This document shows, in pieces, positions 1 through 64,000 of a stretch of DNA of 64,000 nt. The DNA is from Peronospora farinosa (taxonomy: Eukaryota > Oomycota > Peronosporomycetes > Peronosporales > Peronosporaceae). Below the pieces are notes generated by a model, which worked only from the letters and a program-made list of their open reading frames with translations, searched no databases and was not told the DNA's origin. The stretch is taken from positions 62,001 to 126,000 of the forward strand of contig CANTFK010000663.1 of assembly GCA_947646735.1 (NCBI GenBank). The letters are read 5' to 3'. How positions within the stretch are numbered: position 1 is the stretch's first letter; every line of letters starts with the position of its first letter. The position numbers were made by a program, and so were the translations under genes.

Positions 1-39
1 GATTTGTCGAGTATATGCATGCGTTAACGGTGTTCAACG

Positions 40-2589
40 CTACTGATTCGTGCAATTAACGGCAAACAAGCAGTTGTTGTCCCAGCGCTCTATGTAGTAT
101 TGACCAATGTCTCGCCCGATATCTCGCCATTCTAGCCACTCTTTCTTCTCTTCAGTCGTCAAATGCGGAAACAGATCCACTTGCATATCGTGGTCGGTGT
201 CCGCATTATGCAGCAGCACCGAGTCAAGATCTTGATCGTATTGCAGCCGCTCGTGCCCGCGCACAATCGCCATCTTGCGAATCGGGTTATTGCTGAAAAC
301 TACACGCTCGCCAAACGGAGCCTTGCGCTTGAGAGATCGACCCACCCCGTGCTGCAAAAAACCACCATCGGGGAGCCCCGTGATGTCGGCCAACGTGTTA
401 AGTAGGTCGTAGTGTTCGGTAGCATCGTCGATTATGAGCCCGGCATATTTTCCTAACCGACCTTCGGCAATGATGGTGGCAGGCACCCGCGTCACCGACA
501 CATCACGCATGTCACTATTCACATACTCGACGCCTCGGCCGTGGTCACCAAATATAACCACGATAGTGTTGTTGAGAATTCCTTCTTGTTCCATACGGTC
601 CATAAATTTACCCAACTCCATGTCGACAAAATACTGAATCTCCATGTAATTTTTGATCACATTTCTTCTATCATGGCCAGCGTAAAGAGCAGAAAAATCA
701 GGTTTTTTCATGTCAGCGTACCATTTCGGACGCTGTCTGAACGGTTCGTGGCTAGAAACGGTGTACTGCATGAGAAACAAAGGCTTCTTGGGCTCACCTT
801 TAGCCATACGCTCATTCTGCTCTTTCGTCTTGTTCACTAGCAAGTTACCCAGAAGTTGGAAGTTGAGGTCGTCGTGGACGCCCCAACCAAGCTGGCGCCA
901 TACAGGTCCTAGCCATTCATCAGGTCTAATACCCAGATCGCTTTCTGCTAACGCTTTCATTTGTTCAAAAGCATACACGGTTTCGAATCCATGCGCAGCT
1001 AGGAATATATTCCATTGGTCGTGTTCGAGTCCAGCTCCAGTCATAAAGAACGTTTCATACTCTTTAGCCAAGAAGAGTTGTGGCATGCCGGAAAGCTTGG
1101 TGTCGGCCCTCCCACCAGCTATTCCAGTTGTTACTTCATGGTTGTATGGAACCTGACCAAATAGCACGCTTTCCAGACAGCGACTTGAAGGATGACTCGA
1201 CCACATGTTGCTAAAACTTATGCCTCGTTTTGCCCACTTGTCGAAACTTGGCGAGATCGTAATATTGGTGCCTTTGAATAGATTCGACGGGTCAGATTCT
1301 CCAACAAGATAACGCGAATTATGAAACCGCGCTGCCTCGAGAGCAATGAGGATGACGTTGGGTGGGTCGTCGCTGTCTATAGTGACGTTGAAAGCAAGAT
1401 CTCCGCGGAAGCCCAAGGTGCGTCGAAAGAGCGAGTTCCCAAACAGTTCATGCTCCTCAGTTTGAGTGTGAATGAACGTTTTAGTCCACGGTCTCAAGCT
1501 ACTTTGATTATATTTGCGTGTACTTACTGGCAGTAAAGCCTGCATGAGTACTTGATTAAGTGTCATGTTTAGCGCGGAGTACGCAACAAGAGCCGAGCTT
1601 GACCTGCTAACTCCCACTACAAAGAGTGGAAACGCAATCAAGGTTACAAAGAGAATGGCGATCTGCAATCGGCGTTTGTCGGGAGTAGTGAGTTTATTGA
1701 CATAGTTTGTGTCAAAAGTCGTTGGCGTAACCGGTCGGTGTGAGGCATCTCCGATCGATTGAACCTTTTCATAGCTCTGCCCATTGTGTTGGATAGACTT
1801 TGTGGAAAACCGGCTTAATCGTAATGTAATAAAATTCACAACGAGATGCATTGGGTTCCAGTTCGACAGATCTGCCCAACGAGTCTTCGAGCGCACCGTT
1901 GCGATAAATGTGGCAGCGACTGCCATGAAAAACAAATGAAGAAATGCCGCGTGGAACTCCTCTTTTGAAATTGGTGCTTCACGAATAAAAGCCCTCTCAT
2001 GGTAAGCATAAAGAAGAATATCCATCGAAAAGCGTAGCTGTTTATGCCGAACGAGGAGTATGTCACAAACAAAAGGCATCATCATGACAAAGGAGAGGGG
2101 CCACGACACGGCGAAGGTCACAATCCGGCTAGCAAGTCGTGCAAGACGTTTTTGCTTTTGAAAGTCAGCGTAATCTCGGCCACCTTGATACTTGAAATGC
2201 TTCTGAGTTGCTTGTTTCACAAGGTCAAAAGCCCACAAAGTAAAGACCAAGTAAGTGGTGCATACGAAATCTTCCATGAAACCAAGAGTTGTTACTTGAA
2301 CCTTTGTTCCAAATGTATTGTCGTTGGCATCACCGTACATCAAAATCAAAGATCCGAGGTTATTCTGTCGATAAATGAAAAAAAACACGAGCATGAACGT
2401 GTACGTAAAGCACCACCCGAGCCACGGTTGCGTCCATATCTCTTGATCCATTGCGTTGTCGATATTATGATCGACTTTGTCATCATCTGCACGGGGATCT
2501 CCCATAAATTCATGCTGACCTTCTATTTCATCTTGATAAAGTAATGGTTTTTGACGTCTTTCCCCAACTCGGTGTTCCAACTCGCCCAT
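40..2589 (-). CDS. Polytopic membrane sulfatase / LTA-synthase-like protein (left copy)
   Basis: About 849 aa from the first in-frame ATG at 2589. The open frame extends to 2691, but only from a GTG, and a core-promoter-like block lies at 2619-2634, so the ATG is preferred. The N-terminal third has about five hydrophobic segments (roughly residues 56-73, 109-123, 155-180, 213-232, 308-335). The C-terminal half is an alkaline-phosphatase-superfamily sulfatase domain (about 405-800). It shows PPNVILIALE at its start, the nucleophile region HPSSRCLES (about 466-474), SSHEPF (612-617) and the metal-binding GDHG (681-684). The layout is that of LTA synthase / MdoB-type phosphotransferases, with the catalytic domain outside the membrane. 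The substrate cannot be inferred. It is divergently arranged with the SEL1L-like gene. Confidence 0.85.
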   Translation of the reverse strand: MGELEHRVGERRQKPLLYQDEIEGQHEFMGDPRADDDKVDHNIDNAMDQEIWTQPWLGWCFTYTFMLVFFFIYRQNNLGSLILMYGDANDNTFGTKVQVTTLGFMEDFVCTTYLVFTLWAFDLVKQATQKHFKYQGGRDYADFQKQKRLARLASRIVTFAVSWPLSFVMMMPFVCDILLVRHKQLRFSMDILLYAYHERAFIREAPISKEEFHAAFLHLFFMAVAATFIATVRSKTRWADLSNWNPMHLVVNFITLRLSRFSTKSIQHNGQSYEKVQSIGDASHRPVTPTTFDTNYVNKLTTPDKRRLQIAILFVTLIAFPLFVVGVSRSSSALVAYSALNMTLNQVLMQALLPVSTRKYNQSSLRPWTKTFIHTQTEEHELFGNSLFRRTLGFRGDLAFNVTIDSDDPPNVILIALEAARFHNSRYLVGESDPSNLFKGTNITISPSFDKWAKRGISFSNMWSSHPSSRCLESVLFGQVPYNHEVTTGIAGGRADTKLSGMPQLFLAKEYETFFMTGAGLEHDQWNIFLAAHGFETVYAFEQMKALAESDLGIRPDEWLGPVWRQLGWGVHDDLNFQLLGNLLVNKTKEQNERMAKGEPKKPLFLMQYTVSSHEPFRQRPKWYADMKKPDFSALYAGHDRRNVIKNYMEIQYFVDMELGKFMDRMEQEGILNNTIVVIFGDHGRGVEYVNSDMRDVSVTRVPATIIAEGRLGKYAGLIIDDATEHYDLLNTLADITGLPDGGFLQHGVGRSLKRKAPFGERVVFSNNPIRKMAIVRGHERLQYDQDLDSVLLHNADTDHDMQVDLFPHLTTEEKKEWLEWRDIGRDIGQYYIERWDNNCLFAVNCTNQ

Positions 2590-4116
2590 AATTTTCTTTT
2601 GTAACAGGCTTAACTCTGAATATTTGACAATGAAAGGATGACGTGCGCAAGGAACACAAGATCGTACTTTGGATCTCAGAGCATCGAACACGTAATTTCT
2701 ACGATTGTGCTAAAAAAGAGCCAGCTTCAGATGCAACAGCGGACAGAGACGGAGATTTCGACAGCGCCGGTGACGACACGCGTGGAACCAGTCTAAAAAG
2801 AGGCCTTCGTAAAATAATAATTTTCATAATACGATTGGATTGCTTATATTTGAGCGGCAACTAGCAGTTATTTTATACCTTATAAAATATTAGACCGTAT
2901 AAATATATAAAACATCGGTGTCCTCAGAGTATAACTCCAGACAGGTTCTATTATAGCGCGTCAAATTTTCAGATCTCGAGCGACAACGAGAGTATCGTAC
3001 CGAATGACTAGCTACTACACAAAAGCAGTATCACGCAATCTATTGCATTAGCGATGCGAAGCTCAAACTCTCCAATGGGTGTCTCTACAGTTTTGAAGGT
3101 AAGACACTGGCTTTTAGTTGATCCTATTTAAATTAGACAGAAAGACGGAACAAAGAAGACATACCAACTAATTATAAACTGCTAGAAATGCAATTTGGAT
3201 GGCAATGGGCTGGCTATTCAAGGCCTTGGGTTCTTTACCAAGGAGGAATCTTAAAACAAACGATGTTAATGTCGTAGTGAGTAGAGTTCTGCTGCAGCAA
3301 CCAGCAGTATACAAACTCATAATTGAGATGCAGTGCAGTACATTAAGCTACATTATCACTTTAATGATAGCTAATTATGCAAAGTGCCGCATTTAAAAAG
3401 TAGCGCACTTTTTCATGCTTTGTCAATGTAAAGCAGCATTGCCTGGTCCTTCTCATGATTCTGTCGTTTTGAATAGGCCTCTCTCTCTCCCTTATCTTCT
3501 TATATCTTGGCAAAAAATTTCCGCTCAGGAAGTTTAAGGGGAGCCATTCTATCTATGCATGAAATTTTTCACGTACCCAGGTAGCCAGCCAGTGCAAATC
3601 ACGATAGACTGGGATGATCTACAATTGCGCGACGTTGGGCCTTCGGGTGCAGCGTTCGAGTATTGACTTTGTTATACATAATTTTAATTAATCTCATGAG
3701 GTACAAATGACTTGCACTAAAGTATACTGCCACTTACTTCACTTACTGTGTACTTGCAAAAAATACGGTCCGGACTTCTAATATTACCTTCTTAGCTGAT
3801 AACCTGTCTTAACGGATAAACGCATCTAGTCACAAGGTGTCACTCGAGTCACATCTGCAATACCTAATTGCTGTATATAGCAAAGTAATGGTATAAATGC
3901 AGCCAGTTTGTAAGTACGTGTCCGCTTTTTAGCAACTAGTTTTGGGAGATAGATACCCTGTTGTAACAATTCGATCAATAGAAGAAGCTGATTATAAAAC
4001 AATGTTAGACGAAGCTTACATTTGATACCTCTATATACCGATTTAGTTCTAGATCACCCGTCATTGTCGTAACTACTCATCACAAATTGACTACCGCCGT
4101 CGACATCACTCTTTCC
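2590..4116. promoter_or_regulatory. Shared intergenic region between divergent genes (left copy)
   Basis: About 1.5 kb separates the sulfatase start (2589, minus) from the SEL1L-like start (4117, plus). Oomycete initiator-like blocks sit close to each ATG: minus strand 2619-2634 (TTCATTGTCAAATATT) and plus strand 4075-4090 (ACTCATCACAAATTGA). Both resemble the known oomycete Inr+FPR consensus GCTCATTYYNCAWTTT only partly. The 65-codon open frame at 3199-3396 looks like chance. No other gene is visible. Confidence 0.45.
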
Positions 4117-6360
4117 ATGGGCCGCTACTTTAGCTTCAGCCACGCAGTGGCGGTCGTTGCATTGGCGGTCGCACTCTCCTCGCCTTTTGCTTTGTCTTCT
4201 GATGTCGCTGAGGTTCATACCTCCGGTAGTAACGTCACTGTGTTGTGTTACTATCCCACTACCTTTTGTCTGACTTTGTTGCTCCTTGTAGACACCACCA
4301 CGCCGTTATCGCCACTTTCTGAAGCTCTTCGACAGGTACAGACTGATAATGCGTCAGTACGAGACCTCAGCATTGCTGCGCTGTCCCCTTTAGTGCCTCC
4401 AGTCGAGCGCCGTGACGCGCTAGTACAGCTTGGAGACATGTATTTTTACGGTAACCACTCGCTGGCCACGCGTGTGAATGGCACGCTGGCCTTGAGTCTG
4501 TACGCTGAAGCGGCTGCTTTGGGGGCGCCAAGAGCGCAGTTTCACGTGGGTGTGGCGCTAAGCTACGGACTCTGGGGCTTCCCGCGTGATGAAGCCGCCG
4601 CTATTACGCGATATTACTTTGCGGCGCTGGATGGGGACATAGGCGCTTCAATGGCATTGGGACACAAACATTGGCTGGGAGTTGGTGTCCCGAAAAAGTG
4701 TGAATCGGCCGTGCGCTACTATGAAGTGGCAGCCAATGAAGCCGTGGCAAGACGCGAGCACAATATGAGCCATCCGGCCATCTACGACCTGCCACATCGC
4801 CGACTGAAAACGATAGTGGCAGCGCAACACAAGAAAAACTCGCCTGGCGACAGCGCGATCGTTGATTTCTATCAGTTTTCGGCCGACAAAGGCGATCCCG
4901 ACGCTACACTAAACTTGGCAACGTTGTACTACTATGGCGCGCGTGGACTGACACAAGATTTGCAGCGTGCAGCAGTACTTTTTCGGAAAGCCTATGAGCT
5001 GGGATCTAGCGAAGGAGCGTATTACTTGGGACACATTCACAGTCTTGGGATTGGGACTCCGCAAAATAATGCCACCGCGCTCAAGTACCTGCAGGAGGCA
5101 GTAAATGAAGGCAACGCGGCAGCTCAAAATGAGCTGGCGCAAATGTATATGCTTGGAAAAGGTGTCAAGCCGGACAAGGAAAAGGCGGTGGATCTCTTCA
5201 GAGCTGCAGCTAGGCAAGGCAGCATGGAGGCGTTCTACAATCTGGGTGTCCTTCGCATGAAAGGTGAAGGCCCAAATGGTGCCACACTGTTGACGGAGTA
5301 CCCTGAATATGAAGTCGCGCATGGGTATTTCCAGGTGGCTGCACACCAGGGCCACATGATTGCTAGTCACAAGCTTGGTCACATGAGTCTGCACGGTATC
5401 GGCACAACTCGCTCGTGCAAGAATGCAGTCGAGTCATTTAAAATGGTGGCGGAGCGTGGAGAATGGGATCGTGTGCTTACTCAGGCATACAAAGATTTTA
5501 TGCGCCAGGACTACGAGGCTGCTTTCATGAAGTATGCTGTGATGGCACAGCAAGGCTACGAAATTGCTCAGCACAACGCTGCGTATCTGTTGGACAATGG
5601 TTTTTTAACACCATCGGCGTTTTCGCCGCTGTTGTCATGGACGCCCTCTGCTATGGATTTTGGGGAGAATGTTGTGACCTCTACTGCTGTGATGCTGTAT
5701 AGGCTAGCAGCGCAACAAGGTAATGCGGACGCTAACCTGAAGATTGGCGACTATTACTATTATGGAAAAGGTGGCAATCGGGCGGACTTTGTTAAGGCTA
5801 GTGCGCACTATTCTCTTGCTGGCAAACAGTCTAACGCAGAGGCCATGTTTAACCTCGCGCTTATGTATGAACACGGAATTGGCGTAGACCAAGACTTTTA
5901 CCTGGCCAAGCGTTTCTTTGATAAGGCACGTCAAGCGCACAGCGATGCCGGTGTGCCGGTAACGCTTGCACTGTGGAAGTTGCGAGTTCACAAGTCGCTT
6001 TACTCATGGAAGACGTGGTGGGACGAGTTTGTAGGCAACGTGCCGCCGTCCACAACGAGAGAACCGACTTCGTTGGTTTCATCGCTTCTTGCCGCGTCAC
6101 GCAGCAAGAGGGACGTGGGTGACACAGAAGCGGAAGTGGACGCCTTTTTGTTTTCTTTGCTGGATGAGTGGTGGTGGCCTGACGGTGACACCCCGAGCGC
6201 GGATACTTTTTTGCACGGTATCTATAACAACTGGGGTGAGATGTTACAATCCGAAAATTTTCTTATCTTGGTATTGACGGTTGCCCTTGGCGTCGTTCTG
6301 TACATCCGCTCCAAGCGGCAATATTTACAAGCGCCGCCTCTGCAGCAGCAGCCACAGTAA
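4117..6360 (+). CDS. SEL1L/HRD3-like Sel1-repeat ER membrane protein (left copy)
   Basis: About 747 aa from ATG 4117; the frame is open 10 codons further up, but only from a TTG. The start gives a clean signal peptide (MGRYFSF... then a hydrophobic run ending near ALSS). The body is a long series of Sel1 repeats (A-x-x-x-L-G-x-x-Y-x-x-G-x-G pattern, e.g. AQMYMLGKGV, ALMYEHGIGV). The segment LAKRFFDKARQAHSDAGVPV, followed by TLALWKL, matches the signature after the last repeats of SEL1L/HRD3. One transmembrane helix (FLILVLTVALGVVLYIR) precedes a short basic tail. This family scaffolds the HRD1 ubiquitin ligase in ER-associated degradation. Intron-less. A near-identical copy is at 20777-23020. 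Confidence 0.9.
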   Translation: MGRYFSFSHAVAVVALAVALSSPFALSSDVAEVHTSGSNVTVLCYYPTTFCLTLLLLVDTTTPLSPLSEALRQVQTDNASVRDLSIAALSPLVPPVERRDALVQLGDMYFYGNHSLATRVNGTLALSLYAEAAALGAPRAQFHVGVALSYGLWGFPRDEAAAITRYYFAALDGDIGASMALGHKHWLGVGVPKKCESAVRYYEVAANEAVARREHNMSHPAIYDLPHRRLKTIVAAQHKKNSPGDSAIVDFYQFSADKGDPDATLNLATLYYYGARGLTQDLQRAAVLFRKAYELGSSEGAYYLGHIHSLGIGTPQNNATALKYLQEAVNEGNAAAQNELAQMYMLGKGVKPDKEKAVDLFRAAARQGSMEAFYNLGVLRMKGEGPNGATLLTEYPEYEVAHGYFQVAAHQGHMIASHKLGHMSLHGIGTTRSCKNAVESFKMVAERGEWDRVLTQAYKDFMRQDYEAAFMKYAVMAQQGYEIAQHNAAYLLDNGFLTPSAFSPLLSWTPSAMDFGENVVTSTAVMLYRLAAQQGNADANLKIGDYYYYGKGGNRADFVKASAHYSLAGKQSNAEAMFNLALMYEHGIGVDQDFYLAKRFFDKARQAHSDAGVPVTLALWKLRVHKSLYSWKTWWDEFVGNVPPSTTREPTSLVSSLLAASRSKRDVGDTEAEVDAFLFSLLDEWWWPDGDTPSADTFLHGIYNNWGEMLQSENFLILVLTVALGVVLYIRSKRQYLQAPPLQQQPQ

Positions 6361-6503
6361 GTCAAGTCAGTATAGAAGTAGATGACCAGGGTGAAAGCGA
6401 CCGACTGAATAACTGTATGATTATTGCATTATCTGCTCATTTTGTTGCCCCTTTAATATGCCTGCATCGCTGTACCTGCTGAAAATTACACATCCGTTTT
6501 AAG

Positions 6504-6920
6504 CTACTGCTGCTGAAGCCATTCATGCTGGGCTTGTAGTGTAAATTTGACGCCGCCTATCTCGATCTCAACCTCCTGATGTCGCACTTCAGTGTCATCT
6601 GCACATTGTTGTTCGCGCTTGAGAATTTTCACATCATTTGATAAAGTATGCCACGTATTGTTATCCAAGTACATCGGTAAGCACAATGTAAAGTGCTGCT
6701 TGCTCCTCCCTTGAGCTATAAGCTTCAACTTGCGACGACAAATGCTCGTAAAAGGCCCAATATTACGGCTTGCAGCTCCACTAACAATAATCCACCCACC
6801 TGGACTGCAACACTGCAATGAAAGCTGCGTGCCACGTAGGAGTTTATGGTGATCATTGCGGAAAGGTCGACGAGAGCGTGTTGTGACACCAGAGTTATAG
6901 CCGTTGGTTAATTGAAAACG
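6504..6920 (-). CDS. Short ORF with weak CFAP20-domain resemblance, 5' end unresolved (left copy)
   Basis: Minus-strand open frame downstream of and convergent with the SEL1L-like gene. It is open from after a TAA at 6921-6923 to the stop at 6504, with no ATG inside, so a start exon is either upstream or lost. The protein includes a run RRKLKLIAQG...FTLCLPMYLD...TWH that faintly recalls the CFAP20/CFAP20DC fold, and ends QAQHEWLQQQ. The family call is tentative. The mirror copy carries a stop in this frame (20268-20270). Confidence 0.4.
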   Translation of the reverse strand, partial: RFQLTNGYNSGVTTRSRRPFRNDHHKLLRGTQLSLQCCSPGGWIIVSGAASRNIGPFTSICRRKLKLIAQGRSKQHFTLCLPMYLDNNTWHTLSNDVKILKREQQCADDTEVRHQEVEIEIGGVKFTLQAQHEWLQQQ

Positions 6921-7600
6921 TTATGCATTGGTCGGCAAGGGGTCGGCGATAGCGAGTTGCTTTCGAGTCCGATGATGGATGCTGAGCCGTGATGGCAAAG
7001 GCGTTGAAGTACCACTACATTCTTCGTATACCGTTAGCGTTGTATCGGGATTCTTTCATAACCGAGATAGAAGCTAAATAAAATATGCGTCACACCAGAA
7101 TTCTGACACAAGTCTGTATTGGCAAGTACCCTATCATGTCCATATCAAGCTAATCTATTGTATATCTCGATTACCGCATGCTTAAATTGTGAGCTCGCAT
7201 ACGTAGCGCCGACCAATTTTTTATGCGCTTGAGGAAATGTGTAGTGTAAGCGACGAGCTGGTTGATGTGAATGCGACTTCGCCACACCGGCTCACCATAT
7301 TGACCCATGGCCAGTATATTTAGCTTATTTACTAATGCCAAGACCAGATATCTTATATTTCAAATCTATCTTTGCTTGATTCAACGTAAAGTTGATGACT
7401 TCTAACACAAAATTTGTAAGGGCATCCTGCTGTTCTTGCAGTTTCCGTCACAGGCTCGTCCGTCACGTCTTCTACAGCGCAGAAGCTCCGAATACTCGGC
7501 GAATTGGCGACAGTCTGTGTGTTGAGCTTGGCCTGGTGTAATGTTGTGGTATGGTGTGGTGTTGTGTTTTATATTTTAAACAAAATTTATGGTGTGGTGG
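6921..7600. other. Intergenic stretch, no gene seen (left copy)
   Basis: AT-rich sequence between the CFAP20-like ORF and the hAT remnant. It could hold the missing 5' exon of the minus-strand ORF. It is repeated in mirror image at about 19540-20220. I see no domain-bearing frame. Confidence 0.5.
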
Positions 7601-7608
7601 ACATAAGA

Positions 7609-8538
7609 GGTGGTACCCAGATTCAGACTCGGTGGGTAATTACCCATACACAGACTCATGGGTTGGGTATGGGTAATTAACTTTACCCAACCCACTTACC
7701 TATGGGTACCCGTTGGTACATGTACCAAATTTTCCGGGACATACATCAGAAACACCTTCTTTCTTCTTTACACTATACAATCAAAAATCAAATAATAAAT
7801 CCGTCACCCATCACTTTTCATCTGACACACATTATTTAATGGAAGACATTCAGGACTTGTCTATTACTCCAATGGTCAGTGTTAGCTCGGTTGATTCAGT
7901 CACACAGGATGCAAACCGTACTGTGTCGGATGCTTCTGCTGGTTACAAAAATCTTGGACTACATTTACTTCATATTAAGAAAACCAGCCAGAAAAAACCA
8001 GAAATTGCCAGAGCAAAAAAGCAAATTGGTACAAATGCAGCAAATATTCAAGAAATTCCAAGTGTATTAAGGGCATCGGTACCTCCAACCTGATCAGACA
8101 CCTACGGGAGCTACACCATATAAACTAAGATGGACCAATAACAGCCGAAAAAGTCGCCGATAATGAGATTTTTCTGGATTTGTTAACCTGAGCGGATGTT
8201 GACGGAGAGGCACTAAAGACGTACGTATAACAGATTTTTTCGGTGATGTATCAATGCAATACTCTTATTAGCTGCTAATTTGTACTCATTGTTTACAATA
8301 GGAGATACTTACGCAGGAATCTTTGAAACCTGTATTGTATGGTTTATTGCGGACGCAGATATTTCCTGGCAGGTTGTGGAGAGGAAACATTTACGGACCT
8401 TCTGAAATTATGTGATCCAAGGACTTTTGCAATGATGGCAAAGCGAAAGGCGCTTACCGAGCACGGATATAAGATGCATGTCCGGATGTTACAAAAGTTG
8501 GTGCAATGTGATCTGGAGAAATTACGCTATATTCACAT
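7609..8538 (+). mobile_element. Decayed hAT-family transposon remnant (left copy)
   Basis: The segment 7609-7735 has many GGGTA/TACCC words in both orientations (GGGTAATTACCC, TGGGTATGGGTAATTA, TGGTACATGTACCA), typical of hAT subterminal regions. Broken transposase reading frames follow. GTSNLIRHLRELHH near 8076-8117 is the end of a BED-type zinc finger. At 8335-8535, ETFTDLLKLCDPR and the helix after it match the region just after the BED finger in hAT transposases. Stops and frame changes separate the pieces. The transposase is cut off exactly where the LTR starts at 8539, and its remainder is not found beyond the LTR. Confidence 0.7.
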
Positions 8539-9130
8539 TGTAGACGGGCACTTCTATGAAGTTGCCTCGTGCTACTTAGCACACACCTTCAGCACAAGCG
8601 AAGAAGCGTTCAGACCGTCTTACCTTCGCGTGCGAGGGTGGTTGTGTGGTTGGTCGACTGCTTAAGCAGTCGTACCACCATTTGCACTCTCGCTTAAGCG
8701 AGAGTGCAACGAACTTCTAAAACAAGAAGGCATCGACGTCACGCAGAAGCTTTTCCAGCTTCTCGTGTGTGTTAGCAAATTCAAGACTGAGCTATAATTA
8801 ATGAATTAGAATTAAACATAAACCCTAACTACTGATTGGCTATATATGTATATAGATCGGATACGCGACTCTTTAGAAGCGTATCCTGACGCGTGAACTC
8901 GAATCTAAATTTAAGTTTGCGAATGACGTCCTTCTGAGACGTCGTGATGCCTAGCTTCAACTAGCGTCATCCCTTCCCATGTGAATCATCAATGGATATC
9001 ACATTCACGATGGTGGATCACGTTTGTGTATCGCACCCAAGTGACAGGTCAAAAGTAATCATGAATACTTGTAAAACCTTACATTAAGTATATTATATAA
9101 TGTTTGTGTGTAACTAGATGCCCTGTTACA
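8539..9130 (-). repeat. Gypsy LTR ending the left arm (single LTR, minus orientation)
   Basis: A 592-bp LTR that begins TGTAACAGGG on the minus strand (at 9130) and ends TCTACA (at 8539). It is homologous to the LTRs at 10483-11083 and 17997-18599. No PPT or PBS adjoins it and the flanks (cacat / acacc) give no clean 5-bp target duplication. Its U5-side half is nearly identical to the 3' LTR of the full element, apart from an 11-bp deletion. Its U3-side half is clearly more diverged. Two perfect palindromes lie inside it at 8655-8672 and 8682-8709. Confidence 0.9.
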
Positions 9131-10482
9131 ACACCACCACACCGCTGTTCTGATTGTTTCGGAAGATTCTTGAGGCGTTTTCTACATTTAAAACTTGACT
9201 AGAGTATTGCGATATACAAGCGTAGCTTGAGGTCTCGTGTGTTGACATTAGCATTGCAGTGCATATCGGGATCTTTGTTTCTTATAGCGCCAACCTACGA
9301 GCGTTACTGAATAATTGCTTTCACACATAATTGACGACGTTGTGACGAACTAAGACGTTTGCCACTAAAGTTACCTAATACATATTAAACAAAAAGCGCA
9401 ATCAATCTGTTGCAATAAAATTGCATGTGCTGTCGATAACCATCAGGCTTTTCAGACTTATCTTTATGACTGTGAGGTATTTTATAGCACCCATGGCTGA
9501 ATTCTAAACCTTCGACTTATTATAAAAAGAGGCAAAAAGAGCACGAAAATGAAGCTAATTGTGAAAGGTGAGCAACAACAGATGAACCATTTCAGCTAGT
9601 TGTATCACCGTCTGTCTCGCTCACGGGATCAAGCTCGTAAATGCAGAAGCATGGATGTTGCCGTCGATATTGGTGGTTCGTTGTGCATAATGTTCTGCTG
9701 TCAACTAACTTCTACTCAGGCATCACCGCGAACAAGCCGCACCGTCTACTTGTTGAGCGGTTGAACCCTGATGGTAGAAATAATTAGCTTCAATCTGTCG
9801 AGTTCTCCAGATATAAAATTTGCTCCGTGTTGGTCTCTAGTTTCTTCTGCATCGCATTTGCAGCTACGCAGCAGAGTAGGGGCGGGATGACTCCTGGAGT
9901 CGAGTTGGAGGTGATGCATTGTCCGGCGAAGAAAGCAAATGCTCGCAATATTGCGAGTGTGTACAACTGTTAGCACAGACGTAACTGCCATGGGATGTAA
10001 GTCGGGATATCAGTCGCCGCCAATGCAAAGTGGAGCCATTAGGATCTGGAGACTGGACGTCTATTTTTATTGTGTTTCAGATCGCGTTGCTGCCGGTGTA
10101 AATTCTATCGTTGATACATTAACGCTTCCTAGCGTTGACGCCTTCTTTTCACCCAGTTTTGGTGTTTTCGCCGACACTGTGTCGATTGCGAAGTCTCTAA
10201 AAACTCATGTGTAATAGTTGGCTCTGGAGCTAAATCTGCTTGAGTTGGATCTGTTGCTGACAAATTTGTTGTGCCCGACGTTGATTCACTTCCAAAGTCC
10301 GACGCTGAAGCCTCTGATGATGCATGTAAAGTTGGCGCTGGACTTGGTATTTTACCCACCGCTACACCAGCTTTAGTGTCCACTCTTGATGACTCATCTG
10401 TGATACCTGGAGTCAGTGCTGGTGCTGATGCATCTTCAGACTGTGTTGCAGTGCCCAATAAAGGCGAATCTTTAGCGAATGA
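9131..10482. other. Unique sequence between the left-arm LTR and the Gypsy element
   Basis: It belongs to neither inverted-repeat arm nor to the Gypsy element. Two complementary frames around 10129-10594 are Ser/Thr/Ala-rich and low in complexity (e.g. ASSEASASDFGSESTSGTTN on the minus strand). The minus one begins in the LTR, so neither is a convincing gene. Nothing else is recognisable. Confidence 0.5.
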
Positions 10483-11083
10483 TGTAACAGGACATCTAGT
10501 TACACGCAAACATTATTTAATATACTTAATGTTTGGTCTAAAAGTATCCATGACTTCTTTTGATCTGTCACTTGGGTGCGATACACAAACGTGATCCACC
10601 CTCGTAGATGTGATATCCATTGATGGATTTACATGAGAAGGGATGACGCTAGTTGAAGCTAGGCATCGCGACGTCTCCGAAGGACGTCATTCGCAAGCTT
10701 AAATCTAGATTTAAGCTCATGCGTCAGGATACGCTTCTAAAGAGTCGCGTATCCGATCTATATACATATATAGCCAATCAGTAGTTAGGGTTTATGTTTA
10801 ATTCTAATTCATTAATTATAGCTCAGTCTTGAATTCAATAACACATACGCACCACGCACGAGAAGCTGGAAAAGCTTCTGCGTGACGTCGGTAACTTCTT
10901 GTTTAAAAGTTCGTTGCTCTCTCGCTTAAGCGAGAGGCAATTGGTGGTACGACTGCTTAAGCAGTCGACCAACCACACAACCACCCTCGCACGCGAAGGT
11001 AAGACGGTCTGAACGCTTCTTCGCTTGTGCTGAAGGTGTGTGCTAGGTAGCACGAGGCAACTTCGTAGAAGTGCCCGTCTACA
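10483..11083 (+). repeat. 5' LTR of Gypsy element 1
   Basis: 601 bp, starts TGTAACAGGACATC and ends CCGTCTACA. It shares U3 variants with the 3' LTR (e.g. ACGTCTCCGAAGG) that the left-arm LTR lacks. It differs from both in the R/U5 part (GAATTCAATAAC, GTGCTAGGTAGC). Its inner hairpin arms (CTCTCGCTTAAGCGAGAG) are shorter than in the other two LTRs. Confidence 0.92.
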
Positions 11084-11085
11084 CT

Positions 11086-11103
11086 TGGTAGCACGAGTAG
11101 TCC
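11086..11103 (+). other. Primer-binding-site-like sequence of Gypsy element 1
   Basis: Two bases after the 5' LTR comes TGGTAGCACGAGTAGTCC. The TGG start and position fit a PBS that pairs with the CCA end of a tRNA. The implied acceptor strand (UCGUGCU plus discriminator A) does not match a tRNA I can name, so the primer is unassigned. Confidence 0.5.
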
Positions 11104-11199
11104 TTCCCACGACCCGTCTCTCTGAGCGTGCGTGTGGTTAAGATGGTCCTTAACATGGACTGAAGTGACTTCCCTCACCTCTCCCAACATCATAGGGAG

Positions 11200-12026
11200 T
11201 TGGCAGAGCATATGGCGCAGGGACATGGTGAACAAGCCCTGGTCAACCTCTTGCATTGTCCTCCTGAGCAACATGTTGCTCAGTTGGAGCCATTTGAGGC
11301 GTTTGTGCTCGGACAGCGTAGAAACGCGTCCGAGGTAAACAGCCAAGCTACGGCTGAGTCCACTAAGACTCAGGATGAGGTTTTGCGTGGATCAAGCTCG
11401 GAACGAGGCGCTCGACAGAGCTTTTGAGACGCTCTCTGCCCGGCCTGCTCAACCGAGGCCCATTAGGATGGACCCTCCGAAGTTCGATGGAACTAGCCCT
11501 CACACGATTGTTCACTGGCTATAAGCAGTTGAGCAATGTGGAGTGGCACAGCTCATTGAAGACGACACCAGAATGGTGTCGTATGCCATGTACAACTTGC
11601 GTGGCAAAGCGTCAGAGTGGGTATACTCTGCGCTGATGGCAAATGCTGATGCGTTTCCATCATGGGCGATCTTTAAGACAAAGATTCGCGCCATGTATCA
11701 GCCGCCTAACAACGAAGTGTTGCTTATGGCGCTCTTCTTTGGAGCACGACAGGCGAAACGCTCTTTGCAAGAATTTTGTGCAGGAGATGCGTTCGCTGTC
11801 GGCGTCCATCAATGGGGAACCGATACCAGAACGTATCAAGGTGGCCACGTTCATGAATGGACTTAGGCACGGCCCATCGTGTCAGGCCCTTTTCAGAAAG
11901 GTGCCAGCGACGATGGAAGAGGCAATTGACATTGCCTTAGTTGAGGAGCAATCCTACAACAGCGCCTCGGCGACAGCCTATTACAGGCCATCGTCCGAGA
12001 AGTCTAATGCCACTCCATGGAGTTAG
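11200..12026 (+). pseudogene. Gypsy gag, frameshifted (element 1)
   Basis: A start-like frame at 11200 (MAEHMAQGHGEQ...) runs to 11427 and the coding then changes frame. The capsid-like stretch with GKASEWVYSALM and MYQPPNN lies near 11543-11800, and PERIKVATFMNGLRHG in a further frame near 11820-11880. A stop (TAA) interrupts around 11521-11523. The nucleocapsid zinc knuckle near 12040-12090 is degenerate (YYKCGKRGSMMTC, missing part of C-x2-C-x4-H-x4-C). The order matches Ty3/Gypsy gag. Confidence 0.75.
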
Positions 12027-15000
12027 TCGATGCAGATGTGATCTACTACAAGTGCGGCAAGCGAGGCAGTATGATGACTTGCCGCTATGTCAAAGTTGCT
12101 GCTGGTGCTAAGGCAGCAAGCAAAAGGTCTCCCAACCCGAAGGGAGGTGCGAAAAACCAGCGTGCACGACGCACGGGTTCAGCACCTGCCCAAGATGGGT
12201 CGGAAAAAAAATGCGGGAGCGCAGTAGGGGCGGGATGTCCTACTGTCACGGACTCTGAAGCTACCCCTAAGTTCAGAGTGATCGAACAAATGGGTAGCAT
12301 AGTCCCTGAGGTTCCTAAAGGTAGGACCTCAACCCTTTTGGTCTATAGCGCTCGAGTACGAGGCTATGACCAAGTGATGATCCTTCTAGTTGATTCGGGT
12401 GCATCACAAAACGTTGTGAAACTCGCGGCTCTGAAAAAGAGTCCGGCGAGTTATGAGTCGCTTTGCCAGGATGGCAAGCGAGAAGAGGCGATCGTTCGTT
12501 TAGCGAACGGCGCGCTCGGTAAATCGGAGGGAGTTCAAGTTGAACTTGTCTTCAGTTTCAGTGACTTCTCTTGTAAAGAGAAGTTCACAGTGCTAGGTAT
12601 GGAGAGTCCGTATGAACTCATCTTAGGCATGCCTTGGCTGGCTAAACACCAACCATGGATAGACTGGACACCGGAAAGGATGTGCTCTTGCGAGAGGCTT
12701 ATGTGGCTGATGTTATGTCCAACACAGTCGAGGGTGCGATGACGGTATGTCAATCGACACCAGGAACTACCCAGCTCGAAAGGAGTGGTGTAGTTAAAAG
12801 TGCCCTGACAGAAAGTTAGGTGACACATATTCCTACCCAGGTCGAAATGACTGGTGTAGTGAATGGGACGATGACAGGTAGTCATGCGTCCAATAGTCCT
12901 GCACAGAGCCGAGAGCCTGTGGCAGTTGATGGTGGGCTGACAGGAAGTCAAGCGCCACAAGAACCGGCACAGAGCCAAGAGCCTGGTGCGGTTGGAAGGA
13001 GTGCGTTAGCTGAGATAGCAACGACACCTTCTTCCAGGTCAAAGGTCGTGGTGACTCGAAGAACGAGAACCAGACGTATTAAGACGATCAAGGGCACGTC
13101 GAAACGAGTGACCCTTGGATCAGTCTCGGTCCAAGAGGACGGACCTACGAACGAGTTGTTCGAGGCCGTCGAAGACAAAATGCTGGAGGCATCCTCAGTT
13201 GAGGTGCTCCAACTTGTCTTGGCATCTGCCGAGGAGATAGTAAATCTCTCGGAGATGACGTGGGATCTGTTCCTGTCCGAACTAAAGGAAGGAAAGATCC
13301 ACGAGATAGTCGCACCAGTTCCAGAAGAGAACGTGATGGACTGTTGCTCGTCGTCCACAATGGACGAGAGCGTTTTGGAGACCGACAAAAAGAAACGGTA
13401 TGCTGCTCAAGGCTGGGATGCCTTGAAGGACAGCCCGTTCTATGATGTTCTGTGGAAACACCGTGATGTGTTTCCAGCAGAAGTGTCGAGCCGCCTACCG
13501 GCCAATAGGGGCATCAGGCACGAGATTGACCTGGAGCCTGGCACCAAGTATTGTGTGACCAGGCAATGGCCGCTGCCGAAGGAACAAGTCGATTACATCG
13601 ATGAGTTCTTCGACAAGCGAGCTAAGGCGGGACATGTACGTGAGAGCAAGTCGCCTCACTGCAGCCCGACCTTCTGTGTGCGTAAAGCAACAGGTGGATG
13701 GCGCGTGGCTCATGCTTATAATAAGCTGAACACGACCACCATTCCGGCTCAAACGCCGATCCCGCGGAAAGATGTATTGTTGAATTCCATGGGAAAGTCA
13801 ACTATCTTTTCCGCGTTGGATCTGAAAGTTGGCTACTATCAAGTTCTCGTGAAGATACTGATGTAGCGAAAACGGCAGTAAGCACCCCAAGCGGTATGCT
13901 GTGGGAGTGGCTTGCGATACCACAAGGGTTGAAAAATGCTCCGGCAACATTCAACTGAGTGGTGGCTTACGTGATGCGTCAGCACCGTGCCTACGCGCCC
14001 CATTACTTTGACGATGTATTCGTGCATAGTAGGGCGGAGGACGGTCTGAGCGCGATAGAGTCGCACAAGCGTCATTTAGACGCTGTGTTGCCGACTCTGG
14101 GTGACGCCCAATTATACGTTAACTTGCAAAAGTGCGTAATAGAGGTCCCCGAGATACCGGTGCTAGGCTGCAGCGTAGGTATACATGGTGTACGAGCAGA
14201 CCCAGAAAAGGTAAAAGCTGTAAAGGAATGGCCAGTCCCACGACATGTGAAGGATCTGCGCCAATTCCTTGGGATCGCTAATTACTTGCATAAGTACAGC
14301 AAGAATTATGCGGAGCAGACCAAGCCATTGTCTAACCTTTTGAAAAAGGATACAGAATGGACTTGTTCAAAGGAACAAGAAGATGTGTTCACTTCAGTGA
14401 AGCAATCTCTTGTAGAGGCACCGATTTTGGCATTGCCAGACGCGGATAAGTCCTTTATCGTCGTCTGCGATGCAAGCAATTTTGCAATCGGCAGCGCGCT
14501 CATGCAGAAGGATGACAACGGCATTGAACGTGTCATTTCTTATCAGTCTCGGCTTTTAAAAGCTGCAGAGCTGAATTACCCTGTGCATGAGAAGGAGCTA
14601 CTTTCAATTAAGTATGCCCTTGTAAAGTTTCGGGTGCACCTCTTGGGCACCGGACCATTTGTGGTTTATACGGATCATATATCACTGCGGACCTCCATAA
14701 ATTCACCGCATGTATCGTCTAGAATGGCGAGATGGCTGACATTCTTCTCTGAATTTAATTTCAAAGTTGAATATAAGCCGGGTAAGTCGAATGTCTTGGC
14801 TGACGCATTATCGCACAGACCAGACTTCGAGGCAAGACACCAGGAAAGTGTGTCTCGTGCGAAAGCACAAGTTGAGTCGTCAACATTGGCAGCCATGAAG
14901 GCCTACCATGTGACGAGTTCAATGGCCTCCGATATCTGGCGACAAGGTTCGTCCTGACTGTAGCCCAAGGAGGGCTACAGTCAGGACGAACCTTGTCGCC

Positions 15001-17037
15001 TACTGTTGGATCATTTTGATGGAGGAAAGTTTAGCCTTCCGTCGTACCTGAAAGCGAAACTAAATCGCTTTAGTTGCAGTGGTGGCCTGTTATGGCATCA
15101 ACTGTCACCCTGTGATCCCTTGAGAATCTATGTCCATCATGACACAAATCTCAAGCTGATGATACTTCACGAATGCCATGATGCGCCATTTAGTAAGCAT
15201 CTGGGCCGTGAAAAGAAATTCTTACGAGTGTCAGAGGAATTTTGGTGGCCCCACCTATCTCGGTGGGTGGCCAACTATATTCGCTCTTGCGAAGAATGTC
15301 AGCGCATAAAGCATGCACCTTCTAGCAGTGCACCACTGAAGCCACTGCCGATATTAACGGATTGTTGGAAGTCGGTCAGTTTGGACTTCATGTTTGTCTT
15401 ACCGCCTGACCATAAAGGCAGGACGGGGCTCGTTGTCTTTGTAGACAGACTGAGCAAGATGGTGCGTTAAGCACCATGTAGCACCAAGATCTCAGGAAAA
15501 GAGGCTGCCCTCTTGTTTCTCAATCACGTGTACAGACTACACGGGATGCCCGAGTTCATAGTATCGGACCGGGCTCCGCGTTTTACGTCGGGTTTTTGGC
15601 GACATGTGTTTGAGCTGCTGGGAAGCAGCTCCACATGTTAACAGCCGATCATCCCCAAACTGATTTCCAAACAGAATGGGCCAATCGAGTCGTGGCGGAT
15701 GTGTTGCGTACAGTAGCGACTCCTAAAGAATGGAGCAAGCAATTGCCATTCGTGAAGCTCGCTATTAATAATAGTGTTCACGCCAGTACGGGTGAAACAC
15801 CGTTTTACATTAACGGACTGCGTCATCCTCGAACGCCAATCTCGTTTGTACGCAGCCCGAGTCTTAGTGGGGGAGGGCCCCTCACTTCGCTCGGTGCGAA
15901 TGCCAAAGAGGGCCCAGGTTGGCCTAGTGACACTGCTAATTTAGCAATGGTCACGACACCTATAGGTGTCACAGAGAAGGCACGGCAAGATGTGCCAGTG
16001 CTCCTTGACGATGACACTATAGTGTTATCAACAGCTTCGACCCATGAACGACCTCTTGGAGGCGTCAAAGGCGAGCTGGATGCTAAAAGCGTGATTGAAC
16101 TCAGCGCTTTGTGGATGAGTGATTAGCCATCACACGTAAAGCCCGTGACGCGATGGCAAGCGCACAGGACAAGCAAAAACAATATGCGGACCAACATGGT
16201 CGCAAAAACAATGAACACTTTAGTGTGGGGGACAAAGTGCTATTAAGTACTGCTACCCTACCTAAACATGCAATTTCTGTACTACCTGGTGGTACTACTA
16301 AACTATTGACCCGATTCATTGGACCCTTTACAGTGGTTGAAGAAGTTTGAGACCTAAACTATAGGCTCACTCTCCCACCGTATATAGACGCACCCCGTAT
16401 TTTACGTGGGTCGTCTGAAACAGTATCTTGATCCAGAAATGATCACATATCCACATTGGTCTAACGAGACCGATGGTGACGTCGACTATGAGTCGAGCGG
16501 CGCGGCCGATCAGGAGACGAGGAAGCCGACAGGCTCACCGTATACGAACGAGGCGATAGAGGACTCGGCGATCGAGGAAGACTCCGCGCTTGACGCTGGT
16601 CTCTCATCACCAGTCGCTCTAGGATGTCCAAACGGGTCTTCAGGCGGTCATACCCCTGACGGTCCCTCGCCCTCACATCGCGCAGATCCGAGGTCAGTCG
16701 CGAGACTTGATTCTCGAGATCTGTCACCTGCCTCTTCAGTCCAGCAGACTCAGCCGCGACTGAACAGCAGCAGGGTAGGCAGCCGCGAGTAGGTGGGCGT
16801 AATCGCCACTCCTATCGGGCGCCACCTGTGTTGGTGGACACGGAAGGGAATACGCGCTTCCTTGTTGGAAGGCTGTTAGCCCACCGGTTTGTGAAGCGAA
16901 AGCTCCAAATCCTTGTCCAGTGGAAGGGTTACCCAACGAGCTTTGACTCGTGGGAGCCTGTGGACGCTTTGCGCGTCGATGTGCCTGGGCTGGTGGATGC
17001 TTATGTGAAGCAGCACCAGCTGTCGTCTTTCTGCTAG
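12017..17037 (+). pseudogene. Gypsy pol: protease, RT, RNase H, integrase, chromodomain (element 1)
   Basis: Recognisable pieces in order: aspartic protease LLVDSGASQNVV (about 12387-12422); RT from about 13480, with KSPHCSPTFCVRK, the stop TAG at 13864-13866 and YFDDVFVHS (about 14002-14028); RNase H FIVVCDASNFAIGSAL (14455-14503) and YTDHISLRT; integrase zinc finger HECHDAPFSKHLG...CEECQRIKH (about 15170-15310), core LDFMF and SDRAPRFTSGFW (about 15570-15600), then TEWANRVVADVL. A polypurine-like linker and SVGDKVLLSTATL follow. The C-terminal chromodomain (16828-17037; LVGRLLAHRF, LQILVQWKGYPTSFDSWEPV) ends at a TAG at 17035-17037. At least three stops or frameshifts break it. The last ~580 bp overlap the antisense gene. 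Confidence 0.85.
14938..15000. repeat. Perfect 29-bp inverted repeat with 5-nt loop inside pol
   Basis: Left arm 14938-14966 and right arm 14972-15000 are exact reverse complements around AAGGA. The right arm and what follows (YSQDEPCRLLLDHF) match the ordinary coding sequence of element 2 near 59920-59955. Element 2 has no left arm there. The left arm is therefore an extra inverted copy inserted between the RNase H and integrase regions, and it creates stops in pol. Confidence 0.9.
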
Positions 17038-17890
17038 GTCCGGAAGGACTAGCAGAAAAAGCGTGGCGAGAATCAATTGGGGGTCGCTTAACACCCAAGA
17101 TTTCATGCGCACGCTTCATGGCGAAGCTGATTCGCTGCGATCGTTGTTTCGTTGCATCTACATGCAAGGTAACACGGCGCCGAAGTTCAGCTTCGTATTC
17201 GTCGGCTGTTTCGTTAGAACGCAGCACGACTGGAATTAAGAAAGCACGACCAAGTGCTTTGCCCTGCTTTTCACACGGGAAAGACGCTATGAAATTTATG
17301 AGCTTCTATAGTTGCACGCTGCAAAAGCGCTGCACTAGACCCATCTGAGTTCATCCACTCAAATGGAGGTGGCATTGGTGGCAAGCCACCACTCACGTAG
17401 CCGCCCTCGCGACGGTGGGATAGTGAGTCCGAAGGTGTACTCGGTGGAGCTTTAAGCTCACACTCACCTGAGTCTGACTCTCCTTTATGCATCAGCTTGA
17501 GAAGTTACATCTAATTGAGTCGCGACTGCTTTTTTTGGAGTAGCGCGCTCATTCTTAGTCGCTGCGCTCGTAGGCGCAGGCGACGAGGTCTTACCTTCGC
17601 TTGCAGGAAGCATACAAGCTTCCTCAAGGACGGGTGCCTCAAATGATGGGGACATATGTCCCATTAACGCGCTTTGCTCATATCCACTTCGGGGTGATGG
17701 GAATGGCGTGCTCTTATTGTAGTCTACAATGAGAGATGGATCTTCATCCACATTATAGTGAGAAGGAAGATTCGTCTCACTGCCTGAAGCACTTTGCGAC
17801 GGCTGCGAATCATCGCGGCGCGTGCGCTTCGAGTTGCACTGCATGGCGCCTTTGCAGCGACCCATCAGCCTTACCACATTTCGGTGGCAT
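16461..17890 (-). CDS. Conserved antisense ORF of the Gypsy family (element 1 copy, frameshifted)
   Basis: Starts with MPPK at 17890, about 105 bp inside the 3' LTR, on the strand opposite gag-pol, and ends at 16461 (about 470 codons). Pieces in order: a basic N-terminus (SKRTRRDDSQPS); an acidic/Ser-rich part with IVDYNKSTPFPSP; a Pro-rich part with GGLPPMPPP; TADEYEAELRRRVTLHVDA; a Gly/Ser part with GQGFGAFASQTGG; a heptad-like coiled coil (VTDLENQVSRLTSDL...); and a tail rich in RS/SR ending HRRHHRSR. Frameshifts near 17865, 17490 and between 17271 and 17227 break it. The same protein, with a different set of breaks, is antisense in element 2. I do not recognise the family; the coiled coil plus SR tail suggests a nuclear or RNA-binding role, which is inference. 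Confidence 0.65.
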
Positions 17891-17983
17891 GAGTACTGAG
17901 CAGACTAAAGCGGCGCGTTTAAAACGGCTCGCAAGTCTCTCTGTCTCTTAGGCGATGTTTTACAAAATGTAAACATCGTTCTA

Positions 17984-17996
17984 AAACGGGGGATGG
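17984..17996 (+). other. Polypurine tract of Gypsy element 1
   Basis: AAAACGGGGGATGG ends directly at the TG of the 3' LTR (17997). The second element has the same GGGGATGG next to its LTR (complement at 56935-56942). This fits the plus-strand primer of reverse transcription. Confidence 0.75.
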
Positions 17997-18599
17997 TGTA
18001 ACAGGACATCTAGTTACACGTAAACCTTAAGTAATATACTTATTGTTTGGTCTAAAAGTATCCATGATTACTTTTGACCTGTCACTTGGGTGCGATACAC
18101 AAACGTGATCCACCCTCGTAGATGTGTTATCCATTGATGGATTTACATGAGAAGGGATGACGCTAGTTGAAGCTAGGCATCGCGACGTCTCCGAAGGACG
18201 TCATTCGCAAACTTAAATCTAGATTTAAGCTCATGCGTCAGGATACGCTTCTAAAGAGTCGCGTATCCGATCTATATACATATATAGCCAATCAGTAGTT
18301 AGGGTTTATGTTTAATTCTAATTCATTAATTATAGCTCAGTCTTGAATTTGCTAACACCGAAGCACCACACACGAGAAGCTGGAAAAGCTTCTGCGTGAC
18401 GTCGATGCCTTCTTGTTTTAGAAGTTCGTTGCACTCTCGCTTAAGCGAGAGTGCAAATGGTGGTACGACTGCTTAAGCAGTCGACCAACCACACAACCAC
18501 CCTCGCACGCGAAGGTAAGACGGTCTGAACGCTTCTTCGCTTGTGCTGAAGGTGTGTGCTAAGTAGCACGAGGCAACTTCATAGAAGTGCCCGTCTACA
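17997..18599 (+). repeat. 3' LTR of Gypsy element 1, mosaic
   Basis: 603 bp. Up to about 18234 it shares diagnostic bases with the element's own 5' LTR (CCCTCGTAGATGTG, ACGTCTCCGAAGG, AGCTCATGCGTCAGG). From 18350 on it shares those of the left-arm LTR (GAATTTGCTAAC, GTGCTAAGTAGC, TTCATAGAAG). The 115 bp in between are the same in all three LTRs, so the crossover lies there. After 18599 comes the hAT remnant that also flanks the left-arm LTR. Confidence 0.88.
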
Positions 18600-19529
18600 A
18601 TGTGAATATAGCGTAATTTCTCCAGATCACATTGCACCAACTTTTGTAACATCCGGACATGCATCTTATATCCGTGCTCGGTAAGCGCCTTTCGCTTTGC
18701 CATCATTGCAAAAGTCCTTGGATCACATAATTTCAGAAGGTCCGTGAATGTTTCCTCTCCACAACCTGCCAGGAAATATCTGCGTCCGCAATAAACCATA
18801 CAATACAGGTTTCAAAGATTCCTGCGTAAGTATCTCCTATTGTAAACAATGAGTACAAATTAGCAGCTAATAAGAGTATTGCATTGATACATCACCGAAA
18901 AAATCTGTTATACGTACGTCTTTAGTGCCTCTCCGTCAACATCCGCTCAGGTTAACAAATCCAGAAAAATCTCATTATCGGCGACTTTTTCGGCTGTTAT
19001 TGGTCCATCTTAGTTTATATGGTGTAGCTCCCGTAGGTGTCTGATCAGGTTGGAGGTACCGATGCCCTTAATACACTTGGAATTTCTTGAATATTTGCTG
19101 CATTTGTACCAATTTGCTTTTTTGCTCTGGCAATTTCTGGTTTTTTCTGGCTGGTTTTCTTAATATGAAGTAAATGTAGTCCAAGATTTTTGTAACCAGC
19201 AGAAGCATCCGACACAGTACGGTTTGCATCCTGTGTGACTGAATCAACCGAGCTAACACTGACCATTGGAGTAATAGACAAGTCCTGAATGTCTTCCATT
19301 AAATAATGTGTGTCAGATGAAAAGTGATGGGTGACGGATTTATTATTTGATTTTTGATTGTATAGTGTAAAGAAGAAAGAAGGTGTTTCTGATGTATGTC
19401 CCGGAAAATTTGGTACATGTACCAACGGGTACCCATGGGTAAGTGGGTTGGGTAAAGTTAATTACCCATACCCAACCCATGAGTCTGTGTATGGGTAATT
19501 ACCCACCGAGTCTGAATCTGGGTACCACC
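18600..19529 (-). mobile_element. Decayed hAT-family transposon remnant (right copy)
   Basis: Reverse complement of 7609-8538, with the same truncation at the LTR edge, the same BED-finger relic and the same GGGTA/TACCC-rich end near 19403-19529. Confidence 0.7.
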
Positions 19530-20217
19530 TCTTATGTCCACCACACCATAAATTTTGTTTAAAATATAAAACACAACACCACACCATACCACAACATTAC
19601 ACCAGGCCAAGCTCAACACACAGACTGTCGCCAATTCGCCGAGTATTCGGAGCTTCTGCGCTGTAGAAGACGTGACGGACGAGCCTGTGACGGAAACTGC
19701 AAGAACAGCAGGATGCCCTTACAAATTTTGTGTTAGAAGTCATCAACTTTACGTTGAATCAGGCAAAGATAGATTTGAAATATAAGATATCTGGTCTTGG
19801 CATTAGTAAATAAGCTAAATATACTGGCCATGGGTCAATATGGTGAGCCGGTGTGGCGAAGTCGCATTCACATCAACCAGCTCGTCGCTTACACTACACA
19901 TTTCCTCAAGCGCATAAAAATTGGTCGGCGCTACGTATGCGAGCTCACAATTTAAGCATGCGGTAATCGAGATATACAATAGATTAGCTTGATATGGACA
20001 TGATAGGGTACTTGCCAATACAGACTTGTGTCAGAATTCTGGTGTGACGCATATTTTATTTAGCTTCTATCTCGGTTATGAAAGAATCCCGATACAACGC
20101 TAACGGTATACGAAGAATGTAGTGGCACTTCAACGCCTTTGCCATCACGGCTCAGCATCCATCATCGGACTCGAAAGCAACTCGCTATCGCCGACCCCTT
20201 GCCGACCAATGCATAAC
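19530..20217. other. Intergenic stretch, no gene seen (right copy)
   Basis: Mirror of about 6921-7600; no recognisable coding sequence. Confidence 0.5.
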
Positions 20218-20633
20218 GTTTTCAATTAACTAACGGCTATAACTCTGGTGTCACAACACGCTCTCGTTGACCTTTCCGCAATGATCACCATAAACTCCTA
20301 CGTGGCACGCAGCTTTCATTGCAGTGTTGCAGTCCAGGTGGGTGGATTATTGTTAGTGGAGCTGCAAGCCGTAATATTGGGCCTTTTACGAGCATTTGTC
20401 GTCGCAAGTTGAAGCTTATAGCTCAAGGGAGGAGCAAGCAGCACTTTACATTGTGCTTACCGATGTACTTGGATAACAGTACGTGGCATACTTTATCAAA
20501 TGATGTGAAAATTCTCAAGCGCGAACAACAATGTGCAGATGACACTGAAGTGCGACATCAGGAGGTTGAGATCGAGATAGGCGGCGTCAAATTTACACTA
20601 CAAGCCCAGCATGAATGGCTTCAGCAGCAGTAG
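20218..20633 (+). pseudogene. CFAP20-like short ORF, right copy with nonsense change
   Basis: Mirror of 6504-6920. The CGA codon at left-copy position 6869 reads TGA here (20268-20270, SR* before PFRN). A frame from the TTG at 20319 to 20633 remains open and nearly identical to the left copy (one Asn-to-Ser change). If the upstream part is coding, the right copy is truncated at its N-terminal side. Confidence 0.4.
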
Positions 20634-20776
20634 CTTAAAACGGATGTGTAATTTTCAGCAGGTACAGCGATGCAGGCATATTAAAGGGGCAACAAAATGA
20701 GCGGATAATGCAATAATCATACAGTTATTCAGTCGGTCGCTTTCACCCTGGTCATCTACTTCTATACTGACTTGAC

Positions 20777-23020
20777 TTACTGTGGCTGCTGCTGCAGAGG
20801 CGGCGCTTGTAAATATTGCCGCTTGGAGCGGATGTACAGAACGACGCCAAGGGCAACCGTCAATACCAAGATAAGAAAATTTTCGGATTGTAACATCTCA
20901 CCCCAGTTGTTATAGATACCGTGCAAAAAAGTATCCGCGCTCGGGGTGTCACCGTCAGGCCACCACCACTCATCCAGCAAAGAAAACAAAAAGGCGTCCA
21001 CTTCCGCTTCTGTGTCACCCACGTCCCTCTTGCTGCGTGACGCGGCAAGAAGCGATGAAACCAACGAAGTCGGTTCTCTCGTTGTGGACGGCGGCACGTT
21101 GCCTACAAACTCGTCCCACCACGTCTTCCATGAGTAAAGCGACTTGTGAACTCGCAACTTCCACAGTGCAAGCGTTACCGGCACACCGGCATCGCTGTGC
21201 GCTTGACGTGCTTTATCAAAGAAACGCTTGGCCAGGTAAAAGTCTTGGTCTACGCCAATTCCGTGTTCATACATAAGCGCGAGGTTAAACATGGCCTCTG
21301 CGTTAGACTGTTTGCCAGCAAGAGAATAGTGCGCACTAGCCTTAACAAAGTCCGCCCGATTGCCACCTTTTCCATAATAGTAATAGTCGCCAATCTTCAG
21401 GTTAGCGTCCGCATTACCTTGTTGCGCTGCTAGCCTATACAGCATCACAGCAGTAGAGGTCACAACATTCTCCCCAAAATCCATAGCAGAGGGCGTCCAT
21501 GACAACAGCGGCGAAAACGCCGATGGTGTTAAAAAACCATTGTCCAACAGATACGCAGCGTTGTGCTGAGCAATTTCGTAGCCTTGCTGTGCCATCACAG
21601 CATACTTCATGAAAGCAGCCTCGTAGTCCTGGCGCATAAAATCTTTGTATGCCTGAGTAAGCACATGATCCCATTCTCCACGCTCCGCCACCATTTTAAA
21701 TGACTCGACTGCATTCTTGCACGAGCGAGTTGTGCCGATACCGTGCAGACTCATGTGACCAAGCTTGTGACTAGCAATCATGTGGCCCTGGTGTGCAGCC
21801 ACCTGGAAATACCCATGCGAGACTTCATATTCAGGGTACTCCGTCAACAGTGTGGCACCATTTGGGCCTTCACCTTTCATGCGAAGGACACCCAGATTGT
21901 AGAACGCCTCCATGCTGCCTTGCCTAGCTGCAGCTCTGAAGAGATCCACCGCCTTTTCCTTGTCCGGCTTGACACCTTTTCCAAGCATATACATTTGCGC
22001 CAGCTCATTTTGAGCTGCCGCGTTGCCTTCATTTACTGCCTCCTGCAGGTACTTGAGCGCGGTGGCATTATTTTGCGGAGTCCCAATCCCAAGACTGTGA
22101 ATGTGTCCCAAGTAATACGCTCCTTCGCTAGATCCCAGCTCATAGGCTTTCCGAAAAAGTACTGCTGCACGCTGCAAATCTTGTGTCAGTCCACGCGCGC
22201 CATAGTAGTACAACGTTGCCAAGTTTAGTGTAGCGTCGGGATCGCCTTTGTCGGCCGAAAACTGATAGAAATCAACGATCGCGCTGTCGCCAGGCGAGTT
22301 TTTCTTGTGTTGCGCTGCCACTATCGTTTTCAGTCGGCGATGTGGCAGGTCGTAGATGGCCGGATGGCTCATATTGTGCTCGCGTCTTGCCACGGCTTCA
22401 TTGGCTGCCACTTCATAGTAGCGCACGGCCGATTCACACTTTTTCGGGACACCAACTCCCAGCCAATGTTTGTGTCCCAATGCCATTGAAGCGCCTATGT
22501 CCCCATCCAGCGCCGCAAAGTAATATCGCGTAATAGCGGCGGCTTCATCACGCGGGAAGCCCCAGAGTCCGTAGCTCAGCGCCACACCCACGTGAAACTG
22601 CGCTCTTGGCGCCCCCAAAGCAGCCGCTTCAGCGTACAGACTCAAGGCCAGCGTGCCATTCACACGCGTGGCCAGCGAGCGGTTACCGTAAAAATACATG
22701 TCTCCAAGCTGTACTAGCGCGTCACGGCGCTCGACTGGAGGCACTAAAGGGGACAGCGCAGCAATGCTGAGGTATCTTACTGACGCATTATCAGTCTGTA
22801 TCTGTCGAAGAGCTTCAGAAAGTGGCGATAACGGCGTGGTGGTGTCTACAAGGAGCAACAAAGTCAGACAAAAGGTAGTGGGATAGTAACACAACACAGT
22901 GACGTTACTACCGGAGGTATGAGCCTCAGCGACATCAGAAGACAAAGCAAAAGGCGAGGAGAGTGCGACCGCCAATGCAACGACCGCCACTGCGTGGCTG
23001 AAGCTAAAGTAGCGGCCCAT
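20777..23020 (-). CDS. SEL1L/HRD3-like Sel1-repeat ER membrane protein (right copy)
   Basis: Full-length mirror copy of the gene at 4117-6360, from ATG 23020, with signal peptide, Sel1 repeats, LALWKL segment and C-terminal TM all intact. About six amino-acid differences are seen (e.g. V/A after SSDVAE, D/Y in the segment R-x-LSIAAL, H/R in GN-x-SLATR, A/S, R/H). The frame is open throughout, so both copies could encode an ERAD scaffold. The initiator-like block upstream has TCG in place of TCA at its core (around 23060). Confidence 0.9.
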   Translation of the reverse strand: MGRYFSFSHAVAVVALAVALSSPFALSSDVAEAHTSGSNVTVLCYYPTTFCLTLLLLVDTTTPLSPLSEALRQIQTDNASVRYLSIAALSPLVPPVERRDALVQLGDMYFYGNRSLATRVNGTLALSLYAEAAALGAPRAQFHVGVALSYGLWGFPRDEAAAITRYYFAALDGDIGASMALGHKHWLGVGVPKKCESAVRYYEVAANEAVARREHNMSHPAIYDLPHRRLKTIVAAQHKKNSPGDSAIVDFYQFSADKGDPDATLNLATLYYYGARGLTQDLQRAAVLFRKAYELGSSEGAYYLGHIHSLGIGTPQNNATALKYLQEAVNEGNAAAQNELAQMYMLGKGVKPDKEKAVDLFRAAARQGSMEAFYNLGVLRMKGEGPNGATLLTEYPEYEVSHGYFQVAAHQGHMIASHKLGHMSLHGIGTTRSCKNAVESFKMVAERGEWDHVLTQAYKDFMRQDYEAAFMKYAVMAQQGYEIAQHNAAYLLDNGFLTPSAFSPLLSWTPSAMDFGENVVTSTAVMLYRLAAQQGNADANLKIGDYYYYGKGGNRADFVKASAHYSLAGKQSNAEAMFNLALMYEHGIGVDQDFYLAKRFFDKARQAHSDAGVPVTLALWKLRVHKSLYSWKTWWDEFVGNVPPSTTREPTSLVSSLLAASRSKRDVGDTEAEVDAFLFSLLDEWWWPDGDTPSADTFLHGIYNNWGEMLQSENFLILVLTVALGVVLYIRSKRQYLQAPPLQQQPQ

Positions 23021-24566
23021 GGAAAGAGTGATGTCGACGGCGGTAGTCAATTTGTGACGAGTAGTTACGACAATGACGGGTGATCTAGAACTAAATCGGT
23101 ATGTACAGGTATCAAATGTAAGCTTCGTCTAACATTGTTTTATAATCAGCTTCTTCTATTGATCAAATTGTTACAACAGGGTATCTATCTCCCAAAACTA
23201 GCTGCTAAAAAGCGGACACGTACTTACAAACTGGCTGCATTTATACCATTACTTTGCTATATACAGCAATTAGGTATTGCAGATGTGACTCGAGTGACAC
23301 CTTGTGACTAGATGCGTTTATCCGTTAAGACAGGTTATCAGCTAAGAAGGTAATATTAGAAGTCCGGACCGTATTTTTTGCAAGTACACAGTAAGTGAAG
23401 TAAGTGGCAGTATACTTTAGTGCAAGTCATTTGTACCTCATGAGATTAATTAAAATTATGTATAACAAAGTCAATACTCGAACGCTGCACCCGAAGGCCC
23501 AACGTCGCGCAATTGTAGACCATCCCAGTCTATCGTGATTTGCACTGGCTGGCTACTTGGGTACGTGAAAAATTTCATGCATAGATAGAATGGCTCCCCT
23601 TAAACTTCCTGAGCGGAAATTTTTTGCCAAGATATAAGAAGATAAGGGAGAGAGAGGCCTATTCAAAACGACAGAATCATGAGAAGGACCAGGCAATGCT
23701 GCTTTACATTGACAAAGCATGAAAAAGTGCGCTACTTTTTAAATGCGGCACTTTGCATAATTAGCTATCATTAAAGTGATAATGTAGCTTAATGTACGGC
23801 GCTGCATCTCAATTATGAGTTTGTATACTGCTGGTTGCTGCAGCAGAACTCTACTCACTACGACATTAACATCGTTTGTTTTAAGATTCCTCCTTGGTAA
23901 AGAACCCAAGGCCTTGAATAGCCAGCCCATTGCCATCCAAATTGCATTTCTAGCAGTTTATAATTAGTTGGTATGTCTTCTTTGTTCCGTCTTTCTGTCT
24001 AATTTAAATAGGATCAACTAAAAGCCAGTGTCTTACCTTCAAAACTGTAGAGACACCCATTGGAGAGTTTGAGCTTCGCATCGCTAATGCAATAGATTGC
24101 GTGATACTGCTTTTGTGTAGTAGCTAGTCATTCGGTACGATACTCTCGTTGTCGCTCGAGATCTGAAAATTTGACGCGCTACAATAGAACCTGTCTGGAG
24201 TTATACTCTGAGGACACCGATGTTTTATATATTTATACGGTCTAATATTTTATAAGGTATAAAATAACTGCTAGTTGCCGCTCAAATATAAGCAATCCAG
24301 TCGTATTATGAAAATTATTATTTTACGAAGGCCTATTTTTAGACTGGTTCCACGCGTGTGGTCACCGGCGCTGTCGAAATCTCCGTCTCTGTCCGCTGTT
24401 GCATCTGAAGCTGGCTCTTTTTTTAGCACAATCGTAGAAATTACGTGTTCGATGCTCTGAGATCGTGTTCGATGCTCTTCGATCCAAAGTACGATCTTGT
24501 GTTCCTTGCGCACGTCATCCTTTCATTGTCAAATATTCAGAGTTAAGCCTGTTACAAAAGAAAATT
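23021..24566. promoter_or_regulatory. Shared intergenic region between divergent genes (right copy)
   Basis: Mirror of 2590-4116. The sulfatase-side initiator-like block (TTCATTGTCAAATATT, 24522-24537) is unchanged. The SEL1L-side block reads ACTCGTCACAAATTGA on the minus strand, one base different from the left copy. An ~18-bp tandem duplication (two copies of a GTGTTCGATGCTCT word near 24446-24478) is present only here. Confidence 0.45.
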
Positions 24567-27116
24567 ATGGGCGAGTTGGAACACCGAGTTGGGGAAAGAC
24601 GTCAAAAACCATTACTTTATCAAGATGAAATAGAAGGTCAGCATGAATTCATGGGAGATCCCAGTGCAGATGATGACAAAGTCGATCATAATATCGACAA
24701 CGCAATGGATCAAGAGATATGGACGCAACCGTGGCTCGGGTGGTGCTTTACGTACACGTTCATGCTCGTGTTTTTTTTCATTTATCGACAGAATAACCTC
24801 GGATCTTTGATTTTGATGTACGGTGATGCCAACGACAATACATTTGGAACAAAGGTTCAAGTAACAACTCTTGGTTTCATGGAAGATTTCGTATGCACCA
24901 CCTACTTGGTCTTTACTTTGTGGGCTTTCGACCTTGTGAAACAAGCAATTCAGAAGCATTTCAAGTATCAAGGTGGCCGAGATTACGCTGACTTTCAAAA
25001 GCAAAAACGTCTTGCACGACTTGCTAGCCGGATTGTGACCTTCGCCGTGTCGTGGCCCCTCTCCTTTGTCATGATGATGCCTTTTGTTTGTGACATACTC
25101 CTCGTTCGGCATAAACAGCTACGCTTCTCGATGGATATTCTTCTTTATGCTTACCATGAGAGGGCTTTTATTCGTGAAGCACCAATTTCAAAAGAGGAGT
25201 TCCACGCGGCATTTCTTCATTTGTTTTTCATGGCAGTCGCTGCCACATTTATCGCAACGGTGCGCTCGAAGACTCGTTGGGCAGATCTGTCGAACTGGAA
25301 CCCGATGCATCTCGTTGTGAATTTTACTACATTACGATTAAGCCGGTTTTCCACAAAGTCTATCCAACACAATGGGCAGAGCTATGAAAAGGTTCAATCG
25401 ATCGGAGATGCCTCACACCGACCGGTTACGCCAACGACTTTTGACACAAACTATGTCAATGAACTCACTACTCCCGACAAACGCCGATTGCAGATCGCCA
25501 TTCTCTTTGTAACCTTGATTGCGTTTCCACTCTTTGTAGTGGGAGTTAGCAGGTCAAGCTCGGCTCTTGTTGCGTACTCCGCGCTAAACATGACACTTAA
25601 TCAAGTACTCATGCAGGCTTTACTGCCAGTAAGTACACGCAAATATAATCAAAGTAGCTTGAGACCGTGGACTAAAACGTTCATTCACACTCAAACTGAG
25701 GAGCATGAACTGTTTGGGAACTCGCTCTTTCGACGCACCTTGGGCTTCCGCGGAGATCTTGCTTTCAACGTCACTATAGACAGTGACGACCCACCCAACG
25801 TCATCCTCATTGCTCTCGAGGCAGCGCGGTTTCATAATTCGCGTTATCTTGTTGGAGAATCTGACCCGTCGAATCTATTCAAAGGCACCAATATTACGAT
25901 CTCGCCAAGTTTCGACAAGTGGGCAAAACGAGGCATAAGTTTTAGCAACATGTGGTCGAGTCATCCTTCAAGTCGCTGTCTGGAAAGCGTGCTATTTGGT
26001 CAGGTTCCATACAACCATGAAGTAACAACTGGAATAGCTGGTGGGAGGGCCGACACCAAGCTTTCCGGCATGCCACAACTCTTCTTGGCTAAAGAGTATG
26101 AAACGTTCTTTATGACTGGAGCTGGACTCGGACACGACCAATGGAATATATTCCTAGCTGCGCATGGATTCGAAACCGTGTATGCTCTTGAACAAATGAA
26201 AGCGTTAGCAGAAAGCGATCTGGGTATTAGACCTGATGAATGGCTAGGACCTGCATGGCGCCAGCTTGGTTGGGGCGTCCACGACGACCTCAACTTCCAA
26301 CTTCTGGGTAACTTGCTAGTGAACAAGACGAAAGAGCAGAATGAGCGTATGGCTAAAGGTGAGCCCAAGAAGCCTTTGTTTCTCATGCAGTACACCGTTT
26401 CTAGCCACGAACCGTTCAGACAGCGTCCGAAATGGTACGCTGACATGAAAAAACCTGATTTTTCTGCTCTTTACGCTGGCCATGATAGAAGAAATGTGAT
26501 CAAAAATTACATGGAGATTCAGTATTTTGTCGACATGGAGTTGGGTAAATTTATGGACCGTATGGAACAAGAAGGAATTCTCAACAACACTATCGTGGTT
26601 ATATTTGGTGACCACGGCCGAGGCGTCGAGTATGTGAATAGTGACATGCGTGATGTGTCGGTGACGCGGGTGCCTGCCACCATCATTGCCGAAGGTCGGT
26701 TAGGAAAATATGCCGGGCTCATAATCGACGATGCTACCGAACACTACGACCTACTTAACACGTTGGCCGACATCACGGGGCTCCCCGATGGTGGTTTTTT
26801 GCAGCACGGGGTGGGTCGATCTCTCAAGCGCAAGGCTCCGTTTGGCGAGCGTGTAGTTTTCAGCAATAACCCGATTCGCAAGATGGCGATTGTGCGCGGG
26901 CACGAGCGGCTGCAATACGATCAAGATCTTGACTCGGTGCTGCTGCATAATGCGGACACCGACCACGATATGCAAGTGGATCTGTTTCCGCATTTGACGA
27001 CTGAAGAGAAGAAAGAGTGGCTAGAATGGCGAGATATCGGGCGAGACATTAGTCAATACTACATAGAGCGCTGGGACAACAACTGCTTGTTTGCCGTTAA
27101 TTGCACGAATCAGTAG
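24567..27116 (+). CDS. Polytopic membrane sulfatase / LTA-synthase-like protein (right copy)
   Basis: Full-length mirror copy of 40-2589, 849 aa from ATG 24567. The open frame reaches 24465 from a GTG. About eight substitutions relative to the left copy (e.g. DPR/DPS, QAT/QAI, NFI/NFT, VNK/VNE, LEHD/LGHD, AFEQ/ALEQ, GPVW/GPAW, DIG/DIS), none in the GDHG, SSHEPF or HPSSRC motifs. An AATAAA lies about 40 bp past the stop (27154-27161). Confidence 0.85.
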   Translation: MGELEHRVGERRQKPLLYQDEIEGQHEFMGDPSADDDKVDHNIDNAMDQEIWTQPWLGWCFTYTFMLVFFFIYRQNNLGSLILMYGDANDNTFGTKVQVTTLGFMEDFVCTTYLVFTLWAFDLVKQAIQKHFKYQGGRDYADFQKQKRLARLASRIVTFAVSWPLSFVMMMPFVCDILLVRHKQLRFSMDILLYAYHERAFIREAPISKEEFHAAFLHLFFMAVAATFIATVRSKTRWADLSNWNPMHLVVNFTTLRLSRFSTKSIQHNGQSYEKVQSIGDASHRPVTPTTFDTNYVNELTTPDKRRLQIAILFVTLIAFPLFVVGVSRSSSALVAYSALNMTLNQVLMQALLPVSTRKYNQSSLRPWTKTFIHTQTEEHELFGNSLFRRTLGFRGDLAFNVTIDSDDPPNVILIALEAARFHNSRYLVGESDPSNLFKGTNITISPSFDKWAKRGISFSNMWSSHPSSRCLESVLFGQVPYNHEVTTGIAGGRADTKLSGMPQLFLAKEYETFFMTGAGLGHDQWNIFLAAHGFETVYALEQMKALAESDLGIRPDEWLGPAWRQLGWGVHDDLNFQLLGNLLVNKTKEQNERMAKGEPKKPLFLMQYTVSSHEPFRQRPKWYADMKKPDFSALYAGHDRRNVIKNYMEIQYFVDMELGKFMDRMEQEGILNNTIVVIFGDHGRGVEYVNSDMRDVSVTRVPATIIAEGRLGKYAGLIIDDATEHYDLLNTLADITGLPDGGFLQHGVGRSLKRKAPFGERVVFSNNPIRKMAIVRGHERLQYDQDLDSVLLHNADTDHDMQVDLFPHLTTEEKKEWLEWRDIGRDISQYYIERWDNNCLFAVNCTNQ

Positions 27117-27161
27117 CGTTGAACACCGTTAACGCATGCATATACTCGATAAATCAATAAA

Positions 27162-27569
27162 GAGCAACCCCAACAACTCGAATGATTGTTATGATTTCTT
27201 ATGAAGAAAGCGTCAGGCAACGAGATACAGAAGAAACACTGATTGCGTTTTAGCAATTATATTGTTATCCTTTGAACGATATGCTTTCGCACCCGTTCCT
27301 GTTGTCGCAAAAATGCTAGACACTTACGATATGCAGCAAATGTCGATTGTTGACGCGCCGAACAGAGGCGAGCGCGAACGGTGGGGATAGTGCGTTCGAT
27401 CAATAGTTTATCTAGAGGCTAGCGAACGCAAACAAGAAGACGAGAACAAAACATTAAGTCGAGGAACTTGGCGACAAAAAACAGCAAGGGATTGCCGCAT
27501 ATCAAATGCGCACAAAAGCCACGCCCCAACGGATGTGCTACTGGAGCCCGTGGTTTGTAGCTTGCGCTT
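27162..27569. other. Intergenic, no gene seen
   Basis: Sequence between the right-arm end and the RAE1 stop. The small minus-strand frame at 27419-27775 overlaps the last RAE1 exon and is a shadow of it. Confidence 0.5.
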
Positions 27570-28976
27570 CTAAAACGAATTCCGTGACCCAGTACCTGGT
27601 TTTTTCTTCTGCTTGATTTCCGCCTCGGCCACACTGTGCAGTCGAATGACGCTAGGCTGACTCTGGTTGTATTTTTCGGCGCCCATGCACCAATCATACG
27701 ATAATGCATACGCAAAAATGTCTCCGCGCGCATTAAACTTGCCGGTCGTGATTGACTGATTGCTGAAGTACGCACACGTAAAGTCAGATCTTAAATTAGT
27801 TTGTGGACCTGCCATTGAGTACACACTCTGCTGCGCTTTGAATGACAATGCAAGCCTCCAGCATATAATTACCATTTGCTGAAAGTTTTGAGCTTTTGAC
27901 GGGCATCCTTGTCCCAGAAGCAGAACGTGCCATCGCCGCCCGTGGTGGCAAAAGTGCCGAACGGGTGAAAGGCAATATTGCTAACGGGATAAATATCCGA
28001 TCCGTCGCGGTGGCACTTGAATGCAAAGTCGTTCCTGTGGATCGCCCATAACAACAATAAATACAGCAGCGTTGATGCAACAAAGTCCATCAACTCCAAC
28101 TAATGTAGCGCAAATCATGACGCACCTCTTGTCCTTGTCCTCAACGTGTTGTATAGCACAACGTCCCTCGATCGACCCGATCGCGAAACCTGAGGCGTCC
28201 GGGAAGCACGAAATCGTCCGCGTTTGGAACTTGAGATTGGACTGCATGGACTTGTAGATCTGTGAAGGTTTGCGAATGTCAAAGATGTGAACTTGACGGT
28301 CGGCCGTGGCCACCACAAGCAGCGGATGCTTGGCGTCCATGGCGTAGCAGCGCTCCGAAAGCTGCACGGACGCCATCGCCGCTGGCGACCGCGTGTCCCA
28401 GTACTTGAGCGTTTTATCCCAGCTGCCAGTGGCGACACAATTGGCCTCCTGAATAGCAGCAATACTGCGGATCGGTGCATCATGCTGTTAAAGACCAGCA
28501 AAGCAGTAGGATCGCTATTAGTCCCATCCATCACCTTTAATCTTCACTTATTATCTTTTTCTACTCACGGCAGCAATCTGCTGACCTTGAGGTGGTCCGT
28601 TTAGTACCCACATCTTCGCCGTCTTGTCACACGAGCCAGAAAACACGGTACTGCCATCCTGTCTCCAAAAAAAAGATACTCGATCAAAAAGTGAAATGAA
28701 AAGCAAAGAAATATACTCGTTTCGTACCCCACTAAAAGCCGTACAAAGAACTGGTCCATCGTGTGCAATTTGTGCCTTAGCAACGGCATTAAATTGTGTC
28801 CCTTGTTGCTGTACTTCCCAGCAACGCACATAATTGTCCCAACTGCCTGATACCAATACATTATTTGTAGGACTCCAGGCTAAATCTTGAATTCCGTCGT
28901 TAATAGTCTCTCCAATAGTGTAATCATTGTTTGGATTTAAGTATCCACCGGCCTGTGCGGCTTGACCAAATGACAT
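27570..28976 (-). CDS. RAE1: RAE1/GLE2 WD40 mRNA-export factor, five exons
   Basis: Exons on the minus strand: 28976-28728, 28658-28569, 28484-28126, 28034-27873, 27762-27570. All four introns have GT-AG ends and phases that agree, giving 350 aa, the usual RAE1 length. Start [13 protein letters not shown] repeats are seen as ISDG-like [47 protein letters not shown] and [16 protein letters not shown]. The C-terminal [12 protein letters not shown] motif is a RAE1 hallmark. The protein docks at nuclear pores with NUP98 for mRNA export. Confidence 0.92.
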
Positions 28977-29119
28977 TTTGCCTCTCTCTCTCTCTTAGTA
29001 TTGAAAAGCTTTTTTTGTGTGGTGGAAATAAGGTGCGCGACAAATAAAAATAAACCCTTAAAACCTAATTAGTATTGCAATGTTATGCAAAAATAGTATT
29101 GCCACGGTATTATAACGGA

Positions 29120-30061
29120 TCAATGAGGTATTCCTAGACGATTGAGCGCTCGAATGGCTTCCTGTAGTCCCCTTTGTGCCGCCAATTGGTAGTACTCGAC
29201 CGCCTTGTTGCGGTTAGCTGGAATTCCTTGACCATGTTCAAACAATTGCGCCAGACATAATTGCGCTTCCACAACACCACTTTCTGCAGCTAAGAAGAAG
29301 AATTGCGCCGCCTTGGCATGGTCCTGCTCAATGCCGCGTCCCAACATGTAACAAGCTCCTAGATCGAATTGAGCCAGCGCATTGCCAGCTTCTGCGGCAC
29401 GTTGAAAATGTTTAACCGCTTGCTCGGTACTTTTTTCTACGCCGCGTCCATGGAGACAAGCGTTGCCCAGTGCACGACTTGCCTCGGGCATATTCTGCTT
29501 GGCTGCTTGGCGATAAAGCTGCACAGCTTTCTCATTGTCCTGATTTACATGCAACCCCTGAGCATACATGACACCAAGGTCATAGCTGGCCGCCATGTGG
29601 CCATTCTCTGCTGCTTTCGTCCAGTAATGGACCGCACGCTCCAAATCACGTGGAACTTCGTTGCTGCCTTGGAAATAAAGTTTGCCAATCTCGTGACAGC
29701 TGCCGTCGTGGCCAGCGTCTGCTGCCTGCTGTAAAAATTGCATGGCTAGTCTCACATTACGCAAGGTACCATTGTTATCCGTAAGATACAGACTGCCTAG
29801 TGCACCTTGTGCCCGTACGTGACCCATCTCTGCCGCGTTTGTCCAGTGCAACACTGCACCATGCACGGACGAGGTGCTGCCCCTTTCACCATTTGCTTTG
29901 CCCAACAAGTGCTTGACGCCCAGAGCAAACTCAGCGTCACCATTAGCACCGTTTGGAGAAGTAGAAAGAGAACGAGAAGATGACAATGGCGCACGTGTGT
30001 AGCGGTGCTGTGTATAACGTTGGAGCAATCGGAGCGATCGGAGCGATTGGAGCTGGAGCAT
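29120..30061 (-). CDS. Sel1-repeat protein with mitochondrial-type presequence
   Basis: 313 aa from ATG 30061 (an in-frame TTG lies 14 codons upstream). The N-terminus (MLQLQSLRSLRLLQRYTQH) is rich in Arg/Leu/Ser with no acidic residue for over 30 positions, as in mitochondrial targeting peptides. About seven Sel1 repeats follow (e.g. LGVMYAQGLHV, LGNACLHGRGV, LGACYMLGRGI, LAQLFEHGQGI). Unlike the SEL1L-like genes it has no TM. Likely a soluble scaffold, partner unknown. Intron-less. Confidence 0.8.
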   Translation of the reverse strand: MLQLQSLRSLRLLQRYTQHRYTRAPLSSSRSLSTSPNGANGDAEFALGVKHLLGKANGERGSTSSVHGAVLHWTNAAEMGHVRAQGALGSLYLTDNNGTLRNVRLAMQFLQQAADAGHDGSCHEIGKLYFQGSNEVPRDLERAVHYWTKAAENGHMAASYDLGVMYAQGLHVNQDNEKAVQLYRQAAKQNMPEASRALGNACLHGRGVEKSTEQAVKHFQRAAEAGNALAQFDLGACYMLGRGIEQDHAKAAQFFFLAAESGVVEAQLCLAQLFEHGQGIPANRNKAVEYYQLAAQRGLQEAIRALNRLGIPH

Positions 30062-30174
30062 CTTGTCCCGTTGACCGTTTTGGGTTTTATTGATAGTTGA
30101 CAAACTTTTTGACGTGTGTTAAATGTAATCCACTTATTGACACCCATTAACAGGAAAATTTACGATTTTATTAA

Positions 30175-32374
30175 ATACGAGGGTATTTACCCGTCGTTCC
30201 GACGGACATGGTTTTATGTTTTTTTAATCCATATATAGGGGTGTTCTCGTCGTTTCGACCGATAGGTGCACAAATTTGACGCTGACCGTATATTGACTTA
30301 AGTAAATGATTGATTCTATAGGTAATTTGTATGAAGGTCAATGTTTACCTGTCTTTCGAAAGTTAGGGTGTGTACCCGACGTATCAACGAACATGGTCTG
30401 CCTTTTGACCTGTAAACCCATCATTTAACGTAAGATAATTCGATTGACATAGGATAAAGATGGATACTAAGGTCAATGTGTACTCGTCTATTCGTCAATT
30501 TATCATTTCATCATCCGTCGTTCCAACGGTACGAAGTTGCATTTATAGACATCTTAAACGCAGCGATTGGCTAGGGTGTTTACCCGTCATTTCTGCAAAT
30601 TAGTACGCGAAGTCTACGAAAATAATTTCTTTATTGAGATTATATCACGTCGTTTCGATGGAACGCTGCGCGAAGTCGACGCTGCTAGGGTGTGTGCCTG
30701 TCGCTTCGAAGGGGGACAGCGAACTCTACGCTGATAGCATATTGTATTATTTAGGGTGTTCACCCGTTGAACCGACGGTGCAAAGTAGTATGTATATCGC
30801 AACGAATTGGTAGGGTATTTACCCGTCGTTCCGACGGATACCCCTACAGTAGATGTATACTGGTCAATCACTTTGCTTAGAATATCAGGTTAGTTTAGGT
30901 AAATTAATAGGGATTGAAGTCAATGTGCAATCAGGCCAATGTAAGCCTGTCGTTCCGCCGAATACACATTAGCGAATTTTTGGAACGCGTTAATATACAG
31001 TCATTCATTTTTAGATAATTCCTGCACGCTAGTAAATCGATGGACGATTGCATCATGTTTCTTCGACTCACCTCTTTTATGGTGTTCACCCGTCGTTCTG
31101 ATGGTGCAAAGTAGAATATATTGGCATGTTAAACGCCCCAATTTGCTAGGATGTATACCCGTCATACCGACGGACATGGTGCGCAAGTCGACGCCTGTAA
31201 TATATTGACCTTTACATCATCGTTTTACCAATTTGGTTGACTACATAAAAATGATGATATAAAGGTCAATGTGTACTCGTCGTTTTAACGGACATGGTGA
31301 CTAAAGTTTGCCTTTTGACCTTCGAATCCAACATTATACCTTACGATGTTAAGGTAAAGTAATGGGTATGACATTCAATGTGCACCCGTCGTTCCGACGG
31401 ATAGTAACGTGCCGACCGAATATATAGATCTAAATATGCATAAAGGACCGAATGTAATTATTTCTGTGTGTCAATCAATTTGTAATACACTTTTTGCCTG
31501 CGTGCAGCTTTTGGTAGTGCCCATTGTTCCGTCGGATAGGGGCGCGATTCTAATCTGATAGTACCCTGGCCCACCATATATCTTAAAATAGGAATGCTCA
31601 CTCGTCGTTCCGACGGGCATGGTGAGCAACCATCTGCTAAATAATCTTCGTACTCACTTATTATTCTGGTTGAGTCAGGTAATTGATACATATGAAGTCA
31701 ATAAGTATGAAAGTCAACGTCTACCTGTCGACGCTGGTCAATGTGTACCTGTCGTTTCGCACGACCATGTGTACCCGTCGTTCCAACGGACACAGTAAGC
31801 GAAGTCGCCGTTTGATCTTCGTACCCATCTCTTTACTTCTATATATGCGGTTTAATAAGGTAAAGTTATCGGTATAAAGGTGGATGTAAGCCCGTCATGC
31901 AGAATGTCCGGTTGACTCAGATAAATGAATAAGTATGATGCACTACATTTGATTCGATTCGCTTATTGTAACTGCATCCACCTTAACCTGATCAATACGC
32001 TTGCTTTTGCCACGTTGAAGTGTATTAGTTGAGCCCTGAGTCTATGTTTTAAAAACGAAGTGAAAGCATGTGTCTCATCTAACATATCTAAGAAATGATG
32101 TGTTTGATATTGCAATATGTAATGATGTATATGAACATTTATGTGTGCCATTGTTTCGTATATTAGTGTTATAGATAGAAGCACGACCTATGGACACTCT
32201 AATATGGAGATCTGCACATGTAATTATTAATACAAAAATGCATAGTTAGCCATTGCAAAATGAGCCAAAAATGCAAAATCAGCCAATCCAAAATTAGCAA
32301 ATAATGCAACAGTAGCCAATCCAAATGCCGGAAAAGGATCAAACAAACAGACAGACAACAACAACAACAACAAC

Positions 32375-32445
<71 letters not shown>

Positions 32446-32473
32446 GGACAGTATTCTTTTATTATATAGACGA
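30175..32473. repeat. Composite hairpin repeat, copy A
   Basis: Non-coding stretch full of a short compound motif: a dyad GGGT-N4-ACCC that runs straight into CCGTCG-TTC-CGACGG. Clear instances: 30181-30205, 30813-30837, 31081-31104, 31148-31171, with many decayed ones at 100-200 bp intervals. It ends with a unit at 32254-32345 (ATGCAAAATCAGCCAATCC... ATGCCGGAAAAGG), a CAA then GACA short-tandem repeat (32357-32450) and TTTTATTATATAGA. Internal segments match copy B in order, so A and B are diverged tandem copies. No RT or transposase is seen. Confidence 0.85.
32357..32450. repeat. (CAA)n then (GACA)n microsatellite
   Basis: About six CAA units followed by about nineteen GACA units, forming the tail of composite copy A. 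The corresponding tail of copy B is a short (GGAC)n at 34207-34223. Confidence 0.95.
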
Positions 32474-34245
32474 GGGTATTTACCCGTCGTTCCGACGGTG
32501 CGAAAAGAAATATTGATACTGTAGGCATCTTAAAAAAATGCAGCAATTTGCTAGGGCGTTCACCTGTCGTTCCGACGGTTAGGTGACCGCAGACCTTATA
32601 TATAGTATTAATTGTTTTAAAAAAAATTAAATTACGGTCAAACATTTTTTTGATGATGAGATCTATTACGGAATTCTGTTTGCTTATTAGTATAATTCAA
32701 AAGGAGTTTTGCAACAAAATAAAGTATTCACCCGTCGTTCTGACGGTGCGAAGTAGAATATATAGGCATTTTAAACGCAGCAAATTGCTAGGGTGTTCAC
32801 CCGTCGTTCCGACATGGGAGTAGTATAGTTAGGCATCTTAAGCGCAGCGATTTTGCTAGGGTGTTCACACGTCGTTTCGACGGACATGGTGCCTGGAAAT
32901 GTTCGAACCCATATTTCTGGCTGAGTAAGGTTAAGTGAGGTATAGAGTTCAATGTGTACTTGCGTTACGTTAATTTTCTATTTAGATAGCGTGATAGACG
33001 GAGTTATTATATAGATCTTCCTATACAAATCATGGTACTGCTATAGATAAGTGTCCGACGACATTTATTGCTAGACCTAATACATATGACTAATCTAAAT
33101 AACAGTGACGCCAATCTGCTTATCGAATCTGCTTACGTTAGTGCAAATTTGTAAGGGTGTCTTTCGGTCGTTGCGACGGAAAGGTCCGACGTAAAGGTGC
33201 TCCTATTACGCTGACAGTATATATGCCCATCACTTTGCCTTAAAATATTTAATTGACTCCGGTAAATTACTAAGTATCAAAGTCAGTACTCAGGCTAATG
33301 TAAACCCTTCTTTCCATCGGGTATCCATTGGCGAATTTCTGGAACGCGTAAATATATAGTCATTTATTTTTAGATGATGCCTGTACCCGGTAAATCGATG
33401 AATGATTGCATCATGGTTCCATCAGCCTACGTCTGTTAGTGTGTTCCACCGTCATACTGACAAATTGCTAGAATGTTCACCTGTCGTACCGACGGCCATT
33501 CGTGCGAAGTTGAAGCTAATAGTATAGAAACACATTAAACGTAGCGCTTCGCAAGGAATATGTACCCTTAGATTCGACGGACCAAGTGCGCGCAATTTAA
33601 ATATATATATTTTATACTGTATAAAGGAATGAAGTTGGTGTATCAATTAGCTGTTGTGATGCTACTTGAACCTGTATGCAGCTTGTGGATGGTGCCCGTC
33701 GTTCCGACAAATAGGTGCGCGAATTCTACGTGGATAAATCATTGGCCTATCACTTTACTTTTATATATTTAGTTAAATCAGATGATTGCTACCTATGAAG
33801 TCAATGTATAATAAAGTCAAGGTGTCTGAAAGTTAAGGTGTACATGTCGACACTGGTCAATGTCTACCTGTCTTATTAGATGTCCTACAGATATTTTGCA
33901 AAACCTTAAACTTTGACCTATATCTACTGGTCTTCTTTACATCCTACAATATTATTTCAGTCATGCTATACCTCATTATATATCCAGTTTACTTAAGTAA
34001 ATAAATATAGTTGATAGTCAATGTGTAAGAAGAGCAAAGTGTATTTATCGTTCCAAAGATTAATTTGTATCCGTCGTTCCGACGGAGTAATAGTGCAACA
34101 TGCAAAGTCAGCCAGTGCAAAATGAGCCAAAAATGCAAAATCAGCCAATCCAAAATTAGCAAATAATGCAAAAGTAGCCAATCCGAATGCCGGAAAAGGA
34201 GCACTACGGACGGACGGACGGACACAATTATTTTATTATATAGAA
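32474..34245. repeat. Composite hairpin repeat, copy B
   Basis: Begins with the same GGGTATTTACCC-CGTCGTTCCGACGG unit as copy A and carries collinear relatives of A. The block 33268-33420 matches 30905-31080, 33620-33730 matches 31440-31560 and 33785-33870 matches 31680-31760. It ends with the ATGCAAAATCAGCCAATCC unit (34097-34205), (GGAC)n and TTTTATTATATAGA. Double-dyad instances include 32474-32498, about 32553-32578, 32719-32745 and about 32858-32885. Confidence 0.85.
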
Positions 34246-34317
34246 GATACGCATTGAATTGTTACATTTAGTGGACGGTCCACTACTTCTATACGCTCGT
34301 CCACTCGTGCATTTACT

Positions 34318-35172
34318 ATGAAACAGCGTGATATGCTAAAAGTGATGGCAAATTTGATGCTACCGAGCGTAAGATTGCTCTGGCTAATTGACTATATGTG
34401 TTGCAATTCAATTGGCTTTTCCAGAGCCGCGTCAAGCGCTTGTTAAAAGAGCAAAAGGACATGGGTCAAGTAGGAGAATCAGCCGTGTTTTGTTGTGGTG
34501 ATGTTTAGACATTTTTTTAATAAGAGTGGAAGGCAGGCGGTCCACTGACAATTTATTCAATTTTTCTACAATTTTAAGCTTCGGCCGTGCAAATTTTTGT
34601 AAAAGATTTGGCGAAGAAAATGCTGATACAGTCGACAAAAGGTCATGGGCTGACACCAATTGAGTTGTTCGTGAAGATTTGAATTGTATTTGCGTTCTTC
34701 GTTCTCGTATGTAACTGCTGGTTGTTTTGGAATTGTGCAATTAGGAAGAAAAGCGTCCTGGCGAGTGGAAAATTTGATTTCTTGCACGAGAAAGTAGCTG
34801 CTATTGATGAGAATGCTGCCAAGTACCACAGGCAAGAACGTGGTGGTAAGAAGAGGACACAAACGGCTACTGCTAAAAAGTGAGTAAACTGTCTGAGTGG
34901 TATCGGTGGAGCAGCAGAAGTTAGTCGGACGTTCTTACGTTTTATGCCTTCCATGTAGGCCGTCGACAAAGAAAGCGCGCACAACAAGGACAAAGAAGGA
35001 TGGAACAGATATTACAGCAGCAACACCAGCAATCTTGACAGCGAAGAAGAAGCCTGCTGGACCAAGAAGGCGGGCTAAAGCGAGTGTTACACAAGTCACG
35101 TCGGTTACTAAAGCACAATTGCTATTAGTTGAAGAAGATGAAGACTATGATGAAAGTGATGGCGACACGTGA
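34318..35172 (+). CDS. Histone-fold protein (CHRAC/POLE4/NC2-alpha type), five exons
   Basis: Exons I infer: 34318-34368, 34425-34497, 34579-34666, 34745-34879, 34959-35172. All introns are GT-AG with matching phases and the product is 186 aa. The spliced protein has a histone fold of the CBF/NF-Y class: MLPSSRVKRLLKEQKDMGQV (helix 1), SAVQIFVKDLAKKML (helix 2), TKGHGLTPIELKKSVL (L2/helix 3) and KFDFLHEKV. A Lys/Arg/Thr-rich region follows (KKARTTRTKK, AKKKPAGPRRR) and then an acidic end (VEEDEDYDESDGD). Family members pair with a second histone-fold subunit in chromatin remodelling, replication or transcription repression. Which subfamily is unclear; the 34498 donor is the least certain site. 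Confidence 0.75.
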
Positions 35173-35322
35173 AGGAGATTTTGGCTTGTATAGAATTGAG
35201 CCAGTATGATTTTCGATTGCCGTGCTCCTAGCGTAATACCGGTCAAGGACCTCTATCTGTATGAAATACAACCTTTAGGTAGTTTAAGGCCACCAGCTTG
35301 CAGTCCAACCTTTCGATTCTAT

Positions 35323-37095
35323 TTAAGCCTTTTTGTTCGTCGACGTGGCATTCAGCAAAGATTGCCACGTGGGGCCAAAGAGCATGTCACGAGAAGGCGA
35401 TCGGCGAATCGTTGGTTGCTGGAAAACCGTAGTGATTGGCGCAGGAACTGTACCATTCGAAGTGGCAGTAGCTGAAGTCGGGTTGGGAGAAAGAGGCGGC
35501 AGAGCTGTAGGAGACTTCGCCTTTGCACCGATCGGCGACATTTGCTTATCACCAGGGAAGAAATAGCTGTGCATGCGAGCAACCACATCGTCTGCCTCCT
35601 TCTGCTGAAGAACGAATGACAGGTTCAAATCTTCAGCGGACTCGCTGAGCAGCAGGACGTCATAGTTCTCAAGTACATTGAAAACGCAGCCAAGCTCGGC
35701 CAGCGCCTTGCGCAAGCCACGACCCACAATCGAAACAACAGAGCACTCCTCGAACACACGCACCTTTGAGTGTTCGTTCAAAGATTCAAGCAGCTGCTGA
35801 AACGGCGTACCCTCAATGCCACCGGGGATATGATCTAGCGTCACCGTCACAGAAAACTGCGACGTTGCAATAAGATCCACCGAAATACCGCAAGCTTCAA
35901 AGGGGGCAAAGACCTTGGCCAAGAAACCCGACGTACCGCACATGTCGAATGCAGTGATGCTGAGTGTCGTCATGTTCTGGCGCTTCACCACTGCCAAAAT
36001 CTTGGGGCTGCCGCTTTCAGCCTTGTCCGACTCGGTAGCGGGATGAATGACAGTCTTTGCGCCGGTCGGATCATTCGTGTTACGAATTTCCAGCGGGATT
36101 TTCCCCCATTGCGCAGGGATGATGCAACGCGGATGCAGTACCTTGGCGCCCATTGCAGCCAACTCCTGCGCTTCGCGGTAGTCCAGACTCTTGATAAGAC
36201 GAGCATTAGGCACGTAGCGCGGGTCAGTGGTAAACATGCCGTGTACGTCTGTCCAGATCTCGTACTTTTGGGCTCCGAGCAGCGCTGCAAACAGCGATCC
36301 TGACGTGTCGCTACCTCCACGTCCCAGCACACACGTTGCACCCGTGCTCGTACTCGCAATAAATCCCTGCGTAAGCACCACACGCTTGCCATTTGCTGCC
36401 TTCTCCGCCTGTTCAGGGTCCCGACGAGGATTGACCTCTGCCTGTAAATACCGGTCCTCTTCCGACTTGGCACTAGTCGGATCACTTATTAGTAGAGTCC
36501 TAGCGTCCACTCGCTCTACGTCTATCATTCCATAATGAGCCATGAGACAACGACCCAAATGCGTCGAAAGCAGCTCTCCAAAAGCATATACTCGTGCCTG
36601 AATACGAGGTGATGCCTCTTCAGTCAATTTAATTCCCTCCAATACTCGCACAAGATTCTTAAGTTCTTCCAGTAATGGATGCAGCGCCTTTGGTAGCTGT
36701 GGGTCAATGGGTGACGTCGAAAACGATGATCCACCGTTTTGACCGTAACCGAGGACGCTGTCGAGCCACATCTTCTGCCACCGATCGCGTAAACTCGCGC
36801 CTTCAAGACCCTCTAGCACCGGTAACAGACCCGCCTCATAAGCCAATAAAAAGTGCTGCTGTGCAATATCAATAGCCACTTCAGTGTGACTGCTGCCACG
36901 TTCACGGGCCAAAACTAGAGCACGCGTGAGTTTATTGGTGACTTGAGACAACGCTGAGATAGTGACCCACACGCGTGGAGAAAGCGGGGACTCGAGATGT
37001 ACACGAATCTGTTCACAGATACAACGCCATCGCGCAGCGGTTGACACACTCGTGCCACCGAACTTTAGCACGACCCATGGAGATGAGGTCGACAT
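35323..37095 (-). CDS. Monofunctional aspartate kinase with ACT domains
   Basis: About 590 aa from ATG 37095 (MSTSSPWVVLKFGGTSVS). ATG 37128, 11 codons upstream, is in frame and also possible. The kinase domain starts at the KFGGTS nucleotide/aspartate motif. It includes GRGGSDTSGSLFAALLGA and the substrate motif EIWTDVHGMFTTDPR. Two ACT-type regulatory regions follow (SITAFDMCGTSGFLAKVF; VSIVGRGLRKALAELG), suggesting feedback by lysine or threonine. A ~65-residue Ser/Pro/Thr-rich tail is extra. Catalyses the first step of the aspartate-family pathway (Lys, Thr, Met). No homoserine dehydrogenase domain is fused. Confidence 0.92.
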   Translation of the reverse strand: MSTSSPWVVLKFGGTSVSTAARWRCICEQIRVHLESPLSPRVWVTISALSQVTNKLTRALVLARERGSSHTEVAIDIAQQHFLLAYEAGLLPVLEGLEGASLRDRWQKMWLDSVLGYGQNGGSSFSTSPIDPQLPKALHPLLEELKNLVRVLEGIKLTEEASPRIQARVYAFGELLSTHLGRCLMAHYGMIDVERVDARTLLISDPTSAKSEEDRYLQAEVNPRRDPEQAEKAANGKRVVLTQGFIASTSTGATCVLGRGGSDTSGSLFAALLGAQKYEIWTDVHGMFTTDPRYVPNARLIKSLDYREAQELAAMGAKVLHPRCIIPAQWGKIPLEIRNTNDPTGAKTVIHPATESDKAESGSPKILAVVKRQNMTTLSITAFDMCGTSGFLAKVFAPFEACGISVDLIATSQFSVTVTLDHIPGGIEGTPFQQLLESLNEHSKVRVFEECSVVSIVGRGLRKALAELGCVFNVLENYDVLLLSESAEDLNLSFVLQQKEADDVVARMHSYFFPGDKQMSPIGAKAKSPTALPPLSPNPTSATATSNGTVPAPITTVFQQPTIRRSPSRDMLFGPTWQSLLNATSTNKKA

Positions 37096-37427
37096 GTGAG
37101 ATACTTGAAAATGACGTACTACATCCATCCAAACAAATTTGGGACATTTGAATGCCGGACGCAATCACTTAGAAATGAAATAATGTGGATCGACCCGAAT
37201 TTAACCGTTAGAAATGCAGTGAGGTTTTGTAGCGTTTTATGTAGATTGCATAATCAACAGTTGGCGGGCGATATGGATGATTCGAATAACATTCTTATAG
37301 AGTTTACCTTGGTGTAACATAGTCTGTATAATAAAAAATAGGATCGGATGACCACTCCTGTTCATAGTAATCATCAACAGATTATTTTTTGGAATGTATA
37401 ATTCCTAAGCCAATTTGTTATTGCAAA

Positions 37428-37640
37428 ATGCCAGCTCGACACTACAATCGTGGGTTGAGCAAGCGAGTGCGAGTGGCGCTGGTAGGAAGTGTTCTTGATA
37501 TCGATCAAGAACAAGCTTCTTGGGGAAAACCTCTATCCTGTTACTATTTTTTATCGACAAGTTATGATTGCGTACACTTTTTTCTATGGACACCCCATTA
37601 CAACAAAAGTACCTTCGATGGAGATGTACTTGTAGACTGA
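37428..37640 (+). CDS. Small hypothetical ORF
   Basis: 70 codons from ATG 37428 (MPARHYNRGLSKRVRVALVG). A near-palindrome (GTTCTTGATATCGATCAAG) lies inside. No family is recognised. The basic start could be a real short protein or a first exon, but an opposite-strand frame is also open, so this is weak. Confidence 0.2.
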   Translation: MPARHYNRGLSKRVRVALVGSVLDIDQEQASWGKPLSCYYFLSTSYDCVHFFLWTPHYNKSTFDGDVLVD

Positions 37641-37764
37641 TTGCCTCTTGTAAGCAGGCAGTTAGTTGACATCACGTGGAGAGAATGAAAAGATGTAAGA
37701 GTTGACTCCGTCTCGCTTCTTTTTTTGTAGAGTTTGCGCTCATGTCTGAGGAATAAAGCATGCC

Positions 37765-38547
37765 TCATTCATATTGTGCATCAGTTTCAAGATTCTTTTG
37801 CTCTGCCACTTGTACTCCAAAGATATCGAGCATAAGGAAGTCGCGCACCACTGGCAGTTTGCACATGTGACGATTTTGCTGAAGCAGCAACGTCTCCAAC
37901 GACCGTTCGAGCTGAGCACGACGCTCCTCCAGATGGTTTGTCTGCGTTACACGAAACCATGTCTTGGCCGGTAGTTCCCACTGAAATTTGTCGACATCCT
38001 TTGTGATTGCAGCTTCGAAGTCCTCATCCTCACGTCTAGCGCAACAGCGAGTAGCAAAACCACTCGCTAATTGCTTGTTGACTTCAGTAGCACACGCTAC
38101 AAATTCAGAGTAGCGGCGTTCAAGCTGAAATGTGTAATAAGGCTGGTCACACGTCATTAGCTTTAGTATGTACGTTACAAAGCCCTCAGATGTCTCCCGG
38201 AAGGACGAGATATGTACTGTAAACGTATTGCAATCCGCTGTCTTCTGCGAGCGAGTATACGTCGACTCCTCGCTTCGAGGCAAGAAAACGGAGCAAAAGT
38301 CGGGCATTGTAGGCCGGCACACGAGCACAAGGCCGTCTTCGAGCTCATTCTCACTCTGTGACGTGGTCTTATCACTGCTGCTCGAGTCATTACCAGACTC
38401 GGTCAGCAGTGGCCGCTTGGCCTCTTCGTCACTGTCGCACTCGGGTGTGGGCGACTTGTTGACGCGGTTCGCAGTGCGCAGAGCAGCACGTTTTCGACGG
38501 CTGCGAGCACGTTTGCCGGATAGAATTGGACGTTTGTCGCAAGCCAT
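37765..38547 (-). CDS. PX-domain (phosphoinositide-binding) protein
   Basis: 260 aa, intron-less, ATG 38547. The N-terminus is basic (GKRARSRRKR, 11-20) and then acidic/Ser-rich. The PX domain spans about 105-245, with the phosphoinositide-contacting RRYSEF (144-149) and the C-terminal helix ...RHMCKLPVVRDFLMLDIF. PX domains bind PI3P on endosomes. A near-perfect oomycete initiator (minus-strand TCATTCATCATTTT) lies 40-55 bp upstream. Confidence 0.82.
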   Translation of the reverse strand: MACDKRPILSGKRARSRRKRAALRTANRVNKSPTPECDSDEEAKRPLLTESGNDSSSSDKTTSQSENELEDGLVLVCRPTMPDFCSVFLPRSEESTYTRSQKTADCNTFTVHISSFRETSEGFVTYILKLMTCDQPYYTFQLERRYSEFVACATEVNKQLASGFATRCCARREDEDFEAAITKDVDKFQWELPAKTWFRVTQTNHLEERRAQLERSLETLLLQQNRHMCKLPVVRDFLMLDIFGVQVAEQKNLETDAQYE

Positions 38548-38587
38548 GGGATAAAAGAGGAGAACTATAACGTGACGTCGACTTTAC

Positions 38588-38606
38588 GATAAAATGATGA
38601 ATGACG
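38588..38606 (-). promoter_or_regulatory. Oomycete Inr/FPR core promoter of the PX gene
   Basis: Minus-strand CGTCATTCATCATTTTATC matches the TCATTYNNCAWTTT form of the known oomycete Inr plus flanking promoter region, at the expected short distance from the ATG at 38547. Confidence 0.6.
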
Positions 38607-38900
38607 AGGAATAGACTGACGTGTCGAGTGCATGGGAATGTTGAAGCAGCATAGTCAAGCCAAGTGAACAACCGAAAACCCTCCGGACAAAAGGATCTAC
38701 TATTTGAGGGACGGGGTTACAAAGCAAACATCGCCAAGTTGTAAGACAAGCGCGACATGCGGCCAAAGTTTCACAAGTCACAGCAAATAGAGAGTATCAT
38801 TTGGCTGGGACAATTTGCTAATGGCTTGGATAAAGTATGACGACGGAATCTGGAGATTCATACTACCTATTCAAAGGGTGCCTCAAATTCAATCTTGTTC

Positions 38901-40643
<1,743 letters not shown>

Positions 40644-40837
40644 CTACTTCTTTCTTCCACAAATCTTGATGTGACAAAATGATAAGGACACAATCGCAAG
40701 GTCATTTGCGTCAAGATGTCGATGTCTTTACGATTCAGTAGAGGATTAAACCGTAAAATATACGAGACGAGGTCGTTACAGTGCCGCATACGGCGAGTTT
40801 GGGTGATTATCGAACTCTGTGATCAAGTCTTGAAGCA

Positions 40838-41147
40838 TGGCTGACAAAAGATTGGCACAAATCGCTCGCTCTGACTGCACAATGGTGTGAATACCGTCCT
40901 ATACGCTGGAAGCTATGGGACTGAGGTTGCAAAGCGTAGTTTATCTAAATTCATGGAAGTGACGGGGTACGTTCTGGATGGTATTGTCACGACTATGGGA
41001 GCACCTAAAACCAAGCTATATCTACAGGCATCAAACAATTATGCTGAGTTGTTTGATGCACTGGTGGCGACGAGGAGCTTATCACGTTTAACTGCGCTAC
41101 GTACGGAGCTCGGTAAACGATTATATATCGACGGTGACAACGCGTGA
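40838..41147 (+). other. Possible frameshifted small ORF, unknown
   Basis: ATG 40838 opens a 17-codon frame (MADKRLAQIARSDCTMV). One base over, a frame open from 40876 reads GSYGTEVAKRSLSKFMEVTG and ends at 41147. The two could be one small gene joined by a frameshift, but no family is recognised. Confidence 0.2.
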
Positions 41148-42471
41148 GGGATGTAGTCGTTTGTGTCGTACATGATAAAGACATCGTGTTGTGTGTTGTC
41201 TGGGCATTTACAACACTTTTTCAGGTACTAGACGACATGAAATCCTATTCAACGGTACAGTGACATCAAGCGACGTAATGGAGACGTCACTTTACTTACT
41301 TAATCAATTGCTCTTGTGCTAGCTCTCGCGGTCGGTCTTCATACTGCTGAATCTAATTTCTTTCTGCTGCTTTAGCTTGAGCGGTGAAGGAAAAACTCGC
41401 ACCAACCCATGGTTGTGTCAATAATGTCACAATTGATTGCCTCGACGCTGTCTGAAATTGCTACAGATTTGTTGATCGTCGACTTGGCTTTGTGGTCAGT
41501 TGCTCAAGATGTGGCCCAGCTGCAAAGAAGTTGGTGCAGCCATCTCGTTGGCGCTTGTGTCGATTTCTGGTAGTGTTATCATTAATTGCTGGGTACAATG
41601 AGCTTTCAATAGCTGGAGCCTCTCGTTTAGGCGACATCGACGAGCATCCGTGTCGTCTCACGTAGGTACGTGGAGGCAGGCACGCGTTTAGTCTAGCCAA
41701 TGCACGCTGCTCTTATGAATCGCTGACATATGAGGTTCGATGCATACAAGCAAGAAGTCCCGGCTTGTACACTTAATGCCTCCGCTACAATCGTCACTTC
41801 TGCAGCCGTAGAAGTTTGCGTCGTGATGTGCATGATCCGACTCCTGATGCTCTTGATGTCTTTCTTGTTGCTATCGAACATGTAGCATTTGTATTAAGAC
41901 TCTTTGCCTGTATGTAAACTACATCCATTCTCCCTCCTTCAGTCATCGTAGCTCTAGAGTGAACATGACGTCTCCATAGCACACAGACCAGAAAATACAA
42001 GTTATATCGACCATATGAAGATGCAATACTCGGTGTCATCAGGGACTCTGCGGGAGTAGTCAAGGTGGCCATTGACACAGTACAAAATGGACCATTTACC
42101 CGATACACGTAGTAAAGGTTATGCTTAGGACATGCTTAGGTAATTTTACGTGCTCATTAATGCGTTACGGCACTACCTCCCAAGAACAGGTACGTGCTGG
42201 TCATGTTTATTCGATTTGTATGTACGTGTTATCCATTTCACCACGTTGACATCAACTTGATGCTTACACCATTGCATGCAAATGGAACCAGGAGTAGTAT
42301 GTTGTTTTGCTGACTTTTTGTAGGGTTCAGGCAGAAATATGATTATTATTCAGCTATAAAAGCCGTGAGGTTATCGCGGATGTGTGTATCTTCAATCATT
42401 TACAGGTATTACATATGTAGCTCGTATAGCTCCGGTGTGGTGGTAAGTTAAGCGGCACCTTTGGCTTGCGC
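41148..42471. other. Intergenic, no firm gene
   Basis: Several minus-strand frames of 60-104 codons (41461-42108) lack domains and convincing starts. They could be exons of an unrecognised gene, but I cannot support a model. Confidence 0.4.
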
Positions 42472-44091
42472 TCACTCAAGGATGTCATTCAAAATTGACG
42501 AAATGGAACCGCGCCTACCTTTGCGATGGGTCGTAGTGGATGGCCGCACACATGAAGAGCTGGTGCCATGGGCTGTAGCCCGTCCTCGACCATATCGTCG
42601 TTCTCCACGATGCTTTCTCTCGGGTACACTTTGGCTACATAAGCGGGTCATCGACGGCAACTCATCGTGTCGAGGTATCTTGATCGGCGGAGGTTGGTAG
42701 GCATGGAGACCAAATGAAGGTTTGCGCTTTTTCCTTTGGGGACCCTTACCTTCCATCCGCTTTTGTACAGAAACCCCACTCGTTCCGTCGGCCTCTTCGA
42801 TTGCACCCGCTTTATTCGTGACATTGGTCAATTTCTCCTTCGTCCACCTTTTGGCGTCATCTTCATTATCTAATGCACCTGCCATCTCGACCGCAATTTC
42901 AGCGACTGGAAACTCGTTTTTGAATTCCTGCGGCACCAACTGCTCTGTATTGACGGGAATCGTCGAAATGTCGATTTGAGCCTTGCGACTCTTCTCGTTT
43001 GGATTCTGGATAACAGCTGATAATTCTTCACGCAGACCAGCAATCTGTCCTTGAAAGCGCTTGCGCTCAGCACCTGCAGTGTTACTTGCAAGTACTTGTA
43101 GCGATGTTATGCGATTAACCAGACTGCGAATACGTCGATGCGGCCAACGCACGAGTCCATTGCGACGACAGATCTTCTTCATTAGCGTAATACAAACACC
43201 CAATTCCTTGGCGACGACTGCCATTGGCTTATTAAAGTGCGGACGCAACTCGTTGAGCGTCAGATCCTTCACGTTGACCACTCCTCCTATGTGCGGCATG
43301 GGTGACATCATGTGCTGCTTGACCAAGTTGGCCGGGCTCCCGCTCGGCGAAAGGAACATGCCCAAATCACCTGAGGCCATGATGTCACTCAAGTTCACTG
43401 CCATTGGTGTTGTAGGAAAACCAGGACCGAATTCGGATCCATGAAGAGGCTGCTGCATCATCATCTGCTGTGGGCTCGTCATCAGCGGAGGTCCGGACAT
43501 GTAGAGGGATGACAGACCGGAGTTGTGAATGGGGGACATTTGAAGCGGTAAGTCCACATGATCGAGATGCTGGTCTAATTGCTGGTGTTGCTGCTGGAGG
43601 TGAAGATGTTGCTGAGCTTGTAGCTGCATGTAGGGAGTCACAAGACCTGTTCCCCCGGCTAATGGATCCATTGGAGTTGGAGGTTGTGTCAATAGTGCAT
43701 ACATGTTTTGCGGTGCTTCATAGGACCAGGTGTCCGATATAAATCTTGAATCGAATTGTAGGTCTTTTATCACATTTGATGATATGGGCGACACGGAATC
43801 ACAATTCATATTGGGCATAAGGAGACCATCGCTAGGTTTTGGTAGCACAACCTCCTCGAGCAATTCACCCATGCTACTACTCGTCTGAATATTGGTCGGA
43901 CACGTCTCCATCTTGTGACTGAAGCCTCCTGGCATTGTGGGCTTCGTTTTAAGCGGCTGAATACCCGGGTTTGACCATGTTAAGCCTATTCCGGAACTAG
44001 CAGAAATGTCCACGGGTACAATAGGTTTACTCTCCTCCATACAGGCCAATGCCAATTCCGGTGCACGCTGCTGCTCCATCTGAGCCGCCAT
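42472..44091 (-). CDS. RWP-RK domain transcription factor
   Basis: 539 aa, intron-less, ATG 44091. The N-terminal half is low in complexity with a Gln/His-rich stretch (about 156-178). The RWP-RK domain (about 275-330) has ELRPHFNKPMAVVAKELGVC, the recognition helix TLMKKICRRNGLVRWP and the signature RWPHRR (315-320). A short helix that could be a coiled coil follows (IRSLVNRITSLQVLAS...). Basic C-terminal patches (PQRKKRK) could be nuclear localisation signals. This DNA-binding family regulates nitrogen and developmental genes in plants and is present in oomycetes. Confidence 0.92.
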   Translation of the reverse strand: MAAQMEQQRAPELALACMEESKPIVPVDISASSGIGLTWSNPGIQPLKTKPTMPGGFSHKMETCPTNIQTSSSMGELLEEVVLPKPSDGLLMPNMNCDSVSPISSNVIKDLQFDSRFISDTWSYEAPQNMYALLTQPPTPMDPLAGGTGLVTPYMQLQAQQHLHLQQQHQQLDQHLDHVDLPLQMSPIHNSGLSSLYMSGPPLMTSPQQMMMQQPLHGSEFGPGFPTTPMAVNLSDIMASGDLGMFLSPSGSPANLVKQHMMSPMPHIGGVVNVKDLTLNELRPHFNKPMAVVAKELGVCITLMKKICRRNGLVRWPHRRIRSLVNRITSLQVLASNTAGAERKRFQGQIAGLREELSAVIQNPNEKSRKAQIDISTIPVNTEQLVPQEFKNEFPVAEIAVEMAGALDNEDDAKRWTKEKLTNVTNKAGAIEEADGTSGVSVQKRMEGKGPQRKKRKPSFGLHAYQPPPIKIPRHDELPSMTRLCSQSVPERKHRGERRYGRGRATAHGTSSSCVRPSTTTHRKGRRGSISSILNDILE

Positions 44092-45458
44092 ATGGTATCA
44101 ACAACGATATGATTAATAGTCACAGCAATTTTCTCTTGCTTGTAGCAGTGAATGTGGGGAATAATGGTATACGTCCATCGACTGCGCTTTTGCAAGGAAA
44201 ATATCGAAGAAATCTTTTGGTCATACGCATGTATAGTTTTCGCAAATTTAGACTTGGTAACGTACTTGGCAAGAGTATCAGCGGCGGTTTCACTTCCGCA
44301 TTGCACCCTATATTGCATCGGCTATGACCATATTTCTGAAATTTACCTTTGGATTTCAAGATTTGTTACGTTTGTAGAAATTAGAGCAAGTTGTGCATAT
44401 TCGCATACAAAAATCAACTTCCACCCTAATGACCTTACCCAGGACGTCCTGCGTACCTCAATTACTGCCTACGCTCGTACATTGCACGTAACTTCACACA
44501 CGAGTCTTTCCTCGCGCGACAGAGACGAGTGACGACTGGCAAAAGTTGTAATACTCCATACAAAGCTGAAACGATTGGATCGCTAATCAATACGACTAAT
44601 CGATACGATGCAGTAGCATGTGTGTCCAATCGTGGTACGAGCCAGCTGTAGCTAGGTGGCGGTATTGCGCATTGTATCTAGCATACCCAACACACATGGG
44701 GGTCCATGTGTGATAATGTGGTTGGATTTCTTTCAACTTGTTGTTAGCCACAAATAATCACGAAACCTTGACAGAGTTTCAGCCACAATAGCTGATGGTA
44801 GACGAGCATGCAAAGCACATTTGTGTGCAATGCTGTTGTTGTTACTGACAAGACCAACCATTTTCTGCTTTCTCTATTAACACCATGAGAAAATCCGCTA
44901 TTGCGATGGCTACAGCGTCAGCTCTACAGACTGGTATACGCATCGTATTTTAGTGCACAATGTAGCTCAGACCAGTAGTACTACTTGTACCAAGGGGCGG
45001 ACGATTGGACTCAAGCCTACATTGGTGGATTACAACGCGAGATTAAAGTGACAATAAGTCGGCAAAGTGAGAAGTTGTGGATAAATTATACATTGCGACA
45101 CATTCCACGCTAACGTAAGTTCAGCATTAATAATTTGCAGTACAGAACGATTTGCGCCGTAAGACTTTCATACTCTCACTTATAGCATGGTAACACTAGG
45201 CGGACTGCTTTGAAACTAGTTGATATATCTGAACTCTAAATGCACTTTTGGGGCGGTCCCATCGAGCTATTCCATCCATAACGAGACTTGACTACGGCCA
45301 CTTGTAGCAGAAACGAGTCTCAATATGCTCTTTACTATGCCGACACTTCACATCTCCTTCAACCAACCCCGGGCGGCCACACTTGCCTCTGACAATCCAC
45401 AGCCCTTTGTTCAATTGCTAACCTGCTCTCCGTGTCATACTTCTCGAGACCCCATGCC
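44092..45458. other. Divergent intergenic region
   Basis: About 1.4 kb between the RWP-RK start (minus) and the hydrolase-fold gene (plus). AT-rich, with no domain-bearing frame; it presumably holds both promoters. Confidence 0.45.
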
Positions 45459-47873
45459 ATGCTTAGTGGTGCCAGTGCAGGTCTTTCCTCCTTGCCCTCT
45501 TCCTCGTCTTCCAGCGAGCACAAGAACAACTCAATTTTCGCCACCAGGCGCACCCTGCTGCCCCAACCATCGAGTGCAGACTCACCTCCGACAGCAGATC
45601 AGGTGGTCGAGCTCTCCGTTTCGTCTGAGGAACTCGCAGACTGGAGAAGTCGACACCGACAAGCTCAGACAGGGCCAATGCCATGGCCCGGTCGTACCCG
45701 CAGCGTTTTGCGTCGATACGCACCGTTACTGCCGCCTGTAGCTTTTCTTATTACTTTGGTGGTGTTGCTCGTGCAATACCTACACAATGCTGCTGCTGAC
45801 TTATCGGATTTGTCTAGTAGCTCCAACCAACCGGTAATGCAGTGGACCCCCTGTCATCTCGTCGACAACGCTTACAACCTCTCCGCGCAGTGTGCAACGA
45901 TAATGATGCCACTATGCTACGAAGGTATATGTGACGCCAAAGATGATAACGCTACCATTGTCGTTTCATTTAAGCGGATCGGATCAAACAACACGAGCGT
46001 TAGAGCCAAAACCGTGTGGTATCTACCCGACCGACCCGACCTACAGACGCGCGAGGAAGTTGAGTTGCAGATGGCGTTGCTGTATGAAGAGCTAAACAGA
46101 GGTGTCGACATTAACACGCTCGACATGCGTGGCACTGGGAATAGTACAGCACTTACATGCAGTTCATCCATCGACGAGTCTCCATTGCAGAATGCCATCT
46201 TTGCTCGAAATGACGGAGTCCTTAACTTCAGCGACGTCCAGGCCTGTGCTAGCCGACTGCACGACCTTGGTGGATACTCCGACCTCAGTGCTTTCTCGCT
46301 AGCCAGTGTTTCTCGCGACGTCGAGAAGGTCATCACCCACTTTCAGCCGACCTCTCAGGTAGTTGTATATGCTCTTGGCTACGGCACACTCGTAGCACAA
46401 AAGCTTCTGCAACGACCTATCTCGCAGGTCGTCGGATACGTCTTCGACGGAGCACTCGGTGGCCTCGACAGTACATCAGATTCAGCTGCACTGCCAGCGA
46501 TTTCATATCAAATATCTAAAAGTGACGAAAATTTTGGACAGGTTGCTGCAGGATTCCTAACGTGGTGCCAGCTCGATGCAGATTGTTCCACAAAGTTTTC
46601 CAATGTAAGCTCGACAACGACCCTCAACACTACACTTGTAGAAGTATACTCTCGACTTGACGCTGACCCTACTTCCATGTGCGCCATGATTCTTATGGAT
46701 GTCGATAGAAACGAAAGCAGCAATTCTGCTATCACTCCACCATCATATCTGCTGCGCCAATTACTTGGACTGATGATAAAAGATACGGCGCTGTGGCCGT
46801 TCGTTCCTGTCGTCGTATACCGCTTTCACCGCTGTGGATCTGAAGATCTTCCTCTGCTCAGACACTTTGTATACTCTACTTTCAAAATTGACGCCGGCGC
46901 AAACACCCCGGAACTGATTTATGCAATTCAGGCCTTCAGCGAGCTATGGGAAGTGCCTTCACCTAACCAAGCATTGCTCACAGAGCGATTCACTAATCAA
47001 GCCATCGGTTCTGGTAGAGTGTATACTCAGCTGGAGGCATACTGCTTGCTCACCCTTAACGCGTGCATGAACGATTCGGCATCAGCAAACCTGTTGTCGG
47101 GTAAGCCGACATTATCATACGCAAACAAGCCGACGAATGCCAGCGCGGCTGCAATCTCGTCTAAAACCAGCGTCCTCGTGTTCAGCGGAGGATTGGACGT
47201 ACTCGCGCCTCCCAAATACGCGGCTGCACTGTTTGACGCGGTTCAAACAGTAAACAAAGAGCTGCTTGTAGCTCCTTACGGCACGCACGGTGTAGTCCAG
47301 ACTGCATTGTTGTCGAATGGCTCATCGTGTGCCCGTCGGGTGCTGGCGTCCTTCGTAAAGGCTGGCGGTAATTTGAGTGCGTATGATGCGTCATGTATGG
47401 CTGCGTTATCCACACCAGGTCTCGCTGTCTCCATGTCATCAAGCTTGTTGGTGCTTGGCGTGCAAGATGCGTACGATGGTGTGCTTGTGAATGCAAGCAT
47501 CAGTACTGATAGCACTGGCAGTGCTGACATCTTGACCGACTACAATAACACCTCGAATTCGATAACTGGGCCTACACTGGACCAGCTAAACCACCGCATC
47601 TCAACGTTGCAAGATATCCGACAACACTATCAAGTTGCACTCATTGTAGTGTCCAGCATACTCGGGACAGTGATGGTTTTTGGCACAATAGTAGTGATCT
47701 ATCAGCGTCACCGAAAGCAGCAGCTAAAAAGCGAGGAGACAATTTTTCGACTAATGCGCGGCGACGAAGGTAACGAGATCGAGCTTATGCGTAGCATCTC
47801 TTTACTCTCAAACAGTTTGCCTAGCAGCGGCAGACAGACTGAGACTGTCATCGACAGGGCGCCAACTATTTAA
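45459..47873 (+). CDS. Two-TM alpha/beta-hydrolase-fold ectoprotein with lost catalytic Ser
   Basis: 804 aa from ATG 45459; the frame is open 9 codons further, but from a GTG. A Ser-rich cytosolic start, one TM (about 88-108), a large N-glycosylatable ectodomain and a second TM (ALIVVSSILGTVMVFGTIVV, about 720-745) with a basic tail. The ectodomain resembles the tripeptidyl-aminopeptidase/S33 hydrolases: LDMRGTGNS (oxyanion strand), nucleophile elbow YALGYGT, VFSGGLDVLAPP (acid) and PYGTHGVV (His). The elbow normally reads G-x-S-Y-G; here the Ser position is Gly307 (codon GGC 46377-46379). The fold call is fair. Loss of activity is inferred from that residue. Confidence 0.7.
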   Translation: MLSGASAGLSSLPSSSSSSEHKNNSIFATRRTLLPQPSSADSPPTADQVVELSVSSEELADWRSRHRQAQTGPMPWPGRTRSVLRRYAPLLPPVAFLITLVVLLVQYLHNAAADLSDLSSSSNQPVMQWTPCHLVDNAYNLSAQCATIMMPLCYEGICDAKDDNATIVVSFKRIGSNNTSVRAKTVWYLPDRPDLQTREEVELQMALLYEELNRGVDINTLDMRGTGNSTALTCSSSIDESPLQNAIFARNDGVLNFSDVQACASRLHDLGGYSDLSAFSLASVSRDVEKVITHFQPTSQVVVYALGYGTLVAQKLLQRPISQVVGYVFDGALGGLDSTSDSAALPAISYQISKSDENFGQVAAGFLTWCQLDADCSTKFSNVSSTTTLNTTLVEVYSRLDADPTSMCAMILMDVDRNESSNSAITPPSYLLRQLLGLMIKDTALWPFVPVVVYRFHRCGSEDLPLLRHFVYSTFKIDAGANTPELIYAIQAFSELWEVPSPNQALLTERFTNQAIGSGRVYTQLEAYCLLTLNACMNDSASANLLSGKPTLSYANKPTNASAAAISSKTSVLVFSGGLDVLAPPKYAAALFDAVQTVNKELLVAPYGTHGVVQTALLSNGSSCARRVLASFVKAGGNLSAYDASCMAALSTPGLAVSMSSSLLVLGVQDAYDGVLVNASISTDSTGSADILTDYNNTSNSITGPTLDQLNHRISTLQDIRQHYQVALIVVSSILGTVMVFGTIVVIYQRHRKQQLKSEETIFRLMRGDEGNEIELMRSISLLSNSLPSSGRQTETVIDRAPTI

Positions 47874-48510
47874 AATACAATTAAACTGTACACTACTGCT
47901 CATGTTTCATCATTACGAATTGTATTTGCCTGTAAGTGGATCCTATGGTACATGTATCATGTATAGTTTAGGAGGTGTCGTAGATGTACTTCTTGCAAAT
48001 CGATATTGTAGATACACTAGCTACAGCTCTTGCAATGACACAGTTCGTATGCAAGCTCAAATATTCGGCGGACCATCAGAACGGTTCATAGAGCACGACG
48101 CTGCTGACGCCCGCCAATTTATTAGATAATCATATAATCTTCCAGGAGCTGTAGCTATCAACTCGAGGACTGGAAACTGGACGCTTTACCACCAGAAATG
48201 CACACGTTAAGAGACGTGCAATATAGATTGACAACAAAAAACATGCAATAATACTATTGCAGTTCCTATTAAAATAAAATTATGAGCTGTTTTAATGTGC
48301 CCAATTAAATGCCAAAAAGATATTTTATTCATATAATTGTGTGGTATTTCTTAACCCATAATTCGGTGAAAAAATAGGTCCTTTCGCATACCTCTCACTT
48401 CTGAAAAAACTCGTTACCAAGCAAAAAGTGCTGAAAAACCTTCTAGTGACGTGAAAATTATATTGTCTCCCTCACTGATTCCTCTTGATCCTACAAGGTT
48501 TTTGCTCATT
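47874..48510. other. Intergenic, no gene seen
   Basis: AT-rich sequence between two plus-strand genes. The 75-codon frame at 47902 has no recognisable feature. Confidence 0.5.
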
Positions 48511-51036
48511 ATGATGTCCTGGCCGGAAGAACCACAGTCTCATAATGGTAATGGTGAGTATTTAGACGCTGAGCTTCATGAATCAAGTTACTTTCATCCA
48601 TTGGACGGTAGTGACGAGCGTTCACAACACGGCACGACAAACTTTCTGAGTGCTAACAACGGTGTAAACCATGTGGGACTCACGTATTCGGCTTCTTGTC
48701 CATCATTCTCGGGACTAGATGATGTTGACGACCTCATAGGTGGAGCAGTGGGCTCTAACGGCCTAATGTCGTACCCGTATGGGTCACAGGAGCCTCTCGT
48801 GGATACTATAAGCTCCGATGGAAATACACTGTTTACTGGAGACAAAACTTTGGAGATGCTACTGCAATTTCAGCAGGATTATCAGACCACGTCGCAGCGT
48901 CAGTTTCCACGTCAACACGTGATGGGCCAATCCATAGACTTGGTACAGCAGCAGATGGCAGGAGGACGACGTGGTTTGCACGGCTCACAGTCGTTTACCA
49001 GTTTGTCCAGCATGATGGACGACTCTAATTGTATAAATGGTGCGTCGTCTTATTACTGGAGTCTAATTAGTAATAGCTAACAAGTTGTGGATTACTTGTG
49101 AGTGGTGCAGCTAATAGCAAGCGGAAGAAAGGAACGGAGCGATGGATGAAGCTACAGCGTCACAAGTCGTTCGATTCTACGACGAATATTTCAGAATCAT
49201 TTGACTTGGACCCACATGTGACATTTGGCATCTCATTGAGCACGTTGACTCCTACTCCGGACCAGCTTCTGCAAGGGTACGTTTGCTTGTGCATAAACTA
49301 TCGTGTATCCGATTGCAAGTAATATCGTGATGTGTTATCGACAACAGACCGCCGCACAGCGACATGATCGGATTCTGTGCGAGCGATCTGTCGAATTCGA
49401 TGCAAACAGATGGCTCGAACTGGCCCCCAGTTGCCTATGGATCCGCACCGAGCTCCATCGGCGGGAATTATATGCAACAAGCGCACCACAGGCGACACTG
49501 TCATCAACAGGAGCAAGCTGATGTACAGTCACTCAGTGATGCTGGCGGTGATACTTCGGTTTGTACTTCGGCGGAAGTGGGACCAGCGTCGGAGCTGGAC
49601 ATGCTGCTTTCAGATAACGAGCGTGCAAATCTTTTCGATGCTATACGGAAGTTTGAATCGCCCGGCGGACTAGAGCCTATCAGTGCCCTCAACCTGTTCC
49701 AAAACAAGTACAACGAAGCACACAGATACTGTCGCAAACCGAGTCGAAGGGACAAAACCATATTTTTATAGCTGAAACGAAAACTACGACAGTTCATTCT
49801 CCGGTGGACCCCGAAAACCACAAGAAATTTTGCCATAACGCCGAGAGACCGCTCTCATTGGACTCTTCAACTACACTCTCAGCAGGTATGCCCCCTTCCG
49901 GTTGCGTTTCAATGCGCACGCGCCTCCACCAAATTCTGGTGCTCTCTGTGCAGAACTCGGATGCTGGGTCTTCGTTATCGTCTTACGAGCGAAATTATTT
50001 GATGCAGTCACCGTTGTTTTTCCCAGCAAGGGCACCCGAGACAGCAGGGTCCTTGTGGTTGCTGCTGCACGCTGCCCAGTGTGAAAGTGGATGTGAGATT
50101 GCGGGCTGCAGCGTAATGCGCCGAGTTTTGGCTCATTGCTTAGGTTGCGAGCTGGTAGTTGGCAAGTGCAAGCAGCCCTGTAACGACGCGAAGGCTATGC
50201 TTCTCCACTACGGTTCTTGCAACAGCAAAGGTAGCATGCATGGACGTTCGTGTTCCGTGTGCTGGAACCTTCTAGAGATCGACATTTCGCATCAAGCGCT
50301 CAGCAATGGCAATGGTGGAGGAAAGTCCAGTGGTCAAACTTCAAACAGCGCACCGTCGTCGTTCGTGGCAACATCGCCTTCCCCGCAAACGGGCACCCCA
50401 TCGCTGGTGCCAGTGTCTGTGAGTCCTGGATGGGGCGGTTCGACTGCGTATCGCTCACCATCCAGACGCTCAACAAGTCGTATTGGCACTTCCAAGCATG
50501 TGCCTATCCAGCCAAATCCTCTTCCGACGGCTTCCAACCCAATGGGACTAATGGGCGCATTGCCACCCCAATTTGGGCACCCTCTTTCTTTGTACTTGGA
50601 GCAAACGTCTGCTTCGTTCCGAGCGGAGGTTAAGTCTCGTGTTGAGAAACGGGTAACTGCTGCTGCTGGCCAAGACTTGTTGCAGCACATGCAGAAGAAG
50701 ACGCGACTGCGAAGCCTGGACAATCTCCGCTTAGAAGCTCGAACTACCGTCCTAGGAGAGATGGAGCGTGAACTTCATCGTCACATGCAAGCGTACAACT
50801 GGGCCAACATAACTTCGTGCGAAAACGTACCGGAAGGAGCATTACAACTCTTTCCGTACCTGACAAACTTTTCCTTGGCTGAATTCGGTGCCTTTCAAGC
50901 GCAGCAGCTTACATCCCAGACATCTAAACCACCTGCAGCCTTTTCATCTTCACCATCGGTGCGTACTCGACGATCAGGTTCCTATGAATTCGCACCCAAT
51001 GACAGTCTGTCCAAGGAACGACGTTTCTTCGTGTGA
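48511..51036 (+). CDS. TAZ zinc-finger protein, multi-exon
   Basis: Exons inferred: 48511-49039, 49111-49276, 49348 to about 49885, 49954-51036; GT-AG introns with agreeing phases. The TAZ finger is in the last exon (about 50060-50275): HAAQCESGCEIAGCSVM, then RRVLAHCLGCELVVGKCKQP, ending in C-x-x-C. That is the three H-x-C/C-x-C groups of CBP/p300 TAZ domains. The flanks are Ser/Gly/Pro-rich and disordered. TAZ domains bind activation domains of transcription factors. Exon 3 has an in-frame TAG at 49769-49771 in what otherwise reads through; I found no phase-matched intron that removes it cleanly. Confidence 0.7.
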
Positions 51037-51926
51037 GATGTAACTGCGCGAAAGAGTTAAAGTACCCAGAGACTCTTGAGTTGAAGAGCCTTAATTTAAT
51101 TCATCAAGTTGATTGATTACCTGCCAGTGTAAAGTCGACCTTCCTGCTCGCATGCATCTGTTGCCTGACTAACTCAATGTCAGCGAGGCATGAAAGCAGC
51201 TCAAATTGGCGGGACTAAACGGGTGGCTGCCCCCACGTATGTACGTGAGGTTTCACGGATGTTTGTCGATACTGCCTCAGCTATTGAGAGCTCTTTGTAG
51301 CAATTGGTCATAGCGACTGACATGTCAACACTAACAGAAATGCAAGACAACAAGAGGTGGCAATGGCGAACCTGCAGATCACGTACACCAGCTTTTTGCA
51401 GCTAGACCACCTAACATCAGCAACAATTGTAACTTTACAATATTAACGGCGTCGAAGCAAACGATAGCACAGTCAACACAGTTATGGACCGGAGCGACTT
51501 CTTCCTTTTCCGCCCAAGCCACAGCGACGTGTAGCAGAAATAATTGTAAGAGGCACAGCAGTATGAAGCACCAACCCAGACACCTCGCACAGCAAGAACT
51601 GTTCTAGTGAATAGTTGACGTCTTCGATTACGTCTGTTGACATTCTTCTCCGAATGTGCCGCGTCGAGAAGAAATGATGAGGTCTTATGTGCGAACGTTG
51701 GAGCAACGAGATGGGCATTTGAGGTGAAGATCAACGAAGCGAGAACGGGTGCGCGTAATGATTAAAAATCCAGCGCAACTGGCGCGGATCCTGTACAAGG
51801 CCGATGGATTTCTATTTCCTTACACACCTGCAAAACCAATCGTTTGCGTGAGAAGATCGTTTGGCATGGGGAACCGCAGCTGTCGTTTGCTTTATGAAGA
51901 GACCTCATGTGGTTTGTAGGGGTTTC
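51037..51926. other. Intergenic, no gene seen
   Basis: The minus-strand 99-codon frame at 51435-51734 lacks domain features. Confidence 0.45.
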
Positions 51927-52880
51927 GATCAGCCAGAGTCAATCATTTCGTCCCTTTCGTTGAGGTACACGAACTGAATTAGTACGCGGTGACAGTCCCG
52001 GCCGTCGTGACGCCAATGATCTAGAACAACACCATTGTGACACAGATGTAGACGAGCTACATGCCGCATAGCGCGCCGATAATCGTGCCGGTTTGGTACT
52101 CGAGGTCGCAACTGTCCGTCGTGCACGTGTTCTCTAGCTGAATGTAGTCTTGGTGAAACATAACACTAAGACTCCCCAGCACCGATCTGTACACTGACCA
52201 TCACAAGTGCCACCAGCATCGTCATTGACAGACGAGAGACGCCCTTGCCTGCCACATTAAGGTGCGCTGTAGCGAGCTTGGTCCTTTTGCGGATGCAGCA
52301 CACGTACAGGGTGGTGAGCAGCGCGAGAAGTTCGAAAACCACCGCCGGCCACCAGTGTTTGCACCTCCAAGCAAGACGGCAGCCACGATGTTGAGTAATG
52401 AGGATGATCCAGATAATCTAAGTGCCTCTGCTAGCAAGACCATAGAGACGATCCAAACGAAGGACATGCCGGCGACTGCTAGAGCGGCAAGCCGACGATA
52501 CGCACTATGAGACTGGTGCCCCCGACTAACTGGGCAGCCACTAGATGCCGAATGTCGTCGCTGTAACGGGTACTACTCATCTTCTTTGTCATCTGCAATA
52601 TTAGACAAACCTCCAAATCCAACACAGCGTTTCGTAACTCTTGGGCAAACTGCGCAGTAGGCATCTCGCCACGTCTTCATCCCTCCATCTTGACTCCGAT
52701 GCTCCTGAGCGCTGTTGTTAAAAACTTCGTTGCAGTGATGCAGAACATTGTGCCTTCCCCCCTGGCGCTTAGGATATATGCGTCCAGCCTTCTATGACCG
52801 TACGTAAGCGGTTCCACGCCACTTACGTTTCCTTGCACGTGATGGTACTCCGCGTCCACATGGCGTGCATTTGTCCACAA
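51927..52880 (-). pseudogene. Decayed multi-pass membrane protein gene
   Basis: Minus-strand hydrophobic segments continue across several frames with stops between: SFVWIVSMVLLAEALRLSG, LLNIVAAVLLGG (about 52467-52345), then after a frame change VVVFELLALLTTLYVCCIRK and LSMTMLVALVMVSVQIGAG (to about 52170). In a third frame LENTCTTDSCDLEYQTGTII and LVYICVTMVLF follow, with at least three stops. Upstream, 52677-52880 is in the same frame as 52479-52664 but separated by a stop. The family is not recognised. Confidence 0.55.
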
Positions 52881-53478
52881 GCGATGTTGTTGTTCTTAAT
52901 GCACTCGCTCTTGGACGGCGTGGTTACGGAGGACTACTCAATCGTGTAGCCTATAACATTTCACTTGCAGCAAACATTTTCAGAACATTGTCTGCATGTT
53001 TAACACAGTAACACAATTTCAAATGCAGCACCCGAGTCGTGCCGTTTCTACATTGCTGACCAAATAATAATACACATGTTGTACCTAGATGGGTTGTTTG
53101 CCTACTCGTTTATGGCTAAGAAAAACGCATGTAATGGCAAGGCGACTACAATGCCCAATATGGGATCCTCCTTTACATATAAACAAACTTACATCAACTT
53201 TACTGGTAAAGTCCAGAATACTAGAGCGAATTGTATCTGAGAGGACAAGACCGAGTCAGCAGCCTTTTCGAAGTTGTTTGCGTATCAATTCGGTACAGAT
53301 GCTTCAAGGATGTAGAAAACATGATCATTACAAAACTGCAGGCTCTTACATTATTTCATCTCACACAAACGTCGACAAAGTAGAGCTCTGGGCTTGTCGT
53401 AGGTATTGAATAGGCCGTAACAGAGTTCAAACTGGTTTCCAATATTATATAGGCTATTACTTTCCTTACGTTCGCCTA
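52881..53478. other. Intergenic, no gene seen
   Basis: The plus-strand 106-codon frame at 53089 shows no domain. The region holds the 3' side of the transporter gene. Confidence 0.45.
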
Positions 53479-55218
53479 CTAGCTCACCATGTCAGTCATA
53501 GCTTTGAGGTTCACGACCATGGCATATACGAAAAAAGCGACGAAAATGGTCCAAATCCCGTAGCTCGCAAGCTTGCTGTAACCACCGAAAACGCGCAATT
53601 GCTGTGCATCCAACTTCTGGCGAGGCAGCAGAAAAATCGAGCAGAAAGCCATTGCGTGTACAGCGTATGAGAGGAGAAGAAGCAATAGAAGTCGACTCGT
53701 CCCATCGTTTAAACTCACATAGGGCGTCCATTCATTACTGAGAGTACGCATCGCAATAGCGATCGTACTCCGGAATGACAATAGCATACCCTGGGTAGCA
53801 CCTTCCGAGCCGTTCTCGGCGATCTCAGTAGCTGGGATGAGCGTAAATATAGTGATGATCCCATCCGTAAAGCCCGAAATACACCCGAAGGTGTCGTAAA
53901 AAGCCTGACCACGGATCGATGGCACGTAGAGCATCATAATGGCGCGAAAAGTCTCCGCTACAACCATAAGAGCAATACCGAAGAACACACACCGTCGCCA
54001 GGACGAGTTCGACCAAAACATTTTCCACATAATCATGGTGACCAGAGTGGTCACGTACTTTAGCGCATTGGTTAGGAGTGTCGTGTTCGGGTTAAGTTCT
54101 GCCATGCTGACGAGGACAGCGTTGGCAGAGCCGAAGTAAAAGCGAGTTGTCGCTAATAGGACACACAAAAATAGCACGAGCTGCCACATGGCTCGCTGCT
54201 GGCACAGTCGGAAGAAGGCACCGATGTGAGCATTGGCTGCACAAGATACCGTATAAATCCTTTCCGCACTACCATCTTCTGTGATCGTTTCGCTTATCGA
54301 GCCGGACTCGGCTTGAACCTTGCACTCGTTGCAGTTGCGCAGCACAAAAGGCACGGGCACAAGACTCAGCAGAGCCAGCGTGGCGTATACCCAGAAAGGT
54401 TCGATGCGCAAGGCATAGTTGCGCTTGTCATCGTCAAAACGAACAAGACCGGCGGTCAACCAGAGGCCGACCCACTCGATTCCAGTACGGAACAGCAGAT
54501 AGTTGATCTGTAAAGTGCCGCGCGTGGTGAGCGCTTCACGTTGAGACAGCTCGATGACACGGGCGTCCGTGGCAATCTTGCTGAGCATGGATCCGAACGT
54601 TGCACCAATGATGAGCACCATGTAATAGACGATAAAGTTGCTACGTTGGTCTTCTGTAAATTTGTGGACGTCCACGGTAGCCGAGAGAATCATTAGGCCC
54701 ATGCACATGCAAAAGCTCAGTAGGGTGCCGGTGATCATGTAAGACTTGCGACGGTATCCACCGAGGGGTACGACGTCGGACACTAGACCGAGAAAAAAGC
54801 TGAGCGTCGTGGGAACGCTCAGAAGACACTCCATCACAATAGAGCTTTCGGACCGCTGCAGGTGCAGTGAGTGCATGAGAGTAGGTCGCATACAATACCT
54901 GAGTCCGGCGTAGATGATGCTGCTCTGTGCGGTGGCAAACAGCAAACCATAGTATGAAGTCGAGAAAAGTCGGACTGCGCTGCCCTCGCGCAGCGCACCA
55001 AACTGTTGATAGTTAAAAAATTTGTTGCCTGCAACGAAGCGGTTGCTGGCTACCAAACCCAAAGGCTCAAGACTCTCGAAACCAAGGTGACTGTCCGGTT
55101 CACAAGTCATGGTCATGACGGACTGGTCGTGCTCCATAATTTCATAATTGGACTCGTGCATCGAGCTGGTGTAAACGGCACTGTAGTAGTCGGTCTCAGC
55201 TTTTCTTAATACACCCAT
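53479..55218 (-). CDS. Folate-biopterin-transporter-like MFS protein
   Basis: 579 aa, intron-less, ATG 55218. A hydrophilic N-terminus of ~85 residues, then about 12 TM helices. LSFFLGLVSDVVPLGGYRRK lies between early helices and fits the G-x-x-x-D-x-x-P-x-G-x-R-R-x-x signature of the BT1/FBT family. A hydrophilic central loop (about 300-335) separates the two halves, and TEIAENGSEGATQGMLLSFR matches the E-x-x-x-E-G...T-x-x-x-L-x-S loop near TM9-10. Oomycetes have many such genes. Substrate (folate, pterin or other) unknown. Confidence 0.8.
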   Translation of the reverse strand: MGVLRKAETDYYSAVYTSSMHESNYEIMEHDQSVMTMTCEPDSHLGFESLEPLGLVASNRFVAGNKFFNYQQFGALREGSAVRLFSTSYYGLLFATAQSSIIYAGLRYCMRPTLMHSLHLQRSESSIVMECLLSVPTTLSFFLGLVSDVVPLGGYRRKSYMITGTLLSFCMCMGLMILSATVDVHKFTEDQRSNFIVYYMVLIIGATFGSMLSKIATDARVIELSQREALTTRGTLQINYLLFRTGIEWVGLWLTAGLVRFDDDKRNYALRIEPFWVYATLALLSLVPVPFVLRNCNECKVQAESGSISETITEDGSAERIYTVSCAANAHIGAFFRLCQQRAMWQLVLFLCVLLATTRFYFGSANAVLVSMAELNPNTTLLTNALKYVTTLVTMIMWKMFWSNSSWRRCVFFGIALMVVAETFRAIMMLYVPSIRGQAFYDTFGCISGFTDGIITIFTLIPATEIAENGSEGATQGMLLSFRSTIAIAMRTLSNEWTPYVSLNDGTSRLLLLLLLSYAVHAMAFCSIFLLPRQKLDAQQLRVFGGYSKLASYGIWTIFVAFFVYAMVVNLKAMTDMVS

Positions 55219-55856
55219 GGTGGCACTAAATCACTCAACAAAACGTTGTCGATTGCCTGGTGAATTCTGATAGTGCCACGGTTTGCAACTTATCATTGCA
55301 TTGCCTGCTCTTTTTTCAACGGCTGATGGAATTTATTCTCACCATATCAAACCGTTTTTGTACAGATAAGACTCGGAAGTCCTGACACTATAAATACAGG
55401 TATGTCAGTAGCTTCGCTACAATTCTGTTGGTCCTATGAATACACACAGTTGACATATAGTTCTATGATTCCCTAAAAAGCCAGAAGTTCTGGATAAGCA
55501 AGCTCCAAATCTAAAACTAAATTCGGTACAAGGCGTAGACAAAGCATTCTTGACGCCCGCATGCTGCACACGCGGGTCTCCATAGCGTATACGGTTTTTG
55601 AAGTCACTTTGTGTTAGGCTTCGCGGAAGGGCAAGGCCGATCCGTTCTCCGACTGGAAATAGAATTCGTGAGTATATTTATACACCTAAACTGAAATGTA
55701 CTCACGGGTATATTTTCCTTTTTGATGTGTTGTCAACTCGTCAATCTAAATTCTTGCCTAATCGGTAATCGATTTTGAAACCCATTGACGACCTGCAAAC
55801 GTGCGTATTCAAAAGGGGATTACCCAGTCCCCCCTCTGTACTTGTATCATAGGAGG
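55219..55856. other. Intergenic, no gene seen
   Basis: AT-rich spacer between the transporter promoter and the Copia remnant. Confidence 0.5.
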
Positions 55857-56302
55857 TTATGAGCTCGAATACGGCTGAGGCAAATTATGTCCTTAACGGA
55901 GACAACTACTTCACATGGGAGTTTAACGCTTGGTAGAAACTCGCCAAGCAGGAGTTGCTGGACCACATCGACGCAACGAAAGCCCTGAGTAAAGGTGACG
56001 CTAACGCCTTAACATGGAAAGTTTAACGATACGAAGGTCTTTGCTTATGTATGTGCCGTGATAAACCAAGTCTCCAATCCATTGTTTGAAGTGCACGGAC
56101 GATTGCAGAAGCCTGCATTGAATAATTAGTTTTTTGCAAAAGCGTCGACAGCAGCACAAATTCAAGATGCAAAAAAGAGGAATTGTGATGGGTCACTTTT
56201 TCAAGTCTGATTACTTTTGCATGTCAATGCAAGCCATCGGTGATAAAGCTAAGCGCGATGAGTAGCTCGTGATTACTGCTTAAAGGCTTGTCTGATGAAC
56301 AC
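55857..56302 (+). pseudogene. Copia gag remnant
   Basis: From ATG 55860, MSSNTAEANYVLNGDNYFTW is the typical Ty1/Copia gag start (LNG-x-NYFTWEFN). QELLDHIDATKALSKGDANA follows, and further on SMQAIGDKAKRDE and LVITALKGLSDE appear in changing frames. Several stops (e.g. at 55934) and frameshifts. It is cut off at 56303 by a Gypsy LTR, so it is older than that insertion. Confidence 0.7.
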
Positions 56303-56934
56303 TCTAGACGGGCGCTTTAAAGAAGCTGCCACGTGCTACGCTGACATACACCTTCAAGCACGCGAGGAAACGGTTAGACCATTTAACTTCTGCGTGCGGT
56401 GGTGGTGGTGTTGGTCGGCGCTAAAGCGCAGTACCAACCGTTGTCGGTCGCTTAAAGCGATCCGCACAACGAACTGCTAAGACAAGAGCCCCATTTACGA
56501 CACGCAGAAGCTTATTCAGTTTATCGTGTGCAGTGAACGGTAATTAGTAAATTCAAGACTAATTTATATCTGATAGAAATAATTTGATATAAATCTAACT
56601 AATGATTGGTTGAATGTAAAGATTGAATACGCGTCTCTTTAGAAGCGTATCCCTACGTGCGAGCTTAGCATATATTAAGCTCGCTGATAACGGGTTCTAA
56701 AGCGTCACCATGACGTTTAGTCCCAAATGGGTGTCATCCCCGTTATAGTAATTTTTTTAAAAAAAATAAAATTATTGTTTAATTTAAATCCATCCATGGA
56801 TATCACATTCACAAGGGTGGGTCACATTGACGTGCCTCGCCCAAGTGGGAGGTCTAAGGGACCACGTTATTTATAAGACGTTTCAGTTATGTATCTTATA
56901 CTTAACGGACTCGTGTAACTATTGGCTTGTTACA
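56303..56934 (-). repeat. 3' LTR of Gypsy element 2
   Basis: 632 bp, homologous to the element 1 LTRs but clearly diverged. The outer end reads TCTAGACGGG on the plus strand where TGTAGACGGG is expected. It keeps the pair of hairpins in different sequence (GCGCTAAAGCGC, TCGCTTAAAGCGA near 56416-56462). Confidence 0.85.
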
Positions 56935-56988
56935 CCATCCCCTCTTTAAGACAATTTTTACATTTTGTAAAACATCGAAAGCAAGAAG

Positions 56989-58491
56989 ATGCCACCAAAA
57001 CGTGATGAGGCTGATGGGGTGCCTGCAAAGACTTCCATGCAGACTCGCACAAAGCGTACGCGTCGCGATAACTCGCAGCCATCGTTAAGTGTCTGTGACA
57101 ACGCCGACATCTAATGTCAGCTTGCCAGAAGAGAACACTGGTCCATCCCACGATGGTGCGGATGAGAACTTGTCTCTCATTGTTGACTACAATGAGAGCA
57201 CGCGATTGCCATCACCTCAAAGTGGTGACGAGCACAGTGCTCTGATGGTACATTTGTCCCCATCCTTTGAGGTACTTAATCTTCAGGAAGCTTTCATGCT
57301 TCCTGACAGCGAGGGCCATGCCTCGTCGTCTGCGCCAACGAGCGCAGCGATCACAAATGAACGCGCTGCTTCGAACGAAACAGCCGCGACTCAACAGCAG
57401 GTTGGGGATTCGAAATTGTCCGCCTCTGTTAACCCTACGTCTGCAGTCTTGTCAATCCATAACGGAGAGTCAGACTCGGGCGAGGGTGAGCAAAAATCCT
57501 ATTCGACTTCACGGTCGACCTCACTAGCACGCCGTCGCAAGGGCGGCTACGCGAGTGATGGCTTGCCACCAATGTCACCACCATCCAAGTGGTCACGCTC
57601 GAGTGGTACTAGTGCGACGCTCCTAAAGAGCGTGCCACTATTGACGATAAAAACTATTCAACGTCTTTCCATCATAGAAAAAGCAGGGCAAAGCACTAGG
57701 TCGTGCTTTTACTATCCCCGTTGTGTTGCGTTCTAACGATACAACCGACGAATACGAAGCAGAGTTCCTGCGCCGTGTTAAAATGCATGTAGATGCAGTA
57801 AACTAGCGGTCGCAGCAAATCAGCTTCACAATGGCGCGTGCGAGGGAAATATTGGGTGGTAACGTACCCCCAGCTCCTCCTCGTCACGCTGCCCCTGCTA
57901 GTCCATCAAGACTTAGCAAAGCGAGTGCAGCTGGTGCTTCTGCTCGTAAGAAGACATTAGCCCAGGCACGTCGATACGCAACGCGTCGATCGGTTCCCAA
58001 GAGTCGAAACTCTTCGGGTTTCCTTTCTATAGGACAAGGATTTGAAGCTTTTGCTTCACAAACCGGTGGGCCAACATCCTTCCAACAAGGAAGTGTGTGT
58101 TCTCACTCGCATCCATCAATACAGGTGGCGCCCTACAGGAGCGGCGATTACGCCCAACTTTTTGCGGCTTCTTTTCCTGTTGTCGTTCAGTTGCAGACGG
58201 AGATCGCTGCGCTGAAGAAGAGGTGTTTGATCTGTCGAGTCAAGTCTCACGACTGACTTCGGATTTACTTGCTTTGAATACGAGGGATCGTCGGGGTATG
58301 ACCGCCTGAAGCTCCGTTTGAACCTGCATGAGCGACTGGTGATGAGATACTCACGTCAAGCGCGGAGGCCTCCTCGTTCACCGAGTACTATCCCGAGCCT
58401 TCGCTCGTATACGGGAAGCCTTTCGGCTTCTTTCTTGTCTGATCGGGAACGACGCTCGACTCACAGTCGACGTCACCATCGGTCTCGTTAG
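56989..58491 (+). CDS. Conserved antisense ORF of the Gypsy family (element 2 copy, broken)
   Basis: Starts MPPKRDEADGVPAK at 56989, 55 bp inside the LTR, and ends HRRHHRSR-stop at 58489-58491, collinear with the antisense frame of element 1. Shared blocks: KRTRRDNSQPS, LSLIVDYNESTRLPSP, HNGESDSGEGE, GGYASDGLPPMSPP, TDEYEAEFLRRVKMHVDA, GQGFEAFASQTGG, YRSGDYAQLFAASFP, LQTEIAALKKR (coiled coil), LSSQVSRLTSDL, YDRLKLRLNLHERLVMR, then the SR-rich tail. Breaks here (near 57096, 57660, a stop near 57804, and near 58225) differ from those in element 1. The longest intact part is 57089-57736. Confidence 0.65.
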
Positions 58492-61400
58492 ACTGATGTG
58501 AATATGTGATCTCTTCCGGATCAACATACCGTTTCAGACGTTTCAGACGACCCACGTAAAATACGGGGTGCGTCTTCATATACGGTGGGAGAGTGAGCCT
58601 ATAATTTAGGTCTCCAACTTCTTCAACCACTGTAAAGGGCCCAATCAATCGGGGCAATAGCTTAGTGGTACCACCAGGTAGTACAGAGATTGCATGTTTA
58701 GGTAAGGTAGCAGTACTCAATAGCACTTTGTCCTCCTCACTAAAGTGTTCATTGTTTTTGCGACCATGCTGGTCTGCATATTGTTTTTGCTTGTCCTGTG
58801 CGCTTGCCATCGCGTCACGGGCTTTACGTGTGATGGCTAATCACTCATCCACAAAGCGCTGAGCTTCGTCACGCTTTTAGCATCCAGCTCGCCGATGACG
58901 CCTCCAAGAGGTCGTTCATGGGTCGACGCTGTTGATAACACCATAGTGTCATCGTCAAGAAGCACTGGCATTTCTTGCCGTGCCTCCTCTGTGACACCTA
59001 TAGGTGTCCTGACCACTACTAAACTAGCAGTGTCACTAGGGCAACCTTGGCCCTCTTAGGCATTCGCACCGAGCGAAGTGAGGGGCCCTTCCCCACTAAG
59101 ACTCGGGCTGCGTAAAAACGAGACTGGCGTTCGAGGATGACGCAGTCCGTTAATGTAAAACGGTGTTTCACCCGTACTGGCGTGAACAATGTTATTGATA
59201 GCGAACTCCACGAATGGCATTGCTTGCTCCATTCTTTGGGAGTTGCTACTGTACGCAACACATCTGCCACGACTCGATTGGCCCGTTCCGTTTGGCCATC
59301 GGTCTGGGGATGATCAGCGGTTGACATGTGGAGCTTGCTACCCAGCAATTTAAATACATGACGCCAAAACCCCGACGTAAATCGCGGATCCCGATCCGAT
59401 ACTATATATTCGGGCATTTCGTGTAGTTGGTACACATGATCCAGAAACAAGAGGGCAGCCTCTTTTCCTGAGATCTTGGTGCTACATGGTGCCAAATTCA
59501 CAATCTTGATCAGTCTGTCTACAAAGACGACGAGCCCCCTCCTGTCTTTATGGTTAGGGGGTAAGCCAAACATGAAGTCCAAACTGAACGACTTCCAACA
59601 TTCAGTTGGAATCGGCAGTGGCTTCAGTGTCGCACTACTAGAAGGTGCAGAGTTAATGCGCTGACACTTTTCGCAAGAGCGAATATAGTTGACCACCCAT
59701 GGGGCCACCAAATTCCTCTGACACTCGTAAGAATGTCTTTTCACGGCCGAGATACCCACTAAATAGCGCATAATCAGCTTGAGATCTGTGTCATGAGGGA
59801 CATTGATTCTCAAGGGATCCCAGGGTGACAGCTGATGCCATAGTAGACCATCACTGTGATTGGAGCGATCTAATTTCGCTTTCAGGCGTGAAGGAGTGGT
59901 AACCTTTCGTCCACCAAAATGATCCAACAGCAGGCGACAATTTTCGTCCTGACTGTAACACTCCTATATATCGGAGGCCTATGAGCTCGTCACATGGTTG
60001 GCCTTCATGGATGCCAATGTTGACGACTCAGCTTGTGGTTTCGCACGAGACACACTTTCTTGGTGTCTTGCCTCGAAGTCTGGTCTGCGCGATAACGCGT
60101 CAGCCAAGACATTCGACTTACCCGGCAGTCGAAGCCGAGGTTGCCTCGTGGGAGCGGAGCCTGGCCCAATAGGCAACGTCGGGAAGGCCTCGCCAGCTGG
60201 CCGAAGATGAACACGAAGCAGCGACAGCTGCTCTGCAGACGTTTCAATATAGCCTTCCCCAGTCGCCCGACTGTCAGCGTCGGCAATCCTGCTGGCCATG
60301 CTCTCTGCAAACGTCTGCAGAGCAACAGCCGCAGCGTCGTGTTCATCATCGACCAGCTGGCGAGGCAGAGAATAATATTTATCCATCTCGCCATTCTAGG
60401 CGAGAGGTGATGTGAATTGATAGCGGTCCGCAGTGATGCGTGATCCGTATAAACCACAAAAGTTTCGGTGCCCAAGAGGTGCACCCAAAACTTTACAAGG
60501 GCATACTTGATTGAAAGTAGCTCCTTTTCATACACAGGGTAATTCAGCTCTGCGGCTTTTAAAAAGTCGAGACTGATACGAATTGACACGGTCAATGCAG
60601 ATGTCATCCTTCTGCATGATACCGCTGCCGATTGCAAAATTGCTTGCATCGCAGACGACGATAAAGGGTTTATCCGCGTCTGACAATGCCAAAACCGGTG
60701 CCTCCACAAGAGATTGCTTTACTGAAGTGAACGCATCTACATGCTCCTTTGAACAAGTCCATTCTACATCCTTTTTCAAAGGGTCAGACAATGGCTTAGT
60801 CTACTCCGCATAATTCTTGCTGTAATTATGCAAGTAATTAGCGTGCCCAAGGAATTGGCGCAGATCCTTCACATTACGTGGGAATGGCCATTCCTTTACA
60901 GCCTTTACCTTTTCTGGGTCTGCTCGTACACCATGTGCATCTACTATGCAGCCCAATACAGGTCCCCTATTACGCACTTTTGCAAGTTAACGTATAATTG
61001 GGCGTCACCCAGATTCTGCAACACAGCGTCTAAATGACGTTTGTGCGACTCTATCGCGCTCAGACCGTCCTCCGCCCTACTATGCACGAACACGTCGTCA
61101 AAGTAATGGAGCGCGTAGGCACGGTGCTGATACATCACGTGAGCCACCACTCGGTTAAATGCATCACAAGCCACTTCCACAGCATACTGCTTCGGAAGCT
61201 TACTGCCATTTAGCTACATCAGTATCTCATATGAGACCTTGAAAGTAGCTATCCTTTAGGTTCAACGCGAAAAAGATAGTTGACTTCCCCATTGAGTACA
61301 ACAGGATATCTTTCCGCGGAAATGGACTTTGCGCCGGAATGGCGGCCGTGGTCAGCTTATTATAAGCATGAATCACGCGCCATCCACCTGTTGCTTTACG

Positions 61401-62222
61401 CACTCAGAAGGTAGAGCTGCAGTGAGGCGACTTGCTCTCACGTACATGTCCCGCCTTGGCTCGCTTGTCGAAGAACTCATCGATGTAATCGACTTGTTCC
61501 TTCGGCAGTGGCCATTGCCAGGTCACACAATACTTGGTGCCAGGCTCCAGGTCAATCTCGTGCCTGATGCCCCTATCGGCCGGTAGGCGTCTCGGCACTT
61601 CTGCTGGAAATACATCACGGTGTTTTCACAGAACATCATAGAACGGGCTGTACTTCAAGGCATCCCAGCCTTGAGCAGCGAACCGTTTCTTCTTGTCGGT
61701 CTCCGAGACGCTCTCGTCCATTGTTGATGAAGAGCAACAGTCCACCACGTTCTCTTCTGGAACTGGTGCGACTATCTCGTGGATCTTCCCTTCCTTTAAT
61801 TCGGACAGGAACAGATCCCACGTCATCTCTGAGAGATTTACTATCTCCTCGGCAGATGCCAAGACAAGTTGGAGCATCTCAACGGAGGATGCCTCCGGCA
61901 TTTTGTCTTCAACGGCCTCGAACAACTCGTTCGTAGGTCCGTCCTCTTGGACCGAGACTGATCCAAGGGTCACTCGTTTCGACGTGCCCTTGATCGTCTT
62001 AATACGTCTGGTGCTCGTTCTTCGAGTCACCACGACCTTTGACCTGGAAGAAGGTGTCGTTGCTATCTCAGCTAACGCACTCCTTCCAACCGCACCAGGC
62101 TCTTGGCTCTGTGTCGGTTCTTGGGGCGCTTGACTTCCTGTCAGCCCACCATTAACTGCCACAGGCTCTCGGCTCTGTGCAGGACCATTGGACGCATGAC
62201 TACCTGTCATCGTTCCATTCAC
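57913..62222 (-). pseudogene. Gypsy pol remains (element 2)
   Basis: Minus-strand pieces collinear with element 1: linker (62222-61626, nearly intact and highly similar), RT (61598-60944, with YFDDVFVHSR), RNase H (about 60790-60410), integrase (59927-59019, including CEKCQRIN, LDFMFGLPP and SDRDPRFTSGFW) and a chromodomain ending DALRIDVPGLMSSYEQKHQ, with a stop at 57913-57915. Interrupted by stops, e.g. one inside the chromodomain before KGNPKSFDSWEP. Confidence 0.8.
60126..60382. repeat. Foreign block with ~57-bp inverted repeat inside RNase H of element 2
   Basis: Between PGKSNVLADAL and MARW the sequence does not match element 1. It contains an imperfect inverted repeat, about 60187-60243 against 60308-60366 (roughly seven mismatches in 57). 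Both arms, each read on its own strand, encode a similar peptide (QLVDDEHDAAAVALQTF on minus; QLAEDEHEAATAALQTF on plus). Confidence 0.7.
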
Positions 62223-62339
62223 TACACCAGTCTCCGCGAGCTAGGTAGAAATTTGTGCCATCGGACTTTCTGTCAGGATACTTCCAGAACTGCAATAGTA
62301 ATAGCGGTCATAAATGGTTACTATCGATCGTAATCGCGA

Positions 62340-62510
62340 TCGTATCTCAGCCGATCCGATCGACATGGATACAAAATACGATCGGATCAACATGAGTATT
62401 CGATCGGATCGACATGAGTACAAATACGATCGAGCCAACATGGATACAAATACAATTGGATCGACATGGATACAAGTACGATCAGACCGACATGGGTAGA
62501 AATACGATCA
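62340..62510. repeat. ~26-bp minisatellite
   Basis: About six to seven imperfect units of the form GGATCGACATGGATACAAAT followed by ACGATC, rich in CGATCG dyads. It lies just past the truncated 5' end of Gypsy element 2. Confidence 0.85.
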
Positions 62511-62519
62511 AATTGACAT

Positions 62520-63399
62520 CGTAACCAAGAGTGATATCGTGGCTGCATTAGGGTAAGTCACACATATCGAGACCTGATTTTTTTGAAAGGACGACACGTT
62601 GCAATAGATCCTAGGCAACATACAGGCATAATTATAAGATTGGTTAACATTCAACAGAGCTTCATTTACTTCCAACTACGCACGCAGACTTCTCATCCGT
62701 GTGGGATATGTTGGCCTCAAACAAACAAGAGATTTTTCGACCCTACGGACAAATAATATCCTTGAATGTTTTGGACAAGGAACACAAGATGTATCACGAG
62801 CAAAGTTCGCCTGCGATTGAACGCAGTATTACGTAAAGGACAAGGTACAAGATTGTGAGACAGCTCAAGTGGTCAGAAGGTCAAGTGGGTCAAGTATTTA
62901 CATTTTAGGACAAGGCGATCTCAAGAGAGATCAGGGCGACCATTATATAGAGTACCTCAAGTAATCCTTGATCGCGTAAAGATTTCCGCGCGATCGAACC
63001 CCCAACCAATTCCAACCACGGTCAAGTTCAGCATAAACTCAAGTCCAAAGAGAAGAGTGCTACGCGCCCAACTGACGGGTTCACAAGGTGAAGAAGGAAT
63101 ATATTTACACGGAAACGGAATACCCCCTCCGGTAGTCGGTTGTCTGGACGCCAGTGTAGAATCGTGATCACATCAGAAATTTTGTGAACCCCGCTCCACC
63201 AGCGTTTGGAGCATCACCACCGCTTCCAGTGAAACTGCTTGGAGTACTAACCGCTGTGAGCAGAATATCGCTAGCTCGCATGAGCAATTAGTAATATTCA
63301 TCGGCTAAGTCGAGCGCACTGTACATGATACATTCAACCATATAGCTTTAAAGAACATCCTTTCTAGGATTCGGTGTCTATGCAGATATAGTTGCTGCA
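62520..63399. other. Unassigned, probably old LTR-type sequence
   Basis: No coding frame. Words such as AAGGACAAGG / GGACAAGGCGATCTCAAG and TATATAGAG resemble an LTR and leader, but I could not find matching ends. Confidence 0.3.
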
Positions 63400-63960
63400 T
63401 TGATCTTATTATAAGCATGAACAGTACGCCACTAACCGTTGGGTTTTTAGACACAAAAATTAGGTGTCAAGTGCGGAGATTTACTCTCACGCACCATAAC
63501 CGCCGCGTGTTTTGCACGGAAGAGCTCGTCGATGACGTCACACTGTTTTTTGGTGTGTCGGGATAAAGGCCCGTTACCGTCTTACACTAAAAGGGCGTTG
63601 AGGAAGCGCTCTTAATTACTCGTAAATGTGACTCTGTTTCATTTTTGTTTTAGTTTTAACTCGCAGTAAGTATGAATATGTTCCCTAGCTCATGGGAACC
63701 ACTCAAATATTGAAGTCAATTTATTATTGGCTAATTATTGGGTCTGGCACCCCAATAATAAACCAATAATAAAATGACGCGCAGTATCCGCTAATCGGAT
63801 ACTGCCTATGCCTACTTATGTAATTATGTATCGTTCCTATAACTACTTATGTAATAGGTTGCCCCATTACATTTGGCATAAGCCACTTCCGTGTTACGCA
63901 GTATTTGGTTCCAGGAACCAAGTCAATCTCATGACGTACACCCCTATCAGGAGGTGCAAC
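63400..63960 (-). pseudogene. Third Gypsy RT fragment, split by a solo LTR
   Basis: Minus strand: DRGVRHEIDLVPGTKYCVTR (about 63950-63890), a gap, then QCDVIDELF...VRESKSPHLTPNFCV-stop and HAYNK (about 63570-63405). It corresponds to element 1 at 13506-13725. Several stops. The interruption is the solo LTR. Confidence 0.75.
63554..63871. mobile_element. Solo LTR with 5-bp target duplication TTTGG
   Basis: 318 bp with TGTGTCGGG... at one end and ...CCCCATTACA at the other, flanked on both sides by TTTGG (63549-63553 and 63872-63876). Removing it and one TTTGG restores the RT reading around KWLMP-KKQCDVIDELF. Unrelated in sequence to the other LTRs here; its orientation is unclear. Confidence 0.8.
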
Positions 63961-64000
63961 AGACGGTGGATCATGGCACACCACGTCCTACAATTCCTTA

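What the first reader, a model, noticed from the sequence alone, without database searches (positions are those of the whole stretch)
16461..17890. A conserved antisense gene in a chromodomain Gypsy family
Two diverged elements in this window, in opposite orientations (10483-18599 and 56303-62275), both carry a ~470-codon frame on the strand opposite gag-pol. It starts MPPK 55-105 bp inside the 3' LTR and ends HRRHHRSR-stop. Block order, coiled coil, SR-rich tail and both ends are kept, although each copy has its own frameshifts. Independent breaks on a shared scaffold suggest that the ancestors had an intact antisense gene under selection. Antisense genes driven from the 3' LTR are known in some retroviruses (HTLV-1 HBZ), but I know of no named protein like this one. 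A regulatory or RNA-binding role is a guess.
Basis: partly seen in the sequence, partly recalled or inferred. Interest (0 to 1): 0.88.

Follow-up and report, generated by a model that had tools for sequence, protein, structure and literature searches.

The report
Antisense gene in downy-mildew retrotransposons
A retrotransposon family in a downy-mildew genome carries, on the strand opposite its usual genes, a conserved gene for an unknown and probably nuclear protein, laid out like the extra antisense genes known from some plant retrotransposons.

Summary
The frame is real. In copy A it runs antisense to gag-pol from an ATG at 17890, 106 bp inside the 3' LTR edge, to a stop ending at 16461. 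The genome, very probably Peronospora farinosa, holds at least 150 scored matches; open ~481-codon copies exist. P. effusa has a 94% identical protein; relatives of unnamed origin are 46-62% identical.

Selection is shown by other genomic copies, not by the two window copies, whose differences look neutral. Outside pol, variants seen in one copy look neutral (197 nonsynonymous/69 synonymous/6 stops); variants shared by three or more copies are depleted of amino-acid changes (35/31/0, p=0.0009). gag and pol show stronger constraint. Inside the pol overlap, constraint may switch strands: chromodomain in the sense frame, preceding linker in the antisense frame (coiled coil, SR tail). That rests on few sites and weakens when two-copy variants are added.

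Most likely it is an accessory nuclear regulator, working like plant antisense ORFs or HBZ; transcription, localisation and binding are untested. [quoted passage not shown] this protein family and host group were not found in the papers searched.

The parts
16461..17890 (-). antisense frame, copy A (ATG at 17890, TAG ending at 16461), broken by frameshifts
16711..17037 (+). end of pol in copy A, with chromodomain (Pfam match at about 16864-17010)
   Evidence: PF00385, E 1.1e-9, residues 52-100 of the piece
16461..16863 (+). pol stretch between the integrase region and the chromodomain; its other strand codes the coiled coil and SR-rich tail
17891..17996 (-). leader of the antisense frame up to the LTR edge, including the purine-rich tract
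17997..18599 (+). 3' LTR, copy A
10483..11083 (+). 5' LTR, copy A
12008..16789 (+). broken pol pieces of copy A: weak protease match, RT, RNase H, integrase zinc-binding domain
56989..58491 (+). antisense frame, copy B, heavily decayed
58388..62240 (-). pol remnants of copy B
   Evidence: frames resembling those of copy A; no separate domain search was made

Best explanation
A Ty3/Gypsy-type LTR retrotransposon family of Peronospora carries an accessory protein-coding gene on the strand opposite gag-pol. Shown: a ~481-aa frame, open in a number of copies, with purifying selection on its own coding frame, at a near-constant distance from the 3' LTR and overlapping the 3' end of pol. Inferred: it is transcribed towards pol from a promoter in or beside the 3' LTR; the product is a basic, largely disordered nuclear protein that pairs through its coiled coil, touches nucleic acid or RNA-processing factors through its basic and SR-rich parts, and regulates the element itself (its transcription, its RNA, or nuclear steps before integration).
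For: Outside pol, single-copy variants 197N/69S/6 stops against shared (>=3 copies) 35N/31S/0, p=0.0009; central block 166-285 82/23/2 against 10/14/0, p=0.0007; the sense frame that continues pol shows no such shift (36 of 39 copies). Same direction in 38 copies, p=0.002, and in 19 elements, 122/51/5 against 30/27/0, p=0.015. Open copies. Relatives at 46-94% identity keep the start and the main blocks. P0011 reads the LTR-edge and purine-tract stretch upstream of MPPK, as the window does in another frame. pI 10.0, basic ends, acidic 41-165; confident long helix around 391-430.
Against: No RNA or protein data. Copies A and B alone look neutral. Selection is weaker than on gag (shared 3/17/0) or pol (26/75/0). 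Including variants seen in two copies weakens the test (outside pol p=0.0018; linker p=0.13). Regions and frames were tested without correction; copies were picked by similarity to the window's own piece, and 8 of 39 for openness. The nuclear regulatory role rests on composition and analogy only. No promoter was found: an initiator-like motif in 1 of 4 copies.
Confidence: 0.6

Rival explanations
1. The antisense frame is a by-product: it stays open because of base composition and constraint on the opposite pol strand, and is not a gene.
For: About 40% of the frame lies opposite pol. Only 2.9% of random changes create a stop in this frame outside pol, so short-term openness is cheap. Copies A and B alone look neutral.
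Against: The signal is strongest outside pol, and in the antisense frame; the other five frames gave p of 0.057 to 0.89 in the 38-copy version. Relatives at 46-62% identity are open over about 480 aa, though a protein database lists open frames by construction.
Confidence: 0.08
2. What matters is the antisense RNA, not the protein: it pairs with the genomic RNA and feeds or restrains silencing.
For: Antisense non-coding RNAs of retrotransposons and their possible silencing role are reviewed in PMC7264820 (parts 1 and 2 of 3 read).
Against: Selection in the antisense reading frame and amino-acid blocks kept in relatives need a protein. An additional RNA role is not excluded.
Confidence: 0.1
3. 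The gene is a structural or particle protein (an extra Gag-like or packaging factor) rather than a nuclear regulator.
For: Basic, coiled-coil and SR-rich parts would also suit RNA packaging. The central block is helical.
Against: The element has its own gag under strong constraint. No Gag family match in the antisense protein, no significant fold match. Production from a separate antisense RNA does not suit bulk assembly (inference).
Confidence: 0.12
4. The frame was captured from a host gene or is the remnant of another element nested there.
For: No clear match to other element proteins, so its origin is unknown.
Against: Near-constant leader, about 106 bp in most of the 26 copies where it could be read and shorter in one divergent copy. 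The 17 relatives found are in Peronospora or in sources without an organism name. An old capture is not excluded.
Confidence: 0.1

Closest known systems
Antisense additional ORFs between pol and 3' LTR (aORF-3R) of plant elements: Grande gene23, RIRE2, Retand ORF4, PvRetro13 (PMC7264820, parts 1-2 of 3 read; PMC11963269, passages seen)
   Same: Position between pol and 3' LTR, antisense orientation, kept in related families, function unknown; Grande's product is nuclear and transcribed from its own promoter according to PMC7264820
   Different: No TRP28 domain match; oomycete host; the frame overlaps pol and the chromodomain; no sequence relationship found
Boty of Botrytis cinerea (named in PMC7264820)
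   Same: Antisense ORF in a non-plant element
   Different: Protein not compared here; fungal host
HTLV-1 HBZ (antisense gene from the 3' LTR; passages in PMC11963269 and PMC7264820; its bZIP domain is recalled)
   Same: Antisense gene read inwards from the 3' LTR; acidic stretch, basic stretches and a C-terminal coiled coil make a similar layout
   Different: Retrovirus; no sequence relationship found; here an SR-rich tail follows the coiled coil; antisense promoter untested
Chronos, oomycete Ty3/Gypsy elements with chromodomain and extra RNase H (PMC5348765, passages seen)
   Same: Oomycete Ty3/Gypsy-type element with a chromodomain
   Different: No second RNase H match in the window's pol pieces; the word antisense does not occur in that paper's main text

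Membership tests
antisense aORF between pol and 3' LTR (aORF-3R) | ORF antisense to gag-pol | tested here: met
[quoted passage not shown]
   about 60% of it lies there; the remainder overlaps the end of pol
antisense aORF between pol and 3' LTR (aORF-3R) | present in most copies of the family | tested here: inconclusive
   54 of 121 RT matches have a listed antisense match downstream, one more; lists are capped and 12 further places could not be read
antisense aORF between pol and 3' LTR (aORF-3R) | coding conservation | tested here: met
Retand-type antisense protein | TRP28 domain (PF04195) | tested here: not met
   not among the 5 Pfam families with E<=1
HBZ-type antisense regulator | antisense transcription from the 3' LTR | not testable with these tools
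   no RNA data
HBZ-type antisense regulator | bZIP domain (recalled) | tested here: not met
   no bZIP family among matches with E<=1; a long helix with coiled-coil-like weak matches only
Chronos | second, plant-related RNase H | tested here: not met
   only RT_RNaseH-type matches in the window's broken pol pieces; a decayed or split domain could be missed
Chronos | chromodomain | tested here: met
   PF00385, E 1.1e-9
Chromovirus clade | place in an RT tree | not tested
   no RT tree was made

The most novel reading that the evidence does not exclude
Two genes share the 3' end of this element by dividing it between the strands: pol keeps the chromodomain, while the stretch between integrase and chromodomain is free to vary as pol protein and is kept because its other strand codes the coiled coil and SR tail of an antisense-encoded nuclear regulator of the element. 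This would be an antisense control gene in oomycete retrotransposons, arisen independently of the plant and retroviral ones.
Probability: 0.3. Interest if true: 0.75.

Novelty: new variant of a known kind. Interest (0 to 1): 0.55.

Why it matters
Antisense genes next to the 3' LTR are known from some retroviruses and plant elements, and their role in retrotransposons is not settled (PMC7264820). An apparently unrelated protein at the same place in oomycetes would suggest that this position is used repeatedly for accessory genes. With at least 150 scored matches in one 46.85 Mb genome, the family lets selection on an antisense overlap be measured directly. These frames also sit in public protein sets as unnamed Peronospora proteins and should be labelled as element genes.

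Tried and rejected
Selection from the two window copies alone: neutral, so not usable as evidence. A first run of the pol control was wrong: pol was read out of frame and badly aligned stretches were included; it showed no constraint on pol. One search used the right frame and masked stretches under 85% identity; only one search is used. A fixed-loop test of the short inverted repeat in the leader found only 6-8 of 12 bases paired in the 27 of 31 copies where it could be placed, and its best-scoring windows often missed the repeat, so no conserved hairpin is claimed. An oomycete initiator-like motif (consensus recalled) was found in 1 of 4 copies, so no promoter is claimed. IMG/VR scan for relatives: none. 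Fold search of the central block: nothing at E<=0.001. A sense env-like gene between pol and LTR: no sense frame there has shared variants significantly depleted of amino-acid changes; the nearest has p=0.057. Paper searches listed no title or abstract start describing this gene; only listings were seen for most of those papers.

Full report
What is there. Copy A (10483-18599) has an LTR pair of about 600 bp and broken pol pieces with RT, RNase H and integrase zinc-binding matches, a weak protease match, and a chromodomain at the end (PF00385, E 1.1e-9). On the other strand an ATG at 17890 opens a frame that ends with a TAG at 16461. It starts 106 bp inside the LTR edge and overlaps the last ~0.57 kb of pol, whose stop ends at 17037. 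Copy B carries the same frame at 56989-58491 on the + strand, far more decayed, with a 54 bp leader.

The genome. The window is part of a 46.85 Mb assembly of 274 contigs. A database protein named Peronospora farinosa, 97% identical over 66% of the frame, sits on a contig of 33,723 bp, the length of contig C95 here, so the genome is very probably P. farinosa, a downy mildew. With a 189-aa piece of the frame as query, 150 places were scored of 720 candidates, at 81-100% identity. With a distant relative as query, 44 of 89 scored matches are full-length in one frame and 23 of these have no stop. Of 39 copies whose DNA was read, 14 have the whole frame free of breaks: 7 of 31 not chosen for openness, 7 of 8 chosen as stop-free.

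Is it selected? Variants among copies were sorted into those seen in one copy (mostly changes after insertion) and those shared by three or more (mostly changes in lineages that went on moving). Outside pol, the antisense frame has 197 nonsynonymous, 69 synonymous and 6 stop variants seen once, and 35, 31 and 0 shared (p=0.0009; 36 of 39 copies, leaving out copy B, a divergent copy L016 and L014, one of a duplicated pair). The central block 166-285 alone gives 82/23/2 against 10/14/0 (p=0.0007). The sense frame that continues pol shows no such shift (171/65/35 against 47/12/7). With two-copy variants added, the result outside pol is p=0.0018. In an earlier version with 38 copies the antisense frame gave p=0.002 and the other five frames 0.057 to 0.89. 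Controls, in 19 of 22 elements (copy B, L032 and L045 dropped): gag 108/51/5 against 3/17/0; pol 616/235/35 against 26/75/0; antisense frame outside pol 122/51/5 against 30/27/0, p=0.015. The antisense gene is thus under detectable but weaker selection than gag and pol. Against it: copies A and B compared alone look neutral (70/33/4; N/S 2.12 against an expected 2.39). Tests were not corrected for their number, and copies were picked by similarity to the window's own antisense piece.

The overlap. Opposite the chromodomain, shared variants are 1N/5S in the sense frame and 6N/0S in the antisense frame. Opposite the linker before it they are 25N/4S/1 stop in the sense frame and 15N/15S/0 in the antisense frame. 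The linker differs between the two frames (p=0.005), and the sense frame differs between linker and chromodomain (p=0.002). This suggests that the two genes divide the overlap. It is not firm: single against shared gives p=0.056 for the antisense linker and 0.025 for the sense chromodomain, and with two-copy variants added these become 0.13 and 0.58. Over the whole overlap neither frame shows significant constraint in the 19-element set (sense 60/39/2 against 17/7/0, p=0.48; antisense 65/27/4 against 13/9/0, p=0.30). In the four full-length distant relatives the stretch opposite the chromodomain is 35-52% identical, against 55-75% in the central block and 53-79% in the coiled coil; the low-complexity stretch 71-165 is equally low, 31-56%.

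Relatives. A search of 5.8 billion proteins gave 14 relatives, and 17 with the alignment: 7 named P. effusa, 1 P. farinosa, 9 without names. P. effusa has a 481-aa protein at 94% identity. Four full-length relatives at 46-62% keep the MPPK start, a DPSLIVDY-like block, a PIPVVL..NET..YE block and the coiled-coil region. In P0011 the reading upstream of MPPK (YTIPPLKNEFTFCKS) resembles what the window encodes across the LTR edge and purine tract in another frame (YTIPRFRTMFTFCKT), which suggests the same placement; this is inferred from translated letters.

The protein. In the open copy used as reference: 481 aa, pI 10.0, basic N-terminus (pI 11.0), acidic 41-165 (pI 4.5), basic central block, SR-rich tail (pI 12.0). 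AlphaFold2 gives mostly low confidence, helices at 193-269, and a helix 366-435 with mean pLDDT above 90 over 391-430; pTM 0.20. The central block alone: pTM 0.52, mean pLDDT 56, no fold match at E<=0.001. No Pfam family reaches its cut-off (the best match in any of 7 relatives is E 0.0013 to a leucine-zipper family, cut-off not shown), and no PDB sequence relative at E<=1.

How it most likely works. An antisense transcript starting in or near the 3' LTR gives a pairing nuclear protein that regulates the element. Composition, layout and the analogy with Grande gene23 and HBZ support this; transcription, pairing, localisation and target are all inferred. Particle or anti-silencing roles are not excluded.

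What is known. Antisense ORFs between pol and the 3' LTR are described in Grande, RIRE2, Retand and PvRetro13 and in fungal Boty, with unknown function (PMC7264820, parts 1-2 of 3 read). Retand antisense proteins carry TRP28 (PMC11963269, passages), not found here. Oomycete Chronos elements have a chromodomain and a second RNase H (PMC5348765, passages); no second RNase H was found here. The searches listed no paper describing this gene. It is thus a new protein family and host group within a known kind, with an unusual overlap.

Open points.

Noticed in passing
L059 (contig C235:7000-10000) and six rows on C235 (7257-15084): Head-to-tail array with a ~1.46 kb unit made of the pol end and most of the antisense frame; two adjacent units read are 99.8% identical.
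   Followed up: partly
L042 and L043 (contig C267); similar opposite-strand pairs on C18, C42, C46, C57, C215, C266, C273: Copies lie in inverted pairs a few kb apart with near-equal scores. L042 and L043 match at 97.9% over 7.9 kb, flank beyond the LTR included. Inverted duplications or an assembly effect; 2% divergence speaks against a simple artefact.
   Followed up: partly
window 17930-17960 and the same place in other copies: Short inverted repeat TTTACA-TTT-TGTAAA in the antisense leader beside the purine tract. In the divergent L016 both arms differ yet still match (TTTTCA/TGAAAA). A simple pairing score did not support it.
   Followed up: partly
L031, L033, L049: In 3 of 20 fetched elements the LTRs match copy A's LTR only from position 206 on, so LTR subfamilies with a different first third exist around the same antisense gene.
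   Followed up: no
window 62241-62507: Beyond the end of copy B's pol remnant a frame shows repeated units (SYFYPCRSDRT...), looking like a short tandem repeat.
   Followed up: no
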